In this document: positions 1-61,933 of the stretch, in pieces
How positions within the stretch are numbered: the first letter of the stretch is position 1
How the letters are laid out: every line of letters begins with the position of its first letter
NCBI RefSeq assembly: GCF_003363715.1
Contig: NZ_QREV01000028.1
Location: forward strand, 1-61,933
Length of the DNA stretch: 61,933 bases
Origin: Parabacteroides acidifaciens
GTDB taxonomy: Bacteria > Bacteroidota > Bacteroidia > Bacteroidales > Tannerellaceae
Direction: 5' to 3'
Position numbers and translations under genes: made by a program
The notes under the pieces: model-generated
The model's input: only the letters and a program-made list of their open reading frames with translations
What the model was told of the DNA's origin: nothing
Databases searched by the model: none

Positions 1-45
1 ATTTCAGACGAAATAGAAAAATGGCAAAAAAGGGGGTTATTGTAA
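1..45 (+). CDS. Possible C-terminal end of a truncated gene
   Basis: Frame 1 is open from the first base and ends at TAA at 43-45, giving a 14-residue tail (ISDEIEKWQKRGLL). The charged helical composition resembles a real protein end, and the next gene begins far downstream. Too little is present to name a family. It could be chance. Confidence 0.3.
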   Translation: MSDEIEKWQKRGLL

Positions 46-182
46 TATTCATCAGATTTGCAGGAGGTTCAAAACTTGACAATTTTGAGCCAAACGCCCT
101 TAGTATATGACTTGTTATATTTCTGACAATCAAGCATAGAAAAACAAAGCACAAAGAATCCGAGAAGAAATAAAACAAAATG

Positions 183-214
183 TTTGCATATTTCAAACAA
201 ACCAATTACTTTTG
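183..214 (+). promoter_or_regulatory. Promoter of tRNA-Ser(UGA)
   Basis: TTTG at 183-186 and TACTTTTG at 207-214, 20 bp apart, match the Bacteroidetes housekeeping promoter (TTTG, 19-21 bp, TAnnTTTG). The tRNA starts 19 bp after the -7 box. Confidence 0.75.
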
Positions 215-232
215 CACCCGTCTTACAGACAT

Positions 233-317
233 GGAGAGATGGCAGAGTGGTCGATTGCGGCGGTCTTGAAAACCGTTGAACTGAGAGGTTCCGGGGGTTC
301 GAATCCCTCTTTCTCCG
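233..317 (+). tRNA. tRNA-Ser(UGA)
   Basis: This is a class II tRNA with a long variable arm. The acceptor stem GGAGAGA (233-239) pairs with TTTCTCC (310-316), with one G-U pair, followed by discriminator G317. The anticodon loop has TGA at 267-269 and the T-loop reads GGTTCGAATCC. No 3' CCA is encoded. A second serine tRNA with nearly the same acceptor stem lies at 10728, and each is followed by an alcohol dehydrogenase cluster. Confidence 0.97.
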
Positions 318-341
318 CTGAACTAATAGGATAAAACAGCT

Positions 342-376
342 AAATCCCACAAATTCAATAATTTGTGGGATTTTTA
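342..376 (+). terminator. Rho-independent terminator after tRNA-Ser(UGA)
   Basis: A 13-bp perfect stem, AAATCCCACAAAT (342-354) with ATTTGTGGGATTT (361-373), has a 6-nt loop and is followed by T residues. It ends the tRNA transcript. It could also act for the convergent minus-strand gene ending at 458. Confidence 0.8.
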
Positions 377-457
377 TTTCCTTATGCCTGCCCTACTGGG
401 TATCATTTGCCCTTAAAAGACCTTTATCCGGAATCGTTTATTTAATCGGGAGGTGAT

Positions 458-1600
458 TTATTTTAAAGTTTCCATATTTATCACATATCTGAATTTTACC
501 TTCCCATCTAATACGGATTGATATGCTTGATTTATTGCATCTGCATTTGCTTCAATCATTTCTATTTCAGGGTAAATATTATGTGTAACAGAATAATTCA
601 ACATTTCTTGTGTTTCAGGAATACCAGCAATCAAAGTTCCATATATTTTGCGGCGACCTGCGAGTGCCCCGGTATTAACAGATGGAATTTTATTAGCGGC
701 GGGCATTCCAATTAGAACCATTTCTCCATCAACTTTAAGCATCCGCACATATTGTTCTACATTAAAATTAGTTGGAATTGTACTGATGATTACACGAAAT
801 GAATTATCCAAGCCTTTAAGTTCGTCCGGATTAGTTACATTCACAAATTTGACTGCCCCCATACGTAAGGCATCATTACGTTTATCTTCTGATACATCAA
901 ATACGGTTACTTCTGCACCAAAGGAAACTGCATATTGTACAGCTATATGTCCTAATCCGCCAAATCCGGCAATAGCAATTTTATCACCCTTGCCTACATG
1001 TGTGAATTTCAGTGGTGAATAAGTGGTCGCTCCTGCACAAAGCAATGGCGCAATACGTTTCATATCTGCACCTTGCGGTATTTTGAGTGCAAAGTGCTCG
1101 CTGACAACAATATTGTTGGAATAACCACCCATTGTGGGGTCTCCATCAAAATCCCTTGAATTATAGGTATAAACGGTTTTGTTATTATCGCAGTACTGTT
1201 CTTCGCCTTTTTTGCAATGTTCGCAAATTCCACAGGAGTTTACCATACAACCGACACCAGCGTAATCTCCTACTTTAAATTTAGTTACGTTCTTTCCTAC
1301 TTGGGTAATCTTCCCTGCTATTTCATGTCCGGGAACCATAGGGAAAATTGAACCGCCCCATTCATCACGTGACTGATGAATATCGCTGTGACAGATACCT
1401 GAATACATGATTTCAATCAACACATCATTGTCACCAATAGCTTTTCTTTCAAATTCATACGGTGTAAATACCCCGTTTTTATCCATTGCTACAAAACCTT
1501 TTGAATGTACATGACCGTCATGTACTTGATTGCTCTGTGCTTGAACATTGTAACTGATAGTCAGTAAAATTACTGACAAGAGATAAATTAACTTTTTCAT
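458..1600 (-). CDS. Zinc-dependent alcohol dehydrogenase with an export signal
   Basis: This is a medium-chain zinc alcohol dehydrogenase of the cinnamyl-alcohol/YahK-like branch (380 aa), which interconverts aldehydes and alcohols with NAD(P)H. Catalytic zinc ligands are C70 (GICHSD), H92-E93 (GHE) and C188. Structural zinc cysteines are C123, C126, C129 and C137. The Rossmann motif GFGGLGH is at 212-218. Unlike ordinary family members it begins with a clear signal peptide (about residues 1-21, ending NVQA-Q), so export to the periplasm is predicted. It is the last gene of a minus-strand set with the iron alcohol dehydrogenase (31-bp gap) and an MFS exporter. A deleted paralogue with the same kind of signal peptide lies at 13626-13933. 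Substrate unknown. Confidence 0.9.
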   Translation of the reverse strand: MKKLIYLLSVILLTISYNVQAQSNQVHDGHVHSKGFVAMDKNGVFTPYEFERKAIGDNDVLIEIMYSGICHSDIHQSRDEWGGSIFPMVPGHEIAGKITQVGKNVTKFKVGDYAGVGCMVNSCGICEHCKKGEEQYCDNNKTVYTYNSRDFDGDPTMGGYSNNIVVSEHFALKIPQGADMKRIAPLLCAGATTYSPLKFTHVGKGDKIAIAGFGGLGHIAVQYAVSFGAEVTVFDVSEDKRNDALRMGAVKFVNVTNPDELKGLDNSFRVIISTIPTNFNVEQYVRMLKVDGEMVLIGMPAANKIPSVNTGALAGRRKIYGTLIAGIPETQEMLNYSVTHNIYPEIEMIEANADAINQAYQSVLDGKVKFRYVINMETLK

Positions 1601-1630
1601 TTTTAGTTGTTTCTATGATTTATAAATTGT

Positions 1631-2800
1631 TTATTTATAAGATTGTAGATAAATTTCCAGCATATCCATATCTGATAATTCAGCAGGGTCTGCGGAAATG
1701 TCACCGCCCATAACTTTACGGGTACGTTCAGGACAGCTTTTCAGATATTCTTTTGTAATCCCGAAATCACTCATTTTTAAATCGGACATCCCGATGTCCG
1801 CAATCAATTTGTCGAGAGCATTTACAAAATCTTGTCCTGAAATAGCATTGTGAACCCCCATCGCCTTTGCTATTTTTATCATTTGTCCTTCACAAACTTT
1901 TAAATCGGCAAACTTCTGATAGTAAGCATGTGCAATCATAATCAAACCTGCTCCATGTGGCAGTTCGGGATAGAACCCGCCAAGTGAATGTTCCATAGAA
2001 TGTGCAGATGTACAAAGCATATAATATCCGGCAAGTGAATTAGCCACTGCCATATAATAGCGTGCCTCTTTATCAGAACCGTCTTTAACGGCGAGGGGTA
2101 GATATTTTGCAACAAGTTCGATTGCTTTTAATGCGAACATTTCACCCATTATATGATTTTTAGTATTGATAACACTTTCTGTTGCGTGAAAGAAAGCATC
2201 CATTCCTTGATAAGCCGTAAATTGGGATGGAATAGTCATCATTAAGTCGGGGTCAACGATGGAAAGAATTGGGTACATGCTTTCTCCGCTGAAAAATCCT
2301 GATTTTTCTCCTGTTTCTTCTTTTGTGATGACACCCCACGGGTCGACTTCACTGGCTGTACCCGCTGTTGTGGTGATACATACGATAGGAAGCGGTTGGG
2401 CTATACGTTCTTTTTTGCCGCCCGTTGTACTGAAACTGTAATCCCATAAATCACCGGGGTTAGTCATTGCAAAAGCAATGGCTTTAGCTGCATCCATCGC
2501 ACTGCCACCGCCTAAACCGATAACAAAATCGCAACCGCTTTCTTTTCCCAATATGGAAGCATCCATTACGTTAGCAAGGGTAGGATTGGGATGAACTCGG
2601 TCGAAAAGCGTGTATTCCACGTTTGCCATCTCCAACTGTTTTTCTACTCGTTCTAATGTTCCATTTCTTTTTACCGATTTACCGGAAGTCGTAACTATCA
2701 AAGCTTTTTTTCCGGGTAATTGCTGTTCGTGCAAATGATTTAACTGTCCTGCTCCGAACAATACGCGCGTAGGAATGAAATAAGTAAAATTGGTAATCAT
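1631..2800 (-). CDS. Iron-containing alcohol dehydrogenase
   Basis: A 389-aa group III (iron-activated) alcohol dehydrogenase of the butanol dehydrogenase/YqhD kind, which reduces short aldehydes with NAD(P)H in the cytoplasm. The nucleotide-binding loop GGGSAMD is at 97-103. The metal ligands expected for the family are visible: D201 and H205 in QGMDAFFH, H271 in MEHSLGG, and H282 in LPHGAG. No signal peptide is seen. It lies between the MFS exporter (42-bp gap) and the exported zinc dehydrogenase, which points to joint handling of an aldehyde or alcohol in two compartments. A fragment of a second iron dehydrogenase sits at 11153-11410. Confidence 0.93.
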   Translation of the reverse strand: MITNFTYFIPTRVLFGAGQLNHLHEQQLPGKKALIVTTSGKSVKRNGTLERVEKQLEMANVEYTLFDRVHPNPTLANVMDASILGKESGCDFVIGLGGGSAMDAAKAIAFAMTNPGDLWDYSFSTTGGKKERIAQPLPIVCITTTAGTASEVDPWGVITKEETGEKSGFFSGESMYPILSIVDPDLMMTIPSQFTAYQGMDAFFHATESVINTKNHIMGEMFALKAIELVAKYLPLAVKDGSDKEARYYMAVANSLAGYYMLCTSAHSMEHSLGGFYPELPHGAGLIMIAHAYYQKFADLKVCEGQMIKIAKAMGVHNAISGQDFVNALDKLIADIGMSDLKMSDFGITKEYLKSCPERTRKVMGGDISADPAELSDMDMLEIYLQSYK

Positions 2801-2842
2801 TGTAATAATCTCCTATAATTTGAATTGTTAGAAATTTATTTA

Positions 2843-3982
2843 TCATTCATATTTCTTATGCAGAATAAATAATAGTATAGAACCAAGCACAGCAAAAGGA
2901 ATACCTACTAAAGCCGGATAACGGAAATCAAATCCTGCTTGTAATATCAGACCACCACAATAAGCTGCAACAGCATTTCCTATATTAAAGGCTATTTGAA
3001 TGCTTGCTGCACCTAACATTTCACCACCTTTGGAGAAACGGATAATCAGGTATTGTAAAGGGCTACCTACACCAAATAATCCTGCTGTGCCTATAACCAT
3101 TAATACGACAGAAAGCCACGGAACAGGTGAAAAGAAAAATATCAATAACAATGTGAAAACCATACACGATTGTACAATGGCAGCAACAAGTCCGGCTCGA
3201 AAACGGTCAGCCAAACGTCCGCCAAGCAGATTGCCTATCACCATACCGAAACCTGCAATAACCATTAACCAAGTAAGGCTATCTGTTGAGAAGCCCGAAA
3301 TGTTCGTTAAAAGTGGATTTATATAACTATACCAACAATACACGCCGCCGTTTCCTAATAAAGTACCACCGATAATAAGCCACGGTGCAGGTGACTTTAG
3401 GAACTTAAACTGTCCTTTGAAGCCACTATCAGGCAAACTATCCATTTGAGGAATCCAACGCCAAATGCTATAGAACGTCAGTAAACTCCAGCAAGCTACC
3501 AGCAGGAAAGTTAGCCGCCATGAAATGGTATTGCTTAGTGCTGTTCCAAGAGGTACACCAAATACTGTGGCTATGGTCATGCCTGCAATCATAACCGATA
3601 CAGCTTGCGAACCTTTTCCTTTGTCTGCCAACCGTTGTGCCACGATAGATGCCACTCCAAAATATGCACCGTGTGGAAAACCCGACAAAAAACGGGCAAG
3701 TAAAAGCATCCAATAATCAGATGCTGCCGCAGCACAGAGATTACCAACTACAATGATGGTTACCAACAACAACAAAATCTTTTTTAAAGGATATTTGCGT
3801 ACCAACAAGAGCACAGGAGCACCCAGACATACCCCCAAAGCATAAGCTGAAATCAGATGTCCGGCGGCAGAGATGCTAATCTGCAAATTTTCGGCAACAC
3901 TTCCTAATATTCCCATCATTGCAAATTCTGCAATACCTAATCCAAGTGTACCGAATGCAAGTGCAATAAGACTTTTCTTCAT
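2843..3982 (-). CDS. MFS transporter, AraJ/YdhP-like drug:H+ antiporter type
   Basis: A 379-aa protein with about 12 hydrophobic segments and the DHA1-family pattern GxLADRF after segment 8 (GGRLADRF). Relatives export drugs, sugars or small metabolites. I chose MKKSLIAL (3982) over the longer frame starting at 4006. That upstream ATG directly abuts a terminator-like hairpin and T-run (4007-4043), while 3982 begins at a typical membrane N-terminus. As the first gene of the dehydrogenase set it may export a product or toxic substrate (inference). Confidence 0.85.
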   Translation of the reverse strand: MKKSLIALAFGTLGLGIAEFAMMGILGSVAENLQISISAAGHLISAYALGVCLGAPVLLLVRKYPLKKILLLLVTIIVVGNLCAAAASDYWMLLLARFLSGFPHGAYFGVASIVAQRLADKGKGSQAVSVMIAGMTIATVFGVPLGTALSNTISWRLTFLLVACWSLLTFYSIWRWIPQMDSLPDSGFKGQFKFLKSPAPWLIIGGTLLGNGGVYCWYSYINPLLTNISGFSTDSLTWLMVIAGFGMVIGNLLGGRLADRFRAGLVAAIVQSCMVFTLLLIFFFSPVPWLSVVLMVIGTAGLFGVGSPLQYLIIRFSKGGEMLGAASIQIAFNIGNAVAAYCGGLILQAGFDFRYPALVGIPFAVLGSILLFILHKKYE

Positions 3983-4006
3983 AACAATTCGTTTGTTTAA
4001 AGACAT

Positions 4007-4043
4007 AAAAAAACATCATCAAAACCGTTTGATTTTGATGATG
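4007..4043 (-). terminator. Perfect 11-bp hairpin plus T7 between the araC-type gene and the MFS gene
   Basis: Arms CATCATCAAAA (4014-4024) and TTTTGATGATG (4033-4043) are exact complements. On the minus strand seven T residues (4013-4007) follow, the form of an intrinsic terminator for the regulator mRNA. The TACTTTTG -7 box at 4044-4051 abuts it, so transcription of the MFS gene would begin inside the palindrome, which may also serve as an operator. Confidence 0.65.
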
Positions 4044-4051
4044 CAAAAGTA
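4044..4051 (-). promoter_or_regulatory. -7 box upstream of the MFS/alcohol dehydrogenase operon
   Basis: CAAAAGTA on the plus strand reads TACTTTTG on the minus strand, matching TAnnTTTG. No TTTG is seen about 20 bp upstream, so the promoter may need an activator such as the adjacent AraC-type protein. Confidence 0.5.
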
Positions 4052-4121
4052 GCTGCCCGAGGCTTTGTACTGTTTTTCTTATTCGTTATTTCTTCTTTGC
4101 TGAAAAGTCTTTTTATTTTCT

Positions 4122-4964
4122 CTATATGGCAGTAGAGTTTATGACGGACGGTGGAAAGCCGAACTCTTTTTTGTAGGCAGTAGAAAAATGTGACAGGTTC
4201 TTAAAGCCCACCTTTAAATACACTTCTGCAGGCTTTTCTCCTTTCTCGGTTATCAGACATTTGGCTTCTTCTAAACGCTTTTTTATCAACCATCTACTTG
4301 GTGTGTTATTAAAAACGCAGAAGAAATCTTTTTTGAAAGAAGATAAACTTCTTCCTGTATAATGTGCAAATTCTTCTATAGACAAGTCGCATTTATAGTT
4401 TTTAGTCATAAAATCAGCCAAGTCAATTTTCCACGGTTCTGCAAAGTCAAAAAGAACCGAACCAAGTTCTGGCTTTAATTGAAGTAAAACGAATACTGCT
4501 TCTTTCAGTTTAGCTTCCATTAGCTCCTTTGACGGATATTGCCGGGCATCAAAATATTGTTCAAGTGACATAAATAGTCCTTTCAAAAAAGGGTGCTTTT
4601 CCAATAAAACATAAACTGATTTAGCAAGATGAGAGTTATTAACTAAAGGAACAGTTATTTGGTTTTCGCTTAATAAAGTTTTCAGGAAAGGCGTTTTTAA
4701 TTGTAAGAACAATCCTTTGAAAGGTTCTCCGTTTCTTGATGGCTTCTTAATTTTGCGGAGCATGTGGTTACGTTTCAAAAAAAAGGCATCTCCTTTCTTT
4801 AAATGATACCGTTTTTCGGGAGAAATAAGTTCTAATTCTCCTGAACAGATATACACCAACATATGCTCTGTAACCATCTCCTCACACCATTTGTCTTTCT
4901 CTACAAGGCAACAATAAAATGTGTCCATGTAATTGTAAACGACTATACCCGATTTTGTATCCAT
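4122..4964 (-). CDS. AraC-family transcriptional regulator
   Basis: A 280-aa regulator. The N-terminal half is a cupin-like sensor (GELELISP..YHLKKGDAFFL, about residues 37-63). The C-terminal 100 residues hold the two AraC helix-turn-helix units (SIEEFAHYTGRSLSSFKKDF and KPAEVYLKVGFKNLSHFSTAYKKEFG). It lies directly upstream of the MFS/dehydrogenase operon in the same orientation and is the likely regulator of it. Its own promoter is overlapped by a 9-bp inverted repeat (4983-5008), suggesting self-control. Confidence 0.92.
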   Translation of the reverse strand: MDTKSGIVVYNYMDTFYCCLVEKDKWCEEMVTEHMLVYICSGELELISPEKRYHLKKGDAFFLKRNHMLRKIKKPSRNGEPFKGLFLQLKTPFLKTLLSENQITVPLVNNSHLAKSVYVLLEKHPFLKGLFMSLEQYFDARQYPSKELMEAKLKEAVFVLLQLKPELGSVLFDFAEPWKIDLADFMTKNYKCDLSIEEFAHYTGRSLSSFKKDFFCVFNNTPSRWLIKKRLEEAKCLITEKGEKPAEVYLKVGFKNLSHFSTAYKKEFGFPPSVINSTAI

Positions 4965-4982
4965 GACTTGAGTCTTATTTGA

Positions 4983-5008
4983 TAAACAAAGATATGCAAC
5001 TTTGTTTA
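4983..5008 (-). promoter_or_regulatory. Promoter and overlapping inverted repeat of the araC-type gene
   Basis: TATCTTTG on the minus strand (plus 4987-4994) fits TAnnTTTG, 22 bp before the start codon at 4964. It sits in a perfect inverted repeat, TAAACAAAG (4983-4991) and CTTTGTTTA (5000-5008), with an 8-bp spacer. A protein bound here would block the promoter. Confidence 0.6.
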
Positions 5009-5271
5009 GATGTGAATTAATCTCTTATAGATTGATATTTATTTTATGCAAAAATATGGCGTTTCGTGTTGAGACAGGTTTTCTTAAAAGTTCTTTTTAC
5101 TTTTCTTAAAAGCCAATAGTGAATAATAATGCTCTTTTGGGAGTATAAGCTATCGGTAGGGGTAATATCTTTATCATATAGACGAGGAACGTACCTTTGA
5201 AAATACAGACTTATTATGACAAATGAGTGGTTTCTACTATCTTCGTATGTGAAGTCGTTTTAGTGATGTTG
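5009..5271. other. Intergenic stretch without a recognised gene
   Basis: AT-rich, with no convincing reading frame on either strand. It contains two direct copies of TTTTCTTAAAAG (near 5080 and 5102) and a lone TACCTTTG at 5192-5199 on the plus strand with no gene downstream on that strand. No RNA gene was recognised. Confidence 0.4.
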
Positions 5272-6165
5272 TTAAATATTTTCTTCTTGGAGAGTATAAT
5301 GAGGTACAACAGCTATATTTTGGCCCGTTTTAGAATCATATGCAACCAAAGCATGTATAGCTTGATGTATCCTTAATTCTATACCATTTTGTCTAAACCT
5401 ATTCATTAGTTGAGATGAACAATGCTCAAACAAAGTTTCACTTTCATTTTGAATATCTTGTTCTAATCTTTTAATTCGATGAAATTCATGATTGGAATCC
5501 ATGACAGCTTGTGCGCTTTGTCCTGTTAATGCGAATCCCATTCCCATCGGAAGGTAGCTTGTCCCATCTCTCATTGTTATTCCAACATTAAGGCCAGCTT
5601 TTCGGAGTTCTTTTATATCTTGAGAGTCAAACTTGATAGCGAATTCACCTTCTACTTTAAAATTCGATATTAATTGAGGCCAATTATCATGTATAATTTG
5701 TACTAACTCTATATTAGACCAATTGTCATGTCCCATAATACAAAGAAAATAGACATCATTAGGCGTTAAGATTGCAAAAAGTACATCTCCTGTACGTTGA
5801 ATAAAACCATCTGATGTTACAGCTTCACCTAAATGAAAATGATGAATATTCCAAGAATAAAGTAATTTATCTTCCTTATCTATTCGCTCTATTGTTTTAC
5901 TCAGGTGAGGACGTACATCTATCCCTCTTTCAAATTTGTCTTTAAGTAAATCTAATCCATTTTGAAGTTGAAAGGGGCATACGAAATTATTAGCATAGTG
6001 TACTTGGCGGGAACATTGAGGAATGAGCCGTTTTTTAATAGTATAATATGTTATTAACAATTGATGATCATCTGTTATTATAGAAGTATCATATCCAACC
6101 TCCAATAATTCGGCTCGATATATATTAATAAGATCTTCTAATGCTTTTGAATCAATAGTAATCAT
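5272..6165 (-). CDS. Conserved-looking hypothetical protein with a His-rich motif
   Basis: A 297-aa soluble protein with no signal peptide or membrane segment. I do not recognise a named family. The central part carries WNIHHFHLGE (H108, H109, H111), followed by R124 in a predicted beta strand (QRTGDVLFAIL) and MGHDNWSN (H146, W149). This spacing of histidines and one arginine in alternating strands could be a metal or nuclease active site (inference only). The last third is helical and polar. It stands alone, 29 bp downstream of tag, and appears more AT-rich than tag, so it may have been acquired. A toxin or defence nuclease is possible but not shown. Confidence 0.75.
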   Translation of the reverse strand: MITIDSKALEDLINIYRAELLEVGYDTSIITDDHQLLITYYTIKKRLIPQCSRQVHYANNFVCPFQLQNGLDLLKDKFERGIDVRPHLSKTIERIDKEDKLLYSWNIHHFHLGEAVTSDGFIQRTGDVLFAILTPNDVYFLCIMGHDNWSNIELVQIIHDNWPQLISNFKVEGEFAIKFDSQDIKELRKAGLNVGITMRDGTSYLPMGMGFALTGQSAQAVMDSNHEFHRIKRLEQDIQNESETLFEHCSSQLMNRFRQNGIELRIHQAIHALVAYDSKTGQNIAVVPHYTLQEENI

Positions 6166-6194
6166 GAAACATTAACAGTTACACCCCTCGTCTT

Positions 6195-6770
6195 TTATTG
6201 AGCCGCCTTGCAGAAACAGTTTTCCAAATGGTCGTTCACAAAACCGGCCGCCTGTAAAAAAGCATAGCAAATAGTCGGCCCGAAGAACTTGAATCCTCGC
6301 TTTTTCATATCTTTGCTCATAGCATCCGATTCGGGAGATGTGGCGGGAATCTGGCTCAAGCTCTTGAAATTATTGACAATAGGTTGCCGGTTGGGAAAGA
6401 ATGATAAAGTGTACTTGTAGAAACTGCCGAACTCTTCCTGAATAGCCATAAATAGTTTTGCATTATTAATTGTGCTCTTGATTTTCAACCTGTTTTTGAC
6501 AATCCCATCAAATTGCATCAATTGCTCGATGTCCTCTGATGTCATCTGCGCTACTTTCTTCACATCAAAATGATGAAAGGCTTTCCGGTATCCTTCGCGT
6601 TTGCGGAGAATAGTAATCCAAGCTAACCCAGCCTGGGCACTTTCAAGAACCAGAAACTCAAACAAAGCCTTGTCGTCAGTGACGAGTTTGCCCCATTCTT
6701 CATCATGATATTTTATGTATAGTTCGTCTGTTCCAGCCCAACCGCAACGGGCATTTATTATATCTTCCAT
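6195..6770 (-). CDS. tag: DNA-3-methyladenine glycosylase I
   Basis: A 191-aa base-excision repair enzyme that removes 3-methyladenine from alkylated DNA. Length is normal for Tag. The zinc-binding set of the family is complete: C9 (RCGW), H22 (YHDEEWG), H181 and C185 (NDHLENC). The spacings of 13 and 4 residues equal those in E. coli Tag. I chose MEDIINARCGW at 6770 because Tag proteins start just before RCGW; an in-frame ATG lies four codons upstream. Its promoter is at 6810-6839. Confidence 0.95.
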   Translation of the reverse strand: MEDIINARCGWAGTDELYIKYHDEEWGKLVTDDKALFEFLVLESAQAGLAWITILRKREGYRKAFHHFDVKKVAQMTSEDIEQLMQFDGIVKNRLKIKSTINNAKLFMAIQEEFGSFYKYTLSFFPNRQPIVNNFKSLSQIPATSPESDAMSKDMKKRGFKFFGPTICYAFLQAAGFVNDHLENCFCKAAQ

Positions 6771-6809
6771 ATTTATGACCAATTATTTATTAGTACGTTG
6801 TTCCATATA

Positions 6810-6839
6810 CAAAGATACAAAAAGGAACAATCATTCAAA
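6810..6839 (-). promoter_or_regulatory. Promoter of tag
   Basis: On the minus strand TTTG (plus 6836-6839) and TATCTTTG (plus 6810-6817) lie 18 bp apart, close to the Bacteroidetes consensus, about 40 bp before the tag start. Confidence 0.6.
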
Positions 6840-6865
6840 AACATGAAAAAAAATCGCCCAAAGTG

Positions 6866-6888
6866 TGTCAGTATTTTGTAGTATGACA
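6866..6888 (+). promoter_or_regulatory. Candidate control site of the rclC-msrAB operon
   Basis: TGTCA (6866-6870) and TGACA (6884-6888) form an inverted repeat around AGTATTTTGTAG. The core resembles AGTATCTTTGTA upstream of the sigma gene (9739-9750). It does not fit TAnnTTTG exactly, so it may be read by another sigma factor, perhaps the one at 9820. Confidence 0.35.
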
Positions 6889-6945
6889 GACTAACCTAAC
6901 AAAAGAAGTAAAACAACGAAATTACAAACTAACAAGAAAGAGAAC

Positions 6946-7401
6946 ATGAAATCAATTATCAATTACATCGTCACCCCGTTTCCACAACTTGCACGCCTTG
7001 GGTATTATATATCGCTTTTTGGTATTGTGTTGATTATGCTGTGGATCGGCTTTTTCAAATTTACACCGACTGAGGCGGCCGGTATCAAGCCTTTGGTTGA
7101 AAATCATTTTTTACTGTTTTGGCTATATGACGTATTAAGCGTACAGCAGGTCTCCAATCTTTTCGGTGTGATCGAGATTACAACAGGACTTCTGTTGCTT
7201 TTCAGTCTAAAGTATGATGCATTGAGGCCCTTTGCAGCATTCTGCCTTATCGCAACATTCCTGATAACATTCAGTTTCCTGTTTACGACTCCCGGAATGT
7301 GGAATACGGTAGATGGCGTTCCGATTACAAATTTTATGATCTTAAAAGACATCCCAATGTTAGGGTTAGGGTTTACTTACTTAAAAACGAAAGACGTATG
7401 A
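6946..7401 (+). CDS. DUF417/YkgB-family inner membrane protein, RclC-like
   Basis: A 151-aa protein with four hydrophobic segments (about 19-37, 65-88, 92-112 and 130-146) and the family signature of YkgB/RclC, including FxxTPGxW in the second half. E. coli RclC belongs to the reactive-chlorine resistance operon rclABC. Its molecular role is not established. Here its stop overlaps the start of msrAB by 4 nt (ATGA), so the two are translationally coupled. That pairing with methionine sulfoxide repair supports a role in oxidant or hypochlorous acid stress. Confidence 0.85.
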
Positions 7402-8468
7402 AAAATGTTATTCTAATCATCGCTTTGTTCATATCCGGAGGATTGGCAACAGCACAAGAAACAATGAGCGGACAGCTCTCTAAAAATACAAACATGAGTG
7501 ACGTAAAAGAAATTTATTTTGCAGGCGGATGTTTCTGGGGTACAGAACATTTCATAAAACAGATTAATGGCGTAGTCAATACGCAAGTGGGCTATGCAAA
7601 TGGAAAAACGGATGTACAGAATCCGACTTACGAGCAGGTTTGCAATGATAATATCGGTTTTGCCGAAACAGTAAAAGTCGGTTACAATCCGCAGCAGGCC
7701 GATTTGAACTTTCTGATAGATCTGTTCTTCAAAACGATAGACCCGACAAGCCTTAACCGGCAGGGGAACGACAAAGGAGCACAATACCGGACAGGCATTT
7801 ATTACACAGATAAAGCTGATTTACCGGTTATCAAACAGGCTGTGGAAGCCCTGGCCAAACAATATACCAAACCGGTTGTCGTAGAAGTCGAACCGCTGAG
7901 GAATTTCTTTCCGGCAGAAGATTATCATCAGGATTATCTGGACAAACATCCGAACGGTTATTGCCATATCAGCCCTGAATTGTTCGACATGGCCAAGAAA
8001 GCAGCTTTCTCGCCTCAAAAGATATATCAAAAACCGGATGACGAGACATTACGTTCCCGGTTGACAGCCGAACAATACGCCGTAACACAAAAGAATGCAA
8101 CGGAAAGAGCTTTCCGGAACGAATATTGGAATGAAAAACGCGAAGGTTTATATGTCGATATAACTACAGGTGAACCTTTATTCATCTCGACCGATAAATT
8201 CGACTCCGGTTGTGGTTGGCCCAGTTTTTCAAAACCCATAGATAAGAGCCTGGTAATGAAAAAGACAGATAATTCCCATGGTATGCAGCGTATTGAAGTG
8301 CGCAGCAAAACCGGAGATGCACATCTGGGACATGTGTTCAATGACGGTCCGACCGATAAAGGCGGATTGCGCTACTGCATCAACAGCGCATCACTCCGGT
8401 TTATCCCGAAAGACAGGATGAAAGCCGAAGGATACGCCGATTATATTCCACTTCTGGAAAAGAAATAA
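7398..8468 (+). CDS. msrAB: Exported methionine sulfoxide reductase MsrA-MsrB fusion
   Basis: A 356-aa bifunctional enzyme that reduces both S and R forms of methionine sulfoxide. A signal peptide (about 1-20, ending LATAQ) places it in the periplasm. The MsrA domain (about 36-195) has its catalytic cysteine C45 in GGCFWG. The MsrB domain (about 220-345) has catalytic C327 in LRYCINS and a second cysteine in SGCGWPSF. The zinc-binding CxxC pairs of some MsrB proteins are absent. The ATG at 7398 is chosen because it overlaps the rclC stop as ATGA and starts a signal peptide. An earlier in-frame start at 7299 would lie inside the preceding gene. Reducing power probably comes from a periplasmic thioredoxin (inference). 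Confidence 0.95.
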
Positions 8469-8507
8469 AGAATTTTTATTATACAAACAATTTAATAACA
8501 GACGAAT

Positions 8508-9734
8508 ATGAAAAAGTATTTATTAGCAGCAACAATGTTTGCATTGGTTTCAACAGCATTTGTTTCATGCAGTGATGAGGATGAAAAGGACATGCCGGGA
8601 CTTGCTTCTTCGGTAATCTCTTTTGAGAATGTATTGGAACCTAAAGATTTTGTAGAGAGCGGAACATTTGTAGGAATGGGAAGTGAAGATATTAACGCGC
8701 CTGTGGTATTACCGGGACAGAGTATCCGCTTTACATTCCATGCAGGTAAAGGACAGGCATTGATGTTTGCCACGATGTACGGAGCATCGAAAGACTGGTT
8801 TTTCGCACCAGAGAATCCGGGCCTACAACTTTATAATAATGACGGTGTGCCTATGACGGGAGATGTTTCTTCGCAAATCAAACTATGGGATAACGGGACG
8901 AAAGCCGGAATGACTGATGAGAAAGAAGATGTCGGCATTATGATGGTTCCTGATATCGACGCTTCGAAGCTGATGAAGCTGGAGCTGAATTATATGGCCA
9001 GTTCTTCTGAATTTGAGTTGACTATCACCAACACCTCTGGTGGCAGTGATAACGAGACCCCTTTTTCACCGGGTGTATGGGCAGTTTCGAATGTATTCAA
9101 CGGGGAACTTCTGAACGGGATGCCTTTTTATGAAGCCGGAGCAAAATCGAATGCAGAAATAACAGCGATTGCACAAATGGGCGACAATTCTCTTTTAGCG
9201 GAAAAGATTTCTGCCAACACAGGCATCATCACAGGCATTTCTCCAGCCATAGTTGTAGTCTATACGGGAGACGTCAACCCAATCTATGAAGCAGGAAAGA
9301 AAGATGCCGGAATAGGTCTGGCTAACCTTGCGCAGAAGGGTGATGCATCAGCCTTGAAGGCTTCATTGGAAAAGATGCCTGATGTAAGAATGGTCTATGT
9401 TGCCGGCGATGCTCCGGTAGCACCGGGTGAAAAAGTGGAAATAGAGTTTGAAGCAACCGAAGGTGACCATATCGCCTATGCGACCATGTTTGGTTATTCC
9501 AATGACTGGTTTTATGCAAATGAAGCCATGATTCCTGCTAATTTCAAAGGTGACATTACGGGTAAGACTGCTCTTTTTGATGACGGAACAGCTGTTAGCC
9601 AATATCCAGGAGCCGGAAATGCACAGGGACTTTTCATCGGAATGCCGGAAAAAGAGGACGCATCTATTATGAAAGTAGATGATATGTTCCCGGTTCCGAC
9701 AATAAATAATGTTTTGAAGGTAGTTATCCGATAA
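8508..9734 (+). CDS. Spondin-domain lipoprotein, methionine-rich
   Basis: A 408-aa lipoprotein: the signal ends FVSC with lipobox cysteine near residue 21, followed by SDEDEKD. Two copies of a spondin-N-like unit follow the leader. The first carries ATMYGASKDWFFA and the second ATMFGYSNDWFYA, each with a nearby LxDxGT segment. I count 21 methionines (about 5 percent), roughly twice the usual share, several exposed in loop-like stretches. The gene follows msrAB by 39 bp on the same strand. It may be the partner substrate of MsrAB, soaking up oxidant at the envelope as methionine-rich peptides do in other bacteria (inference). Confidence 0.8.
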   Translation: MKKYLLAATMFALVSTAFVSCSDEDEKDMPGLASSVISFENVLEPKDFVESGTFVGMGSEDINAPVVLPGQSIRFTFHAGKGQALMFATMYGASKDWFFAPENPGLQLYNNDGVPMTGDVSSQIKLWDNGTKAGMTDEKEDVGIMMVPDIDASKLMKLELNYMASSSEFELTITNTSGGSDNETPFSPGVWAVSNVFNGELLNGMPFYEAGAKSNAEITAIAQMGDNSLLAEKISANTGIITGISPAIVVVYTGDVNPIYEAGKKDAGIGLANLAQKGDASALKASLEKMPDVRMVYVAGDAPVAPGEKVEIEFEATEGDHIAYATMFGYSNDWFYANEAMIPANFKGDITGKTALFDDGTAVSQYPGAGNAQGLFIGMPEKEDASIMKVDDMFPVPTINNVLKVVIR

Positions 9735-9740
9735 TAATAG

Positions 9741-9748
9741 TATCTTTG
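9741..9748 (+). promoter_or_regulatory. -7 box before the ECF sigma gene
   Basis: TATCTTTG matches TAnnTTTG. A TTTG lies at 9713-9716, 24 bp upstream, longer than normal. The sigma/anti-sigma pair may thus have a weak promoter of its own besides read-through from the operon. Confidence 0.45.
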
Positions 9749-9756
9749 TAACAGAA

Positions 9757-9797
9757 GAATCCAGGGCACAGGTGCTTGAGAATCATGCCCTGGATTC
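9757..9797 (+). promoter_or_regulatory. 12-bp hairpin in the leader of the sigma gene
   Basis: GAATCCAGGGCA (9757-9768) and TGCCCTGGATTC (9786-9797) are exact complements around a 17-nt loop. No T-run follows, so it is not a classic terminator. It could be an attenuator, a processing or stability element separating the lipoprotein message from the sigma gene, or a protein-binding palindrome. Confidence 0.6.
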
Positions 9798-9819
9798 ACG
9801 ACTTCTAATCAATAAACAA

Positions 9820-10410
9820 ATGCGACAAAACAGCATTTCCACATCGGCTTTCGAGTTGGAGAAATGGATAGACGACTACTCAAAAACACTCTTGGACAGA
9901 GCCTATTATTTGCTGTCCGATAAAGAAGATGCCAAAGATGTAGTTCAAGAAGTTTTTCTTTCGGCTTACAAAAGCAGAGAATCTTTTCAGGGGAAAAGTA
10001 CGCCATTAACTTGGCTGACAAGCATATTGCAACATAAAATCGCCGATATATACAAAAAGCGGTATAACGGGAACTCCCAATCATTATCTTTCGAGACTTT
10101 TTTTGACAAACACGGTGAATGGATCGAGCCAGACGTGGCGGACCCTTGGGAGGAGGACGAGTTTGCAGTAAGTACACTATTAAATAATGACAGTTTCTAT
10201 GAGGTATTCAATCAATGTCTTGGGAATCTGCCCCGACAATGGCTGATTGTCGTCAACAAGTGTTATCTTCAGGAACAAAAAGCGGTGGAAATATGCCGCG
10301 AACTAAACCTGTCGACTGCCAATTACTGGAAGCTATTGCAGCGTAGCCGTCTTCAGTTAAGAAAGTGCCTCGATATTCACTGGTTTAAATTAGGAGGTCA
10401 AAATGCTTAA
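9820..10410 (+). CDS. ECF-type RNA polymerase sigma factor
   Basis: A 196-aa sigma-70-family protein. Region 2 is clear (DRAYYLLSDKEDAKDVVQEVFLSAY, then TWLTSILQHKIAD). Region 4 is at LPRQWLIVVNKCYLQEQKAVEICRELNLSTANYWKLLQRSR. I chose MRQNSIS at 9820. The longer frame from 9772 starts inside the 9757-9797 hairpin. Its last 8 bases overlap the next gene, a zinc-type anti-sigma factor, the usual arrangement. It probably drives the rclC/msrAB/spondin genes just upstream, although its target promoter is not proven. Confidence 0.9.
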   Translation: MRQNSISTSAFELEKWIDDYSKTLLDRAYYLLSDKEDAKDVVQEVFLSAYKSRESFQGKSTPLTWLTSILQHKIADIYKKRYNGNSQSLSFETFFDKHGEWIEPDVADPWEEDEFAVSTLLNNDSFYEVFNQCLGNLPRQWLIVVNKCYLQEQKAVEICRELNLSTANYWKLLQRSRLQLRKCLDIHWFKLGGQNA

Positions 10411-10678
10411 AGAGTTTATACATATATTTACGTTGTCATGCAAACAGGCAACCTACTTAATCGAAAAGCGTATCCATGTTCCCTTGTCGGTTACGGAAAG
10501 GATGCGTTTGGCTATCCACCTTTCACTCTGCCGGTTGTGTCGCGCATATAATACAAAAGCTGTCTTTTTAGACCGTTTGATGAAAAGGGGCAGGAAGAAA
10601 GAAGTTTGTAACTGCCGATTTGGAAAGGAAGAAGTGGAGCAGTTTAAAATGGACATAAAAGAGAAAATAAATGGGTGA
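10403..10678 (+). CDS. Zinc-binding anti-sigma factor (ZAS type), small
   Basis: A 91-aa protein overlapping the sigma gene by 8 nt. C13 and the motif H39-x3-C43-x2-C46 (HLSLCRLC) make up the HxxxCxxC zinc site of ZAS anti-sigma factors such as RsrA and ChrR. Two more cysteines (CNC, about 69-71) lie near the end. No membrane segment is seen, so it is cytoplasmic and could release the sigma factor when its thiols are oxidised, as RsrA does. Short for the family, it seems to consist of the sigma-binding domain alone. Confidence 0.82.
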   Translation: MLKEFIHIFTLSCKQATYLIEKRIHVPLSVTERMRLAIHLSLCRLCRAYNTKAVFLDRLMKRGRKKEVCNCRFGKEEVEQFKMDIKEKING

Positions 10679-10705
10679 CAGCTTGGATTTCTTATAAAGT
10701 TGTTT

Positions 10706-10713
10706 TACTTTTG
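10706..10713 (+). promoter_or_regulatory. -7 box of tRNA-Ser(GGA) promoter
   Basis: TACTTTTG, identical to the -7 box of tRNA-Ser(UGA). A weak -33 match (TTGG, 10683-10686) lies 19 bp upstream. Confidence 0.6.
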
Positions 10714-10727
10714 CGCTCCGAAAACAA

Positions 10728-10815
10728 GGAGAGATGCTCGAGTGGTTGAAGAGGCACGCCTGGAAAGCGTGTAAACCCCTAAAGGGTTTCGCGGGTTCGA
10801 ATCCCGCTCTCTCCG
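10728..10815 (+). tRNA. tRNA-Ser(GGA)
   Basis: Acceptor stem GGAGAGA (10728-10734) pairs with TCTCTCC (10808-10814), discriminator G10815. The anticodon stem CACGC/GCGTG encloses a loop with GGA at 10762-10764. A long variable arm and the T-loop GGTTCGAATCC mark a class II serine tRNA. No 3' CCA is encoded. Confidence 0.97.
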
Positions 10816-11026
10816 CTGAACCGGCTGGACAAAATAAGACAACAAAAAGACTGTAAAAGACATAGTTTCGTTACTATATCTTACCTATTCCCTACCGGAC
10901 AAAAACGGTAACGATTTGTCCCGAAATGACCGTAGAAAGTCCGAATTCACCTACCGCCTATCTATCTCACATTTAACAAGTTATTAGTATTCACAGCAAT
11001 TGCTTTGTAAAAAGAAAAATTATATC

Positions 11027-11149
11027 TTATTTAAGGTGGTTCAATAACCACGCTATATTTTGTCCGAGATTCTTCATGTTGGCAACACCTTCTTCATCTT
11101 TCAATGCTTCTCCGGGCAAGCGACCGGTAAGTGTCATCACTGCTCCCGA
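11027..11149 (-). pseudogene. C-terminal fragment of a flavodoxin-family protein
   Basis: After a stop codon at 11150-11152 the same minus frame continues for about 40 residues: GRLPGEALKDEEGVANMKNLG then QNIAWLLNHLK and TAA at 11027. The DEEG..N..LG.N.AWLLK pattern is the end of NADPH-dependent FMN reductase/flavodoxin-like proteins. It is joined in frame to an iron dehydrogenase fragment, so most of two genes has been deleted. Confidence 0.6.
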
Positions 11150-11152
11150 TTA

Positions 11153-11410
11153 TGTATTGGCGAAAGCTACACGTGTACGTGCTTCCAAATCAGAACCGTC
11201 CTTAACGGCACGGGGCAGATATTCAGTAATGTTGCGGATAGCTTCACGTGCATTCATATCGCTGGCAAGGTTTGCGCTGGCGGCAATGAAGCCCTCTACG
11301 CTATGGAACAATGTATCAAATCCCTGAAAGGCAGTAAACAGTGGAGGCACGGAAAGCATCAGTTCTGCATCGACTACAGCAAGACATGGAAATAATGCCG
11401 GGTGCATGAT
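11153..11410 (-). pseudogene. Internal fragment of an iron-containing alcohol dehydrogenase
   Basis: About 85 residues align with the middle of the intact enzyme at 1631-2800: VVDAELMLSVPPLFTAFQGFD matches IVDPDLMMTIPSQFTAYQGMD, and EYLPRAVKDGSDLEAR matches KYLPLAVKDGSDKEAR. The ligands D and H of QGFDTLFH remain, but the N-terminal nucleotide domain and the C-terminal H-x10-H ligands are gone. It ends in a stop after FANT. It is not functional. Confidence 0.85.
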
Positions 11411-11430
11411 AAATGTGGGTGGGGATGTAC

Positions 11431-11553
11431 TGATTGTAATCCATATTCGTTTCCATTTATAACAAAGCATGGTTTGACTTCCGGCATTCCATAATCACGG
11501 GTGAAATCTTCATTAAATGTAGTGTGTAGCACTGTGATTTTCACCTTTTTCAT
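11431..11553 (-). pseudogene. N-terminal fragment resembling a TIGR04076-type protein
   Basis: From the ATG at 11553 about 41 residues read MKKVKITVLHTTFNEDF then PEVKPCFVINGNEYG, the typical beginning of small TIGR04076 proteins. The frame then runs out of similarity, and dehydrogenase sequence begins in another frame near 11410. A deletion joined the two. Family call from memory of the N-terminal pattern. Confidence 0.55.
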
Positions 11554-11573
11554 ATGCGTTTGTATCAAAAGGT

Positions 11574-13052
11574 TTAATACCAGTCATGCTTCTCGTTCCG
11601 GTCGAGTGCGGCGATTTGCGACATTTCTTCATCCGTCAGTTCAAAATCGAAAATGGATATATTTTCTTTGATATGGTCGGGGTTACTTGAACCGGGAATG
11701 ACAACCACACCCCTTTGTAAATCCCAACGTAGAATGACCTGTGCCGAAGACTTGCCGTGAGCGTTTGCAATTTTGCTAATGGTTTCATTACCTAACAAAG
11801 CTGCCGTATGACCTCTGCCTCCAAGTGGATACCATGCTTCTACTACAATGCCTTGACTGTGCATATATTCGACAATTCCTTTTTCTTGATAATAAGGATG
11901 TATTTCATTTTGTACTAATACAGGCTTAATGTTTACTTGTGGCAGAAACTCCGTCATTTCCTTTATGTAATAATTCGATAATCCGATGGAGCGAATCTTG
12001 CCCTGCGCCACATATTTTTCCATTGCTTTATATGCTTTTACATCGTCAGTTCCCGGATGGTGTAACAGCATCAAGTCAATATAACCGATGTCGAGCTTAC
12101 GCAAGCATTCTTCTATTGCTGCTTCGGGATTGCTGAATTGATTAGGATAAAGTTTGGTTGCCACGAAGATTTCTTCACGTGGCACGCCCGATTCACGAAC
12201 GCCTTGTCCCACTTCTTCTTCATTGTCATACATATGTGCCGTATCAATTTTGCGGAAGCCGGAAGCAAGAGCCGCCTTGACGGAATTTACACAGACATCA
12301 CCATGCAGACTGTATGTGCCCAGCCCAACGATGGGCATATCATATCCACTGCTAAGTCTTACGGTAGGTGCTTTCCCATTTTCACCTTTCGAGAGGTTGA
12401 ACACGCCTACATTGCTATTTTGATTCAAATTCAAATTCATACTTTCAATCCAATCTTTAATTGTTCCTGCTGATTCATTTCCATTAAAACGTTTTCCTTT
12501 TTTCCATGCGGCTTTCTCTGCCGATTCGTGCAAATCTATATCGCTTGAACCGATGCCACTGGAATGTGAAGTACAGAACGGCACGATGGTTTTGCCCGAT
12601 AGATTTAGGCTTTCAAGGAATGTATGGATTATTTTAGGAGCTTTTCCCCACCAAATAGGATAACCAAGAAAAACCACGTCATAGTCCGAAAAATTCTCGA
12701 TTTTACTGCTTATTGCCGGACGTGCAGCCGGGTCGTTCTGCTCACGGTTAGCACGGGACGAGGAATTGTTATAATTCAAGTCCTCACTTGTATAGGGCGT
12801 TTCGGGAACGATGCGATGAAGTGCTCCATCGGTAATTTCTGCAATTCTTTCCGCAATACCTTTCGTGGTATTGGTACAAGAGAAATAGACCACTAATGTG
12901 TGTCCGTTACCCGGTTGTGGTTCGGGTGTTGGCTCCGGTTCAGGAGCAGGTGTCGGTTCTTCCGTATTGGCTGGTTCTTCTGTAGGGCTGCAAGCAGCCG
13001 TAGCAAAAGATAATCCCGACAAAAGAATAAGGGATGATAACAACATATTCAT
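11574..13052 (-). CDS. Lipoprotein fusion of flavodoxin and aldo/keto reductase
   Basis: A 492-aa protein with three parts. Residues 1-21 form a lipoprotein-type signal (ATAAC, C21), followed by a Pro/Glu linker (about 25-48, PEPEPTPEPQPG). A flavodoxin domain spans about 50-206 (VVYFSCTNTTKGIAERIA at the FMN phosphate loop, FLGYPIWWGKAP). An aldo/keto reductase domain spans about 228-490, with tetrad D270, Y275, K300 and H331 or H332. Predicted to be anchored outside the cytoplasm, where NADPH is not expected. It follows the acetyltransferase by 4 bp and is the only oxidoreductase of this cluster that still looks intact. Either it uses another electron source or its signal is not used. Confidence 0.88.
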   Translation of the reverse strand: MNMLLSSLILLSGLSFATAACSPTEEPANTEEPTPAPEPEPTPEPQPGNGHTLVVYFSCTNTTKGIAERIAEITDGALHRIVPETPYTSEDLNYNNSSSRANREQNDPAARPAISSKIENFSDYDVVFLGYPIWWGKAPKIIHTFLESLNLSGKTIVPFCTSHSSGIGSSDIDLHESAEKAAWKKGKRFNGNESAGTIKDWIESMNLNLNQNSNVGVFNLSKGENGKAPTVRLSSGYDMPIVGLGTYSLHGDVCVNSVKAALASGFRKIDTAHMYDNEEEVGQGVRESGVPREEIFVATKLYPNQFSNPEAAIEECLRKLDIGYIDLMLLHHPGTDDVKAYKAMEKYVAQGKIRSIGLSNYYIKEMTEFLPQVNIKPVLVQNEIHPYYQEKGIVEYMHSQGIVVEAWYPLGGRGHTAALLGNETISKIANAHGKSSAQVILRWDLQRGVVVIPGSSNPDHIKENISIFDFELTDEEMSQIAALDRNEKHDWY

Positions 13053-13056
13053 ATAA

Positions 13057-13629
13057 TTACTGTTTAATATTTCTTATGATTTTAGCGGGTACACCTGCTA
13101 CTATAACATTGTCCGGTATATCTTTCGTAACTACTGCTCCGGCGGCGACAATGGCATTTTCTCCTACGGTTACTCCGGGTAGAATAATTGCTCCTGCACC
13201 AATCCACGCATTACGCCTTATAACTATCGGTTTTACTAATAACCTATGCCGCAAGGCAGGTTCTTCGGGATGGTTCTCGGTTACAACTTTTGCTTCCGGT
13301 CCGATAAATACTCCGTCCTCTAACGTGATACCACCTTGGTCGAGAAAAGTGCAACCGAAGTTGATAAACACTTCTTTGCCTACACGGGTTAGTTTACCGA
13401 AAGCTGTATAGAACGGTGGAAACATTCGTACCGAAGCGTCCAATTGTTGTCCCCAAATACGTTCGAGTAACGTCCGAATTTCATCAGGGGAATGGTATTT
13501 GTTATTCAGTTCACAAACAAGTTTCTTTGTGTTCTCTATTTCGGAGTAGAGGAGAGGAAAATCAGCATCCGTTTCTGTAATCCGTTCTCCGTTTCGCATC
13601 CTTTCAATAACTTTATTCATCCTATTCAT
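13057..13629 (-). CDS. Sugar O-acetyltransferase, hexapeptide-repeat type
   Basis: A 190-aa maltose/galactoside acetyltransferase-like enzyme. Residues 1-50 match the N-terminal Mac domain (MRNGERITETDADFPLLYSEI). A left-handed beta helix follows (TVGENAIVAAGAVVTKDIPDN). The catalytic His lies in TENHPEEPALR. It transfers acetyl from acetyl-CoA to a sugar or similar acceptor in the cytoplasm. Its ATG overlaps the stop of the broken dehydrogenase remnant (13626-13628) as ATGA, so the two were once translationally coupled. Another family member is at 28054. Confidence 0.9.
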   Translation of the reverse strand: MNRMNKVIERMRNGERITETDADFPLLYSEIENTKKLVCELNNKYHSPDEIRTLLERIWGQQLDASVRMFPPFYTAFGKLTRVGKEVFINFGCTFLDQGGITLEDGVFIGPEAKVVTENHPEEPALRHRLLVKPIVIRRNAWIGAGAIILPGVTVGENAIVAAGAVVTKDIPDNVIVAGVPAKIIRNIKQ

Positions 13630-13933
13630 TTTTTCAACGTACTCATGTCAATCACATAGCGGAACTTTACTTTTCCGTCCGAAACATTATGCCAAGCCTT
13701 ATCTGTTCGTCCCAAGCAGCGTGTAGGTCACTGTGACAGATACCTGCATAAAGGATTTCAATTTGAATGTCATTTTCTCCAATGGCATGACGGGTAAATT
13801 CGTAAGGTCGGAAAGTGTCTTTGGCTGAAAACATGGCAAATTCTCTTGCTGGAACACGTTCTTCACTCATTTGTGCAAAAGCTGTAGCTATACACGCCAG
13901 CCCTACAATCATTGTCATTACTGTACGTTTCAT
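13626..13933 (-). pseudogene. Exported zinc alcohol dehydrogenase with a large internal deletion
   Basis: The first 80 or so residues (signal peptide ending AFAQ, then GICHSDLHAAWDEQ) align with the start of the intact enzyme at 458-1600. The frame then leaves the family and stops at 13667. In another frame the sequence resumes with DGKVKFRYVIDMSTLKK and TGA at 13626-13628, matching the last residues of the intact enzyme (DGKVKFRYVINMETLK). About 280 codons, including the cofactor fold and most zinc ligands, are missing. The promoter and operators upstream still look complete. Confidence 0.9.
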
Positions 13934-13969
13934 ATTCTATCTGTTTTAAATTAATTAATTTGTTCGATG

Positions 13970-13977
13970 CAAAATTA
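13970..13977 (-). promoter_or_regulatory. -7 box of the decayed dehydrogenase operon
   Basis: Minus-strand TAATTTTG (plus CAAAATTA) fits TAnnTTTG, 37 bp before the ATG at 13933. The first copy of the TACC-N4-TTACGG repeat begins at 14001, where the -33 element would be, typical of an activator-dependent promoter. Confidence 0.55.
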
Positions 13978-14000
13978 GAGGGTTTCATTTATAAGGCAGA

Positions 14001-14108
14001 TACCTTTCTTACGGGGTAAAGTACCCCGATTACGGAAGATTATACTTTTGATAACATCTAATAATCAATGAAGTACCTAAGTTACGGATTAATGTATCTG
14101 AATTACTG
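14001..14108 (+). repeat. Four phased copies of TACC-N4-TTACGG (AraC-type operator)
   Basis: Perfect copies of TACCnnnnTTACGG start at 14001, 14022 and 14074, with a weaker copy (TATCtgaaTTACTG) at 14095. They form two pairs, each with a 21-bp period (two helix turns). The pairs lie between the divergent araC-type gene and the decayed dehydrogenase operon, one pair close to each promoter. An inverted repeat CGGGGTA/TACCCCG (14012-14028) overlaps the first pair. Direct repeats of this spacing are the usual target of AraC-family proteins. Confidence 0.75.
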
Positions 14109-14197
14109 TTTTTACCTGTCTGCCTTTTCCTAATACAAAAAAATATGTTTCCTTTGCATTACAAGATTGATTTATGTACTATAAACATTCAAATAAG

Positions 14198-15115
14198 ATG
14201 AAAGACAATGTGGATATTATAAAAGCAGATACCATTGAGCAGTACAATAAGTTCTTTGGCTTTGAAACACGCCACCCATTAGTCGGGATTGTGCATTTCG
14301 ACCAGTCTGTGCCCCAACCTACACATAAAATGACACTTGGTTTCTATGCGCTTTTTCTGAAAAAGACAACAGGGTGTATTATTAATTATGGTAAGACCGT
14401 CTATGACTTCGATGATGAAACAGTGGTAAGTTTTGCTCCGGGACAAACTGTTGGTATTCATCGTTTGGAAGATGGTGTTGTACCCGAAGCCATTGGGTTG
14501 TTATTTCATCCCGACTTCCTGCATCGGACGGAATTGGGACAGAAAATCAAACAATACTCTTTCTTTTCTTATGCTTCCAACGAGGCGTTACACCTATCGG
14601 TAGAGGAACGCATCATTCTACAAGATTATATGGAAAAAATAGTGCGTGAACTACAGCATCCTATTGACAAATTTTCTAAATCGTTGATTATCTCGAATAT
14701 CGAAGTGTTGCTCAACTATTGTATGCGATTTTATGAACGCCAATTCATTACCCGTGAAGAAATAAATAATGATGTTCTTGTTCGCTTTGAGCAGTTACTC
14801 GATGAATACATGGATTCCGGTAAGGCATCACTGTATGGAATCCCCACAGTGAAATATTTTGCTGACAAGATTTGTCTTTCACCTAATTACTTGGGTGATT
14901 TGGTAAAATCGGAAACAGGGAAAACTGCGCAAGAGTTTATACAGTTGAAGATGATAAACGTGGCTAAAAATGCTTTGATTGACCCAAATCTGAATACAAA
15001 GCAGATAGCAGAAATGTTAGGTTTCCAACATCCTCAACATTTCATGCGTTTTTTTAAAAAACAAGTAGGGTGTACTCCCAAAGAATATCGTAATCAAAAT
15101 GTGGCAACAGCATAA
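14198..15115 (+). CDS. AraC-family transcriptional regulator
   Basis: A 305-aa regulator with an N-terminal sensor region (about 1-185, cupin-like stretch DDETVVSFAPGQTVGIHRLEDG). The C-terminal AraC DNA-binding domain covers about 205-300 (VKYFADKICLSPNYLGDLVK and TKQIAEMLGFQHPQHFMRFF, ending GCTPKEYR). I start it at MKDNVDI (14198); an in-frame ATG also exists at 14174. It diverges from the decayed dehydrogenase operon, and the intervening DNA holds four phased repeats that are its likely binding sites. The regulator itself looks intact although its target operon is broken. Confidence 0.93.
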   Translation: MKDNVDIIKADTIEQYNKFFGFETRHPLVGIVHFDQSVPQPTHKMTLGFYALFLKKTTGCIINYGKTVYDFDDETVVSFAPGQTVGIHRLEDGVVPEAIGLLFHPDFLHRTELGQKIKQYSFFSYASNEALHLSVEERIILQDYMEKIVRELQHPIDKFSKSLIISNIEVLLNYCMRFYERQFITREEINNDVLVRFEQLLDEYMDSGKASLYGIPTVKYFADKICLSPNYLGDLVKSETGKTAQEFIQLKMINVAKNALIDPNLNTKQIAEMLGFQHPQHFMRFFKKQVGCTPKEYRNQNVATA

Positions 15116-15286
15116 ATGAAAAAATAAATATGTCATAGACAATCGGCACGACCTGTATGAAGTAAAACCAAAACGGAAGTAACAAAATTGTAATAAATAT
15201 ATCTTAGCATTGTCATTTTGCTGTGTTTTACAAGGTGTTTAAGATGTTTTATAAGTAAAACACTTTCAATAGCGGAGAAAAAATAG

Positions 15287-15294
15287 TATATTTG
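15287..15294 (+). promoter_or_regulatory. -7 box of the radical SAM gene
   Basis: TATATTTG fits TAnnTTTG, 51 bp before the ATG at 15346. A partial -33 match (TTTC) lies about 20 bp upstream. Confidence 0.55.
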
Positions 15295-15345
15295 TAGCAA
15301 ATGCATTTAAACTAACATTCTATAACCCTCCAAAAGTATTTGCTT

Positions 15346-17457
15346 ATGATTAAAAGAAGATTACTCGCGTATGACATCCCACAATTGACTAAAGAATTTA
15401 AGAAAGATTTTCCCCAGTTGCAGGCAATGGCGGAAGAAAGCGAGAGCGCAGAGCTTTTTAAAGAGGCTCTGCGCTCTTTTGTCTCTTCACGCATTGACAA
15501 GACTGTCGGCGGAAGCAATATGGGCAATGCCGTGGCGAGACATATTCTTCTACTAATCGAACATGACGACACCATCGTTTCCGAGCTCTCGACCGGCGAA
15601 AATATACCGGTACGGACAATCACCTATCTATGGCAGCTCTTGACCGGAAAGCTGACGGAGCCTGTTTCACCTGATTTATTTATAGACCTGTTCCGGCAGT
15701 TTGATTTATTGGAGAATCCGGAAGAGGTTATACCGGACCGTTCGCTTGTCAAACGGCAAATGAACCGTTGGCCTACCGGCTTGGATGAAGACGTGATGGC
15801 GATACGCCGTTCCAATAAGGAGCGGATCATTGCCGGACTGATACGCAAGATCGAACGGCGCCATGCACCTACATCCCGCTTTCAGTTTGCCGAAGGAATG
15901 AGCTATGCGGAAAAGTACACAATGGTGCAGGATTGGTGGAATACCAGCCGTTTCCACCTTGCAATGGCATTTAAGAGCCCGACGGAACTGAACTATTTTC
16001 TCGGTGGCTCCCTATCGGAGGAGACAATGCAATTACTGGCGCGTGCCCGGAAAAAAGGAATGCCGTTCTTCGTAACGCCTTATTACCTTTCTTTGCTGAA
16101 CACCAACACAAGCGGATATGACGACGCCACGATCCGTTCCTATGTCCTTTATTCCGAAGAGTTGGTTGAAACATACGGACAGATAAAAGCTTGGGAAAAA
16201 GAGGACATCGTCGTGGCCGGCCAACCCAATGCTGCCGGATGGCTACTGCCGGAAGGGCATAACATACACCGCCGTTATCCGGACGTGGCGATCCTGATTC
16301 CCGATTCGATGGGACGGGCTTGCGGTGGTTTGTGCGCTTCTTGCCAACGTATGTACGATTTCCAGAGCGAACGTCTGAATTTCGATTTCGAATCTTTAAA
16401 ACCGAAAGAGACCTGGGACAAGAAGCTGCGACGCCTTATGCGTTATTTCGAAGAAGATGCACAGCTCAGGGATATCCTGATTACCGGAGGCGACGCGTTG
16501 ATGAGCCAGAATGCGACACTGCGTAACATCCTCGATGCCGTCTACAAAATGGCAGCCCGAAAACAAAAAGCGAACGAGAGCCGCCCGGATGGAGAAAAGT
16601 ATGCCGAACTGCAGCGTGTCCGTCTTGGAACCCGCCTGCTTGCCTACCTGCCACTGCGCATCACGGATGATTTGGTTACTATTTTAAGGGATTTCAAAGA
16701 GAAAGCATCGCGCATCGGAGTTTCGCAGTTCATTATCCAGACGCATTTCCAGTCTCCGCTCGAAGTGACGCCGGAAGCGAAAAAGGCTATCGAAGCGATT
16801 CTGTCTGCCGGATGGATCATCACCAACCAATTGGTCTATACCGTTGCCGCCTCCCGGCGCGGACATACGGCCAAGCTGCGGCAGACGCTGAACGCGATGG
16901 GTGTCGTATGCTATTACACATTTTCGGTCAAGGGCTTTCATGAAAATTATGCAGTCTTTACGCCGAACAGCCGCTCCTTGCAAGAACAGCAAGAGGAAAA
17001 GATATTCGGTCTTGTCCCGAAAGAAAAACAGAAAGAGCTTTACCGCCTGATCCGCTACGAACGTCCATTGGGAAAGAAGCTGGTCAATTTCATCCGGGAA
17101 AACCATCTCCTGTTTGCAGCAACCGACCGTAATGTATTGAATCTTCCCGCTATCGGTAAAAGCATGACATTCAAAACAGTCGGCATGACTGCCGATGGAA
17201 AACGTATCCTGAAATTCGAGCATGACGCCGGACGCCTCCATAGCCCTATCATCAATCGTATGGGAGAGGTGTATATTGTCGAAAACAAGTCCATCGCCGC
17301 CTACCTGCGCCAGTTACAGGCAATGGGCGAAGACATCAAAGAGTACCTCAGCATCTGGAATTATTCCGAAGGCGTAACCGAACCGCGCTTCAGTATCTAC
17401 GAATACCCCGATTATCCTTTTGATATTACAGAAAAGATGACGAATCTTGAGCTATAA
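15346..17457 (+). CDS. KamA-family radical SAM protein (lysine 2,3-aminomutase-like), long form
   Basis: A 703-aa protein, much longer than the 400-470 residues of true lysine 2,3-aminomutases. The iron-sulfur/SAM motif is C326-x3-C330-x2-C333 (CGGLCASC), followed by ITGGDALMS, the GGD SAM-contact motif. The first 200 or so residues have no family I recognise. The PGGGGK motif that holds the PLP lysine in KamA is replaced by NLPAIGKS, with K605 as the possible equivalent. It may be an aminomutase with another substrate or may have lost PLP chemistry. MIKRRLL at 15346 is the first ATG; no gene overlaps upstream. Confidence 0.85.
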   Translation: MIKRRLLAYDIPQLTKEFKKDFPQLQAMAEESESAELFKEALRSFVSSRIDKTVGGSNMGNAVARHILLLIEHDDTIVSELSTGENIPVRTITYLWQLLTGKLTEPVSPDLFIDLFRQFDLLENPEEVIPDRSLVKRQMNRWPTGLDEDVMAIRRSNKERIIAGLIRKIERRHAPTSRFQFAEGMSYAEKYTMVQDWWNTSRFHLAMAFKSPTELNYFLGGSLSEETMQLLARARKKGMPFFVTPYYLSLLNTNTSGYDDATIRSYVLYSEELVETYGQIKAWEKEDIVVAGQPNAAGWLLPEGHNIHRRYPDVAILIPDSMGRACGGLCASCQRMYDFQSERLNFDFESLKPKETWDKKLRRLMRYFEEDAQLRDILITGGDALMSQNATLRNILDAVYKMAARKQKANESRPDGEKYAELQRVRLGTRLLAYLPLRITDDLVTILRDFKEKASRIGVSQFIIQTHFQSPLEVTPEAKKAIEAILSAGWIITNQLVYTVAASRRGHTAKLRQTLNAMGVVCYYTFSVKGFHENYAVFTPNSRSLQEQQEEKIFGLVPKEKQKELYRLIRYERPLGKKLVNFIRENHLLFAATDRNVLNLPAIGKSMTFKTVGMTADGKRILKFEHDAGRLHSPIINRMGEVYIVENKSIAAYLRQLQAMGEDIKEYLSIWNYSEGVTEPRFSIYEYPDYPFDITEKMTNLEL

Positions 17458-17471
17458 AACGAGTAATGTGT

Positions 17472-17479
17472 TATCTTTG
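17472..17479 (+). promoter_or_regulatory. -7 box before the DUF2148 gene
   Basis: TATCTTTG fits TAnnTTTG, 22 bp before the ATG at 17502. TTGA at 17447-17450 is a possible -33 element 21 bp upstream, inside the end of the radical SAM gene. Confidence 0.5.
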
Positions 17480-17501
17480 TTCGTGCTAAACCAATATTAA
17501 A

Positions 17502-18038
17502 ATGATAGAGAACGAAAGAGAAACACGACACGAGCATGTGTTACAGGCTGTCCGCCAGATGATGACAGCCGCCCGGACGGCCCCGAAAGGGAAAGGCATC
17601 GACATCATCGAGGTGGCAATGGTTACGGACGAAGATATCAAACGTCTTTCCGAAGAACTTATTATCATGTCAGGCGAAACCGGTTTGAAGTTTTTCCTGC
17701 GCGACGCCGACAATATCCTCCAGGCCGAAGCGATTATGATTGCCGGCACGCGCCAGCAGGTACAGGGTTTGAACTGCGCACACTGCGGATACCCCACTTG
17801 TGTGGAGAAGCCCGATGCCGTCCCCTGCGCCATCAATTCGGTGGACCTGGGTATCGCAATCGGTTCGGCCTGCGCCACAGCATCGGATCTCCGCTTGGAT
17901 ACACGCGTCATGTTCAGCGCCGGTTTGGCAGCCCAACGGTTGGGGATGCTGGGCGACTGCAAATGCGTGATGGCAATTCCGGTTAGCGCGTCTTCCAAAA
18001 ACCCGTTCTTCGACCGGAAACCGAAGACTGAAGGTTAA
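17502..18038 (+). CDS. DUF2148 ferredoxin-domain protein
   Basis: A 178-aa protein of the DUF2148 family (annotated as containing a ferredoxin domain). Cysteines cluster in GLNCAHCGYPTCVEK, VPCAIN, GSACATA and GDCKC, enough for one or two iron-sulfur clusters. It is predicted to be cytoplasmic; no reaction is established. It lies between a radical SAM gene and a hypothetical gene followed by radA. An electron-transfer role for the radical SAM enzyme is possible but unproven. Confidence 0.85.
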   Translation: MIENERETRHEHVLQAVRQMMTAARTAPKGKGIDIIEVAMVTDEDIKRLSEELIIMSGETGLKFFLRDADNILQAEAIMIAGTRQQVQGLNCAHCGYPTCVEKPDAVPCAINSVDLGIAIGSACATASDLRLDTRVMFSAGLAAQRLGMLGDCKCVMAIPVSASSKNPFFDRKPKTEG

Positions 18039-18055
18039 CTAATAAAATTGTGTTT

Positions 18056-19012
18056 ATGATTAAGTTTGATAACAAACTCGAACTTCGATATTACTTCAAT
18101 GACAAGTCCAACTACATGGATGCCATGATCAAACACCGGGCAGAGAAAGAAGTCCTTTCCCTTCTCCGGTCATTGGCAGACATGCTGGATGTCAAGATGA
18201 CGGTCTACTGCGAATCGTTCCAGCAACAAGAAGGATTCCGCGAGATATGGTCGGCGGCAGGCGAAAACAGCCGCCTGATCTCGATCGTCCTGAATCTGTT
18301 TATGCAGGTATGGACACGTCCTTCCCTACTGGTTGGCGGACAGCCGGCGGCAGACCGTACGACGGCAGACGAGGAGAAGATGCAACGTGAAGTGTCGCTC
18401 CTTCGTAACAATTTGAAAAAGAGACTGCCCGGCGTCACGATTTCGCACGAATTAGTGGAACTACTGAGTGCATCGCCCCGTTTCTGTAAATGTAAATCCA
18501 ATTTCTATGAGACTGTGCGCGGTTATCCGAAAGTAACCCGGTTTACTTTACGTGAACTGAACGAAAACAACCGGAGCCGTTCCGGTTCACTGGAAGTCAA
18601 GCGCGAACAGTTCGACTATTATATCCTCCGTTCCGACGAACTGCCCCCTGTCAAGGACAACAAAGCGACGATCGAGATTATCTCGCCTGTGTTGAAAGAC
18701 GCCCGCTACCGCTGGAAAGGGATCTATAACAAAGGAGGAGAAACGATCGACTTCTATATGTGCGACGAAGATTTCAAAAAAGATATGTTCGACGAAAAGA
18801 TCACCTTCAAGAGCGGCATGTGCATCGACTGCGTGTTGGAAATACAGCGGAAGATGAGCGAGTTAGGCGAAGTGGTCAACGTCAGCTACACTGTCGAGAC
18901 AGTCATCCGGACCCGCTTCGACAAAATGGAAATCATCACGCCGCAAGGCAAACGGCACCTGCGGAAGTTAGAAGCCGAAAAGAAGCAGTTGACACTTGAC
19001 CTTTTCGGATAA
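18056..19012 (+). CDS. Hypothetical protein upstream of radA
   Basis: A 318-aa predicted soluble protein I do not recognise. It has an acidic/basic mixed composition, a small cysteine cluster (FCKCKSNFY, about 142-150), a second pair in GMCIDCVLEI near 258-267, and a conserved-looking end (FDKMEIITPQGKRHLRKLEAE). It starts 17 bp after the DUF2148 gene and ends 12 bp before radA, so all three are probably co-transcribed. Role unknown. Confidence 0.75.
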   Translation: MIKFDNKLELRYYFNDKSNYMDAMIKHRAEKEVLSLLRSLADMLDVKMTVYCESFQQQEGFREIWSAAGENSRLISIVLNLFMQVWTRPSLLVGGQPAADRTTADEEKMQREVSLLRNNLKKRLPGVTISHELVELLSASPRFCKCKSNFYETVRGYPKVTRFTLRELNENNRSRSGSLEVKREQFDYYILRSDELPPVKDNKATIEIISPVLKDARYRWKGIYNKGGETIDFYMCDEDFKKDMFDEKITFKSGMCIDCVLEIQRKMSELGEVVNVSYTVETVIRTRFDKMEIITPQGKRHLRKLEAEKKQLTLDLFG

Positions 19013-19024
19013 AACAAAATAACA

Positions 19025-20395
19025 ATGGCGAAAGCAAAAACTGTCTATGTCTGCTCCAATTGCGGGGCTGACTCCCCGAAATGGATTGGGAAATGTCCTT
19101 CTTGCGGCGAGTGGAATACGTATGTCGAAGAGATCGTGGCAAAAGAGCCTGCCGGAAAGCGGGCGCTCTACGGCTTGCCGGACGGCGGCAAGGTACGGCC
19201 TGTATTGCTTTGCGACATCACTTCCGAAGAGGAATCGCGCATCGACCTGAGGGACCAGGAGCTGAACCGCATCCTCGGAGGCGGCCTGGTGAAAGGCTCG
19301 CTTGTCCTGATCGGAGGCGAACCGGGTATCGGGAAATCGACCCTCGTTCTGCAAACTGTTTTAGGATTGAACGGACTGAAAACGCTCTACGTCTCCGGCG
19401 AAGAGAGCAGTCGCCAGCTGAAACTCCGTGCCGACCGCATCGCCCACGAAAACCCGGACTGTTTTATCCTTTGCGAAACCAATCTTGAACAGATCTTCGT
19501 ACAAGCCCAAAATGTACAGCCCGACCTGTTGATTATCGACTCGATACAAACCATTTATACGGAAGTCGTGGAGTCCTCTCCCGGCAGTATCACCCAAGTA
19601 CGCGAATGCAGCGCGGCTATCCTGAAATATGCCAAGGAAAGCGGGACGCCCGTTCTTCTGATCGGCCATATCAACAAGGAAGGGAGCATTGCCGGCCCGA
19701 AGGTATTGGAACATATTGTCGACACGGTCCTGCAGTTCGAGGGAGACCAACACTATATGTACCGCATCCTCCGCAGCATCAAGAACCGTTTCGGGAGTAC
19801 GGCCGAGTTGGGGATATACGAGATGCGGCAGGACGGGCTTCGCGAAGTCAGCAATCCTTCCGAACTGCTGCTGACGCAAAATCACGAAGGGCTGAGCGGC
19901 GTCGCCATCGCGGCGGCTATCGAAGGCGTCCGCCCTTTCCTGATCGAGACGCAGGCATTGGTGAGTTCCGCTGTCTACGGGACGCCCCAGCGCAGCGCGA
20001 CGGGCTTCGACCTCAGACGTATGAATATGTTGCTGGCCGTGCTGGAAAAGCGCGCTGGCTTCAAGTTGGTCCAGAAAGATGTTTTCCTGAATATCGCCGG
20101 TGGCCTGAAGGTGAACGATCCGGCGATCGACCTGGCTGTGATCAGCGCCGTACTTTCTTCCAGTCTCGACATTACGATCGAGTCGGGTATCTGCATGTGT
20201 GGCGAAGTGGGGTTGTCGGGCGAGATACGTCCGGTGAACCGCATCGAGCAGCGTATCCTGGAAGCGGAGAAGTTGGGCTTCTCACGCATTATCATCCCGC
20301 ACAATAACCTGAAAGGCTTCGACTCATCCAAGTGCAAGATTCAAATCATCCAGGTGCGCAAGGTGGAAGAGGCTTTCCGGCAATTGTTCGGATAA
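19025..20395 (+). CDS. radA: DNA repair protein RadA
   Basis: A 456-aa RecA-related ATPase that promotes branch migration in recombination repair. The N-terminal zinc finger is C10-C13-C24-C27. Walker A is GGEPGIGKST (about 97-106). The RadA-specific KNRFG motif is near residue 256. The C-terminal third is the Lon-protease-like domain (AIDLAVISAVLSS, GEVGLSGEIRPV). Length and order are normal. Confidence 0.97.
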   Translation: MAKAKTVYVCSNCGADSPKWIGKCPSCGEWNTYVEEIVAKEPAGKRALYGLPDGGKVRPVLLCDITSEEESRIDLRDQELNRILGGGLVKGSLVLIGGEPGIGKSTLVLQTVLGLNGLKTLYVSGEESSRQLKLRADRIAHENPDCFILCETNLEQIFVQAQNVQPDLLIIDSIQTIYTEVVESSPGSITQVRECSAAILKYAKESGTPVLLIGHINKEGSIAGPKVLEHIVDTVLQFEGDQHYMYRILRSIKNRFGSTAELGIYEMRQDGLREVSNPSELLLTQNHEGLSGVAIAAAIEGVRPFLIETQALVSSAVYGTPQRSATGFDLRRMNMLLAVLEKRAGFKLVQKDVFLNIAGGLKVNDPAIDLAVISAVLSSSLDITIESGICMCGEVGLSGEIRPVNRIEQRILEAEKLGFSRIIIPHNNLKGFDSSKCKIQIIQVRKVEEAFRQLFG

Positions 20396-20406
20396 GTTAT
20401 ATTTAT

Positions 20407-21156
20407 ATGAGAAAAAGTGTTGTTTATCTATTTGTGAGTGTTTTCTTCCTGTTTACGAGCTGTGAGTATCAGTTAGGGGAGAATTTTGTGGAGATGGAAA
20501 ATCACCAGGTTGACTCGGTCACGACGAGTGTGGATTTTTATGGTTTTATCCATGATTTGGAAAACGAGATCTATGTGGTGAAACATAGCGGGAATGTTGT
20601 ATGCGAAATTTATCCGTTGCCCGGATTTGAAGTTGAGAAGCAAATCATCCGCTTAGGTGAATTGGAATGGGAAAGCGATGGAATCCGATGCGATTTTGTG
20701 CTGGACGTAGACCGGATTCCAAATGGTTCTTATGAGTTGTCGTGCGAAATCTTTGCACGGACAAATAGTGGGACGGTTGCCGGACAGGTCGGGACCGAAC
20801 ATTATGTAGAAAAGCGCAGTTGGCCTCTAAAGGTTGATGCGCGTAACGGGAGCGACAAACTCCTGCCGTATGAAATCAATGAAGAAGGGCATCCAGTCAT
20901 ATTCTGGGAAGTAGACGAATCGGAGCGTAACGGTTTCGATTACTACACAATCGAATATAGCATCGAGAATTATACATATATCCGGCGAAGTTACGATTTT
21001 GACCAGCGTTCTTTCGTAGACGAGAAATACACCGGTGGTGGCGGCACGTACGAGGTCTATATTTATTTCAAAGACGAGACCCATCGTCCTTATTCCCTTG
21101 GCAAGGCAGTTCTGGTAGCAAATATGTCTAACCTTGAAAACACCCCGGAGAAATGA
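20407..21156 (+). CDS. Hypothetical lipoprotein
   Basis: A 249-aa protein with a lipoprotein signal (LFTSC, cysteine near 19). The mature part is mostly beta strands and polar loops, with many Tyr and acidic residues and a GGGGTYEVYIYF segment near the end. No family recognised. I chose the ATG at 20407, the start of the signal, although the frame is open from inside radA. Its stop overlaps the next start by 4 nt (ATGA), coupling it to the barrel-like protein that follows. The pair may form an envelope complex. Confidence 0.75.
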   Translation: MRKSVVYLFVSVFFLFTSCEYQLGENFVEMENHQVDSVTTSVDFYGFIHDLENEIYVVKHSGNVVCEIYPLPGFEVEKQIIRLGELEWESDGIRCDFVLDVDRIPNGSYELSCEIFARTNSGTVAGQVGTEHYVEKRSWPLKVDARNGSDKLLPYEINEEGHPVIFWEVDESERNGFDYYTIEYSIENYTYIRRSYDFDQRSFVDEKYTGGGGTYEVYIYFKDETHRPYSLGKAVLVANMSNLENTPEK

Positions 21157-21863
21157 AACGGATACTGCTTTTTATATGCCTCGTCTTATCTGCCGTCCGC
21201 TTCGGACAGGCACAATCGCTGACTGTCGAGTATAACATCGGACATGGTTCTTACCAGATGTCCGAAATGAAAGACCGGTTAAAAGATCTTGCACTCCCTG
21301 TTGTAAATGCCCAGACAACCGACAAGTTCCCCGGTTATGTCACCCAGGATACCCGCATCGGGATTGAATGGAAACGTAATCATGCAGGGGTGCTTTTCAA
21401 CTATATGAATACGGCGGGGAAGAAAGGCGTAGCCGATTATTCGGGGCACTGCAACTATGAGTTACATAACAAAGGGTACAAATTAGGGGCTTTCTACCGC
21501 TTCCGCCTGACGAAGGAAGAACTGGGTATTTTCACCTTTGAGCCTTATGTACAGCTCTCGTCCGGTGTCGTGCTGACCAGAGGAAAAGAGCTCTACAGCT
21601 TGTTTATAGAGTCTGCTCCGGAAAGTAGCAACCAAAGTAAAAATAAATATTCCGGTACAAACATCTTTCTGGAACCAACTTTTGGTATTAAATTTGGCCT
21701 CTGCCGCAACATCGCGCTGAATCTGAGTGTCGGATACGAATGGGATGCGGTAAAAGAAGACTGCCAACTCGGAAATCCGAAATCCCCATTACCCGTAGAG
21801 GTCGACTGGAGTGGCTACCGGGCACAGGCTGGTTTGGTTTTTTATTTGAATCTGAAGAAGTAA
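21153..21863 (+). CDS. Predicted outer-membrane beta-barrel protein
   Basis: A 236-aa protein with a signal peptide (about 1-20, ending GQAQ). Alternating hydrophobic strands (LGIFTFEPYVQLSSGVVL, NIALNLSVGYEWD) end in YRAQAGLVFYLNLKK, typical of small outer-membrane barrels. Coupled by ATGA overlap to the preceding lipoprotein. Function unknown. Confidence 0.72.
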   Translation: MKRILLFICLVLSAVRFGQAQSLTVEYNIGHGSYQMSEMKDRLKDLALPVVNAQTTDKFPGYVTQDTRIGIEWKRNHAGVLFNYMNTAGKKGVADYSGHCNYELHNKGYKLGAFYRFRLTKEELGIFTFEPYVQLSSGVVLTRGKELYSLFIESAPESSNQSKNKYSGTNIFLEPTFGIKFGLCRNIALNLSVGYEWDAVKEDCQLGNPKSPLPVEVDWSGYRAQAGLVFYLNLKK

Positions 21864-21865
21864 CA

Positions 21866-23419
21866 ATGATACAAGAATTACAACTCCGTATATTGCCCGA
21901 AGAGGCTGCAAACGAACAGTCGTTGAAACAGGTTGTTGCCCGTGAGACGGGGACATCCGTTCCGCATATCCTGGCTGTCCGGGTACTGAAACGTTCGATC
22001 GATGCGCGCCAGCGGACAATCTATGTGAATGTAAAACTGCGTGTTTTCATCGACGAACAGCCGGACGAACCGGAATACCAATCGGTGGAATATAAAGATG
22101 TTTCAGCTGGCAAAACAGTTATCGTGGTAGGCGCTGGCCCGGGAGGTCTGTTTGCAGCTCTCCGCCTGATCGAACTTGGTTTGCGTCCTGTCGTGATCGA
22201 ACGTGGAAAGAATGTTCGTGAACGAAAGAAAGATATCGCCCTGATCAGCCGCGAGCATAAAGTGAACAGCGAATCGAATTATAGTTTTGGTGAAGGAGGT
22301 GCCGGAGCATATTCGGATGGCAAGCTCTACACCCGTAGCAAGAAGCGCGGTTCGGTCGACAAGATCCTGAATATCTTTTGCCAATTTGGTGCCAGCACAT
22401 CGATCCTGGCAGACGCCCATCCGCATATCGGAACAGATAAACTGCCGCGCGTGATCGAAAATATTCGGGAGCAAATTATCCGCTGCGGTGGCGAAGTTCA
22501 TTTTGAAACACGCATGGATGCCCTGATCATCCATGGCGAAGAGGTTGCCGGCGTGGAAACCAATACAGGCAAAAGCTTCTACGGTCCGGTCATCCTGGCA
22601 ACAGGTCATTCCGCACGTGATGTCTACCGCTACTTACACGACCGGCAGATCCCAATCGAAGCAAAAGGCATTGCTGTCGGGGTCCGCCTGGAACATCCTC
22701 AGATGCTGATCGATCAGATCCAATATCATCGCAAGGAAGGAAGAGGGGAATATCTGCCGGCTGCCGAATATAGCTTCGTTACGCAGGTCAACGGACGGGG
22801 AGTTTACTCTTTCTGCATGTGCCCCGGCGGCTTTGTCGTTCCAGCAGCCAGTGGCCCAAAACAGGTGGTGGTCAATGGGATGTCGCCATCCAACCGGGGG
22901 TCTCGTTGGGCTAATTCCGGAATGGTTGTGGAGATTCGTCCGGAAGATTTTCCTTCGGACTCCCCCTTGGGATTAATGGAATTTCAGGAACATCTGGAAG
23001 AACTCAGCTGGCTGAATGGCGGGATGAAGCAGACTGCTCCCGCACAGCGAATGGCAGATTTTATCAATAAGAAAAATTCTTTTGATCTTCCGGAATCTTC
23101 TTATACACCGGGATTATTGGCTTCTCCGCTACATTTTTGGATGCCGGAATTTGTAACAGGCCGGCTACGTGAAGGCTTCCGTTATTTCGGAAAAGTATCT
23201 AAGGGATTCCTGACCAACGAAGCATTGATGATCGGGGTGGAAACACGCACCTCATCGCCTGTCCGCATACTGCGCGACAAAGAGAGCTTCCAACATGTAA
23301 CGTTAAAAGGCCTTTTTCCATGTGGTGAAGGTGCCGGATATGCGGGTGGAATTGTTTCTGCTGCGATCGACGGTGAACGCTGTGCGGAAGGTGCTGGCCA
23401 TTATTTGGACAACCAATAG
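21866..23419 (+). CDS. FAD-dependent dehydrogenase-like oxidoreductase
   Basis: A 517-aa flavoprotein. An 80-residue N-terminal domain precedes the FAD-binding GAGPGG (89-94), followed by VVIERGKNVRERKKDI and GEGGAGAYSDGKLYTR. The end has the second FAD motif (GLFPCGEGAGYAGGIVSAAIDG). This is the COG2509-type uncharacterised dehydrogenase found widely in bacteria. The substrate is unknown. The start is the ATG at 21866, two bases after the preceding stop. It converges with the Crp-type gene (7-bp gap). Confidence 0.88.
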   Translation: MIQELQLRILPEEAANEQSLKQVVARETGTSVPHILAVRVLKRSIDARQRTIYVNVKLRVFIDEQPDEPEYQSVEYKDVSAGKTVIVVGAGPGGLFAALRLIELGLRPVVIERGKNVRERKKDIALISREHKVNSESNYSFGEGGAGAYSDGKLYTRSKKRGSVDKILNIFCQFGASTSILADAHPHIGTDKLPRVIENIREQIIRCGGEVHFETRMDALIIHGEEVAGVETNTGKSFYGPVILATGHSARDVYRYLHDRQIPIEAKGIAVGVRLEHPQMLIDQIQYHRKEGRGEYLPAAEYSFVTQVNGRGVYSFCMCPGGFVVPAASGPKQVVVNGMSPSNRGSRWANSGMVVEIRPEDFPSDSPLGLMEFQEHLEELSWLNGGMKQTAPAQRMADFINKKNSFDLPESSYTPGLLASPLHFWMPEFVTGRLREGFRYFGKVSKGFLTNEALMIGVETRTSSPVRILRDKESFQHVTLKGLFPCGEGAGYAGGIVSAAIDGERCAEGAGHYLDNQ

Positions 23420-23426
23420 GGGAAGT

Positions 23427-24017
23427 CTATAATATCTTCTTTTTCAGTTTACAATACCAGGCATTACTGATACCCATATACCGGGCAATGTATTTATCGG
23501 GCACACGGTTGATCATCCAAGCATAATTTGCATAGAGAAACTGGATGAACTCTTCAGCGGTAGAGGACAGACGGACAGCCAGCAAAACATCCAGCTTATA
23601 GATGATCGTCAGCATGACATTCTGGTAATAGGAAGCGAACAACGGATAACGAAAAGAAAGATCTTCAATATGGCTACGGGAAAAGCAAAGCAATTCTCCT
23701 GCTTCAAGTGCCTTAATTTCGAACTCGGAAGGCTGTTTCGTAAAATAACCAATGGCAGACAGGAACGGAAACATATTATCGGCCGCAAAACCGGTGACAC
23801 ATTCGTTACCGTTCTCGTTTACATATAAATTAATGAATAGTCCTTTGTTGATGAAATAGGCATCCTGACACAACTCACCCGTACGCAACAGGTAATCTCC
23901 TTTTTTCACTGAAATCACTTTGGCATGGTCTTCCAGTTCGTCCAGGAAAGCTTCATCGCGAGCGAGAGCTTCCGGCAGATCGGCAAGGAGTCGCGCGAAA
24001 TGAGCATCTGTTTCCAT
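23427..24017 (-). CDS. Crp/Fnr-family transcriptional regulator
   Basis: A 196-aa protein. The cyclic-nucleotide-binding fold occupies about 20-125 (KKGDYLLRTGELCQDAYFINKGLF). The C-terminal region is short and its helix-turn-helix is divergent (PDKYIARYMGISNAWYCKLKKKI). The residues that contact cAMP in CRP are not evident, so the ligand is unknown. It lies 2 bp after the coiled-coil gene upstream and is probably its operon partner. Confidence 0.85.
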   Translation of the reverse strand: METDAHFARLLADLPEALARDEAFLDELEDHAKVISVKKGDYLLRTGELCQDAYFINKGLFINLYVNENGNECVTGFAADNMFPFLSAIGYFTKQPSEFEIKALEAGELLCFSRSHIEDLSFRYPLFASYYQNVMLTIIYKLDVLLAVRLSSTAEEFIQFLYANYAWMINRVPDKYIARYMGISNAWYCKLKKKIL

Positions 24018-24019
24018 CG

Positions 24020-24925
24020 TTATTTCTCAAGTGTGAAACTTTTACGTCCGATCAGGTTGCCGTCTGCAAATACGTCTACCCGGTAGGTTCCAGGGGAAAG
24101 GAATTCTTCGATATTCCAATACATGGTTACCGGCAGTTCTTCACCGTCATATTCAACCAGCTTCTTCATGGAGTAATTGATTTCTTTTCCTTCAAAGGTA
24201 AAGACATCGGCACGGCTCTTTAACAGGATGTCATCGTCAGGCTTCATGATACGCACATAGATCGTTTTTTCACCAACCGGAGCCGTAATATTTTTAGCAA
24301 TACGGAAATCAACGACAAACTGCTCCATCTTTTTGATCACCTTCGCCTTCTTCCCACGACTGGTTACAGGGGTTACAGTGATTCCTGTCGCGTCCAACCG
24401 GCTTGCCAGCGTAACACGTTCTGTCAACTTTTCCTTTTCCTTCTTTAGCGTAGTGGCTGTAGAAGAAGCCTGCTGATATTTCTTTACGGCTTCATTCTTT
24501 TCAACCTTCAATTGTTCATTCGCACGATTCAAAGAGTCGATCTGAACGACATAGTTACGCATGATCTTACGTAACGTCTGCAATTCCTTTTTCAAACGGG
24601 CAATCTCTTTTGTATTGGTAGCTTTGACAGTCCGGAGCTCTTCTTGCAGACGTTGAACTTTAGCCTGTTCGGTCGACAGCAAGTTCAACAGCGAATCATT
24701 GCCTATATTAAATTTATATCCTTCGTACTGGAGAGATAATTCATTAAATTCATCTTCCAGCGATTCCTTATCCAACACATAAGCTTGTTCCAACTCTTGC
24801 ATCTGCTGCTTCTGATGGAAAATATAATAGCAGGCTCCGGCAATAATTAGCAGTAGCACAACCACTGCCATGATCAATAATGAAAGCTTATTTATTTCTT
24901 TTGTTTCTTTCTTTTCTGTATCCAT
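24020..24925 (-). CDS. Membrane-anchored coiled-coil protein
   Basis: A 301-aa protein. One membrane segment (about 15-38, LIMAVVVLLLIIAGACYYIF) is followed by a long coiled coil (about 42-170, heptad-like ELEQAYVLDKESLEDEF and QRLQEELRTV). A C-terminal beta domain (about 200-301) has an Ig-like ending, GTYRVDVFADGNLIGRKSF. The ATG at 24925 is chosen because the -7 box lies just upstream at 24951-24958. The longer open frame would cross into guaA. It probably spans the periplasm as a structural or tethering protein; no family name is certain. Confidence 0.78.
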   Translation of the reverse strand: MDTEKKETKEINKLSLLIMAVVVLLLIIAGACYYIFHQKQQMQELEQAYVLDKESLEDEFNELSLQYEGYKFNIGNDSLLNLLSTEQAKVQRLQEELRTVKATNTKEIARLKKELQTLRKIMRNYVVQIDSLNRANEQLKVEKNEAVKKYQQASSTATTLKKEKEKLTERVTLASRLDATGITVTPVTSRGKKAKVIKKMEQFVVDFRIAKNITAPVGEKTIYVRIMKPDDDILLKSRADVFTFEGKEINYSMKKLVEYDGEELPVTMYWNIEEFLSPGTYRVDVFADGNLIGRKSFTLEK

Positions 24926-24950
24926 ACTGTCACTGTTAAAAATGAACACG

Positions 24951-24998
24951 CAAAGGTAGTAAAAATGATTTAAGTTCCGAATATTATTCCTACCTTTG
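24951..24998. promoter_or_regulatory. Divergent promoters of guaA and the coiled-coil/crp pair
   Basis: TACCTTTG occurs once on each strand: on the minus strand (plus 24951-24958) for the coiled-coil gene and on the plus strand (24991-24998) for guaA, with 32 bp between them. Both fit TAnnTTTG. Confidence 0.65.
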
Positions 24999-25024
24999 TG
25001 CCACTCAATTAAATAATAATTTGC

Positions 25025-26545
25025 ATGCACGAGAAACTTATTATTCTTGATTTCGGCTCGCAAACAACTCAATTAATAGGACGTAGAGTCCGTGAGTTGA
25101 ATATGTATTGCGAGATTGTCCCCTACAACAAATTCCCACATGATGCTACAGATGTGAAAGGTGTAATCCTTTCCGGAAGTCCTTATTCAGTATATGATGC
25201 CAATGCATTTAAAGCTGATTTAAGTGAAATACGAGGTAAATATCCCGTATTGGGAATCTGTTATGGAGCCCAATTCCTGGCTTATACATCCGGCGGGAAT
25301 GTCGAACCGGCAAACTCCCGTGAATACGGACGTGCCAACCTGTCTCACATCGCGGGCACAGACGAGCTGTTGAAAGGTATCAATGTCGGCTCACAAATCT
25401 GGATGTCTCACGGAGACACAATCACCGTCCTTCCTGAAAACTTCAAGGTTATCGCCAGTACAGACGATGTGAAAGCTGCCGCTTATCATGTAGAAGGTGA
25501 AAAGACTTGGGGCGTACAGTTCCACCCGGAAGTATTCCATACGACCGACGGGACTAAACTGTTAGACAATTTCCTGAATATCTGCGGATGTGCCAAAGAC
25601 TGGACACCGGCTTCTTTCATCGAATCGACAGTTGCAGAACTGAAGGAACAACTGGGTGACGATAAAGTGATCCTGGCTCTTTCCGGCGGTGTGGATTCTT
25701 CCGTTACAGCCGTTCTGTTGAACAAGGCGATCGGAAAAAACCTGACATGTATCTTTGTAGACCATGGCTTACTGCGCAAGAATGAGTTTGAGAATGTATT
25801 GAAAGATTACGAACATCTGGGATTGAACGTAATTGGAGTAAATGCAAAAGAAAAATTCTATAAGGAACTGGCCGGAGTCTCCGACCCGGAAAAGAAACGT
25901 AAAATCATCGGCAAAGGTTTCATCGACGTATTCGACGAAGAGGCCCACAAGCTGAAAGATATCAAATGGCTGGGTCAAGGTACGATCTATCCGGATGTAA
26001 TCGAATCGCTCTCCATCACCGGAACGGTTATCAAGAGCCATCACAACGTAGGCGGTCTGCCTGCCAAAATGAACCTGAAGCTGATCGAACCATTGCGTCT
26101 GCTGTTCAAAGACGAGGTGCGCCGCGTGGGTATGGAATTAGGAATGCAACCGCACCTGATCAAACGCCATCCCTTCCCCGGTCCCGGTCTGGGCATCCGT
26201 ATTTTAGGTGACATCACGCCTGAAAAGGTACGGATCCTGCAAGATGCTGACGATATCTATATGTCGCTGATGCGTGAATGGGGATTATACGACAAGATCT
26301 GGCAGGCCGGAGTAATCCTCCTCCCGATTCAATCTGTCGGTGTTATGGGTGACGAACGCACATACGAAAACACGGTTGCTTTACGTGCTGTTACTTCTAC
26401 AGATGCCATGACCGCTGATTGGGCACAACTCCCCTATGAATTCCTCGCAAAGGTTTCCAACGAAATCATTAACAAGGTCAAAGGTGTAAACCGCGTAGTG
26501 TACGACATCAGCTCGAAGCCACCAGCTACGATCGAATGGGAATAA
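25025..26545 (+). CDS. guaA: GMP synthase (glutamine-hydrolysing)
   Basis: A 506-aa enzyme converting XMP to GMP with ATP and glutamine. The glutaminase domain has the complete triad C79 (GICYGAQ), H167 and E169 (FHPE). The ATP-pyrophosphatase P-loop LSGGVDSS is at about 221-228, followed by the dimerisation domain ending [11 protein letters not shown]. It is followed by a terminator and a second GuaA-like gene on the same strand. Confidence 0.97.
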
Positions 26546-26564
26546 GCCTCTTAAAAACATTTAT

Positions 26565-26600
26565 AAAGCCTGGTATTCATGTTATACCGGGCTTTTATTT
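26565..26600 (+). terminator. Terminator of guaA
   Basis: AAAGCCTGGTAT (26565-26576) pairs with ATACCGGGCTTT (26584-26595) with one G-U pair, then TATTTT. The TTTG -33 element of the next gene begins at 26599, so the two genes are separate units. Confidence 0.8.
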
Positions 26601-26629
26601 TGCCTTGAAATGAAAAAATCATATATTTG
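26599..26629 (+). promoter_or_regulatory. Promoter of the second GuaA-like gene
   Basis: TTTG (26599-26602), 19 bp, then TATATTTG (26622-26629): a full match to the Bacteroidetes consensus, 45 bp before the ATG. Confidence 0.8.
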
Positions 26630-26673
26630 CCTCAAGTATAACATAATGTAAAATCAATAAAATCAAGAATCAC

Positions 26674-27981
26674 ATGAAACAAGATATGATTGTTATCCTG
26701 GACCTGGGCAGTCATGAAAACACAGTGTTGGCACGTGCAATCCGTGCATTGGGCGTTTATAGCGAAATCTATCCGCATGACATAACAGCAGAAGAGTTGA
26801 AGGCACTGCCGAATGTAAAAGGTGTTATCATCAACGGCGGTCCTAACCATATTATCGACGGTGTTGCAATCGACGTTAATCCGGATATTTATACGATTGG
26901 CATTCCTGTAATGGCAGCAGGCCACGAGAAAGCATTATGCGAAGTCAAATTAGAAGAATTCAAGGATGACGTAGAAGCAATCAAGGATGCTGTAAAGTCT
27001 TTCGTATTCGACACTTGTAAGGCGGAAGCAAACTGGAATATGACTAATTTCGTCAATGACCAGATCGAACTGGTCAGACGCCAGGTTGGAGACAAGAAAG
27101 TCTTGTTGGCGTTATCCGGCGGTGTTGACAGTTCAGTCGTTGCCGCCCTGTTATTGAAAGCGATCGGCGACAAACTGGTTTGCGTACACGTAAATCATGG
27201 TCTGATGCGTAAAGGTGAGTCGGAAGCTGTGGTCGAAATATTCAAAAACCAATTGAAGGCAAACCTGATCTATGTAGATGTAACGGACCGTTTCCTTGAT
27301 AAATTAGTAGATGTCGCCGATCCCGAACAGAAACGTAAAATTATCGGTGGCGAATTTATCCGCGTCTTTGAAGAAGAAGCCCGTAAGTTGGATGGTATCG
27401 ACTTCCTGGGACAGGGAACTATTTATCCGGATATCGTGGAAAGCGGAACCAAGACTGCCAAAATGGTCAAATCCCACCATAATGTAGGCGGCCTGCCCGA
27501 CGACTTGAAATTCGAACTGGTAGAACCGCTGCGCCAATTGTTTAAGGACGAAGTTCGTGCTTGCGGTTTGGAATTAGGCTTGCCATACGAGATGGTTTAT
27601 CGCCAGCCGTTCCCCGGACCAGGCTTAGGCGTACGTTGCTTAGGAGCGATCACCCGTGACAGACTGGAAGCCGTACGTGAAGCAGATGCCATCCTGCGTG
27701 AAGAGTTCCAGAATGCCGGCTTGGATAAGAAAGTATGGCAGTATTTTACAGTCGTACCCGATTTCAAGTCTGTAGGCGTACGGGATAATGCCCGGTCTTT
27801 TGAATGGCCTGTTATCATCCGTGCCGTCAATACGGTAGATGCCATGACGGCGACCATCGAACCGGTAGATTGGCCTATTTTGATGAAAATAACAGACCGT
27901 ATCCTGAAAGAAGTTAAAAACGTAAACCGCGTCTGCTACGATATGTCCCCAAAACCCAATGCAACGATCGAGTGGGAATAA
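26674..27981 (+). CDS. GuaA paralogue lacking a functional glutaminase
   Basis: A 435-aa GMP synthase-like protein. The synthetase half is intact: the P-loop [10 protein letters not shown] (about 148-157), [36 protein letters not shown] and the ending PNATIEWE. The N-terminal glutaminase domain is about 75 residues shorter than in guaA. Where the catalytic cysteine belongs (GICYGAQ) it has GIPVMAAGHE, and no FHPE motif exists, so no glutamine hydrolysis is expected. It could use free ammonia, take ammonia from another amidotransferase, or have another nucleotide substrate. It has its own promoter. Tandem duplication then loss is the likely origin. Confidence 0.93.
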   Translation: MKQDMIVILDLGSHENTVLARAIRALGVYSEIYPHDITAEELKALPNVKGVIINGGPNHIIDGVAIDVNPDIYTIGIPVMAAGHEKALCEVKLEEFKDDVEAIKDAVKSFVFDTCKAEANWNMTNFVNDQIELVRRQVGDKKVLLALSGGVDSSVVAALLLKAIGDKLVCVHVNHGLMRKGESEAVVEIFKNQLKANLIYVDVTDRFLDKLVDVADPEQKRKIIGGEFIRVFEEEARKLDGIDFLGQGTIYPDIVESGTKTAKMVKSHHNVGGLPDDLKFELVEPLRQLFKDEVRACGLELGLPYEMVYRQPFPGPGLGVRCLGAITRDRLEAVREADAILREEFQNAGLDKKVWQYFTVVPDFKSVGVRDNARSFEWPVIIRAVNTVDAMTATIEPVDWPILMKITDRILKEVKNVNRVCYDMSPKPNATIEWE

Positions 27982-28000
27982 ATACAAATCCATAAAATAA

Positions 28001-28055
28001 AGAAAACTCCCCTACCGCTCTTTCTATTAAAGAGAATGACAAGGGAGTTTTCTTT
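28001..28055. terminator. Bidirectional terminator between guaA paralogue and acetyltransferase
   Basis: AGAAAACTCCC (28001-28011) and GGGAGTTTTCT (28043-28053) are exact complements, with a smaller inner stem (CTCTTTCT/AGAGAATG region). A/T runs flank both sides, so it can end the two convergent transcripts. It touches the last bases of the acetyltransferase gene. Confidence 0.75.
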
Positions 28056-28617
28056 AAACTTTTCCGATCTTCCGTACCACCCGACAAGGGTTACCAACGG
28101 CAAGTGAATTATCAGGTATATCTTTCGTCACTACACTGCCGGCACCGATTACAACATTATCGCCAACAGTGACACCGGGAAGAATAATCACACCCGCACC
28201 TATCCAAACATTATGACCGATTGTGACCGGATAAGCATATTCCAATCCCTGATTGCGTTGTGAGACATTCAACGGATGCCCTGCTGTATAGATTCCGACA
28301 TTAGGAGCAATAAAAGCATTATCACCAATCTTCACTTTTGCTCCATCCAATATAACCAAATTGACATTGGCATAGAAATTTTCTCCTATCTCTATATTAT
28401 ATCCGTAGTCACAAGCAAAAGGAGGTTCTATAATGAGGCTCTCTCCTGTCCTCCCCAAAAGTTTCTTCAGGAGTTCCGTCCGCTCTGTCTGTTGTGAAGG
28501 GCGCAAACGGTTATAATCGTAAAGCTGTTCTTTAGCTGTTTCACGATCTGACAACAATTCGGGATCATAGTTTGCATCATATAGCAGGCCCAGGTTGCAT
28601 TTCTCTTTTTCGGTCAT
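28054..28617 (-). CDS. Sugar O-acetyltransferase (maltose/galactoside type)
   Basis: A 187-aa hexapeptide-repeat acetyltransferase. The Mac N-terminal domain (YDPELLSDRETAKEQLYDYN) is followed by the beta helix (PVTIGHNVWIGAGVIILPGVTVGDN). The catalytic His is in YTAGHPLN. It acetylates a sugar hydroxyl from acetyl-CoA in the cytoplasm. It has its own -7 box (plus 28641-28648) and ends at a bidirectional terminator, so it may be independent of the PUL whose transporter gene lies 35 bp upstream. Confidence 0.92.
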   Translation of the reverse strand: MTEKEKCNLGLLYDANYDPELLSDRETAKEQLYDYNRLRPSQQTERTELLKKLLGRTGESLIIEPPFACDYGYNIEIGENFYANVNLVILDGAKVKIGDNAFIAPNVGIYTAGHPLNVSQRNQGLEYAYPVTIGHNVWIGAGVIILPGVTVGDNVVIGAGSVVTKDIPDNSLAVGNPCRVVRKIGKV

Positions 28618-28640
28618 TATCTGTTTCTTTATTACTTTGG

Positions 28641-28648
28641 CAAAAATA
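28641..28648 (-). promoter_or_regulatory. -7 box of the acetyltransferase gene
   Basis: Minus-strand TATTTTTG (plus CAAAAATA) fits TAnnTTTG, 24 bp before the ATG at 28617. No clear -33 element. Confidence 0.45.
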
Positions 28649-28652
28649 AGAA

Positions 28653-30083
28653 TTATTTTAATTCACGTGGACTTTTTCTCATTCGCCAGAAGCTTTCAAT
28701 TCGCTCAAGGGTAACACCTTTTGTCTCCGGTATATAAAAATATCCCCAGATTAATGCCAAAAAAGCAATCCCTCCATATAGCCAAAAAGCACCAGCAGGA
28801 TTACCCAGATATTCACCATCCAACAGAATCTCTTTGCCTGGTATAGTCAATACATTGACAATTTTAAAGAAAGTGAATGAAACAATACTATTAAACAACC
28901 AAACAGATAACGATCCTAATGACACTCCTAATCCACGTAATTTCTGAGGGAATATTTCCGAAATAATCAACCATCCCAAAGGCCCTATGCTTATTGCGAA
29001 GAATGCTACATAACAGAGTATAAGTAGAATTGTTAGCCACTTGACAAATTCTCCTAACAGATTGCCTCCCAGAAAACATAACCCTAACAGTAATAAAGAA
29101 ACAGTTATTCCGGACAATCCTATAAAATAAAGCTTTCTTCTCCCCAAGCGATCCACAAAATAAACAGACACAATCGTAAATATAACATTCACTAATCCAA
29201 CCACTACAGAAGCCCAAATAGCAGCAACTGTTCCATCAAAGCCAGCCATTAGAAAAATCTTGGGACTATAATAGATTACAGTATTAATTCCGACAAATTG
29301 TTGGAAGAACATAATCCCTATGCAAATGAAAAGTGGTGTCCTCAACCAAGGTTGTAAGAGCTCTTTCCAACCAGATTTTTCCATCTCGTTCCTTTTTATT
29401 TCTTCTTGCATCTGTAACAGGGAAATCCTCGCTTGCTCTTTCCCTTCTATTTTATTCAAAATATCTACACATTCATTATGCCTTCCCCTACTCATCAGCC
29501 AACGAGGAGTTTCTGGCATAAAAGCCATGCCCACTAATAAAACACAAGCAGGTATGACACCGACATAAAACATGGGGCGCCAACAAGATATATCATTTTC
29601 ATCCGCAAAAAACAAATCAGATAAATAAGAGACCAATACACCAATGGTAACCATCAACTGAAACATAGAAACAAGCATACCCCTCACTTTTGCCGGAGAA
29701 ATTTCAGCAATGTACAAAGGTACCGCAAATGAAGATACTCCTATTGCTATTCCAAGAAAAAGACGAGCCAAAATTAAATTCCAAGCATCTACTGCAATTC
29801 CTGACCAAATCGCGCCTACTGCAAAAATAATGGCAGAAGCCAATATCACTTTCTTACGTCCTAATCGATCTGTTATTTTACCACAAAACAAGGCACCCAG
29901 AATTGCCCCCAACAAACCGGCAGATGTAACTAACTCAATCGTACTATCATCTATTCCAAAATCTTTTTGAAAAAATGGAATCGCTCCTGAAATCACCCCT
30001 GTATCAAAGCCAAAAAGCAGACCTCCGGTAGCAGCTATAACAGCTATAATATAAACCAACATACTATTGTGCCCTGTTTCCAT
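28653..30083 (-). CDS. MFS sugar:proton symporter
   Basis: A 476-aa sugar porter of the XylE/GLUT type with 12 membrane segments. Signatures: DTGVISGAIPFF in segment 1, GRKK and DRLGRR loops, PETPRWLMSRGRH before the central loop, QQFVGINTVIYYSPKI in segment 7, and PETKGVTLERIE at the end. It imports a monosaccharide, presumably the mannose or other hexose released by this locus. It is the last gene of the polysaccharide locus, 29 bp after the cupin isomerase. Confidence 0.95.
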   Translation of the reverse strand: METGHNSMLVYIIAVIAATGGLLFGFDTGVISGAIPFFQKDFGIDDSTIELVTSAGLLGAILGALFCGKITDRLGRKKVILASAIIFAVGAIWSGIAVDAWNLILARLFLGIAIGVSSFAVPLYIAEISPAKVRGMLVSMFQLMVTIGVLVSYLSDLFFADENDISCWRPMFYVGVIPACVLLVGMAFMPETPRWLMSRGRHNECVDILNKIEGKEQARISLLQMQEEIKRNEMEKSGWKELLQPWLRTPLFICIGIMFFQQFVGINTVIYYSPKIFLMAGFDGTVAAIWASVVVGLVNVIFTIVSVYFVDRLGRRKLYFIGLSGITVSLLLLGLCFLGGNLLGEFVKWLTILLILCYVAFFAISIGPLGWLIISEIFPQKLRGLGVSLGSLSVWLFNSIVSFTFFKIVNVLTIPGKEILLDGEYLGNPAGAFWLYGGIAFLALIWGYFYIPETKGVTLERIESFWRMRKSPRELK

Positions 30084-30112
30084 GATATCTAAAATTACAA
30101 ACTAAATTATTT

Positions 30113-30901
30113 TTATGGAATAAAATTTATCCAGTATTCCTTTCTTAGTTGAGGAGACGGAACAAACAAGAAAGTATCAGGATTTTCTTCAAAAGTATCA
30201 TATATGGACTTGTTTTTCTTTATACCTAAATCCGTATAATCCGATGGTAATTTACATATCAATTTGGAAGACTGATAACAAGGATTTGCGACCCATTGAA
30301 TCTCATCAAATTCGTTAAAAACCGGATACCAAGCAATACCTTTATGTTTCCTCACTCCATCATACACAAATCCATATTCGCGATCACACCAAGCACCAAA
30401 TGTCAAAGGTTTATTAGGATTGGCACTAATAGTCGCATGCGTCCAATAAGGGGGAACCACCACTACATCTCCAGGTTTGGCATAAACAGCAAAGCAGCGT
30501 CCCGGATTATCTTCTGCATATTCCTGTATATAAATAATCGCCTCTCCGGACCATATTTCATATACTTCAGGAGTCGACCAATTACTGAAAGGAGAAACCT
30601 TATGAATATGCCCCTGGCTTCGAATAGGCTCAGTTCCTAATTTCCCAGCAGCATAAGTCACGACTCCATACAACAAATGCATCGAATTGAGTAGTTCCCT
30701 ATGATTTTTTTTACCGACATCCATAGCAATGGAATAAACAATCTCCGGTCCCTCACAATTCGGATCCAACAAACTCTTCGAGATGTCGTTCAATTTACGA
30801 TTCTCTACCTGAGGACCAAAAATATCAGGGCCATAAATAAATCCCATAGGACTTTCAGTTGCCTTGATATCAAGCCCTGGATCAAAAAAAAGTTCACACA
30901 T
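30113..30901 (-). CDS. Cupin-type phosphoglucose isomerase, long form
   Basis: A 262-aa protein of the cupin glucose-6-phosphate isomerase family (interconverting glucose-6-P and fructose-6-P in members studied). Metal ligands are visible in GHIHKVSPFSNWSTPEVYEIW (two His and a Glu) and VPPYWTHAT (His). It carries an extra C-terminal region of about 70 residues compared with the usual 190. Its first 8 bases overlap the mannose-6-phosphate isomerase gene. A second cupin isomerase lies at 33624, so this locus has two; a different phosphosugar substrate for one of them is likely. Confidence 0.88.
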   Translation of the reverse strand: MCELFFDPGLDIKATESPMGFIYGPDIFGPQVENRKLNDISKSLLDPNCEGPEIVYSIAMDVGKKNHRELLNSMHLLYGVVTYAAGKLGTEPIRSQGHIHKVSPFSNWSTPEVYEIWSGEAIIYIQEYAEDNPGRCFAVYAKPGDVVVVPPYWTHATISANPNKPLTFGAWCDREYGFVYDGVRKHKGIAWYPVFNEFDEIQWVANPCYQSSKLICKLPSDYTDLGIKKNKSIYDTFEENPDTFLFVPSPQLRKEYWINFIP

Positions 30902-32669
30902 GATGTTTTACAAAAGCTTTAATTGTGGCACATTCTGTTCCTTCCGATTCTCCAAACGGACGAATTGTATATTCTCTGACCGCTTCCGGTATGATAAATG
31001 TTTCTGCATAATGAACAACAAACGGTTCAAAAGATCCGGAAGGGCTTTCAACAACAACTTCTCTCCCTTCAACCAAGTTTAATACATTGACACTGCCGCT
31101 CGTATGATGCAAAACTGGTTTTGTAAACCAATGTCTTCGTGTCTCAATAAATTCACATTCATGCAAACCAGTATGTTCCTCCCTCCATCCATCTCCTTCT
31201 GCAACAAAAGCAACTTGATTAAGAACTTCTTTTCTCACCCATGATTCCGTACGATTCCATTGAATTACATTCTTTCCATGCTCTATATTTATAGGTCTGG
31301 GACGTCCGTCCAACCCTAAACGTCCCCAATCCCATAATTTAAATGTAAAGATATAAGGAGTCGCACTGATCTCAAGTACCATGCCGTTTGCTCCGGAACA
31401 ATGGACTGTTCCCCCCGGTATCAAGACGTGGTCATGTTTTTTCACAGGATAGCGTCCTACAAACTTTTCGGCATCGAATTTCCCGGAAATTTGGGCATCT
31501 TCCAATGCTTTAATCATACCCTTCGAATCAACATTCTCCTTTAGCCCCAAATAGACCACAGCATCTTCTCCCGCATCTAACAAATAATAACTTTCATCCT
31601 GTGTATAATGCATGCCGAACTTTTCTTGGATATATTCAGTCAGCGGATGTACCTGCAAGCTTAAATTACCTCCTTGCATCGTATCCAAGAAATCAAATCG
31701 AATCGGAAACTCATCACCAAAACGAGCATGTACCGGATCTCCCAATAATTCACGGGGATGAGCAAACACCAAATTAATAGAAGGTATTTCAAACTTGATA
31801 TTGCCAAAAGATAAAAATAAACTATTCTCTTCCGGAACACAATCAAAACACCAGGCATAATTAGCAATACTTCTATCCAAATCACACACTTCTTTCATCC
31901 ATTGTCCACCCCATGGTCCCGGATCAAAAAAAGGGACCACACGAAATGGCTGTTTTATAGCTTGCTCCAATCCCGCACGAACAGCATCCCCTGTTGCCAT
32001 TTTGGGTTCCCCGGCTTTATTGGTATCAAGAACATAGTCCCAATGGGGCATTAATCTCTTTTTGAAACGATCACAAATACGCCAATCTACAAAGAAACCT
32101 CTTTTATACTGCAATGCAGATCGCTCAGTCCGATTTTCCACCCCTACATTACTAATTTCATTCCTTCGAAAGCGCATCTGGATTTCCCAACGAGCCATAT
32201 CTGCATACACTAATAAATCGGTTTCTGGCTGAATATAAGCAGCTCCTGTACCATAAACAATAACAAGTCCTTGTTTCCGGTCTATTTTATTCCGTAAATC
32301 ACAAACTTTCTGTTCATCAAAATAGCAGTCTATGCTAAAACGTGTCATATAACCAAATAGCTCATCATCCGTTATATCCGCTTGCAACTTAACATTTAGC
32401 TCTTGCTCCGACAGCATGCCTTCGGAGGAATCAATAAAAAAAGCATCAGGAAATGCCAAACAGAATTGCTTTTTCACCTCATCATGAAGTATTCCCTGAT
32501 AGCATTCCACAACCAATATCTTACGGGGTTTATCTATTGCATTCAACCGTTGATTCAAGACGTTTACAATATTCGCCCACCCTAAATAGCAAGAAGATAT
32601 ATATATATCCGGCACATTAACCGATGGATATTTATTATAATTAGATTTTTTATGCAGATAAGATTTCAT
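30894..32669 (-). CDS. Class I mannose-6-phosphate isomerase with an extra N-terminal domain
   Basis: A 591-aa protein. Residues about 250-591 are a type I phosphomannose isomerase, converting mannose-6-P to fructose-6-P. Zinc ligands are Q339 and H341 (SLQVHP), E359 (DESYYLL) and a His in IPGGTVHCSG. Residues 1-245 look like a P-loop kinase-like fold (ILVVECYQGILHDE, FFIDSSEG, DLLVYADMARWEIQMR) but the Walker A GxxxxGKS is absent, so it should not bind ATP that way. I start at MKSYLHK (32669), overlapping the ROK gene end by 20 bp. It points to mannose as a product of the locus. Confidence 0.9.
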   Translation of the reverse strand: MKSYLHKKSNYNKYPSVNVPDIYISSCYLGWANIVNVLNQRLNAIDKPRKILVVECYQGILHDEVKKQFCLAFPDAFFIDSSEGMLSEQELNVKLQADITDDELFGYMTRFSIDCYFDEQKVCDLRNKIDRKQGLVIVYGTGAAYIQPETDLLVYADMARWEIQMRFRRNEISNVGVENRTERSALQYKRGFFVDWRICDRFKKRLMPHWDYVLDTNKAGEPKMATGDAVRAGLEQAIKQPFRVVPFFDPGPWGGQWMKEVCDLDRSIANYAWCFDCVPEENSLFLSFGNIKFEIPSINLVFAHPRELLGDPVHARFGDEFPIRFDFLDTMQGGNLSLQVHPLTEYIQEKFGMHYTQDESYYLLDAGEDAVVYLGLKENVDSKGMIKALEDAQISGKFDAEKFVGRYPVKKHDHVLIPGGTVHCSGANGMVLEISATPYIFTFKLWDWGRLGLDGRPRPINIEHGKNVIQWNRTESWVRKEVLNQVAFVAEGDGWREEHTGLHECEFIETRRHWFTKPVLHHTSGSVNVLNLVEGREVVVESPSGSFEPFVVHYAETFIIPEAVREYTIRPFGESEGTECATIKAFVKHHV

Positions 32670-33627
32670 TCCTTCTTTTTTTATTTTTAAAACAATATTC
32701 TGATGCCAATATCGCTGCATTATCACCAAGTTCAGATGCCAATATTTTAACAACTGAACTTGGACACCAAGCTAACTTTCCTACACGTTCACGGATATAG
32801 GGAAGTATTACATCTTTACTTTTCATCACTCCACCCCCTAAAACAATAACCTGAGGATCATAAGCATGTATATAAGTAATTATGGCTGCACTCCACACAT
32901 CCATACATTCATTACGTACGATTAAAGCATCTACATCTCCATGAGAGGCCCAATTAAAGATTTTCTCAAAATCGTAATTGTCAGCGTTTTCCCTAAACGA
33001 AGCAGATAACTTCGGATTTTCCTTTATTATGTAAGGAAGGAAAAAAGAGGAGGAAAGAGCCTCTACACATCCTACATTACCACAACTACATTTACGCCCC
33101 TTATAATCGATTACGAAATGCCCACCCAATGAACCGGCCTGATAATGCTCCCCATACAGAACACGCCCATCCAAAACAACACCAGTACCAATTCCAGTAC
33201 CAATTGTCATCATTACAACATTATTCAAACCTTGTGCAGCTCCGCATTCCCATTCCCCAATAGTAGCCAGTCGCGTATCATTATCCATATAAAAAGGGAC
33301 GCCCCAATTCAATTCGCACCATAATCTCAAATTTAAATCACAAGCATCATCATATTTGTCATTTGTTGCCAAAACCTGATAATGCTTCACATCCACAATC
33401 CCCGGAAAAGCCAAACTTATACCTGCCAGATCTGTAATTTGAACTCCGCTATTATACAATAAATTATTTATCGTATCTTTTATTTCTGGTAAATTATTTC
33501 TAAGTCCTTTCTCTGAATGAGCCGGCAAAACTTTAAAGTTTAACACCTTACCAGATTCAACCAAACCTATTTTAACAAAAGTTCCTCCCAAATCAATTCC
33601 TATAGTATACATATCCAGACCTTTCAT
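32650..33627 (-). CDS. ROK-family sugar kinase
   Basis: A 325-aa kinase. The ATP phosphate loop IDLGGTFVKIG is near the N-terminus and the ROK zinc motif KCSCGNVGCVEAL is at about 163-175. No DNA-binding domain precedes it, so it is an enzyme, not a repressor. It likely phosphorylates glucose or mannose at C6, feeding the downstream isomerases. The ATG at 33627 overlaps the stop of the cupin gene as ATGA. A second ATG five codons on (MYTIGIDLGG) is possible. Confidence 0.92.
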   Translation of the reverse strand: MKGLDMYTIGIDLGGTFVKIGLVESGKVLNFKVLPAHSEKGLRNNLPEIKDTINNLLYNSGVQITDLAGISLAFPGIVDVKHYQVLATNDKYDDACDLNLRLWCELNWGVPFYMDNDTRLATIGEWECGAAQGLNNVVMMTIGTGIGTGVVLDGRVLYGEHYQAGSLGGHFVIDYKGRKCSCGNVGCVEALSSSFFLPYIIKENPKLSASFRENADNYDFEKIFNWASHGDVDALIVRNECMDVWSAAIITYIHAYDPQVIVLGGGVMKSKDVILPYIRERVGKLAWCPSSVVKILASELGDNAAILASEYCFKNKKRRNEILSA

Positions 33628-34181
33628 AATAAAGTGGGAACCCCATTTACATCCATCAAACTACGCGCAAACCCTTCTGCTGCAATTGTCGCATAATCAT
33701 GTCCGGCATCAGAAGGCCAACAAGCAGAAAAAACTAATTTTTGATAACCTATATTGGCTACACGATGTGCGACTTTCCCGGGAATATAATGCAAACTACC
33801 CGGAAACATTCGTTCGGCCCATACATTTCTTTGCTCATCCATTAGGATTAGCATGCCTTCTCCCTCAACTCCCCAATAAAATTCAGCACGATTGCTATTG
33901 GTATGAAAATGCCCTTTAGTCATAAAAAATTCTTGCCCTACTTTACCCGGATAAAGTAATGTGATCCCCATAAACAGTCCCCCTGGTGTATTTTCCACAA
34001 CAGGAAGAAAACTACTGACCTGATAAATAATCCGGTCTCTATCCATTTGCTCAAAAGCATCCTTATCTTGGAATACACCATCCAAATCCCCCAATAAACG
34101 AGTTGATTTTACAACATTTTCTCCTGTAAGACAATTATTGGTAAAAAAAACTTCAGGTACATAAATATTATCTACTTTCAT
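33624..34181 (-). CDS. Cupin-type phosphoglucose isomerase, short form
   Basis: A 185-aa protein of normal length for cupin phosphoglucose isomerases. Motifs: TKGHFHTNSNRAEFYWGVEGEG (two His and the Glu ligand), PGKVAHRVANIG (His) and ACWPSDAGHDY near the end. I start it at MKVDNIY (34181), 28 bp after the GH2 stop. A longer frame from 34229 would overlap the GH2 gene. Translationally coupled to the ROK kinase. Confidence 0.93.
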   Translation of the reverse strand: MKVDNIYVPEVFFTNNCLTGENVVKSTRLLGDLDGVFQDKDAFEQMDRDRIIYQVSSFLPVVENTPGGLFMGITLLYPGKVGQEFFMTKGHFHTNSNRAEFYWGVEGEGMLILMDEQRNVWAERMFPGSLHYIPGKVAHRVANIGYQKLVFSACWPSDAGHDYATIAAEGFARSLMDVNGVPTLL

Positions 34182-34209
34182 AATCCTTTTTTTACATTGA
34201 TTCCACCTT

Positions 34210-37065
34210 CTATCTAATCCATTCATCAAATGACAAATAAAACTCTTTATTGCCTTGCTTTTCAGGCATTTCTATATCTATTCGTTTGCACTCACCTGGC
34301 AATAGATTAAAATAACCTTCTGACACATACACTGGAAGTAAAGCTTGTCCGGACTCTTTGTCACGCACGTTGACCTTGATTCCTGTTGCTACCAGATCTG
34401 AATTATTCTTTATTTCAGCCTGGATCAATATTCGCTCCTCTGTTTTCTTTACCTTCTTTGATTTTAGCTGCAGTTTAGCTTTCCCTCCTTTTTGCAAAAC
34501 AGAGAAATTTGAAGGAGCAGCAGGATTAACCCAATAATCATTGTAGGAAATGGTATGCCCCTTTTGATCTAACAACTGGGTTCTGACCAATGATAATTCA
34601 TTGATTTCTGATGGAACAAAAACTTCCATACAATCAGTTAATCCATTAGCATCTAAGTTTACCGATATTTTTTTCTCATACAACTTTTGGCCTTTTAAAT
34701 TATATATTTTAAATGATGCTTTTGCGTTCGGAATTTTTCCAAGGGTTGTATTTATGACTTGTAGTTTCCCGTTAACTGAATTCCATTGTACATGTATCGG
34801 CTCACAAGCTTTCTTTGCTCCATAGAATGCCCCGTGAGTTTCATAATCATACGAATATACCTGCCAAATAACACTCGGCCATGCCGGGTGACTCATCCAT
34901 AACAATAATCCACTGGCATAATTCCACATCTTCTGGTTCCAAGTTTCAAACATATTACGATACAGATTATAATTAATAAACTGAGCTCGCGAGCAAAACT
35001 CATCCGCACTACGAGATGGAGCCATTCCTAATTTTTCCACATCGCGGATATAATTTTTCCAATCAAAACTTTCATAATGTAAATCATGATAATACCAAAC
35101 ATCTCCAATCGGCCAAAGATCTTCTTCCGGTATAAATTTACGAAGAGTTTCCACTGTTGGAACAGAAGGTGCTCCCAATTCCGTACTGAAACCATTCGCT
35201 CTTTCAGTCAAATATTCCAATTGATTGTCAATATAATGCCAAGGACCACTTGGACAAAGATTTAAACATCTTGAATTCCCGTGAAAATGTCGGGTCCCAT
35301 CCACCGTATTAACTATTTCTTGAAAACCATCTTCCAATATATCTGGTGCATACCCTTCATTACGTGGACACCATATGGCGATAGAAGGATGATTACGAAA
35401 ACGCAAAACAATATCCCGAGCATTCGAAAGAAATAGTTCATCGTCCAATGGTTCCAAATTATACCCTTGAGTTGAAAGGGAAAAATCATTCCATACAAGC
35501 AAGCCGTATTCATCACAGAGAGTATAAAATAGTTCCTCCGTCGACTCTCCGGTCCAATTTCGAATCATTGTAAAATTAGCATCCTTATGCAAACGGAAAT
35601 AAGGCTCAAGCCTCTCACGGGTCACACGTTTCATCCCATCATCCATACCCCAATTTCCACCACGACAAAAGATCGGTTTTCCATTTACACAAATAGTCAA
35701 GAATGGATTTTCCGACTGATTCACTTCTTCCTGCAAATACCGTATAGTTCCATCTGCTAATGTTGGAATAACTACTTGTGGAAAAGCAGGATTTTCTATT
35801 GCAATTCGTTTTTTATAATTAAACAAAGTTTTTCCCTTCTCTTCTACATCCGTAGGACTATATTGGAAGCGCACATTTCTCTTGTCTGGAGTTTGCGCCA
35901 TAAGTTTATAAGAAAGTTCACGAATCCCAAAACGAATATTTTTTGTTTGTAAAGCCTGATTGTCCCGTATTACAGTCAAATTCAACTTATACAAAGCTTG
36001 TGCTCCATAACCATTCGGCCACCATAAAGCAGGGTTTTGAAAACGTAGTTGTTCAAACTTTTCCGATGTAAAACATACTTCTTTCCGCTCTAACGGGTTC
36101 AACGCTACTTTCTGTGAAAATGAAACATTTCCGATCTTCCCATTTACGAAGAAAATTTGTTCTTCTGTAGTATTATTCACCAAGGGTATCTTTATCGTGA
36201 TATCCGCATAAGTAGTATCAGGTAAAGGTAAGTCCGTTATAACCTGAGGATCTTCCATAATAACATCACCTACTCGCATCAATCTAACATCTTGCCAAAT
36301 ACCAATATTTCGATCTCGGATACCTGGTATCCAATCCCATCCTTCCGAAGATATAAAAGTTGGTCCATCCAAGCAAAGAGCCCCCCCGTTTCCGCCAAAC
36401 CATTCCTTCGTTTCCTCAAAAGGAATACCTGGATTATTAGGCGGAAAAACATGAATAGCCAATGTATTTAAGCCTTGTTTATCCAATAAATCAGTAACAG
36501 GAAATATTCCTCTTTTAAAAGCACCATTTATAGTTCCTAAACGGCTACCATTTAACCAAACATCTGCTTTATAATTAATACCATTCAATAATATCCGATA
36601 GTCTGAATCATTATTATCTTGAGGAACAGCAAAAGAAATCCGATACCACCAGTCCATACGGCAAAGCGTATCCGGTATAAGCAAATTATTCAATCCATAA
36701 TAAGGATCCGGATATACGGATTGCTCCACTAAAGTTGTCAAGACCGTACCCGGTACAACTGCATTATACCATTCAGATGCATTGGTTTGAATATCCCATA
36801 AAGACATTCCCCTTCCAGCCAACTTATACCCTTCGATCATTTCCCAGCCACCGGACAACAAAAAGTTTCCGTCATCATCCAAACTCAGTTTTCCGGAAAC
36901 GGATTGATAAGCCTTCCGTTTCAAAATATCCTGAGTTGATTTTGAACGTGGGAGTTCATTTACCGGCTGTCTGACAGTCCGCCCAAAATTCAATTTATTT
37001 TGTCCTATAGCTTGTCCCCCTATTAATAAAAAGGTAAACAAACTAAACCAATATACCTTTGTCAT
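34210..37065 (-). CDS. Glycoside hydrolase family 2, beta-mannosidase-like
   Basis: A 951-aa exported enzyme (signal about 1-21, ending AIGQ). Sugar-binding and Ig-like domains (YRILLNGINYKADVWLNGSRLG, then beta regions to about 430) precede the TIM barrel. The acid/base Glu is in CPRNEGYAP and the nucleophile Glu in STELGAPS. The RNEG sequence in place of the usual GNNE puts it nearer to exo-beta-mannosidase/exo-glucosaminidase-type GH2 enzymes than to LacZ. Together with the mannose-6-P isomerase this favours release of beta-linked mannose, but the substrate is not proven. It is 4 bp after the SGNH esterase gene. Confidence 0.88.
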   Translation of the reverse strand: MTKVYWFSLFTFLLIGGQAIGQNKLNFGRTVRQPVNELPRSKSTQDILKRKAYQSVSGKLSLDDDGNFLLSGGWEMIEGYKLAGRGMSLWDIQTNASEWYNAVVPGTVLTTLVEQSVYPDPYYGLNNLLIPDTLCRMDWWYRISFAVPQDNNDSDYRILLNGINYKADVWLNGSRLGTINGAFKRGIFPVTDLLDKQGLNTLAIHVFPPNNPGIPFEETKEWFGGNGGALCLDGPTFISSEGWDWIPGIRDRNIGIWQDVRLMRVGDVIMEDPQVITDLPLPDTTYADITIKIPLVNNTTEEQIFFVNGKIGNVSFSQKVALNPLERKEVCFTSEKFEQLRFQNPALWWPNGYGAQALYKLNLTVIRDNQALQTKNIRFGIRELSYKLMAQTPDKRNVRFQYSPTDVEEKGKTLFNYKKRIAIENPAFPQVVIPTLADGTIRYLQEEVNQSENPFLTICVNGKPIFCRGGNWGMDDGMKRVTRERLEPYFRLHKDANFTMIRNWTGESTEELFYTLCDEYGLLVWNDFSLSTQGYNLEPLDDELFLSNARDIVLRFRNHPSIAIWCPRNEGYAPDILEDGFQEIVNTVDGTRHFHGNSRCLNLCPSGPWHYIDNQLEYLTERANGFSTELGAPSVPTVETLRKFIPEEDLWPIGDVWYYHDLHYESFDWKNYIRDVEKLGMAPSRSADEFCSRAQFINYNLYRNMFETWNQKMWNYASGLLLWMSHPAWPSVIWQVYSYDYETHGAFYGAKKACEPIHVQWNSVNGKLQVINTTLGKIPNAKASFKIYNLKGQKLYEKKISVNLDANGLTDCMEVFVPSEINELSLVRTQLLDQKGHTISYNDYWVNPAAPSNFSVLQKGGKAKLQLKSKKVKKTEERILIQAEIKNNSDLVATGIKVNVRDKESGQALLPVYVSEGYFNLLPGECKRIDIEMPEKQGNKEFYLSFDEWIR

Positions 37066-37069
37066 ATTA

Positions 37070-37741
37070 TTAATTTATTTTTTTCAATAGCTTATCTTCC
37101 ATCACCTCTTTAAAAAGAAGATAAGCATCAGGAGTTATATGAATCTGATCATCCATAAAATATTTCATAATAGGACGATCATTTTTATCTACAAACTTAT
37201 CCCATACACTTACGAAGTCTATATAATCATATAATGCAGCATACTCTCTCATAAGATTATTAGCTTCCTTATATTTATCAAAAGATTTCACCCGTGCCGG
37301 ACAAGGCTTAATAGAGACAAGTAATATCTGACATTTAGGATAATGATAATGGATAAGGCGACTCATACAAATTACATCTTCCATAAACTGCACTGGGGTT
37401 GTCGACGTTTCATTCAAGTCATTATCGCCCTCGTAAATAACAATCTGTCTGGGACTAAATGGTTTGACAATTTCATCAAAAAAATATATTTGATCACACA
37501 TCATAGAGCCTCCAAAGGCTCTGTTCACAACAACAGAATTTGGAAAGTATTTCTGCGTATCTCCCCATCTTGTAAAAGTGGAACTTCCTATAAATAAAAC
37601 ACAACCTTGTTTAATCCCCTCTTTACTATTTTTATCTCTTAACTCCTGAATCTTTTCTTCCCATTGTGCCGCTCTTTCATATTGAGCAGAAAGATAAAAA
37701 CAATGACAAAGTAAAATACAAAACAGAACTATCCTTTTCAT
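37070..37741 (-). CDS. SGNH/GDSL-family esterase
   Basis: A 223-aa exported hydrolase (signal about 1-19). The blocks are FIGSSTFTRW (catalytic Ser), NRAFGGS (oxyanion Gly), YEGDNDLNE (oxyanion Asn) and DDQIHITPDAY (catalytic Asp and His). In a polysaccharide locus such enzymes usually remove acetyl groups, e.g. from acetylated mannan, so that the GH2 and GH5 enzymes can act. Separated from the lipoprotein gene upstream by a strong hairpin (37784-37821). Confidence 0.88.
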   Translation of the reverse strand: MKRIVLFCILLCHCFYLSAQYERAAQWEEKIQELRDKNSKEGIKQGCVLFIGSSTFTRWGDTQKYFPNSVVVNRAFGGSMMCDQIYFFDEIVKPFSPRQIVIYEGDNDLNETSTTPVQFMEDVICMSRLIHYHYPKCQILLVSIKPCPARVKSFDKYKEANNLMREYAALYDYIDFVSVWDKFVDKNDRPIMKYFMDDQIHITPDAYLLFKEVMEDKLLKKIN

Positions 37742-37783
37742 GCTACAAAACAGTTTACCGATTCCACACCAGATTTCAAATAT

Positions 37784-37821
37784 AAGCCGGGAACCAAAAT
37801 TAATCCTCTTATTCCCGGCTT
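37784..37821 (-). terminator. Intra-operon hairpin, partial terminator or processing site
   Basis: AAGCCGGGAA (37784-37793) and TTCCCGGCTT (37812-37821) are exact complements around an 18-nt loop. On the minus strand TATATTT follows, a weak T-run. Lying between the SusCD/lipoprotein genes and the enzyme genes, it could lower enzyme expression relative to the surface proteins. Confidence 0.6.
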
Positions 37822-37832
37822 ACTCCTCCTCC

Positions 37833-38666
37833 TTACTTTTTCACTTTAAAACACCAAAACCAAGCCTCCCATCCATTATTTAAAACATGAGCCAATACCA
37901 TTTTATCTTCTGTCAGTTTCAATATATCAAATTCATGGACAGTTTTTCCTCCTTCATTAGGAGAAACTCCTTTCAGCACAGTACCGTCAATAATTGTTAA
38001 TGTACCAATAGACCAAGGTGTTCCATCCGCCATTAGTTTCTGTTTGGTCATATCAAATTGAAAACTACCTCTCTCTACCACCTGTCCAGTTTGACTTATT
38101 TTAGTAAAATTAGCCGCCCCATTCAAGTCAAAAAGCATAACTCCATCCTTTCCGACTTCTGGATCCTGCTCGTCCATATCACCAGCTTTGATCGTAGCCC
38201 AAGCGGGAGCTGTATTTCCCGGGTATCCGCCATTTCCCCAAACAACATCATCCGGACTGGTATAATCCCACATCCAGGTTTTACCGTTCCTATCAGTACC
38301 AGCAAAAAGAGCCCATTCATCTTCTATCGGATACAAAATTTTATCAATTATCACCTTTCGACTAGTAGAAACAGTTCCTCCAGAACAAATTCCAGTAAAG
38401 ACGATTTCCTTTTCCCCTAAAAACGGGACTAATACGGTGTCTTGCTGACGAACGGAAATTCCCGAACCATAATTCCAATGAGATCCAATCATTGGAGTTC
38501 TATTTATCATTACGATTTTATTTCCACCTTCTGTAAGTGGGTAAACATCCAAATTCAATTCACTTTCAGCAATAGTACTTCCTTGTTTATGCTCTTCTTC
38601 TATCGGATTACAGGACAATTGAAATATTGCCAATAACGAAAAAAGAGCTATTATTATCCTTTTCAT
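37833..38666 (-). CDS. Surface lipoprotein in the SusE/SusF position
   Basis: A 277-aa lipoprotein (signal ending LSC, cysteine near 19). An Ig/PKD-like N-terminal half includes VVPFLGEKEIVFTGICSGG. The C-terminal half is lipocalin-like (GSFQFDMTKQKLMADG..WSIGTLTI..). It contains many Trp (WMWDYTSPDDVVWGNGG, WEAWFWCFKVKK), fitting sugar binding. Its position straight after SusD (22-bp gap) suggests an outer-membrane glycan-binding protein. Not a recognised SusE/F by sequence. Confidence 0.78.
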   Translation of the reverse strand: MKRIIIALFSLLAIFQLSCNPIEEEHKQGSTIAESELNLDVYPLTEGGNKIVMINRTPMIGSHWNYGSGISVRQQDTVLVPFLGEKEIVFTGICSGGTVSTSRKVIIDKILYPIEDEWALFAGTDRNGKTWMWDYTSPDDVVWGNGGYPGNTAPAWATIKAGDMDEQDPEVGKDGVMLFDLNGAANFTKISQTGQVVERGSFQFDMTKQKLMADGTPWSIGTLTIIDGTVLKGVSPNEGGKTVHEFDILKLTEDKMVLAHVLNNGWEAWFWCFKVKK

Positions 38667-38688
38667 ATAAATTCATTTAACTAATTAA

Positions 38689-40383
38689 TTAATACAAAGC
38701 TTCATTTCCCCAGCCCGGAGTTTGCTCAAGTACCCCTGCAGATAAATCAATCTGAGTTTTAGGAATCGGCATAAATCCACCTGTTTCCTGAAGACGCTGT
38801 ACCAGATTCCCCATATTCATGACATCATCCACACCATTATTTTTCACTTTCACTCCATTTTGCTTTCCAAGAGCTTCTGCCGCAATCCCCCAGCGGAGTA
38901 AATCATAATAACGGACACCTTCAAAAGCAAGTTCCCAGCGACGTTCATCCTGCAAAGCCTTATCCGTATAAACTGCCAAAGGGGCTAAACCTGCACGCTC
39001 ACGCACCCGATTCAGGTAACTTACATCTTTTTTTAATTCCGCCATCATCAATAAGACATCTGCGTAACGAATAATCACTTGATCCTGTGTATTATCAATT
39101 TGAAAATCTGGGGTACGTCCATATAATACACAACTATAATTTACGCAAGCTGTTGTGCCATCCGATTTTGCCTGATGGGCATTGATCGCTATATATTTTT
39201 TCTGCCAATAACCTGTTTCCTGAATTTGCATACTGGCTCCCCAAGTATAACTTTTGATATTTTCATCCGGATTATTTACATCCAGAATAGATGCTGTACG
39301 TCTAAAATCATTCGGTTCACTCGCTTCCCAATCTTCGATCAAACTCGTACTTACAGTACCGGCCCCCCAACCTTGTCCAAATGGAAAAATATTTTCATAA
39401 TCAGGCTGTTCACGAATAGAAAAATAAAGCACTGGCTGATTACTATAATAGATACTAGTCGAATGGTTACCCATTGCAGAATATTTAATCGCAAAAATTG
39501 TTTCATTATTCTGATCATCACCGACCCAGTTCAAATTATTATCTACAGCAAACTTATAATCAGGAGCCGTAGCCGAATTCGCATAAGGCCATAAATTACC
39601 GAAATTAGATACCAGCCCATGACCACTATTATTAATACAATCATCCAGCCAATTAATTACCTCTTGCTTTGTAACAGAACCTCCGTCAGGTAAAGGCAAT
39701 ACATCCTGCTTATAATACCCTGTGTAGAATAAATAAACACGTGCCAACAATGATTCGGCAGCCCATTTGGTTGCATGCCCCAACTGACCGTCTTTTGCTT
39801 CATACCTTCTATTCGGTAAAGTTTGAATCGCATATATTAAATCATCTGCTATCTGGGCATACAAGTCTTTTACTTCAGCTCTTGGATTATTAACCGCCTC
39901 TGTTGTTAGTACTAATGGAACCGTTCCAAACATTCGACACAGGTCAAAATAAAAGTAAGCACGTAAAAATCGAGCTTCTGCAGCAATCTGATCTTTCAAT
40001 TCTGGCTTTTCCCATGTTTTTACAACATCAAGAGTTTCCAACAACATATTAGCTCGAAAAATACCTTGATACATTTTTTTCCAAAAATCAGGAAACATAT
40101 CATCATTTATCTTCTTCAATTGATCAATGGCCCCCCAACTTCGGTCCACTAATGTTCCACCTCCCAAACGATCATCAGACAATAATTCAGATACCAGAAA
40201 AGTACACTGATTAACATTCACAGACGGTAATACTGTATACACCCCGGTCAGCGCATCTAATGCATCCTGTGAAGTCTCCGGAAAATTAGAAGTGTCTTTC
40301 TTTACTAAATTGTCTGAATCTAGAAAAGAGTCACAACCTGTAATAAAAGAAACGAGTAATATAAGAAATGCTATTTTTTTCAT
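38689..40383 (-). CDS. SusD/RagB-family glycan-binding lipoprotein
   Basis: A 564-aa outer-membrane lipoprotein (signal ending ITGC, then DSFLDS). Family features: early LDALTGVYTVLP, AEARFLRAYFYFDLCRMFG at about 140-155, then RYADVLLMMAELK and LAFEGVRYYDLLRWG near the end. It binds the glycan and lids the SusC transporter encoded 12 bp upstream. No glycan can be named from sequence. Confidence 0.96.
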   Translation of the reverse strand: MKKIAFLILLVSFITGCDSFLDSDNLVKKDTSNFPETSQDALDALTGVYTVLPSVNVNQCTFLVSELLSDDRLGGGTLVDRSWGAIDQLKKINDDMFPDFWKKMYQGIFRANMLLETLDVVKTWEKPELKDQIAAEARFLRAYFYFDLCRMFGTVPLVLTTEAVNNPRAEVKDLYAQIADDLIYAIQTLPNRRYEAKDGQLGHATKWAAESLLARVYLFYTGYYKQDVLPLPDGGSVTKQEVINWLDDCINNSGHGLVSNFGNLWPYANSATAPDYKFAVDNNLNWVGDDQNNETIFAIKYSAMGNHSTSIYYSNQPVLYFSIREQPDYENIFPFGQGWGAGTVSTSLIEDWEASEPNDFRRTASILDVNNPDENIKSYTWGASMQIQETGYWQKKYIAINAHQAKSDGTTACVNYSCVLYGRTPDFQIDNTQDQVIIRYADVLLMMAELKKDVSYLNRVRERAGLAPLAVYTDKALQDERRWELAFEGVRYYDLLRWGIAAEALGKQNGVKVKNNGVDDVMNMGNLVQRLQETGGFMPIPKTQIDLSAGVLEQTPGWGNEALY

Positions 40384-40395
40384 ATTTCAAATCTA

Positions 40396-43300
40396 TTAGA
40401 ATTTTAAATTAACACCTACCATATATGTTCTTGGACTCGGATAAAAACCGACATCTATGCCGGAAACCCAGCTCTTGTCGGCCCCATATCCAATCTCAGG
40501 ATCCATACCCGAATATTTAGTAAAAGTTACCAGATTCTGGGCTGTAACATATAGTCTGGCCTGCCCCAATGGAATACGTGGAAATAATTTTTTAAAATCA
40601 TATCCTAATGTGACATTCTGAATACGGAAATAGTCACCGTCTTCTATAAATATGTCAGAAATATATAACCAATTTGTATTTGTTCCAGACGCTACTCGAG
40701 GTAAGCGGTTAGAGGTCCCCTCACCATGCCAACGTCCCAAAATATCAGTGGTATAATTTTCCTTCGGTTGATCGGCAAATGACCGGTACGACTTGGCAAT
40801 CTGATTGCCTAATACAGCATTAGTTGTTATTCCCAGATCAAATCCTTTATAACCTAAATTAAAAGTAAGCCCCATTATTACATCAGGATGAGGATTACCA
40901 ATCATACATTTATCATTATCATCAATTACACCGTCTTTATTAGTATCCGCAAAGATCAAATCGCCAGGAGCTGTCCCGGAAAGCTTGGCACCGGAATACT
41001 CCGCTATTTGCTTTTCACTCTGAAAAACACCTAAAGTTTTGTATCCATAAAAATAACCGATAGGATATCCCTCTTGTGCGCGATACATTTCAGTAGTGCC
41101 TTCACTCAAAATATTAGGGCTACCATGAATAATACCTTCTGAATTAGCAATACGGGTTACCTCGTTTTTATTATGAGATAAATTCAAATTTACTCCATAA
41201 GTAAAATCACCTACATGATCATTCCAATTCAAAGCCATTTCAATCCCCTGGTTCCGAACATCCCCACCATTTATATATGGAGCACTTGTTCCATAGGAAT
41301 CCAGAATTGGAGCCTGTACAAGCCAATCCTTAGTTGTCTTCAAATAATAATCGAAAGAGAGCCCCAAACGGCCACCAAAGAAACGAGCATCCAAACCTAA
41401 GTCCAATTGTTCGGAAGTTTCCCAAGTAACATCTTTATTAGGTAGAATATCAGGATATGCACCAGAAGAAATCGTTTGCTTATCCGGGCCGAAGAAATAA
41501 TTAGATTTCAAAAATGAGATCGTCGCCAGATACTGGAACGGATCAATATCTTGATTACCATTTTGTCCCCAACTGGCACGAATTTTAAGAAGATCAAGAT
41601 AATTCTTTGTCGACTCCATAAAAGCTTCATTACTCATAATCCAACCTGCAGAAATTGAAGGAAAATATCCCCAGCGATTTCCTTTTGCAAAATTAGAAGA
41701 ACCGTCAGCCCGCATTACCAAAGTCAACAAATAAGTTTCTTTATAATCATAATTTACACGTCCAAAGAAAGATGCAATACTCCTTTTCTGTAAAATCTTA
41801 TTTTTCATATAGGGAGATCCACCTACGGTTGTTTTATCGGCATAGATAACAGTTGTATTATTCAGATATGCATGTTCAAAATCATTAAAAATTGAATTCA
41901 CATTACTGGCGGACAAATTATCCCCTAAACCGCTTCTTTCCATTGACTGACCGATTATTGCACTAAAATTATGATCGTTATTTATTTTAAAATCATAACT
42001 AATCGTATTTTCCCAAAGCCATCCGGAACTGATATACATCTGTTGAGTCACTTCATTCTCCTTATTATATACGTTAGAAGCCAATTCATAAACCGGCTCA
42101 AAACTACGATAAGCATTCGCTTCCATCGTCAAGCCAAAGCTACTTTTAATTTTCAAGTTTTTAACTGGTTGCAAGGTTACATATGCATTAGCCTTGATAT
42201 TATGCTTTTTTGTCAAATTTTGACCGTGTGCATACTCCATCAGTGCTATAGGATTTTCACCTGTCGGATCCCAAGCCAATGCATAATGATAATCACCGTT
42301 TTCGTCATACATCGGAAGGAATGGATTTGCTTTCAACGCACCATTAATATCATTCTGGTACTGGTTACCGATTGATATGCCTGATTTTTCACTATATGAA
42401 TAAGTTAAATTTTCACCAAACTTAATCACATCAAAATCATTATTTTTTAACAATGTATGTTCCGTATTCAGACGAAATGTATAACGGTCATATTTAGGCT
42501 GCACAGGTTTGCCCAAAATACCTTCTTGTGAAGTATACGAAATACCCATAGAATAAACAGACTGTTCGCTACCTCCAGTGATATTCAATGCATGATTTTG
42601 AATCGGTGCATTTTCATTTCTCATGGCATCCAACCAGTTTGTTCCTTTATTCGTCCCATTCGAATAACTTTCCCAATTAGGAACCAAAGAACTAAAATCA
42701 TAAGCAGGCAGACCATCCATCAGCCGACCTTCATTCTGTATCATGGCGTATTCCTGGGCATTTAGCGTCGGAGCCATTTTATACACGTTTTGAACGCCAA
42801 AATATCCATCATAAGAAATAGAAGCCTTTCCCGCTTTCCCCTGTTTTGTGGTAACCAACACGACACCATTTGCGGCACGTGAACCATAAATAGCAGCCGA
42901 AGCAGCATCTTTCAGCACATCAACAGACTCAATATCAGCTGGATTCAAATTATTAATATCTGCACCCGTCACGCCATCTATAATATACAATGGGCCCGAA
43001 GAGCCAGTAGTACCCAACCCTCGTATCGTCACACTATAGCCTTCTCCCGGCATACCGGATGATTGAGTAATATTCACACCCGGAGTTTGACTTTGTAAAG
43101 CACCTAAAGCACTTACTGTATTCAATTTTTGGATATCATCGCCTTTCACCTGTACGGTAGCACCAGTCACCAGCTTTTTTTTCTGAATGCCATACCCTAT
43201 TACCACCACTTCTTCCAAAGCCTGCGAATCTTCTTTCAACGCTACTTGATAAACGGCTATATTAGGTTTAACAGTCAGAAGTTGTTCCTGATATCCAATA

Positions 43301-43542
43301 TACGAAATTTGTAAAACACTCCCATCCGGAACAGTTAAAGTAAATTTCCCGTCCAGATCTGTAACTACACCATTTGTAGTTCCTTTCTGAACTACATTTA
43401 CACCAATCAAAGGCTCATTATCAACCTCTGAAACAACAATTCCGGAAATAGTTCTTCCCGTTTGAGCTTCTGCGATCAAGTTTCCTAAAAGCAGAAAAAC
43501 GGAAATGAAAACCAGATAAAAAGTTCTATTCTTCTTCTCCAT
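40396..43542 (-). CDS. SusC/RagA-family TonB-dependent transporter
   Basis: A 1048-aa outer-membrane transporter. After the signal (about 1-27) comes a carboxypeptidase-D-like domain (ISGIVVSEVDNEPLIGVNVVQ). The TonB-box region is LEEVVVIGYG (about 110-120), then the plug (LYIIDGVTGADINNLNPADI, AAIYGSRAANGVVLVTTK) and a 22-strand barrel ending in MVGVNLKF. It imports the oligosaccharides bound by SusD. It lies 111 bp after the GH5-like gene. Confidence 0.97.
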   Translation of the reverse strand: MEKKNRTFYLVFISVFLLLGNLIAEAQTGRTISGIVVSEVDNEPLIGVNVVQKGTTNGVVTDLDGKFTLTVPDGSVLQISYIGYQEQLLTVKPNIAVYQVALKEDSQALEEVVVIGYGIQKKKLVTGATVQVKGDDIQKLNTVSALGALQSQTPGVNITQSSGMPGEGYSVTIRGLGTTGSSGPLYIIDGVTGADINNLNPADIESVDVLKDAASAAIYGSRAANGVVLVTTKQGKAGKASISYDGYFGVQNVYKMAPTLNAQEYAMIQNEGRLMDGLPAYDFSSLVPNWESYSNGTNKGTNWLDAMRNENAPIQNHALNITGGSEQSVYSMGISYTSQEGILGKPVQPKYDRYTFRLNTEHTLLKNNDFDVIKFGENLTYSYSEKSGISIGNQYQNDINGALKANPFLPMYDENGDYHYALAWDPTGENPIALMEYAHGQNLTKKHNIKANAYVTLQPVKNLKIKSSFGLTMEANAYRSFEPVYELASNVYNKENEVTQQMYISSGWLWENTISYDFKINNDHNFSAIIGQSMERSGLGDNLSASNVNSIFNDFEHAYLNNTTVIYADKTTVGGSPYMKNKILQKRSIASFFGRVNYDYKETYLLTLVMRADGSSNFAKGNRWGYFPSISAGWIMSNEAFMESTKNYLDLLKIRASWGQNGNQDIDPFQYLATISFLKSNYFFGPDKQTISSGAYPDILPNKDVTWETSEQLDLGLDARFFGGRLGLSFDYYLKTTKDWLVQAPILDSYGTSAPYINGGDVRNQGIEMALNWNDHVGDFTYGVNLNLSHNKNEVTRIANSEGIIHGSPNILSEGTTEMYRAQEGYPIGYFYGYKTLGVFQSEKQIAEYSGAKLSGTAPGDLIFADTNKDGVIDDNDKCMIGNPHPDVIMGLTFNLGYKGFDLGITTNAVLGNQIAKSYRSFADQPKENYTTDILGRWHGEGTSNRLPRVASGTNTNWLYISDIFIEDGDYFRIQNVTLGYDFKKLFPRIPLGQARLYVTAQNLVTFTKYSGMDPEIGYGADKSWVSGIDVGFYPSPRTYMVGVNLKF

Positions 43543-43594
43543 AAAAGAATCGATTTAATTGATTAATCATTATTAAAAAAATGCAACATCCCCA

Positions 43595-43616
43595 GCAAAG
43601 ACAAAAACGTCCTTGC
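43595..43616 (-). promoter_or_regulatory. Inverted repeat upstream of susC
   Basis: GCAAAGAC (43595-43602) and GTCCTTGC (43609-43616) form an imperfect inverted repeat around a 6-nt spacer in the 111-bp gap between the GH5-like gene and susC. Possibly an mRNA hairpin. Confidence 0.4.
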
Positions 43617-43653
43617 CTATATATTTTTATTTGAGACTTTTGAAGATTGAAAT

Positions 43654-44916
43654 TTAGAGCCGTCTCAATAATTTAGCAGCTACTTCATTATTCATGATAA
43701 TAGATTCATCTAACTTAGCAGACCTGATTATTGCTGTCATCTCCTGATGCCATTTTATATCACGCCACATTCCTACAAACTGAGGCCCACAAAAATTACT
43801 GGTAGCTATCCCGGCCCACATACCGGTTTGAGCAGCGGTGACAGTGCCTAAAGCACAAAGTTCCTTCACCCAATCCCAATTTAACATAGGCCAATCTTTA
43901 TAATCTACAATACCCCAGCATTCCGTCGTAACAAGAGGGCGGCCTACTCTTTTTGCTACTTTTCCCATCAGTTTAATTTTATCAGTCAAAAGCTTCTGCC
44001 AGTACAATGGTTTATCCTGATAAAGATTTTCTGCAACTTTCACCACTTTTTTATATGCCTCTGGAGAAAATTGTCCGTCTTTATAATCTACAATCTTATA
44101 AAACTCACTATTATTCTGGTGAACCATCCAAATGTGGTGTTCATACAAATCCAAAAAAGAAGTATCTATTTCTTCATATTTATAAACATCACCACAATCA
44201 AACGAGAAAAGGAAAGGTATATCCGGATATTTTTCCTTCATTCGACTCAAAGCCTGCTTCATCCATCGAAGAGATTCTTCCTTATACCACTGCCCCCATA
44301 CAACATGAGGATATTGTGAAGAAAAGAAAGGTGCCCATAAATTCCCCGGCCATTCATTACATAAATCTACAAACAATATGCTATCCAGTAATCCATCCTG
44401 TTCTATAGATTGAAGAGCCGAAATCCAACAATCAGCCATTTTATCAGAGGTCGTTATCTTCATTCGAACATCATCTATATCCTGGCGGTACCAAGAAGAA
44501 AGTCCAACTTTTATATCACGTTCTTTGCACTTCAATAGAAACCTATTCAAATTCGGTTGAACCTGTACTTCATTCAAATCCGGACTACCCCAGACCTGCT
44601 GATTCCAAACTTCTTTCAATAACCACTTCTTAGTCGGGTTTTCTGCAATCAAATGTGGATAAGCATCAATACGTATTGCATTATAACCACGTTCCTGCAA
44701 TTCATCCAATGCTATATCCCAGTCTTCATAACCAGCACCCGGCCAACGGCGCTCCAACCAAGAAAAATCCCACATAGTAATTGCACGAGGTGAAACATTT
44801 CTCCTCCCAGTCTCAAAAGCCATCGTATCCTTATTAGAAGAACCAAGAGTATCTAAGGCAGTAAGACTCCCTAAAGCGGCTATTGTAGTTTGTTTTATAA
44901 AATTTCTTCTATTCAT
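43654..44916 (-). CDS. Cellulase-like glycoside hydrolase (GH5-like)
   Basis: A 420-aa exported protein with a twin-arginine-like signal (MNRRNFIKQTTIAALGSL). The TIM barrel has WDFSWLERRWPGAGYEDWD, then RIDAYPHL. The likely acid/base is Glu in DLCNEWPG and the nucleophile Glu in TTECWG, the clan GH-A pattern. Databases usually call such Bacteroidetes proteins 'cellulase-like'; specificity is unclear. As the first enzyme of the locus it may cut the backbone, for example a mannan. I start at MNRRNF (44916), since upstream residues would precede the signal. Confidence 0.82.
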   Translation of the reverse strand: MNRRNFIKQTTIAALGSLTALDTLGSSNKDTMAFETGRRNVSPRAITMWDFSWLERRWPGAGYEDWDIALDELQERGYNAIRIDAYPHLIAENPTKKWLLKEVWNQQVWGSPDLNEVQVQPNLNRFLLKCKERDIKVGLSSWYRQDIDDVRMKITTSDKMADCWISALQSIEQDGLLDSILFVDLCNEWPGNLWAPFFSSQYPHVVWGQWYKEESLRWMKQALSRMKEKYPDIPFLFSFDCGDVYKYEEIDTSFLDLYEHHIWMVHQNNSEFYKIVDYKDGQFSPEAYKKVVKVAENLYQDKPLYWQKLLTDKIKLMGKVAKRVGRPLVTTECWGIVDYKDWPMLNWDWVKELCALGTVTAAQTGMWAGIATSNFCGPQFVGMWRDIKWHQEMTAIIRSAKLDESIIMNNEVAAKLLRRL

Positions 44917-45039
44917 ATTAGTACTCAAACAGGATAATTTACAATCGTGTGACAAAACTATTCATTCAAATATTTCTATATTCATAGGCTTTCTATTATT
45001 AGAATTACAACTGTTAACTATATCTCAAATATCATATTG

Positions 45040-45111
45040 CAAATATATAGTAATCCGATATTATCTTATTTCTTAATTCTCACACACATTTCTGGTATTT
45101 TACCATAATTC
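45040..45111 (-). promoter_or_regulatory. Promoter and operator of the polysaccharide locus
   Basis: Minus-strand TATATTTG (plus 45040-45047) fits TAnnTTTG; no TTTG is found 20 bp upstream, as expected for an activated promoter. Upstream lies TGGTATTTTACCATAATTC (45093-45111), an inverted pair TGGTA/TACCA. Its minus-strand reading GAATTATGGTA recurs in front of the araC-type gene (46105-46158). Confidence 0.6.
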
Positions 45112-45116
45112 CAAAT

Positions 45117-46001
45117 TCATATAACTTTTTGGTTTTTTACCCCAAATTTCTTCTGGTATTCCGAAGGGGACATTTGCGTAGAGCGTTTAAACTGCTCAAT
45201 AAAATTTGATAAGTTATTAAAACCGGACTCCATACTCAATGTCGAAATCTTCATACGTCCTTCAATCAATAACTTTTTGGCATGACCAATTCTTATATCA
45301 TTCAGATATTGAATAAATGTTTTTTTCGTTCGTCCTCTAAAATAGCGACAAAAAGCATTAGGAGTAAGCCCAACCAGTGATGCCACTTCCTCTAATTTAA
45401 TCGGTTTCATAAAATTCTTCATCATATATTGATATACCTTATCAAATCTTTCAAAATCAGAAGAATTAACAGATTCCGTAAAGCCGATACTCGCTAACAA
45501 TTCGTATTCATCAGTGGTAGCCATCATTTCTAACAAAGAAATAAAGTTAATAATACGGGACGCTCCGGTATCATTTACCGACCGCTGAATAAAAGAGCCA
45601 ATGGCATCCCGGGATTTCCCTACAAACTTAATTCCTCTTCTAGAACGTTCTATAAGCTGACGTATATTAGACATCTCCGGCAGACGAATCAAATTTGCTT
45701 CAAAAATATCTTTCAGAAAAAACAAACATAAACAAGAAGCCTTCAGTCCTGCTCCTTGTGTAAAAAACTCATCGTCATTTCTCCATTCATGAGGTAGTTT
45801 CGGCCCTACCATGCAAACATCTCCTTCTTGGTATCTACCTATATGATCACCAACAAAACGCGTGCCTATGCCCTCTAATATATACATGATTTCAATTTCC
45901 GGATGATAATGCCACGGAACAATAAAATGAGGCAAATCTTCTTTATAGAAGTTTATATAACTATTGCTCGTAAATGGTAGTTCTTGATAAAGTGGTATCA
46001 T
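45117..46001 (-). CDS. AraC-family regulator of the polysaccharide locus
   Basis: A 294-aa regulator with an N-terminal cupin (HYHPEIEIMYILEGIGTRFVGDH, about 32-54) that should bind a sugar. The C-terminal double helix-turn-helix spans about 190-288 (LEEVASLVGLTPNAFCRYFR, ISTLSMESGFNNLSNFIEQFKR, MSPSEYQKKFG). It lies just upstream of, and in line with, the GH5-to-MFS genes. Most Bacteroidetes polysaccharide loci use hybrid two-component or sigma/anti-sigma control, so a simple cytoplasmic sensor suggests that the inducer is an imported mono- or disaccharide. Confidence 0.93.
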   Translation of the reverse strand: MIPLYQELPFTSNSYINFYKEDLPHFIVPWHYHPEIEIMYILEGIGTRFVGDHIGRYQEGDVCMVGPKLPHEWRNDDEFFTQGAGLKASCLCLFFLKDIFEANLIRLPEMSNIRQLIERSRRGIKFVGKSRDAIGSFIQRSVNDTGASRIINFISLLEMMATTDEYELLASIGFTESVNSSDFERFDKVYQYMMKNFMKPIKLEEVASLVGLTPNAFCRYFRGRTKKTFIQYLNDIRIGHAKKLLIEGRMKISTLSMESGFNNLSNFIEQFKRSTQMSPSEYQKKFGVKNQKVI

Positions 46002-46038
46002 AATATTTTATTTGTTAAAAGAATGGACAATCAGACGA

Positions 46039-46065
46039 CAGACGTAAGTCTGCCGTACAAATATA
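46039..46065 (-). promoter_or_regulatory. Promoter of the araC-type gene
   Basis: Minus-strand TATATTTG (plus 46058-46065), 56 bp before the ATG at 46001. Just downstream is an inverted repeat CAGAC/GTCTG (46039-46043 and 46048-46052) in the leader. Confidence 0.55.
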
Positions 46066-46104
46066 CAGCCAAGCACATTTAAAGGCTTATATGATATTCG
46101 CAAA

Positions 46105-46158
46105 GAATTATGGTATTTTACTCTTAACGTTAGGACCTACGTTAATATACCAGAATTC
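46105..46158. promoter_or_regulatory. 54-bp palindromic operator upstream of the araC-type gene
   Basis: Outer arms GAATTATGGTAT (46105-46116) and ATACCAGAATTC (46147-46158) pair with one mismatch. Inner arms TTAACGT (46124-46130) and ACGTTAA (46139-46145) pair exactly. GAATTATGGTA is also found at the GH5 promoter (45101-45111, minus). It lies 40 bp upstream of the -7 box of the araC-type gene. Confidence 0.65.
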
Positions 46159-46216
46159 TTCATTAATCTTCTCCTTTTCCGTTGATGCTCTAAATAACGA
46201 TTCAAAGAAAAATAAA

Positions 46217-46260
46217 AAAAGGATATGAACCAAAATATTTTTTTGGGTTAACATATCCCT
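46217..46260 (-). terminator. Terminator of the rsmE operon
   Basis: On the minus strand GGATATG (plus 46252-46258) pairs with CATATCC (plus 46221-46227), extended by GGTT/AACC, and is followed by seven T residues. It closes the bfn-nup-rsmE transcript. Confidence 0.7.
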
Positions 46261-46280
46261 TTTCTTACAAAAATTTATTC

Positions 46281-46979
46281 TTACTGATTCAACACATGTA
46301 TCGTATGACATGCCACCAATGCCGCCGTCTCCGTGCGCAACCGGCTTTCGCCCAATGAGATGGGTTCAAATCCTTGTTGCAGGGCAAAGGCTATTTCTTC
46401 CGGGCTGAAATCTCCTTCCGGACCGATCAGTATCAAGGCATTCTCGCCAGGATGGTACACTTTCTTCAATAAAGGTTTTTCGCCTTCTTCACAATGAGCG
46501 ATAAACTTACGGCCTTCAAAAGGCTGGCTGACAAAAGAACGGAAATCCGTCATTCCATTCAATTCCGGCAATGTTGCTTTCTGAGACTGCTTCATCGCAC
46601 TAACCAAAATCTTTTCCAGGCGGGCCGGCTTAACCTCTTTCCGTTCGGAAAAACGGCAGTTTAAACAAGTGATCGCATTAATACCGATCTCCGTTGCTTT
46701 CTCCGCAAACCATTCCATCCGGTCCATATTTTTAGTCGGAGCTACCGCTATATGCAAATTGAAGTTCCACAAAGCCGGTTGTTCCCAGCTTTCCAATATA
46801 CTGACTTCACAATGTTTAGGATGTGCCCTACTGATGGCTGCCTTATAAAAAAAACCTTTACCGTCCGTCAGTAAAATCTCATCGCCCTCTGTCAATCGAA
46901 GGACACGAACACAATGGCCACCTTCTTCTTCCGGCAACTCTGGATTAACAGCAATATCCGGCGTATAAAATATCTGCAT
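46281..46979 (-). CDS. rsmE: 16S rRNA (uracil1498-N3)-methyltransferase
   Basis: A 232-aa SPOUT methyltransferase. An N-terminal PUA-like domain (about 1-70, HCVRVLRLTEGDEILLTDGKG) precedes the knotted SAM-binding domain (PTKNMDRMEWFAEKATEIG; ALILIGPEGDFSPEEI; SLGESRLRTETAALVA). It methylates U1498 in the small-subunit rRNA. Last gene of the set, 35 bp after the nucleoside transporter. Confidence 0.96.
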   Translation of the reverse strand: MQIFYTPDIAVNPELPEEEGGHCVRVLRLTEGDEILLTDGKGFFYKAAISRAHPKHCEVSILESWEQPALWNFNLHIAVAPTKNMDRMEWFAEKATEIGINAITCLNCRFSERKEVKPARLEKILVSAMKQSQKATLPELNGMTDFRSFVSQPFEGRKFIAHCEEGEKPLLKKVYHPGENALILIGPEGDFSPEEIAFALQQGFEPISLGESRLRTETAALVACHTIHVLNQ

Positions 46980-47014
46980 CTCTCAAACTTTCAATTTTCA
47001 ACTCTAATCTTCAA

Positions 47015-48331
47015 TTACCCCAGTATCATGCCCACTATGGTAGCTGAAAGCACCGAAACCAAGGCACCACCGACCATGGCAGGAAAACCGAAGCGGGTAA
47101 TGAGTTCCCGTTTTTCCGGCGCCAGCACCCCCATGCCTCCCAACAAAATACCGATGGATGAAATATTAGCAAAACCACATAGAATATAAGTAGACATCAA
47201 AACTGATTTCTGATATACAAACATACCGGCATCTTTCCATTCCTGCATCTGGAAATAGGCGACAAACTCATTCAGGATTGTTTTCTGCCCCAACAAAGAG
47301 CCGACCAGCATGATATCCTGATAAGGAACCCCGATCAACCACATGAAAGGAGAAAGAATTACCCCTAAAATAAACTGGAATGTCAGCCCTTGCGCCTTAC
47401 CGTCCGTGACCGACACGATCCAATCATTCAGTCCGGTATACCGTCCGACCAACCCTTCCAATATATAGTTGGCAAGCGCCACCATCGCAATAAAGACCAA
47501 TAACATAGCAGCAATATTGACCATCAGGCGGACACCTGTCGATGTCCCGGCAGCCAAAGCATCCAATGCCGTAGAATGCTCTCCTATTTTTTCCATCTTA
47601 ACCAGTCTGTCATCGGCTTTTTCCGTCTGCGGACAAAGAATCTTTGCCAGAACAATCGAACCCGGGGCTGCCATCAACGATGCGGAAAGCAAATGCTTCG
47701 CAAACAAGACTCTGGCAACCGGGTCACCACCTGCCAACATACCGATATAAGTACCCATCACTGTTCCGGCAATCGTACCCATACCGGAAACCATGACCAA
47801 AAATATTTCAGACCGGTTCATGGCCGGCAAATAGTTCTTTATCAAAACAGGCGATTCCGTCATTCCCATAAATACATTTCCGGAAGTTACCAATCCTTCC
47901 GCACCGGATATATTCATAAAACGACGCAAAACCCAGGAAAAAGCACCCACTATACGCTGGATAATCCCCCAATAATAGAATAAGGAAACCAATGCGGAAA
48001 AGAAAATCACGACAGGGAGTGAATTCAGAAGAAAAATAAACCCTTCACTTTTGGTCACCAACGGTCCTAACAGAAAAGCGACACCCGACTGTGTAAAGTC
48101 CATCAACTTGATAAAAGCCTTTCCCAACCATTCCAGCACGATCCCGACTGCCGGAACATGCAGAACCGCAAGTGCAAAAATGACCTGCATCAGCAATCCG
48201 CCTCCGACCAGTTTCCAATCGATCCGTTTCCGGTCATAACTCAGGAGATAAGCCACTCCTAAAACCGTTGCTATACCCAGAATACCACGCAAAAAAGACT
48301 CCAGGCTAAAACCAAGTTGTTGTTCTATCAT
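47015..48331 (-). CDS. Concentrative nucleoside transporter (NupC/CNT family)
   Basis: A 438-aa inner-membrane cation-coupled nucleoside importer. Motifs: GxxxCNT core SGNVFMGMTESPVLIKNYLPAMNRSE, GTIAGTVMGTYIG, and SVLMSTYILCGFANISSIGI near the end. About ten membrane segments. Its start overlaps the nuclease gene stop by 4 nt (ATGA). Confidence 0.94.
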   Translation of the reverse strand: MIEQQLGFSLESFLRGILGIATVLGVAYLLSYDRKRIDWKLVGGGLLMQVIFALAVLHVPAVGIVLEWLGKAFIKLMDFTQSGVAFLLGPLVTKSEGFIFLLNSLPVVIFFSALVSLFYYWGIIQRIVGAFSWVLRRFMNISGAEGLVTSGNVFMGMTESPVLIKNYLPAMNRSEIFLVMVSGMGTIAGTVMGTYIGMLAGGDPVARVLFAKHLLSASLMAAPGSIVLAKILCPQTEKADDRLVKMEKIGEHSTALDALAAGTSTGVRLMVNIAAMLLVFIAMVALANYILEGLVGRYTGLNDWIVSVTDGKAQGLTFQFILGVILSPFMWLIGVPYQDIMLVGSLLGQKTILNEFVAYFQMQEWKDAGMFVYQKSVLMSTYILCGFANISSIGILLGGMGVLAPEKRELITRFGFPAMVGGALVSVLSATIVGMILG

Positions 48332-48963
48332 TTGGGTCCTCCCTCCTCTTCGCGACGCCGTATTTCATCCTTATACATTTTTGCATACTCATAGTTCTCA
48401 TCTGCAATCGCCTCATCCAGACGATCCGACAGCTCTTCGGCATCCAAAAGAGAAAGCCACTTTTTTAGCCGGACTTCATCTTTTATATCTTCCGGCTCCA
48501 AATCCAGGATAAAATCATCATCATCCTTATCCTTTTCATCCATGGCGGCATCTTCCAGAACAACACCACATTCTTTCACGATCTCAGGAGTTGTATAAAT
48601 ATCGCATTTTACCCGCAATGCAATAGCAATAGCGTCGGAAGTACGCGAATCCAGACGAACCTCGTTGGCTCCATCTTCAAAAAGCAATTCGGAATAAAAC
48701 ACACCGTCTTCAAACTTATAGATAAAAACCTCACGTAAACGGATACCGAAAGCCTGGGCAAACGTTGCAAACAGATCATGCGTCAAAGGACGAGGGGGTG
48801 TTATGCGCTCCAATGCAATCGCAATTGACTGCGCTTCCGATGTTCCGACAATGATAGGTATGCGGCGAACCCCTTCTTCTTCCGCCAGGATCAGGGCATA
48901 TGCCCCCGACTGTATCTGGCTATTCGTCAAACCCTGTACCCGTAGTTTTATTCTTGTATCCAC
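48328..48963 (-). CDS. Bifunctional nuclease family protein (DUF151) with UVR motif
   Basis: A 211-aa protein. The bifunctional-nuclease domain is about 1-135 (SQIQSGAYALILAEEEGVRRIPIIVG, RTSDAIAIALR). An acidic linker (DEKDKDDDDFILDLEPED) and a UvrB/C-like motif follow (LSDRLDEAIADENYEYAKMYKDEIRRRE). I prefer the GTG at 48963, giving VDTRIKLRVQG as in relatives. The ATG at 48984 lies only 5 bp from the -7 box TACTTTTG (plus 48989-48996), leaving no leader. First gene of the nup-rsmE set. Nuclease activity is inferred from the family. Confidence 0.85.
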   Translation of the reverse strand: MDTRIKLRVQGLTNSQIQSGAYALILAEEEGVRRIPIIVGTSEAQSIAIALERITPPRPLTHDLFATFAQAFGIRLREVFIYKFEDGVFYSELLFEDGANEVRLDSRTSDAIAIALRVKCDIYTTPEIVKECGVVLEDAAMDEKDKDDDDFILDLEPEDIKDEVRLKKWLSLLDAEELSDRLDEAIADENYEYAKMYKDEIRRREEEGGPK

Positions 48964-48988
48964 ACTATTTAGTTTTTTAGTCAATACA

Positions 48989-48996
48989 CAAAAGTA
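48989..48996 (-). promoter_or_regulatory. -7 box of the bfn-nup-rsmE operon
   Basis: Minus-strand TACTTTTG (plus CAAAAGTA) fits TAnnTTTG. Transcription would begin near 48982, which decides for the GTG start at 48963. Confidence 0.55.
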
Positions 48997-49045
48997 ATAT
49001 TATTTCGGAATCTTAAAAAGCATTCGATAGGAAAGAAGAGAACAT

Positions 49046-49137
49046 ACGGCCTAAAAAAAGAAAAGGTTGTCATCACGACAACCAATCTTCATTGCTAACC
49101 TTAAATCTAATACCATGAAAAACACAGTGCAAATATA
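49046..49137 (-). ncRNA. Candidate small RNA ending in an intrinsic terminator
   Basis: On the minus strand a TATATTTG box (plus 49130-49137) is followed by about 40 nt without a gene. Then comes a perfect hairpin, GGTTGTC/GACAACC (plus 49077-49083 and 49065-49071), with a 5-nt loop, and TTTTCTTTTTTT. This gives a transcript of about 75-80 nt. The sequence between (TTTCATGGTATTAGATTTAA) looks like a short element I recall as recurrent in Bacteroidales intergenic DNA, but I cannot confirm this. Otherwise the hairpin is simply the terminator of the protease operon ending at 49237. Confidence 0.45.
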
Positions 49138-49236
49138 CCTGTTTTATGTTATGCAGCATAGTTTTTCAGCAGAAAAGATCAAAAATTTAGCATTATTTTA
49201 ATCAAAAAAACCATCTATTTAAGCGTCATTAACGGT

Positions 49237-50037
49237 TTATTTCTGATTCTTCACGTATTCATCCGCTTTTGCCCTCATTCGTTCCACCCGCTTTTGCGTT
49301 TCCGGATGACTGGAGAATAACTGGCGGAATTTGGACGATTTAGGGGCTTCTTCACTCAACTCCAACAGTTTGTTCAATGAATTACACATACTGTAAGGAT
49401 CAAGGCCGTTGGCTATGCTAAATTCAAAGCCGTAATCGTCCGCCTCGTTTTCCTGTGTCTGTGAATATTGCGCACCAGCAAGCGATTCAGCCAGATCTCC
49501 CAACTGCGAATCAGTCAGCTTTGCCGCCGTATTACTCGCAGCACCGGCAGCGTTCTTGGCCGCTGAAGTCAGATAGGCTTGCTTCATGGCATCTTTCGAA
49601 TCCGTATGTACCACGTGGCCGATTTCATGACCGATAACTGCCATCACTTCATTATCATCCATGATCTTCATCAGACCTCCACAAACACGAACACTTCCGT
49701 CTCCGCAAGCGAACGCGTTTACGTCAATCACATTATAGACTTTAAAATTCAGGTCAAGACCATCCACTTTTACATTCTTTGTCAGATTAGCTAAACGCTG
49801 TCCCATTTCCGTATCAGGACCAGCTACTTCATTGTGCGTATCCATCCACTGGATATATTCGCGCGCCATCTTTGCCACATCCTCGTCCGACAGAGTTATA
49901 GCTTTTGCAGCATCCGCTGCCGCATTTACTAATTTCTTTGTATTGATGGATTTACCGCCAATCTTAAATTGAGCCGATGCACTCATACTGACACCGGCCA
50001 CCAAAGCCATTGATAATAAAAATGTTCTTCCTTTCAT
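49237..50037 (-). CDS. M48-family zinc metalloprotease
   Basis: A 266-aa exported protease (signal about 1-22, ending SASAQ). The HEIGH zinc motif is at H137-E138-H141 and the third ligand Glu is in QENEADDYG (about 197-199). Relatives (BepA/LoiP type) degrade misfolded outer-membrane proteins in the periplasm. It follows the thioredoxin-like lipoprotein gene by 8 bp, a pairing that suits envelope quality control. Confidence 0.92.
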   Translation of the reverse strand: MKGRTFLLSMALVAGVSMSASAQFKIGGKSINTKKLVNAAADAAKAITLSDEDVAKMAREYIQWMDTHNEVAGPDTEMGQRLANLTKNVKVDGLDLNFKVYNVIDVNAFACGDGSVRVCGGLMKIMDDNEVMAVIGHEIGHVVHTDSKDAMKQAYLTSAAKNAAGAASNTAAKLTDSQLGDLAESLAGAQYSQTQENEADDYGFEFSIANGLDPYSMCNSLNKLLELSEEAPKSSKFRQLFSSHPETQKRVERMRAKADEYVKNQK

Positions 50038-50045
50038 TTCGTTTG

Positions 50046-50966
50046 TTATTGTTGTAAATAATTCTCTATCTGGTTAAATGTAACATCTTTCAAAATAACT
50101 TTCTTATCCTTATCCAACAGATAAAGTGTCGGGATAGCTTTCAAATCATAAATTTCATCATTCTTCAGGCTGACCGTGCTGTCATAAGAATTAATCCAGC
50201 TTGCCGGCATATAAGAAATATGGTTCCTCCACGCATCCAGATCTTCATCCGGATAGACGGCAAGGATTTTGAGTTTATTATTCTTGATCCATCCATTCAC
50301 AATCGGGGAAGCAGTAAGCTGATCGGTTATTTCTTTGCAGGCATGGCAATCCGGATTATAGAAGAATAAAAGCAAATAATCAGCTTTCACATGATACAAA
50401 GTGCCTTTCTTTCCGTCTGCCAGCGTATAAGTAAAATCAGTAGCAGGCTCCCCTATCCTGTTTTTAAGAGCCACTTCAAGAAGATGCGCCGGACGTACTT
50501 TATGGACTTCATCGAAAACCGGAGCCTCTAAAACAGCTTCCAACACAGGTATATAGAGGGATTCATCCCGCATGGGTGAATTCGGATCATACAAATATTT
50601 TTCATATAACCCGGCAAAATAAGCAAACATCGTACTGTCGACAGCCGCCTTATTCATCATGTCTTTAATAGAAGAAGCAGCCGTTGCTGGTGAAACATAT
50701 TTCATCATGTCAATATAATTGGATGCTGCCTGTTCCGTAATTTCGGGAAGGTGGATCAAGGTCGTATCGGTAAAATCAAATTTATCCCAATAGTGCGTGA
50801 CCAGATAGGCTGCACGTTTTTCCGGCTCGGTTATGACACTTGGAACAGAAACCATTTCAAAAGTACGTTCTTTTGTGTTCTCTGTTTCCACCTTTTTGGG
50901 CTGTTGACCGTTACAAGCACTAAAAATCAACATAAAAGATAATAAGTGAAGTACTTTAATCCGCAT
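50046..50966 (-). CDS. Thioredoxin-like lipoprotein with DUF5106-type N-terminal region
   Basis: A 306-aa lipoprotein (signal ending FSAC, cysteine 18). The N-terminal half is helical (YLVTHYWDKFDFTDTTLI, DUF5106-like). The C-terminal half is a thioredoxin fold with CHAC as the redox pair (FFYNPDCHACKEI) and cis-Pro loop AIPTLYLLD. Probably a periplasmic or outer-membrane thiol oxidoreductase. Its -7 box TATCTTTG is at plus 50989-50996. Confidence 0.87.
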   Translation of the reverse strand: MRIKVLHLLSFMLIFSACNGQQPKKVETENTKERTFEMVSVPSVITEPEKRAAYLVTHYWDKFDFTDTTLIHLPEITEQAASNYIDMMKYVSPATAASSIKDMMNKAAVDSTMFAYFAGLYEKYLYDPNSPMRDESLYIPVLEAVLEAPVFDEVHKVRPAHLLEVALKNRIGEPATDFTYTLADGKKGTLYHVKADYLLLFFYNPDCHACKEITDQLTASPIVNGWIKNNKLKILAVYPDEDLDAWRNHISYMPASWINSYDSTVSLKNDEIYDLKAIPTLYLLDKDKKVILKDVTFNQIENYLQQ

Positions 50967-50988
50967 AGTATCTTGTTTTTATTTGCCA

Positions 50989-50996
50989 CAAAGATA
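50989..50996 (-). promoter_or_regulatory. -7 box of the thioredoxin/M48 protease operon
   Basis: Minus-strand TATCTTTG (plus CAAAGATA) fits TAnnTTTG, 23 bp before the ATG at 50966. Confidence 0.55.
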
Positions 50997-51180
50997 AGCT
51001 TTATCAGCAATTAAATAATCAGAGGCGCAATAATTAATCGACCGGTTAACTAAAGTAAGAGGTTATCCGAAAACCGGCGGGCTCATTCAGAAAAAAATGC
51101 CGATATTCAAAGACAACCTCTTACGCGCTACAAGATAAAAATTCGAGGTACCTTATATCTTTGTCTGCTCTACTGATAAA

Positions 51181-53172
51181 TCAGAACAGATTATAGTTTG
51201 TCCGTAATACTTTAAATTCTGTCCGACGGTTTATCTGGTCTGCAGTCTCCTGCTGTTCGGGAGTCAGCTTCTCTATAAATTCCTCCGTCAGGACATCCCC
51301 TTCATTCAGGAAATCGTAATTCTTAGCCATCTTTTTGTTGATCACCTTAGGAACACTTTCACCATATCCTTTGGCTTCCAAGCGGTCTTTGGCTATACCT
51401 CCCGCGATCAGATAATCGACTACCGATTGGGCGCGCCGTTGGGCCAGGCGTTCATTATACTGGTCCGAACCTTTCCGGTCGGTATGCGCTCCTAATTCGA
51501 TTGTCACATTCGGATTGTCATTCAACATCTTAATCAGTTCATCCAATGCTTTTTTCGATTCCGGACGCAGTGTCGCCTTATCGAAATCATAGAATATATT
51601 TTCGATCACAACCGGTTTGCTGATCGGGGAAAGGAAAAAGTCCACGATATATGTCTCATTCTTTTCTTCCGGCCCGGTCTTCAACTCAAAATTCTGGTTC
51701 AGATAACCGCGTGCACTGGCCATCATCACATACCTGATGTCACGTTCCAGTTCCACTTTGTACTTACCATCTTTCTTTGCCAGCACTTTTTCGTTCAAAC
51801 CGTCCCGGCCGACAATACGGACTGTCGCATCTTCGATCGGATTCTCATCCACATCCGATACGATACCTTCAATAAAGATCGTGATAACCGGCATTTCAAA
51901 AGAATACAGATGATCGTATCCGCGTGCATCATTTCGATTGGAACTAAAAAAGCCTTTTTCCTGCTTCCCGGCGAAAGTGATACCGAAGTCATCTCCGGAA
52001 GAATTGATCGGAGCTTTCATGTTTTCGACATTCCATTTACCGGTACTGTCTAAAGTAGCCTTAAACAGATCGAGTCCTCCCATACCCGGATGGCCATCCG
52101 ATGCAAAATAAAGTGTAACGGAATCGCGTACATATGGAAACATTTCGTCACCCGGCGTATTGATATCCGGTCCCAAGTTTTCCATCGGTCCGAAATCATT
52201 CCCGACAACACGCGCCCGAAACAAGTCTTTACCACCGTAACCGCCCACTGCATCGGATACAAAATACAAATATTTACCGTCAGGCGAAATCGCCGGATGA
52301 CCAAGAGCTGTCACCGAATCTTTTACGATACTGGCACGCGTACCCTTCCCCCATTTGGCACTGCTACGGGTAGAGATATAAATTTCAGAAGTACGCGGTC
52401 CCTCCGGATCCTGCGCACAATAAGTATAATACATCGTATTCCCGTCCTTGGAAAAAGAGGGCGTCCCTTCATCAAATTCCGTGTTTACTTCATCCTCCAA
52501 CTCTATCGGGGCTTGCCAGGCTCCGTTCTCATCCTGCTTCACCAGGAAGAGATCGTTATTCCGCTGTCCGGTAATCGCATTGGTAGTCTCATCCTTATCT
52601 TTTCCGGCACCTTTGGGCGTACGAGTCGATGCAAAATAAAGCTGGTCATATTTTTCTCCGTACAGCATCGGGCCAAACTCGGAGCGGCGGGAGTTAAACT
52701 TCTCCATTCGTTTGACCACATAACGAGTCGGATTCTGTTTCCATTTCGTAGCCTCCTCACACCCCGTAATACCGTTAAATGCCAATATGCTGCCCGGTTC
52801 CGCTAACAGATAATCATTGTAATATTTGATCGCTTCACCATAACGTCCGCTCTTATGGTACATCTGTCCCAGCCTGAGGTTCACAATACTGTCGGGATAG
52901 TTATAGCGCAAGGCATTCATATACGCACTGGTTGCACGCGGCGTATTATTAATCAAACGATTGCAATCAGCCATCCTGTAAGCGATATAACCACGCAAGT
53001 CCCGCTTGACAGGAGGTGTTTTTGTATATACTTTCCGGTATATGGCCGCAGCTTCAAAGTATTCGCCAATGCGTTGCTTTTCTTCCGCATCGCTCAACTT
53101 CGCCGATTTACAGGAATATAAAGAAACTATTGCAAAAAACAGAAACAAATATGAGATTATATTCAATTTCAT
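51181..53172 (-). CDS. PorE-like OmpA-family lipoprotein
   Basis: A 663-aa lipoprotein (signal ending LYSC). Domains in order: TPR-like helices (about 25-125), a WD40/PD40 beta-propeller (about 140-400, SPDGKYLYFVSDAVGGYGGKD), a carboxypeptidase-regulatory-like domain (about 405-490, EGIVSDVDENPIEDATVRI), and an OmpA C-terminal peptidoglycan-binding domain (FDKATLRPESKKALDEL, GAHTDRKGSDQYNERLAQRR). This is the order of PorE, which ties the type IX secretion machine to peptidoglycan. I start at MKLNIIS (53172) because the -7 box (53191-53198) overlaps the earlier ATG at 53193. Other OmpA/PD40 proteins share parts of this architecture. Confidence 0.85.
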   Translation of the reverse strand: MKLNIISYLFLFFAIVSLYSCKSAKLSDAEEKQRIGEYFEAAAIYRKVYTKTPPVKRDLRGYIAYRMADCNRLINNTPRATSAYMNALRYNYPDSIVNLRLGQMYHKSGRYGEAIKYYNDYLLAEPGSILAFNGITGCEEATKWKQNPTRYVVKRMEKFNSRRSEFGPMLYGEKYDQLYFASTRTPKGAGKDKDETTNAITGQRNNDLFLVKQDENGAWQAPIELEDEVNTEFDEGTPSFSKDGNTMYYTYCAQDPEGPRTSEIYISTRSSAKWGKGTRASIVKDSVTALGHPAISPDGKYLYFVSDAVGGYGGKDLFRARVVGNDFGPMENLGPDINTPGDEMFPYVRDSVTLYFASDGHPGMGGLDLFKATLDSTGKWNVENMKAPINSSGDDFGITFAGKQEKGFFSSNRNDARGYDHLYSFEMPVITIFIEGIVSDVDENPIEDATVRIVGRDGLNEKVLAKKDGKYKVELERDIRYVMMASARGYLNQNFELKTGPEEKNETYIVDFFLSPISKPVVIENIFYDFDKATLRPESKKALDELIKMLNDNPNVTIELGAHTDRKGSDQYNERLAQRRAQSVVDYLIAGGIAKDRLEAKGYGESVPKVINKKMAKNYDFLNEGDVLTEEFIEKLTPEQQETADQINRRTEFKVLRTNYNLF

Positions 53173-53190
53173 CTTATACCAATATGGGAA

Positions 53191-53198
53191 CAAATATA
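53191..53198 (-). promoter_or_regulatory. -7 box of the PorE-like gene
   Basis: Minus-strand TATATTTG (plus CAAATATA) fits TAnnTTTG. It overlaps the upstream in-frame ATG at 53193, so translation must begin at 53172. Confidence 0.55.
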
Positions 53199-53269
53199 CT
53201 ATTATCTGATAAATACAACGAATACATAATAATCTTATTGCATTAGAAACCTGAATTGAAGAAAATAAC

Positions 53270-53277
53270 TATCTTTG
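53270..53277 (+). promoter_or_regulatory. -7 box of the toxin-antitoxin pair
   Basis: TATCTTTG fits TAnnTTTG, 30 bp before the antitoxin ATG at 53308. Confidence 0.5.
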
Positions 53278-53307
53278 TCAAATAAACATATATAAAACCA
53301 ACGAGCT

Positions 53308-53481
53308 ATGCTAAATGAATTAAATATCTCTAATAAACCAGCCAATGTTTCTTCGTTGAAAGAGACAAAAGACAGATTGCTTTTTCTTGAAAAAATAGAA
53401 CGAGGACGTTTAGAGTCTGCATTAATGTTAACCAATACTAAAGAAGAAGCAAGAAACAAACTGTCAAAATGGTTGAAATAA
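53308..53481 (+). CDS. Small putative antitoxin
   Basis: A 57-aa protein, MLNELNISNKP to NKLSKWLK, helical and charged. It begins 30 bp after a -7 box and overlaps the ParE/RelE-type toxin start by 13 bp (53469-53481), the usual antitoxin-first layout. Its N-terminus shows no clear ribbon-helix-helix or Phd signature, so the antitoxin family is unknown. Confidence 0.65.
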   Translation: MLNELNISNKPANVSSLKETKDRLLFLEKIERGRLESALMLTNTKEEARNKLSKWLK

Positions 53482-53792
53482 AATGGACTAACTTTGCTAT
53501 TCAAAACCTTAATGATATTGGAAACTACATTGAACAGAATAGCTATCGACAAGCCTCAAGAGTTGTAAATTACCTTTTTGACTCTGTAAGTATCTTAGAG
53601 AACTTTCCTCTATCAGGAAGAGTTGTGCCTGAATATAATGTCCATTATATACGAGAACTAATACGCTCTAACTACAGGATAGTCTACTTAGTGCTAAATG
53701 ATAGCCGGATCGATATTCTTACCGTTCATCATTCAGCACAATTATTGCCTGATCTACCAGTACTTTACAGCAACAGCGAACTATCCCCGTAA
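53469..53792 (+). CDS. ParE/RelE-family toxin
   Basis: A 107-aa protein. The family pattern is clear: VEIKWTNFAIQNLNDIGNYIEQNS at the start, ILENFPLSGRVVPEY in the middle, then IRELIRSNYRIVYLVLNDSRIDILTVHHSAQLLP. The R-x-NYRI-Y core and the last-strand HHSAQ fit ParE (gyrase poison) or RelE (ribosome-dependent RNase) types; ParE seems closer. Its final 28 bp overlap the 3' end of queA on the other strand. Confidence 0.9.
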   Translation: MVEIKWTNFAIQNLNDIGNYIEQNSYRQASRVVNYLFDSVSILENFPLSGRVVPEYNVHYIRELIRSNYRIVYLVLNDSRIDILTVHHSAQLLPDLPVLYSNSELSP

Positions 53793-54985
53793 CTCAAAAA
53801 ACGGAAATCATGCGCCAGGGCATAATCGTAAATATTCCTCCAATCTCCTTTTACAAAGGCTGAGATCAGCAGCAGCAAAGTACTTTTCGGCTGGTGGAAA
53901 TTCGTCACGATACCCCGTACGATTTTGAATTCATAACCCGGAGCGATAATGATCCGGGTAGCCGTCACCAGCTTATCCGCCTGATGCCTGTCCAGATAAT
54001 CCAGGATATTTTGCAACGCTTCATCAGCAGTCAGACGGTTATTCGTCTCTTCATAAGGCATCCACTGTTTGACAATCAATTCATCGGCTGTCGCCTCCGG
54101 ATTCGAAGCCAACGTAACCCCCATATAATAGAGGCTTTCAAGCGTACGGACTGAAGTCGTACCGACCGCAATAATCTTACCGAGGTTCTGTTTGATCCGC
54201 TCGATCGAACTACGGCGTACGGATATAAATTCCGTATGCATCTCGTGGCCTTCGATTGTTTCACTTTTCACCGGCTTGAAAGTCCCGGCTCCGACATGAA
54301 GCGTCAACTCCTCACGTCCGATGCCGTGCGCATCGATATCGACCAGGACTTCCGGCGTAAAATGCAAACCGGCAGTCGGAGCGGCCACCGAACCTTTTAT
54401 CTTCGAATAGACAGTCTGATAAGTCTGCAAATCGCTTTTTTCAGTTTCCCGGTTCAAGTATGGAGGAATAGGCAATACGCCTGCCGCATCCAGGAGATCG
54501 GCAAACGTACAAGTCGGATGATCCCAGGAGAATTCAATCAGATGACTATCTCCGCAAGTCTGTAGCTTCTCCGCTTTTAGCGTGACAGTTTCGCCATCGA
54601 GCTGCACCATCTTAGTCAAAAGCCCTTCTTTCCATTTTTTCAGGTTACCGACCAGACACGTCCAGCGGCAACGTTCGGTCTGCTGGAATACCAATGCATA
54701 ATCATGCGGTTCGACCGGTTCCAGGCAGAAAATCTCGATCTTGGCCCCTGTCTCTTTCTGAAACAAAAGGCGGGCCTGGATCACCCGCGTATTATTAAAG
54801 ACCATCAACGAGCCTTCCGGCAGATAGTCCGTAATGTGTTTGAATATACTTTCTCCGACCTTTCCTTCCTTATATAATAAAAGTTTCGATTCATCCCGCT
54901 TAGGCAACGGGAATTTAGCGATCCGCTCGTCAGGCAGCGGATAATCGAAATCTTCAATACGTATCTGTTGCGTCTTTGTTGTCAT
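53765..54985 (-). CDS. queA: tRNA preQ1(34) S-adenosylmethionine ribosyltransferase-isomerase
   Basis: A 406-aa enzyme that adds the ribosyl part of SAM to preQ1 in tRNA during queuosine synthesis. Motifs: FDYPLPDERIAKFPLPKRDES at the start, LMVFNNTRVIQARL, SVAAPTAGLHFTPE, LHVGAGTFKPV, and TNFHQPKSTLLLLISAF. It is about 50 residues longer than E. coli QueA, with extra sequence near 310-345. Its start overlaps the ABC-F gene stop by 4 nt. Confidence 0.97.
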   Translation of the reverse strand: MTTKTQQIRIEDFDYPLPDERIAKFPLPKRDESKLLLYKEGKVGESIFKHITDYLPEGSLMVFNNTRVIQARLLFQKETGAKIEIFCLEPVEPHDYALVFQQTERCRWTCLVGNLKKWKEGLLTKMVQLDGETVTLKAEKLQTCGDSHLIEFSWDHPTCTFADLLDAAGVLPIPPYLNRETEKSDLQTYQTVYSKIKGSVAAPTAGLHFTPEVLVDIDAHGIGREELTLHVGAGTFKPVKSETIEGHEMHTEFISVRRSSIERIKQNLGKIIAVGTTSVRTLESLYYMGVTLASNPEATADELIVKQWMPYEETNNRLTADEALQNILDYLDRHQADKLVTATRIIIAPGYEFKIVRGIVTNFHQPKSTLLLLISAFVKGDWRNIYDYALAHDFRFLSYGDSSLLL

Positions 54986-56916
54986 GATAATTCTTCCAAT
55001 TCTATTGTTTGTTCAGTCCAAAGATCCATCGTATCCGACAAATCTTTCTTCAAGGCCGAATATTCGCTATATAAAGAGACATCCGCCGCTCCCTCAGGCG
55101 TTGCCAGTTTAGCTTCGATTGCTGCTATGGATTTTTCCAAATCCGCAATTTTCTTTTCGGATTCTGCAATCGCTTTTTCCACTTTCTTGATCGCTTTACT
55201 CTGCTCCTTGCGGGCTTCATACGAGAGCTTATTTTGAGTGGGTTGTACATCTGCCGCAGCAACATCAGATGCCACCTGGGCGGAACGTTCCAGTTCTTGC
55301 AGACTATCCAGCTTCTTGCGTTCGAGGAAATCATAAATTCCTCCCAGATGTTCGACCACCCGTTTATTGCCAAACTCATATACTTTGTCCACCAGGCCAT
55401 CCAAGAACTCACGGTCGTGTGAAACGACAATTACCGTTCCGTCAAACTCCTTCAATGCATCTTTCAACACATCTTTAGAACGCATATCCAAATGGTTCGT
55501 CGGCTCATCGAGAATCAAGAGGTTCACCGGTTCCAGCAGCAAACGGATCATTGCCAGACGCGTTTTCTCTCCTCCCGACAAGACCTTGACCTTTTTATCC
55601 GAAGCTTCTCCCCCGAACATGAAAGCACCCAAAATATCGCGTATCTTCGTGCGGATATCCCCTTGCGCCACATAATCGATCGTATCGAAGACCGTCAGAT
55701 TTTCATCTAAAAGCTGGGCCTGGTTCTGGGCAAAATAACCGATCTTGACATTATGACCCAGTTGCAACTTGCCGGTGAAGTCGGTAATCTCACCCATTAT
55801 ACATTTTACTAATGTCGATTTACCTTCTCCGTTCTTACCGACAAAAGCGATCTTATCCCCCCGGTTGATCGTAAACGTCGCATGCTCGAAGATCAAGTGT
55901 TCGCCATACCGTTTGGCAAGGTCTTCCACTATCACCGGATACGAACCGGAACGGGGAGCCGGCGGAAACTTCAGGTTCAGCATAGCCGTATCCACTTCAT
56001 CCACTTCGATGCGTTCCACTTTCTCCAATTGCTTGATACGGGATTGTACCTGAACGGATTTGGTCGCCTTATAGCGGAAGCGTTCGATAAAAGCCTCCGT
56101 ATCGGCCAATTTCTTCTGCTGGTTCTCAAAAGCACGGAGCTGTTGTTCACGCCGCTCCTGGCGCAACACGACATATTCAGAATATTTTACTTTATAGTCA
56201 TAGATTTTTCCAAGCTCGATCTCGACCGTACGGAAAGTCGTATTGTCGATAAACGCCCGGTCGTGGGAAACGAGAATAACTGCATTGGCACGTGTCGCGA
56301 TAAAGTTTTCGAGCCATTGGATAGACTCGATATCCAAATGGTTTGTCGGCTCGTCCAGCAACAGAACATCCGGCTTACGCAACAAGAGTTTTGCAAGCTC
56401 GATACGCATACGCCATCCCCCGCTGAACTCGGAAGTCGGCCGGTCGAAATCATTCCGGGTGAACCCCAGACCGATAAGCGTACGTTCCAGTTCCGCATGA
56501 TAGTTATTTCCTCCCATCATCTGGAAGTGTTCTGTCAGATGGGTGACACGATCGATAAGTTTCTGGTAGGATTCCGTCTCATAATCGGTACGTTCGGCCA
56601 ATTGCAGGTTCAGCCGCTCCATTTCCTTTTCCATTTCATGGATATGCTCGAAAGCCTGCTCGGCTTCTTCACGAACCGTCTGCGTATCCGCCAATTTCAT
56701 CTGCTGGGGAAGGTAACCGATTGTCGTTTCTTTCGGCACGCTGATTGTCCCCGCGGTCGGTGACTGCAAACCCGCGAATATCTTAAGCATCGTAGACTTT
56801 CCCGCCCCGTTCTTTCCGACCAGTGCGATACGATCCTTCTTATTCACCACAAACGAAACATCATCAAAAAGCGTAAACCCGCCAAACTCAACTGTAAGTC
56901 CTTCAACCGAAATCAT
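54982..56916 (-). CDS. ABC-F family ATPase
   Basis: A 644-aa soluble protein with two ABC ATPase domains and no membrane segments: Walker A GKNGAGKST (about 36-44) and GKNGEGKST (about 361-369), signatures FSGGWRMR and LSGGEKTR, Walker B LLLDEPTNHLD and LILDEPTNHLD. A linker joins them and a C-terminal coiled coil (about 560-640) follows, as in Uup/YdiF types. Such proteins act on the ribosome to relieve stalling, some give antibiotic resistance; which applies here is unknown. Co-transcribed with queA. Confidence 0.95.
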   Translation of the reverse strand: MISVEGLTVEFGGFTLFDDVSFVVNKKDRIALVGKNGAGKSTMLKIFAGLQSPTAGTISVPKETTIGYLPQQMKLADTQTVREEAEQAFEHIHEMEKEMERLNLQLAERTDYETESYQKLIDRVTHLTEHFQMMGGNNYHAELERTLIGLGFTRNDFDRPTSEFSGGWRMRIELAKLLLRKPDVLLLDEPTNHLDIESIQWLENFIATRANAVILVSHDRAFIDNTTFRTVEIELGKIYDYKVKYSEYVVLRQERREQQLRAFENQQKKLADTEAFIERFRYKATKSVQVQSRIKQLEKVERIEVDEVDTAMLNLKFPPAPRSGSYPVIVEDLAKRYGEHLIFEHATFTINRGDKIAFVGKNGEGKSTLVKCIMGEITDFTGKLQLGHNVKIGYFAQNQAQLLDENLTVFDTIDYVAQGDIRTKIRDILGAFMFGGEASDKKVKVLSGGEKTRLAMIRLLLEPVNLLILDEPTNHLDMRSKDVLKDALKEFDGTVIVVSHDREFLDGLVDKVYEFGNKRVVEHLGGIYDFLERKKLDSLQELERSAQVASDVAAADVQPTQNKLSYEARKEQSKAIKKVEKAIAESEKKIADLEKSIAAIEAKLATPEGAADVSLYSEYSALKKDLSDTMDLWTEQTIELEELS

Positions 56917-56937
56917 ATATTTTCTCTATTATGGCTG

Positions 56938-56945
56938 CAAAGATA
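56938..56945 (-). promoter_or_regulatory. -7 box of the ABC-F/queA operon
   Basis: Minus-strand TATCTTTG (plus CAAAGATA) fits TAnnTTTG, 22 bp before the ATG at 56916, just past the terminator of the SusCD pair. Confidence 0.55.
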
Positions 56946-56953
56946 CAATTTAT

Positions 56954-56988
56954 CCATAAAAAAAGCCGCAACATAAAGTCGCGGCTTT
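56954..56988 (-). terminator. Terminator of the second SusC/SusD pair
   Basis: AAAGCCGC (56962-56969) and GCGGCTTT (56981-56988) pair exactly around an 11-nt loop. On the minus strand a run of T residues follows. Confidence 0.8.
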
Positions 56989-57028
56989 CTATTTTAATAA
57001 AAAGACTTCTCGCCAAATGGCGTACCTA

Positions 57029-58645
57029 TTAATAACCTGTATTCTGTTTCAGGTTCGGGTTCTTATCGATACTACCTTGCGGAATCGGCAAATAACGATT
57101 CTTCTCTACAAATTGACGATTTTCGATAAACGCTCTTTTATCAGAAATAACTGCACGTTTATAAGGATCGGTTTCACTGTAGTTGATAGTTCCTGTGATA
57201 CGATTCAATTCCCCGTTCAACAATGTTTCAGCCAATCTCTTACCACTGGCATCTTTCCAGCGCAAGATATCTGCACGACGCAATCCTTCACCAGCCAGTT
57301 CGACACAACGTTCACGACGGATCAACTCACGCAATGATTCTTTTGTACCATATTTGGTTCTATCGACCGGCTTCATGCCTGCACGTGTACGGATTTGATC
57401 CAAATATTCATAAACCTGAGCCGAAGGACCATCCAATTCATTCGATGCTTCAGCATAAGTAAGCAACACTTCTGCATAGCGGAAAACGATCACACAAGTA
57501 GCCGTATTCCATATGTTCGAATACTGATCGATCGGATCCAAATATTTAGCCCATGTCAAAGCCGTTTTAGAAGCATTATCGGTATAAGTCGGATAATTGA
57601 TATTTTTCGATTTACCATCAGCTTCAAATTCATCCAAAGTATTCAGGACTTCACCTCTCCATTCCTGTCCGGGGAAAAGAATAGTCTTTTCCATACGAGG
57701 ATCCCGGTTGGCAAACGGATGAGTAGCGTCATAACCACTACCCGGTTCATCTTTTGTCAAACCGTTACTCATCTCATACATATCAACTAAATTCTGAGTA
57801 GGAACGATTGAAGACCAACCAGCATCTTTGTTATTATACATCTGGCCGACAACACCTAAACCATATATATTAGCAATACGCTGATCCGCTAAAATAACTT
57901 CTTTGGAATCAATTCCCGTCAGTTTAAACAGATTGGAATAATCCGGGTCCAATTCATACTGTTTCAAATCGATAATAGCTTGAGCTGCATCTTTAGCTTT
58001 TTGCCATTCATCATAATACAAAGCTTCGCGCATTCTGATCGCAAGGGCCGCTCCTTTCGCAATCCGTCCACGTTCGGAAGGCTCAGCATTAATGTTTGCA
58101 AGCGCATCATCCAAATCTTGTGCAATTTGCCGGCGCACTTCTTCTTCCGTATTACGAGGAACCTGAGCCTCTTCAGCTGTCAGGTAAGAGCCGATAATAG
58201 GCACACCACCGTACCACCAGTTCATACGAAAATAGCAATAAGCACGAATGGCTTTAGCCTGGGCGATCAAATCTTCTTTCTTTCCCGGTGTCGTAAACTC
58301 GACATTGTCAATGTTGTCCAATACCGTATTACAACGACGGATAATAGAAAAATTATAGAATGAAGCTCCGGTATTGGAACTTGCCAAAGAGCCATCACCC
58401 CAAGGACGCCATCCTTCCCAAGGGAAATTATTATAACCGATATCAGAACCGCAATCCAGGTACAAAATAGAACTTGGGTCCCACAGTCCATTATAACATC
58501 CTACAACAAAGCTTTCAGCATCATTTTCTGTTTTCCATGTTGTGGAAGGAGACAGCGCATCATGCGGAGCTGTATCCAAAAAGTCCGAGCAGGCAGTAGA
58601 CAATAGTGCTACTCCAGCCAATAGATATATTGATATACGTTTCAT
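57029..58645 (-). CDS. SusD/RagB-family nutrient-binding lipoprotein
   Basis: A 538-aa outer-membrane lipoprotein (signal ending LLSTAC, then SDFLDTAP). Family features: AKAIRAYCYFRMNWWYGGVPI at about 143-165, VFRYAEVLLTYAEASNEL, RRERCVELAGEGLRRADILRW and PIPQGSIDKNPNLKQNTGY at the end. It pairs with the SusC encoded upstream. No enzymes accompany the pair within the window, so its substrate is open. An in-frame ATG three codons earlier (58654) is also possible. Confidence 0.96.
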   Translation of the reverse strand: MKRISIYLLAGVALLSTACSDFLDTAPHDALSPSTTWKTENDAESFVVGCYNGLWDPSSILYLDCGSDIGYNNFPWEGWRPWGDGSLASSNTGASFYNFSIIRRCNTVLDNIDNVEFTTPGKKEDLIAQAKAIRAYCYFRMNWWYGGVPIIGSYLTAEEAQVPRNTEEEVRRQIAQDLDDALANINAEPSERGRIAKGAALAIRMREALYYDEWQKAKDAAQAIIDLKQYELDPDYSNLFKLTGIDSKEVILADQRIANIYGLGVVGQMYNNKDAGWSSIVPTQNLVDMYEMSNGLTKDEPGSGYDATHPFANRDPRMEKTILFPGQEWRGEVLNTLDEFEADGKSKNINYPTYTDNASKTALTWAKYLDPIDQYSNIWNTATCVIVFRYAEVLLTYAEASNELDGPSAQVYEYLDQIRTRAGMKPVDRTKYGTKESLRELIRRERCVELAGEGLRRADILRWKDASGKRLAETLLNGELNRITGTINYSETDPYKRAVISDKRAFIENRQFVEKNRYLPIPQGSIDKNPNLKQNTGY

Positions 58646-58680
58646 ATAATTCAACTTATAATTAGATAATCATTAATTGT

Positions 58681-61600
58681 TTAGAATGTAATATTAACAC
58701 CAAATGAATGTGTTGTTGACAGAGGATAGCTTGACAAGCGAGAGCTTACAGTTTCCGGATCTACATTCAACGGCATAGAATCAAATGTCAGCAAGTTTTC
58801 AGTTGAATAATACACTCTCAAATTCTGAACACCTACTTTTTCCAAAAGACTTTTCGGGAAAGTATAGCCCAATTGTAAAGTCTTTAAACGCAGATAGCTT
58901 GTGTTGATTACCCAAAAGTCAGACAAAACATTGGAAGCTTCACTCGGAGACATACGAGCTTCAGCTACACGTGGCATACTTGCATTCGGATTTTCTGGAG
59001 TCCAGGAGTCCAGCCATGCTGTGGACGGATGCCCTGCACTACCGGAGAATTCACCAAAAGCTTCTTTTGTATAAGCAAATCCTACATTAGCGGCTCCTGT
59101 GAAATTCATTGTCAAATCAAAATTCTTATAAGCAGCATTCAAGTTCAAACCGAATGTCATGACCGGATCTTTCGTTTTATACAATTCACGGTCTTCAGCC
59201 GTAATCTTGCCATCACCGTCTGTGTCGACATATTTCAAATCACCGGCTCTAAACTTCTGTCCGAACGGATATCCTTCCTGTTTGGAATACTTATCCATCC
59301 AAGCTTGTGCTTCTTCGTCAGACTGGAAGAATCCATCTGTTTTATAAACATACCAGGAGTTGATCGGCGAACCTACCTTACGCAGGAAGTCACCATCAGA
59401 CATACGTTCGACACCTCCTAAATTTTCTATCTTATTTTTATTATAAGCAAAATTACCGACTACGCCGAATTTCCAATCACCCCAACGGTTATTGTAACCC
59501 AATTGGATTTCAACACCACGGTTACGCATCGCACCTACATTATCTTTATAAGCTCCTAATGCAAACTCTGTCGGAACCGGAACTTCCATGATAATGTCTG
59601 TAGTCTTACGATCATAGTAATCGAATGTCAAGTTGATCTTATTATTGATCACAGCGTCCAAACCGATACCCCATGTTGTAGATTTTTCCCATGAAAGGTC
59701 TTCGATTTTATAACTGCCCTGATAATAACCAGTTGTCAACGCACCGCCAAAAGGATAATTAGCACCCAGATTATAGGTGTTCAACCAAGGATAGAAGTCA
59801 CCGCCTGTCGGAGTTCCGTCACTTAATGCATCCTGGTTACCCAGCATACCCCAAGAACCGCGGATCTTCAAGCTGTTCAACCAATCTCTCGTATTTTCCA
59901 TAAATCCTTCTTCACTGATACGCCATGCACCTGAGAAAGAAGGGAAATATCCCCAACGATGTCCCGGAGCAAAACGGGAAGAGGCATCCGCACGGAAGTT
60001 AGCTTCCAACAGATATTTACCTGCATAGTCATAGTTTACACGGCCAAAGTATGAAAGCATAGCCAATTCACGGGTAAATCCGGAGTTTGTTTGAGTAGCT
60101 GTCGCACCGGCGTTCATATCATCCAACTCATTGTTAGGGAAGTTTTCACGATACATATAATTGTAACGCACATCATACTGTTCTGCATGATAACCCAACA
60201 TGGCTTTCAAACCATGGTTACCGAACTGCTTATCATAGTTCAGCAAAATATCCAGATTATAACGGCTCCAGTTTGTGAATGCTTCCGACAAACTATTCGG
60301 ACGGGCAGCCTGCGCCGGGTCAGCGTCAATTTTCTTTACAAATGCTTTGTAGTGTTGATCGTCATTTACATAAGCACCTGAAACAGTTGCTTTCAGACCA
60401 TCGATAATCTGATAATCGACAGCCAAAGATCCTGTAAAATTCTGATTGTATTTATCAACAGTCTGTCCGGAATCCAACCATGCGATAGGGTTACCGTCAT
60501 TTGTTGCCCCATAAGTACCATCTTCTTTATAAACAGGGATCATCGGGCTCAGAATGTTCAACTGACGAATGATCTGATCAGACCAACCGCCGCCATAGTT
60601 GGAGTTCGGGTCTTTATAATCATTCTTGATATAAGCCATATTCATACGGACCGTCAATCTCTTCGTGATATTCATATCCAGATTAGCACGCCCATTGAAC
60701 TGTTTACGTTCCGAATTAGGAAGAATACCTGTTTGTCCTAAATAACCGGCAGAAGCCATATATTTTGCTTTTTCAGAACCTCCGCTTACGTTTACATTAT
60801 GTTTATGCAGCACACCTGTTTGATAAGCAGCATCATTCCAGTCTGTATTAGGATGGCCATAAGGGTCTGAACCGTCCTGGAACAGACGAATATCTTCATC
60901 ACTATAACGGTGCGGCTGGCCATTCGTATCGTCAATGCGGTTGTACAGCATTGCATATTCAGCAGAGCTTACACGGTCAATAACAGCCGTCGGGCTTGAA
61001 ACACCGACATAACCGTTGTATGAAACGCGGGGAGCACCTGATTTACCACGTTTAGTCGTAATCAAAATTACACCATTCGATGCCTTCGAACCATAGATAG
61101 CGGCCGACGCTGCATCTTTCAGTACAGAAATACTTTCGATATCATTGGGGTCAACGCTATCCATCGAACCACTTTCGATACCGTCAATCAAAATGTAAGG
61201 ATCAGAATTATTTAATGTCCCGACACCACGAATACGGATATTACTTCCGTCTTCACCCGGACGACCTTCACCGGCAGTGATCGTTACACCAGGCATCAAA
61301 CCCTGCAAACCGGATGATACATTAGAGATAGGACGATTGGTCAGTTCTTCACTGGCAACAGAAGCAACAGCGCCTGAAAGGTTCGCTTTCTGCTGTGTTC
61401 CATAACCTACAACTACGACCTCTTCCAACTTTTGTGTGTCTTCCTTTAAGTTTACAGTTAACGACGCTTGTCCGGTGTACGGTATTTCCTGAGTCAAATA
61501 ACCGATGAAAGAAATCTGGATAACATCTCCATTTTTAACATCCAGTACAAAATTACCGTCCATGTCGGTAACCGTACCGTTAGTCGTTCCTTTTACAATT

Positions 61601-61776
61601 ACAGAAGCGCCGGCTACAGGGCCTAAATCATCACTCACTGTACCTTTCAAACTTTTTTGTTGCTGAGAAATGCCAACTTTGGGAGTTGCCGTACTGTCTA
61701 ATGCATAAGCTGCTCCTCCGGAACACAATGCTGCAGACAACAACATAAGGCTGACTGGTCTTGCGATTTTCAACAT
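58681..61776 (-). CDS. SusC/RagA-family TonB-dependent transporter
   Basis: A 1031-aa outer-membrane transporter: signal peptide (about 1-25), carboxypeptidase-D-like domain (LKGTVSDDLGPVAGASVIVKG), LEEVVVVGYG box (about 115-125), plug (DPYILIDGIESGSMDSVDPND, AAIYGSKASNGVILITTKRG), and a barrel ending THSFGVNITF. It is followed by SusD after about 35 bp. The two SusC proteins of the window are similar only in the family-conserved parts. Its regulator is not in the window. Confidence 0.97.
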   Translation of the reverse strand: MLKIARPVSLMLLSAALCSGGAAYALDSTATPKVGISQQQKSLKGTVSDDLGPVAGASVIVKGTTNGTVTDMDGNFVLDVKNGDVIQISFIGYLTQEIPYTGQASLTVNLKEDTQKLEEVVVVGYGTQQKANLSGAVASVASEELTNRPISNVSSGLQGLMPGVTITAGEGRPGEDGSNIRIRGVGTLNNSDPYILIDGIESGSMDSVDPNDIESISVLKDAASAAIYGSKASNGVILITTKRGKSGAPRVSYNGYVGVSSPTAVIDRVSSAEYAMLYNRIDDTNGQPHRYSDEDIRLFQDGSDPYGHPNTDWNDAAYQTGVLHKHNVNVSGGSEKAKYMASAGYLGQTGILPNSERKQFNGRANLDMNITKRLTVRMNMAYIKNDYKDPNSNYGGGWSDQIIRQLNILSPMIPVYKEDGTYGATNDGNPIAWLDSGQTVDKYNQNFTGSLAVDYQIIDGLKATVSGAYVNDDQHYKAFVKKIDADPAQAARPNSLSEAFTNWSRYNLDILLNYDKQFGNHGLKAMLGYHAEQYDVRYNYMYRENFPNNELDDMNAGATATQTNSGFTRELAMLSYFGRVNYDYAGKYLLEANFRADASSRFAPGHRWGYFPSFSGAWRISEEGFMENTRDWLNSLKIRGSWGMLGNQDALSDGTPTGGDFYPWLNTYNLGANYPFGGALTTGYYQGSYKIEDLSWEKSTTWGIGLDAVINNKINLTFDYYDRKTTDIIMEVPVPTEFALGAYKDNVGAMRNRGVEIQLGYNNRWGDWKFGVVGNFAYNKNKIENLGGVERMSDGDFLRKVGSPINSWYVYKTDGFFQSDEEAQAWMDKYSKQEGYPFGQKFRAGDLKYVDTDGDGKITAEDRELYKTKDPVMTFGLNLNAAYKNFDLTMNFTGAANVGFAYTKEAFGEFSGSAGHPSTAWLDSWTPENPNASMPRVAEARMSPSEASNVLSDFWVINTSYLRLKTLQLGYTFPKSLLEKVGVQNLRVYYSTENLLTFDSMPLNVDPETVSSRLSSYPLSTTHSFGVNITF

Positions 61777-61876
61777 ACCAATTTGTTTTTTGTTTAATAA
61801 TAATAGTTACTATATGAATAAGATCTAAGGAGGTGACAATCACCCAACTTATAGACTTAACACATTCTTTTCTTGA

Positions 61877-61913
61877 TTTTGAACGTTCAAAAAAACTTGC
61901 ATCCAAAAACTTG
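61877..61913 (-). promoter_or_regulatory. Perfect 16-bp palindrome and direct repeat upstream of susC
   Basis: TTTTGAACGTTCAAAA (61877-61892) is a perfect palindrome about 100 bp upstream of the SusC start. Two copies of AAAAACTTG (61891-61899 and 61905-61913) follow with a 14-bp period. The centred AACGTT resembles LacI-type operators. No regulator gene is visible before the window ends. Confidence 0.5.
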
Positions 61914-61933
61914 ACTTAGTTCTTGTAGGACTA

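Follow-up and report, generated by a model that had tools for sequence, protein, structure and literature searches.

Five genes on one strand of a Parabacteroides acidifaciens contig encode a DUF417/RclC-like protein, MsrAB, a spondin lipoprotein, an ECF sigma factor and a zinc anti-sigma factor. They raise the question of whether they form a single regulated unit and, if so, what a spondin protein would do in it. The window, here and below, is the whole stretch of 61,933 nucleotides that was analysed. We consider it likely that the five genes make up a small ECF sigma regulon defending the envelope and surface against thiol- and Met-oxidising agents, with reactive chlorine species the likeliest of these. 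All five open reading frames of the same-strand unit proposed in a preliminary description were recovered where it had placed them, with domain models in agreement, and a check of the codons bore out its overlaps of 4 nt (7398-7401) between the rclC-like gene and msrAB and of 8 nt (10403-10410) between the sigma and anti-sigma genes. The start coordinate that it gave, 6866, coincides to the base with the beginning of the promoter listed below, and the description itself named no promoter.

6866..6893, + strand: promoter of ECF type for the target operon, -35 TGTCAG (6866-6871) and -10 AGACTA (6888-6893), 14/16 consensus bases
6946..7401, + strand: gene for a DUF417 (RclC/RcrB family) inner-membrane protein, 151 aa, PF04224 93 bits
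7398..8468, + strand: exported MsrA-MsrB fusion, 356 aa, PMSR and SelR complete, signal-peptide-like N terminus from the translation
8508..9734, + strand: 408-aa lipoprotein carrying two repeats of the F-spondin type; the lipid Cys is residue 21, and SDEDEKD follows it
9741..9748, + strand: candidate sigma/anti-sigma promoter, TATCTTTG, fitting the housekeeping -7 box TAnnTTTG
9757..9797, + strand: hairpin of 12 pairs between the spondin and sigma genes, with no T run 3' of it, z -5.0
9820..10410, + strand: ECF sigma factor, 196 aa, TIGR02937 64.6 bits, region 2 49.9 bits
10403..10678, + strand: cytoplasmic ZAS-type anti-sigma factor, 91 aa, C13, H39, C43 and C46, NF052368 47.5 bits

The first gene product belongs to the DUF417 family (gathering score 27). 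It scores only 53.6 bits against the RclC model NF040476, well below the equivalog cut-off of 275, and for this reason the label "RclC-type" in the preliminary description stands as "RclC-like" and is wrong as RclC proper. The reductase contains both catalytic domains in one chain (PMSR 1-153 of 153, SelR 1-116 of 116) and falls outside PRK14018, the MsrAB form with an additional N-terminal domain, at 465.7 bits versus 522, aligning to profile positions 191-517 of 521. A thiol relay from the DUF417 protein to MsrAB was rejected, with no invariant Cys in the former among 11 relatives. The sigma factor is of the ECF type, exceeding the cut-offs of TIGR02937 (42.9) and Sigma70_r2 (24); its Sigma70_r4_2 score of 20.5 bits lies below the cut-off of 25.7, and it lies outside TIGR02943 (123.8 vs 162.2 bits). 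The anti-sigma factor has the redox CHCC pattern of ZAS proteins, Cys-x25-His-x3-Cys-x2-Cys, with all four ligands invariant in 13 sequences and spaced as in RsrA and NMB2145, and it just misses the curated cut-off of NF052368 (50 bits). We set aside the EcfO-Reo system of Bacteroides and Phocaeicola because Reo, in the available text of its description (PMC13114119), spans the envelope, unlike this 91-residue ZAS protein.

The case for common control comes from the promoter at 6866..6893. It is the sole site in the window with at least 13/16 consensus bases and, under a looser pattern, the sole zero-mismatch match in the 5.1 Mb of its own genome. The second match to the motif in that genome (one mismatch) was discarded: the genes around it are unrelated, and the control yielded 2. 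Across 395 genomes of the phylum, the exact promoter occurs 7 times in 6 genomes (reversed control 0 in every row), and all seven matches lie upstream of targets: rclC in five cases, spondin in one and msrAB in one. A further 24 genomes gave 25 exact matches, and the 22 that were fetched all stand at rclC or spondin; the looser pattern used on these genomes has a non-zero control. Sites with at least 13/16 bases accompany 27/27 first targets, one of these sites (L091) being inside the sigma gene, and 39/41 lone spondin genes. The 56 named loci (1,453,174 bases) contain 69 matches, of which 53 precede targets, 13 fall within sigma genes and 3 lie elsewhere; the control had none. Another set of 23 matches includes 4 inside sigma genes, and 2 of the remaining 19 precede unrelated genes (L088 and L090). 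Chryseobacterium carries the site before rclC-msrAB and, elsewhere in the genome, before spondin. In one genome (G293) a perfect promoter precedes msrAB, yet no sigma factor was found there at E 1e-15.

Judged by this conservation, a common promoter links rclC, msrAB and spondin across genera, even when the genes stand apart, and the sigma factor of the unit presumably reads it. That the five genes are mere neighbours with no common control is therefore highly improbable, since the promoter follows its three targets also when they are separated. The locus does offer that view some footing: the unit occurs in only 2/38 genomes of the genus, and the sigma and anti-sigma genes, downstream of the targets, have a candidate housekeeping-type promoter of their own and are parted from spondin by a hairpin. 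The candidate promoter, TATCTTTG at 9741..9748, was matched to TAnnTTTG, which we take to be the Bacteroidota housekeeping -7 box consensus. Hairpins with different stem sequences occupy the same position in two other loci, L052 (z -5.5) and L002 (z -5.2). The pairing of spondin with msrAB and ECF sigma genes, for which the preliminary description had suggested a genome search, does recur: sigma/anti-sigma genes lie within a few kb of spondin in 17/56 named Bacteroidota loci, 11 of which also have msrAB. In loci of Hoylesella, Segatella, Prevotella, Tannerella and Riemerella, spondin accompanies sigma with no adjacent msrAB. A tRNA-associated insertion was also considered and dropped, as a scan of 14 related loci revealed no counterpart of the tRNA-Ser at 10728-10816.

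How might the switch itself be controlled? Autoregulation through the target promoter was rejected, since in 18 loci the sequence ahead of the sigma gene contains no such site (best 7-11/16 bases, the level of shuffled sequence). In most relatives, the codons of the sigma recognition helix also spell the target promoter of that same sigma, just upstream of the anti-sigma gene; this site is absent from the sigma gene of the window. We infer that in these relatives the recognition-helix codons double as the promoter of their own sigma, positioned to raise anti-sigma synthesis and so act as a brake. The design would be that of Corynebacterium glutamicum sigH-rshA, where the available text describes a SigH-dependent anti-sigma promoter within sigH (PMC3489674), although the promoter type differs and the site is missing from the window. 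If such a promoter works, it would be a clear case of selection acting on one DNA stretch in two capacities, as the code for a DNA-binding helix and as the target of that helix.

Several known systems resemble this arrangement. In Haemophilus influenzae, the ECF sigma factor RpoE2 and the small cytoplasmic ZAS protein HrsE, encoded nearby, control periplasmic MsrAB in an HOCl-linked system that also governs a DoxX-like membrane protein gene; the accessible portion of that report mentions no spondin protein and places a dmt transporter gene between msrAB and rpoE2 (PMC7907618). The ZAS protein NMB2145 of Neisseria meningitidis, with equal Cys/His spacing, accompanies a sigma-E whose regulon includes MsrA/MsrB, and the excerpt consulted describes its operon as autoregulated (PMC2893595), unlike the 18 loci here, which have no motif before the sigma gene. 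Together with the conserved promoter and the ZAS ligands, these partly seen accounts of ECF/ZAS control over msrAB uphold the earlier proposal of one unit, under a sigma/ZAS switch, that repairs extracytoplasmic Met oxidation. The same Neisseria source records that sigma-E/NMB2145 is unresponsive to H2O2, diamide and singlet oxygen, which counts against our reading. Brucella BcrS-AbcS/BcrXQP, homologous to the Azospira MrpX system, is likewise an HOCl-induced ECF switch over a Met-rich protein and a methionine sulfoxide reductase, but in the text available it differs in its six-helix membrane DUF1109 anti-sigma, its MsrPQ-type reductase and its promoter (-35 TGTAAC, -10 GCGAAA) (PMC8315932), and it has an MXKDX repeat peptide where the window has a folded F-spondin lipoprotein. 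A UPEC strain is described as needing the DUF417 protein RcrB to resist HOCl (PMC9600549, seen in part). A chromosomal three-gene operon in 731 E. coli records would correspond to rcrARB, going by gene order and families only. Enterobacterial plasmids carry DUF417 and spondin genes together in an rcrARB-like cassette (DUF1471-TetR-DUF417-CMD-DM13-spondin), which, unlike the window, has a TetR-type regulator and no MsrAB.

By analogy with these systems, HOCl may be the signal. At rest, the small anti-sigma factor would bind sigma through its zinc site; as in RsrA, oxidation of C13 with C43 or C46 would expel the zinc and free sigma, which would then transcribe the three extracytoplasmic proteins from 6866-6893. 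MsrAB, a known enzyme family, would reduce methionine sulfoxide in envelope proteins, and the DUF417 membrane protein may be protective in the way that the related RcrB is against HOCl. The lipoprotein, with its animal-type F-spondin fold and a probable place on the outer face of the cell after flipping, would be an induced shield whose extra Mets absorb oxidant; this last step is the weakest, and we put it somewhat below an even chance.

The shield proposal depends on what the spondin protein is and where it resides. Domain models and fold comparison both point to the F-spondin domain, the predicted fold being assigned on a second look at Foldseek's ranking; a PDB sequence search with profile A1 gave a marginal match only (Spondin-2, E 0.98). 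The same profile served for the spondin searches, as PF06468 gave no match in any control or in the genome from which the window comes; at most four candidates were scored per genome in the phylum search. The mature N terminus, CSDEDEKD, has the polar residue and acidic run after the lipid Cys that mark surface lipoproteins (LES), comparable to the surface export signal SDDDD reported for B. fragilis in the part of PMC5080379 available. Between +2 and +9, 50 spondins have on average 2.86 acidic residues and 25 other lipoproteins 1.28. The lipoprotein is thus probably on the cell surface rather than periplasmic, a predicted location that would put it out of reach of MsrAB and that fits poorly with periplasmic Met recycling.

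The "about 5 percent methionine" noted earlier is accurate (21 Met in 408 residues, 5.1%; 19/388, 4.9%, when mature), in a folded protein and not a short MXKDX repeat peptide of the MrpX/BcrX type. Regulon spondins average 3.65% Met (n = 56, excluding the distant Chloracidobacterium locus L058; kinship ignored, with at least three regulon-label changes needed on the tree), compared with 1.75, 1.78 and 2.58% in three orthologues from genomes without a close sigma (kinship again ignored) and a mean of 2.09% in 46 distant homologues. These counts leave out L052, a MAG in which msrAB and spondin are read in two frames. Three distant spondins (L143, L159 and L141) reach 3.4-4.6% with no evidence of sigma, which was searched for in the genomes of the first two. 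The proposed role as a Met scavenger therefore survives in part: Met is raised in regulon members, and it occupies variable columns more frequently than Leu, Ile, Val or Phe do (36% vs 9-19%). Only five Mets of the window protein are well conserved, however, and content is independent of adjacent msrAB (3.43% when adjacent, 3.90% where sigma is present and msrAB is not, 3.57% when unlinked), which counts against a Met sink, as do the surface-type signal and the lack of Met enrichment in predicted coil (9/19 Mets, with 54% coil overall). The comparative support for a Met sink is moderate.

Within the same regulon, spondin could instead be a client, or have a structural or adhesive role at the surface, its induction serving to reseal or cover damage and its extra Mets being neutral; we regard this as a serious possibility that falls short of probable. 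F-spondin and mindin domains are, from structure titles, Ca-binding, C2-like and extracellular, and the conserved residues here are the DWFF/DWFY and D-x-G-T segments of the fold, not Met; the few conserved Mets, the surface-type signal and the occurrence of the protein without adjacent msrAB agree with such a role, whereas the Met excess of the regulon members argues against it. Copper or another soft metal as the signal, with an acidic, Met-rich spondin N terminus that binds Cu(I) on the cell exterior while MsrAB mends copper damage, is improbable. It would account for Met-containing runs such as CNDDDDMMMESS near the spondin N terminus in Chryseobacterium and for the Met content over residues 1 to 30 of the mature protein, which is 8.0% in the 56 regulon members and 2.0% in the 46 distant ones, and the title of one paper links the Caulobacter ECF sigma-F to heavy metals. 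The window protein, however, has one Met in that segment, the anti-sigma factor has redox-type ZAS ligands, and no copper transporter, chaperone or oxidase was found among the five genes or ten Pfam-scanned neighbours and regulated genes. The full combination that we propose joins an inducible surface Met shield of F-spondin fold, directed at reactive chlorine and part of a minimal ECF regulon that also has MsrAB and a DUF417 protein, to the recognition-helix brake of relatives; it remains tentative and is unlikely to hold in every part.

In the literature searches examined for the word, spondin occurs in none of the listed papers, and novelty is claimed within those searches only. Bacteroidota would gain a compact, well-defined regulon for envelope oxidants whose promoter lends itself to immediate searching and testing, and bacterial F-spondin proteins would have a first functional setting. 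With the plasmid DUF417-DM13-spondin cassette, the F-spondin fold would be tied to reactive-chlorine defence in two phyla.

The five genes, which the preliminary description had proposed as an envelope oxidant-repair unit with a methionine-rich spondin scavenger, form a real, compact regulon in a genome of 5.1 Mb. The gene overlaps and the lipoprotein methionine content reported there are both correct. The unit and the other genes considered in the window are as follows.

6946 to 10678, + strand: five genes, for a DUF417 (RclC-like) membrane protein, MsrAB, the spondin lipoprotein, an ECF sigma factor and a small anti-sigma
11150 to 11470, − strand: short, remnant-like ORF, C-terminal piece of an Fe-alcohol dehydrogenase (Pfam)
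11574 to 13052, − strand: flavodoxin and aldo/keto reductase fusion, a single, exported-looking protein of 492 residues
13667 to 13933, − strand: short, remnant-like ORF, alcohol-dehydrogenase-like N-terminal piece (by eye)

By reading the gaps between the anti-sigma (zas) and rclC genes and the regions upstream of lone spondin genes, we identified a common element, TGTCAGGATT-N12-CGACTA. The window version, TGTCAGTATT-N12-AGACTA at 6866–6893, matches 14 of 16 bases and is the only site of such quality within the 62 kb. A looser pattern run over its own genome gives this one match without mismatch and one further with a mismatch, against two for the control. In 18 genomes, allowing at most one mismatch, there are 23 matches in 15 genomes and none for the control; 17 lie upstream of rclC or spondin, four within sigma genes and two ahead of unrelated genes (L088 and L090). 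An unbiased scan of 395 genomes of the phylum returned seven exact matches in six genomes, with the control at zero throughout: five between zas and rclC-msrAB, one ahead of spondin and one ahead of msrAB. A further 24 genomes hold 25 exact matches, and the 22 with a retrieved locus all precede rclC or spondin. At a threshold of 13/16 the promoter is found at 27 of 27 first-target sites and at 39 of 41 lone spondin genes, the misses being the loci L024 and L054. Chryseobacterium genomes carry two copies, ahead of rclC-msrAB and ahead of spondin. Because the promoter accompanies its targets across genomes, including these split loci, the sequences indicate that the three target genes are one regulon through an inherited promoter, beyond mere adjacency. 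The exception is genome G293, where msrAB carries the promoter, yet no sigma of the regulon kind was found. In L090 (3810–5855, − strand; a Capnocytophaga MAG), a perfect match lies ahead of the gene for an exported protein of 302 residues, and the next two genes encode membrane proteins that by eye resemble YeeE/YedE sulfur transporters; these may be extra regulon members. In an independent pairing at L117 (5659–8111), which lacks the promoter, a distant msrAB (42%) comes immediately after a distant spondin gene (29%).

Without using profiles, we inspected 57 loci that encode lipoprotein relatives, 56 of them named Bacteroidota loci. Sigma and anti-sigma genes lie near the spondin gene in 17 of the 56, accompanied by the DUF417 gene in 14 and by msrAB in 11. 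The commonest order is sig-zas-rclC-msrAB-spondin (Elizabethkingia, Porphyromonas, Phocaeicola, Bergeyella); the operon is without msrAB in Hoylesella, Segatella and one Prevotella, and spondin stands by itself at most Chryseobacterium loci. The window and the related loci L052 and L002 (the latter as far as its contig extends) have the swapped order, targets first and sig-zas last. A strong hairpin at 9757–9797, a candidate terminator or 5′ leader element, separates the spondin and sigma genes of the window and recurs in both relatives with different stem sequences. In Elizabethkingia, L091 (G039:C4) is a second copy of the unit, sig-rclC-msrA, in which no anti-sigma gene was detectable and the sole promoter match ahead of rclC lies within the sigma gene.

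Some promoter matches within sigma coding sequences are in frame and constant in position, falling on region-4.2 codons, where those for Cys/Ser-Gln-Glu-x4-x-Thr-Asn spell [T/A]GT CAG GA. ... NCG ACT A. Sigma genes with this recognition-helix site stand upstream of the anti-sigma gene at L008, L009, L028, L083, L204, L205, L071 and other loci. At 13/16 bases or better, the site is present in 37 of 44 distinct sigma genes; once these are clustered so that nucleotide identity between clusters is below 78%, it is present in 14 of the 20 clusters. All eight unrelated ECF paralogues lack it. With the protein sequence taken as given, the synonymous codon used agrees with the motif in 74 instances, where 42.2 would be expected (z 7.6). 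The third base of the eighth codon is G in 15 of 20 clusters, against 3.9 expected, whether the codon is for Thr, Ser, Pro or Ala. The three key columns rank 1st, 3rd and 10th in third-base bias among 166 codon columns, with some non-key columns also biased. Across 17 Chryseobacterium sigma genes, conservation is complete at four of the motif's five third bases and reaches 94% at the remaining one, whereas spacer codons, at 0.71–0.82, are close to the gene mean of 0.71. The internal site is probably functional in the relatives, its likely use being sigma-driven transcription of the anti-sigma gene directly downstream. We infer the same design as in C. glutamicum, where rshA was shown to be transcribed from a promoter within sigH (PMC3489674). 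The window sigma gene has lost this site (best 9/16; equivalent position near 10303), as have L052 and L002, which share its swapped order; in these three, transcripts reading through from the target promoter could take over that role.

The anti-sigma residues C13, H39, C43 and C46 are invariant across 13 sequences, with Cys/His spacing identical to that of RsrA and NMB2145. RsrA is described as sensing through a disulfide between its first cysteine and one of the last two, and HHCC-type ZAS proteins, without that first cysteine, as not sensing disulfide stress (PMC4960319). Since the window protein has the CHCC ligands and spacing of RsrA, it is likely a redox switch by analogy, although NMB2145, despite the same spacing, does not respond to three oxidants.

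The proposed scavenger step, in which lipoprotein methionines absorb oxidant, was assessed in 59 close orthologues. Mature methionine content averages 3.65% (2.33–5.47) in the 56 with regulon evidence, against 1.75, 1.78 and 2.58% in the three without it (one-sided rank test, p 0.003, kinship not corrected for). A close sigma was searched for in the genomes of these three and none was found. In the tree, the window branch has L054 and L140 as its sisters and L024 stands apart, so there were probably two losses. Among 46 distant homologues the mean is 2.09% (0.70–4.61), with four at 3% or more, one of which (L142) comes from a genome with a related sigma. Variable columns contain 36% of the methionine residues, against 9–19% for Leu, Ile, Val and Phe. 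Content and placement are consistent with selection for exposed methionine. Against scavenging, the window protein has only five well-conserved methionines and no enrichment of methionine in coil, and content does not differ by msrAB linkage. A methionine-repeat peptide, moreover, has a content far above the ~5% of the window lipoprotein. We regard the scavenger step as possible, at somewhat below an even chance.

A link to chlorine defence comes from Klebsiella and Escherichia plasmids, whose cassette comprises a BhsA-like gene, a TetR regulator, DUF417, CMD, DM13 and a spondin-domain protein.

L216:4518–7729, plasmid of Klebsiella pneumoniae: rcrARB-like cassette with CMD, DM13 and a spondin-BhsA fusion added

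At least 80% of the cassette is present in 612 of 624 matching plasmid records. Its spondin part shares 36% with the window protein over 136 residues (profile probability 98%) and scores below the NCBIfam cut-off (25.4 versus 40). The first three genes match the order of rcrA-rcrR-rcrB, described as an operon that defends a UPEC strain against HOCl, with the DUF417 protein RcrB as main protector (PMC9600549). By this resemblance, the cassette offers independent support from another phylum for a DUF417-spondin link to chlorine defence, and reactive chlorine is therefore our preferred signal. On an archaeal Haladaptatus plasmid (L217:4521–6654), a spondin-domain gene adjoins a gene annotated as DM13 by the record, which no NCBIfam model matched. 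ECF/ZAS control of MsrAB is known; the new part of this regulon is the spondin surface lipoprotein.
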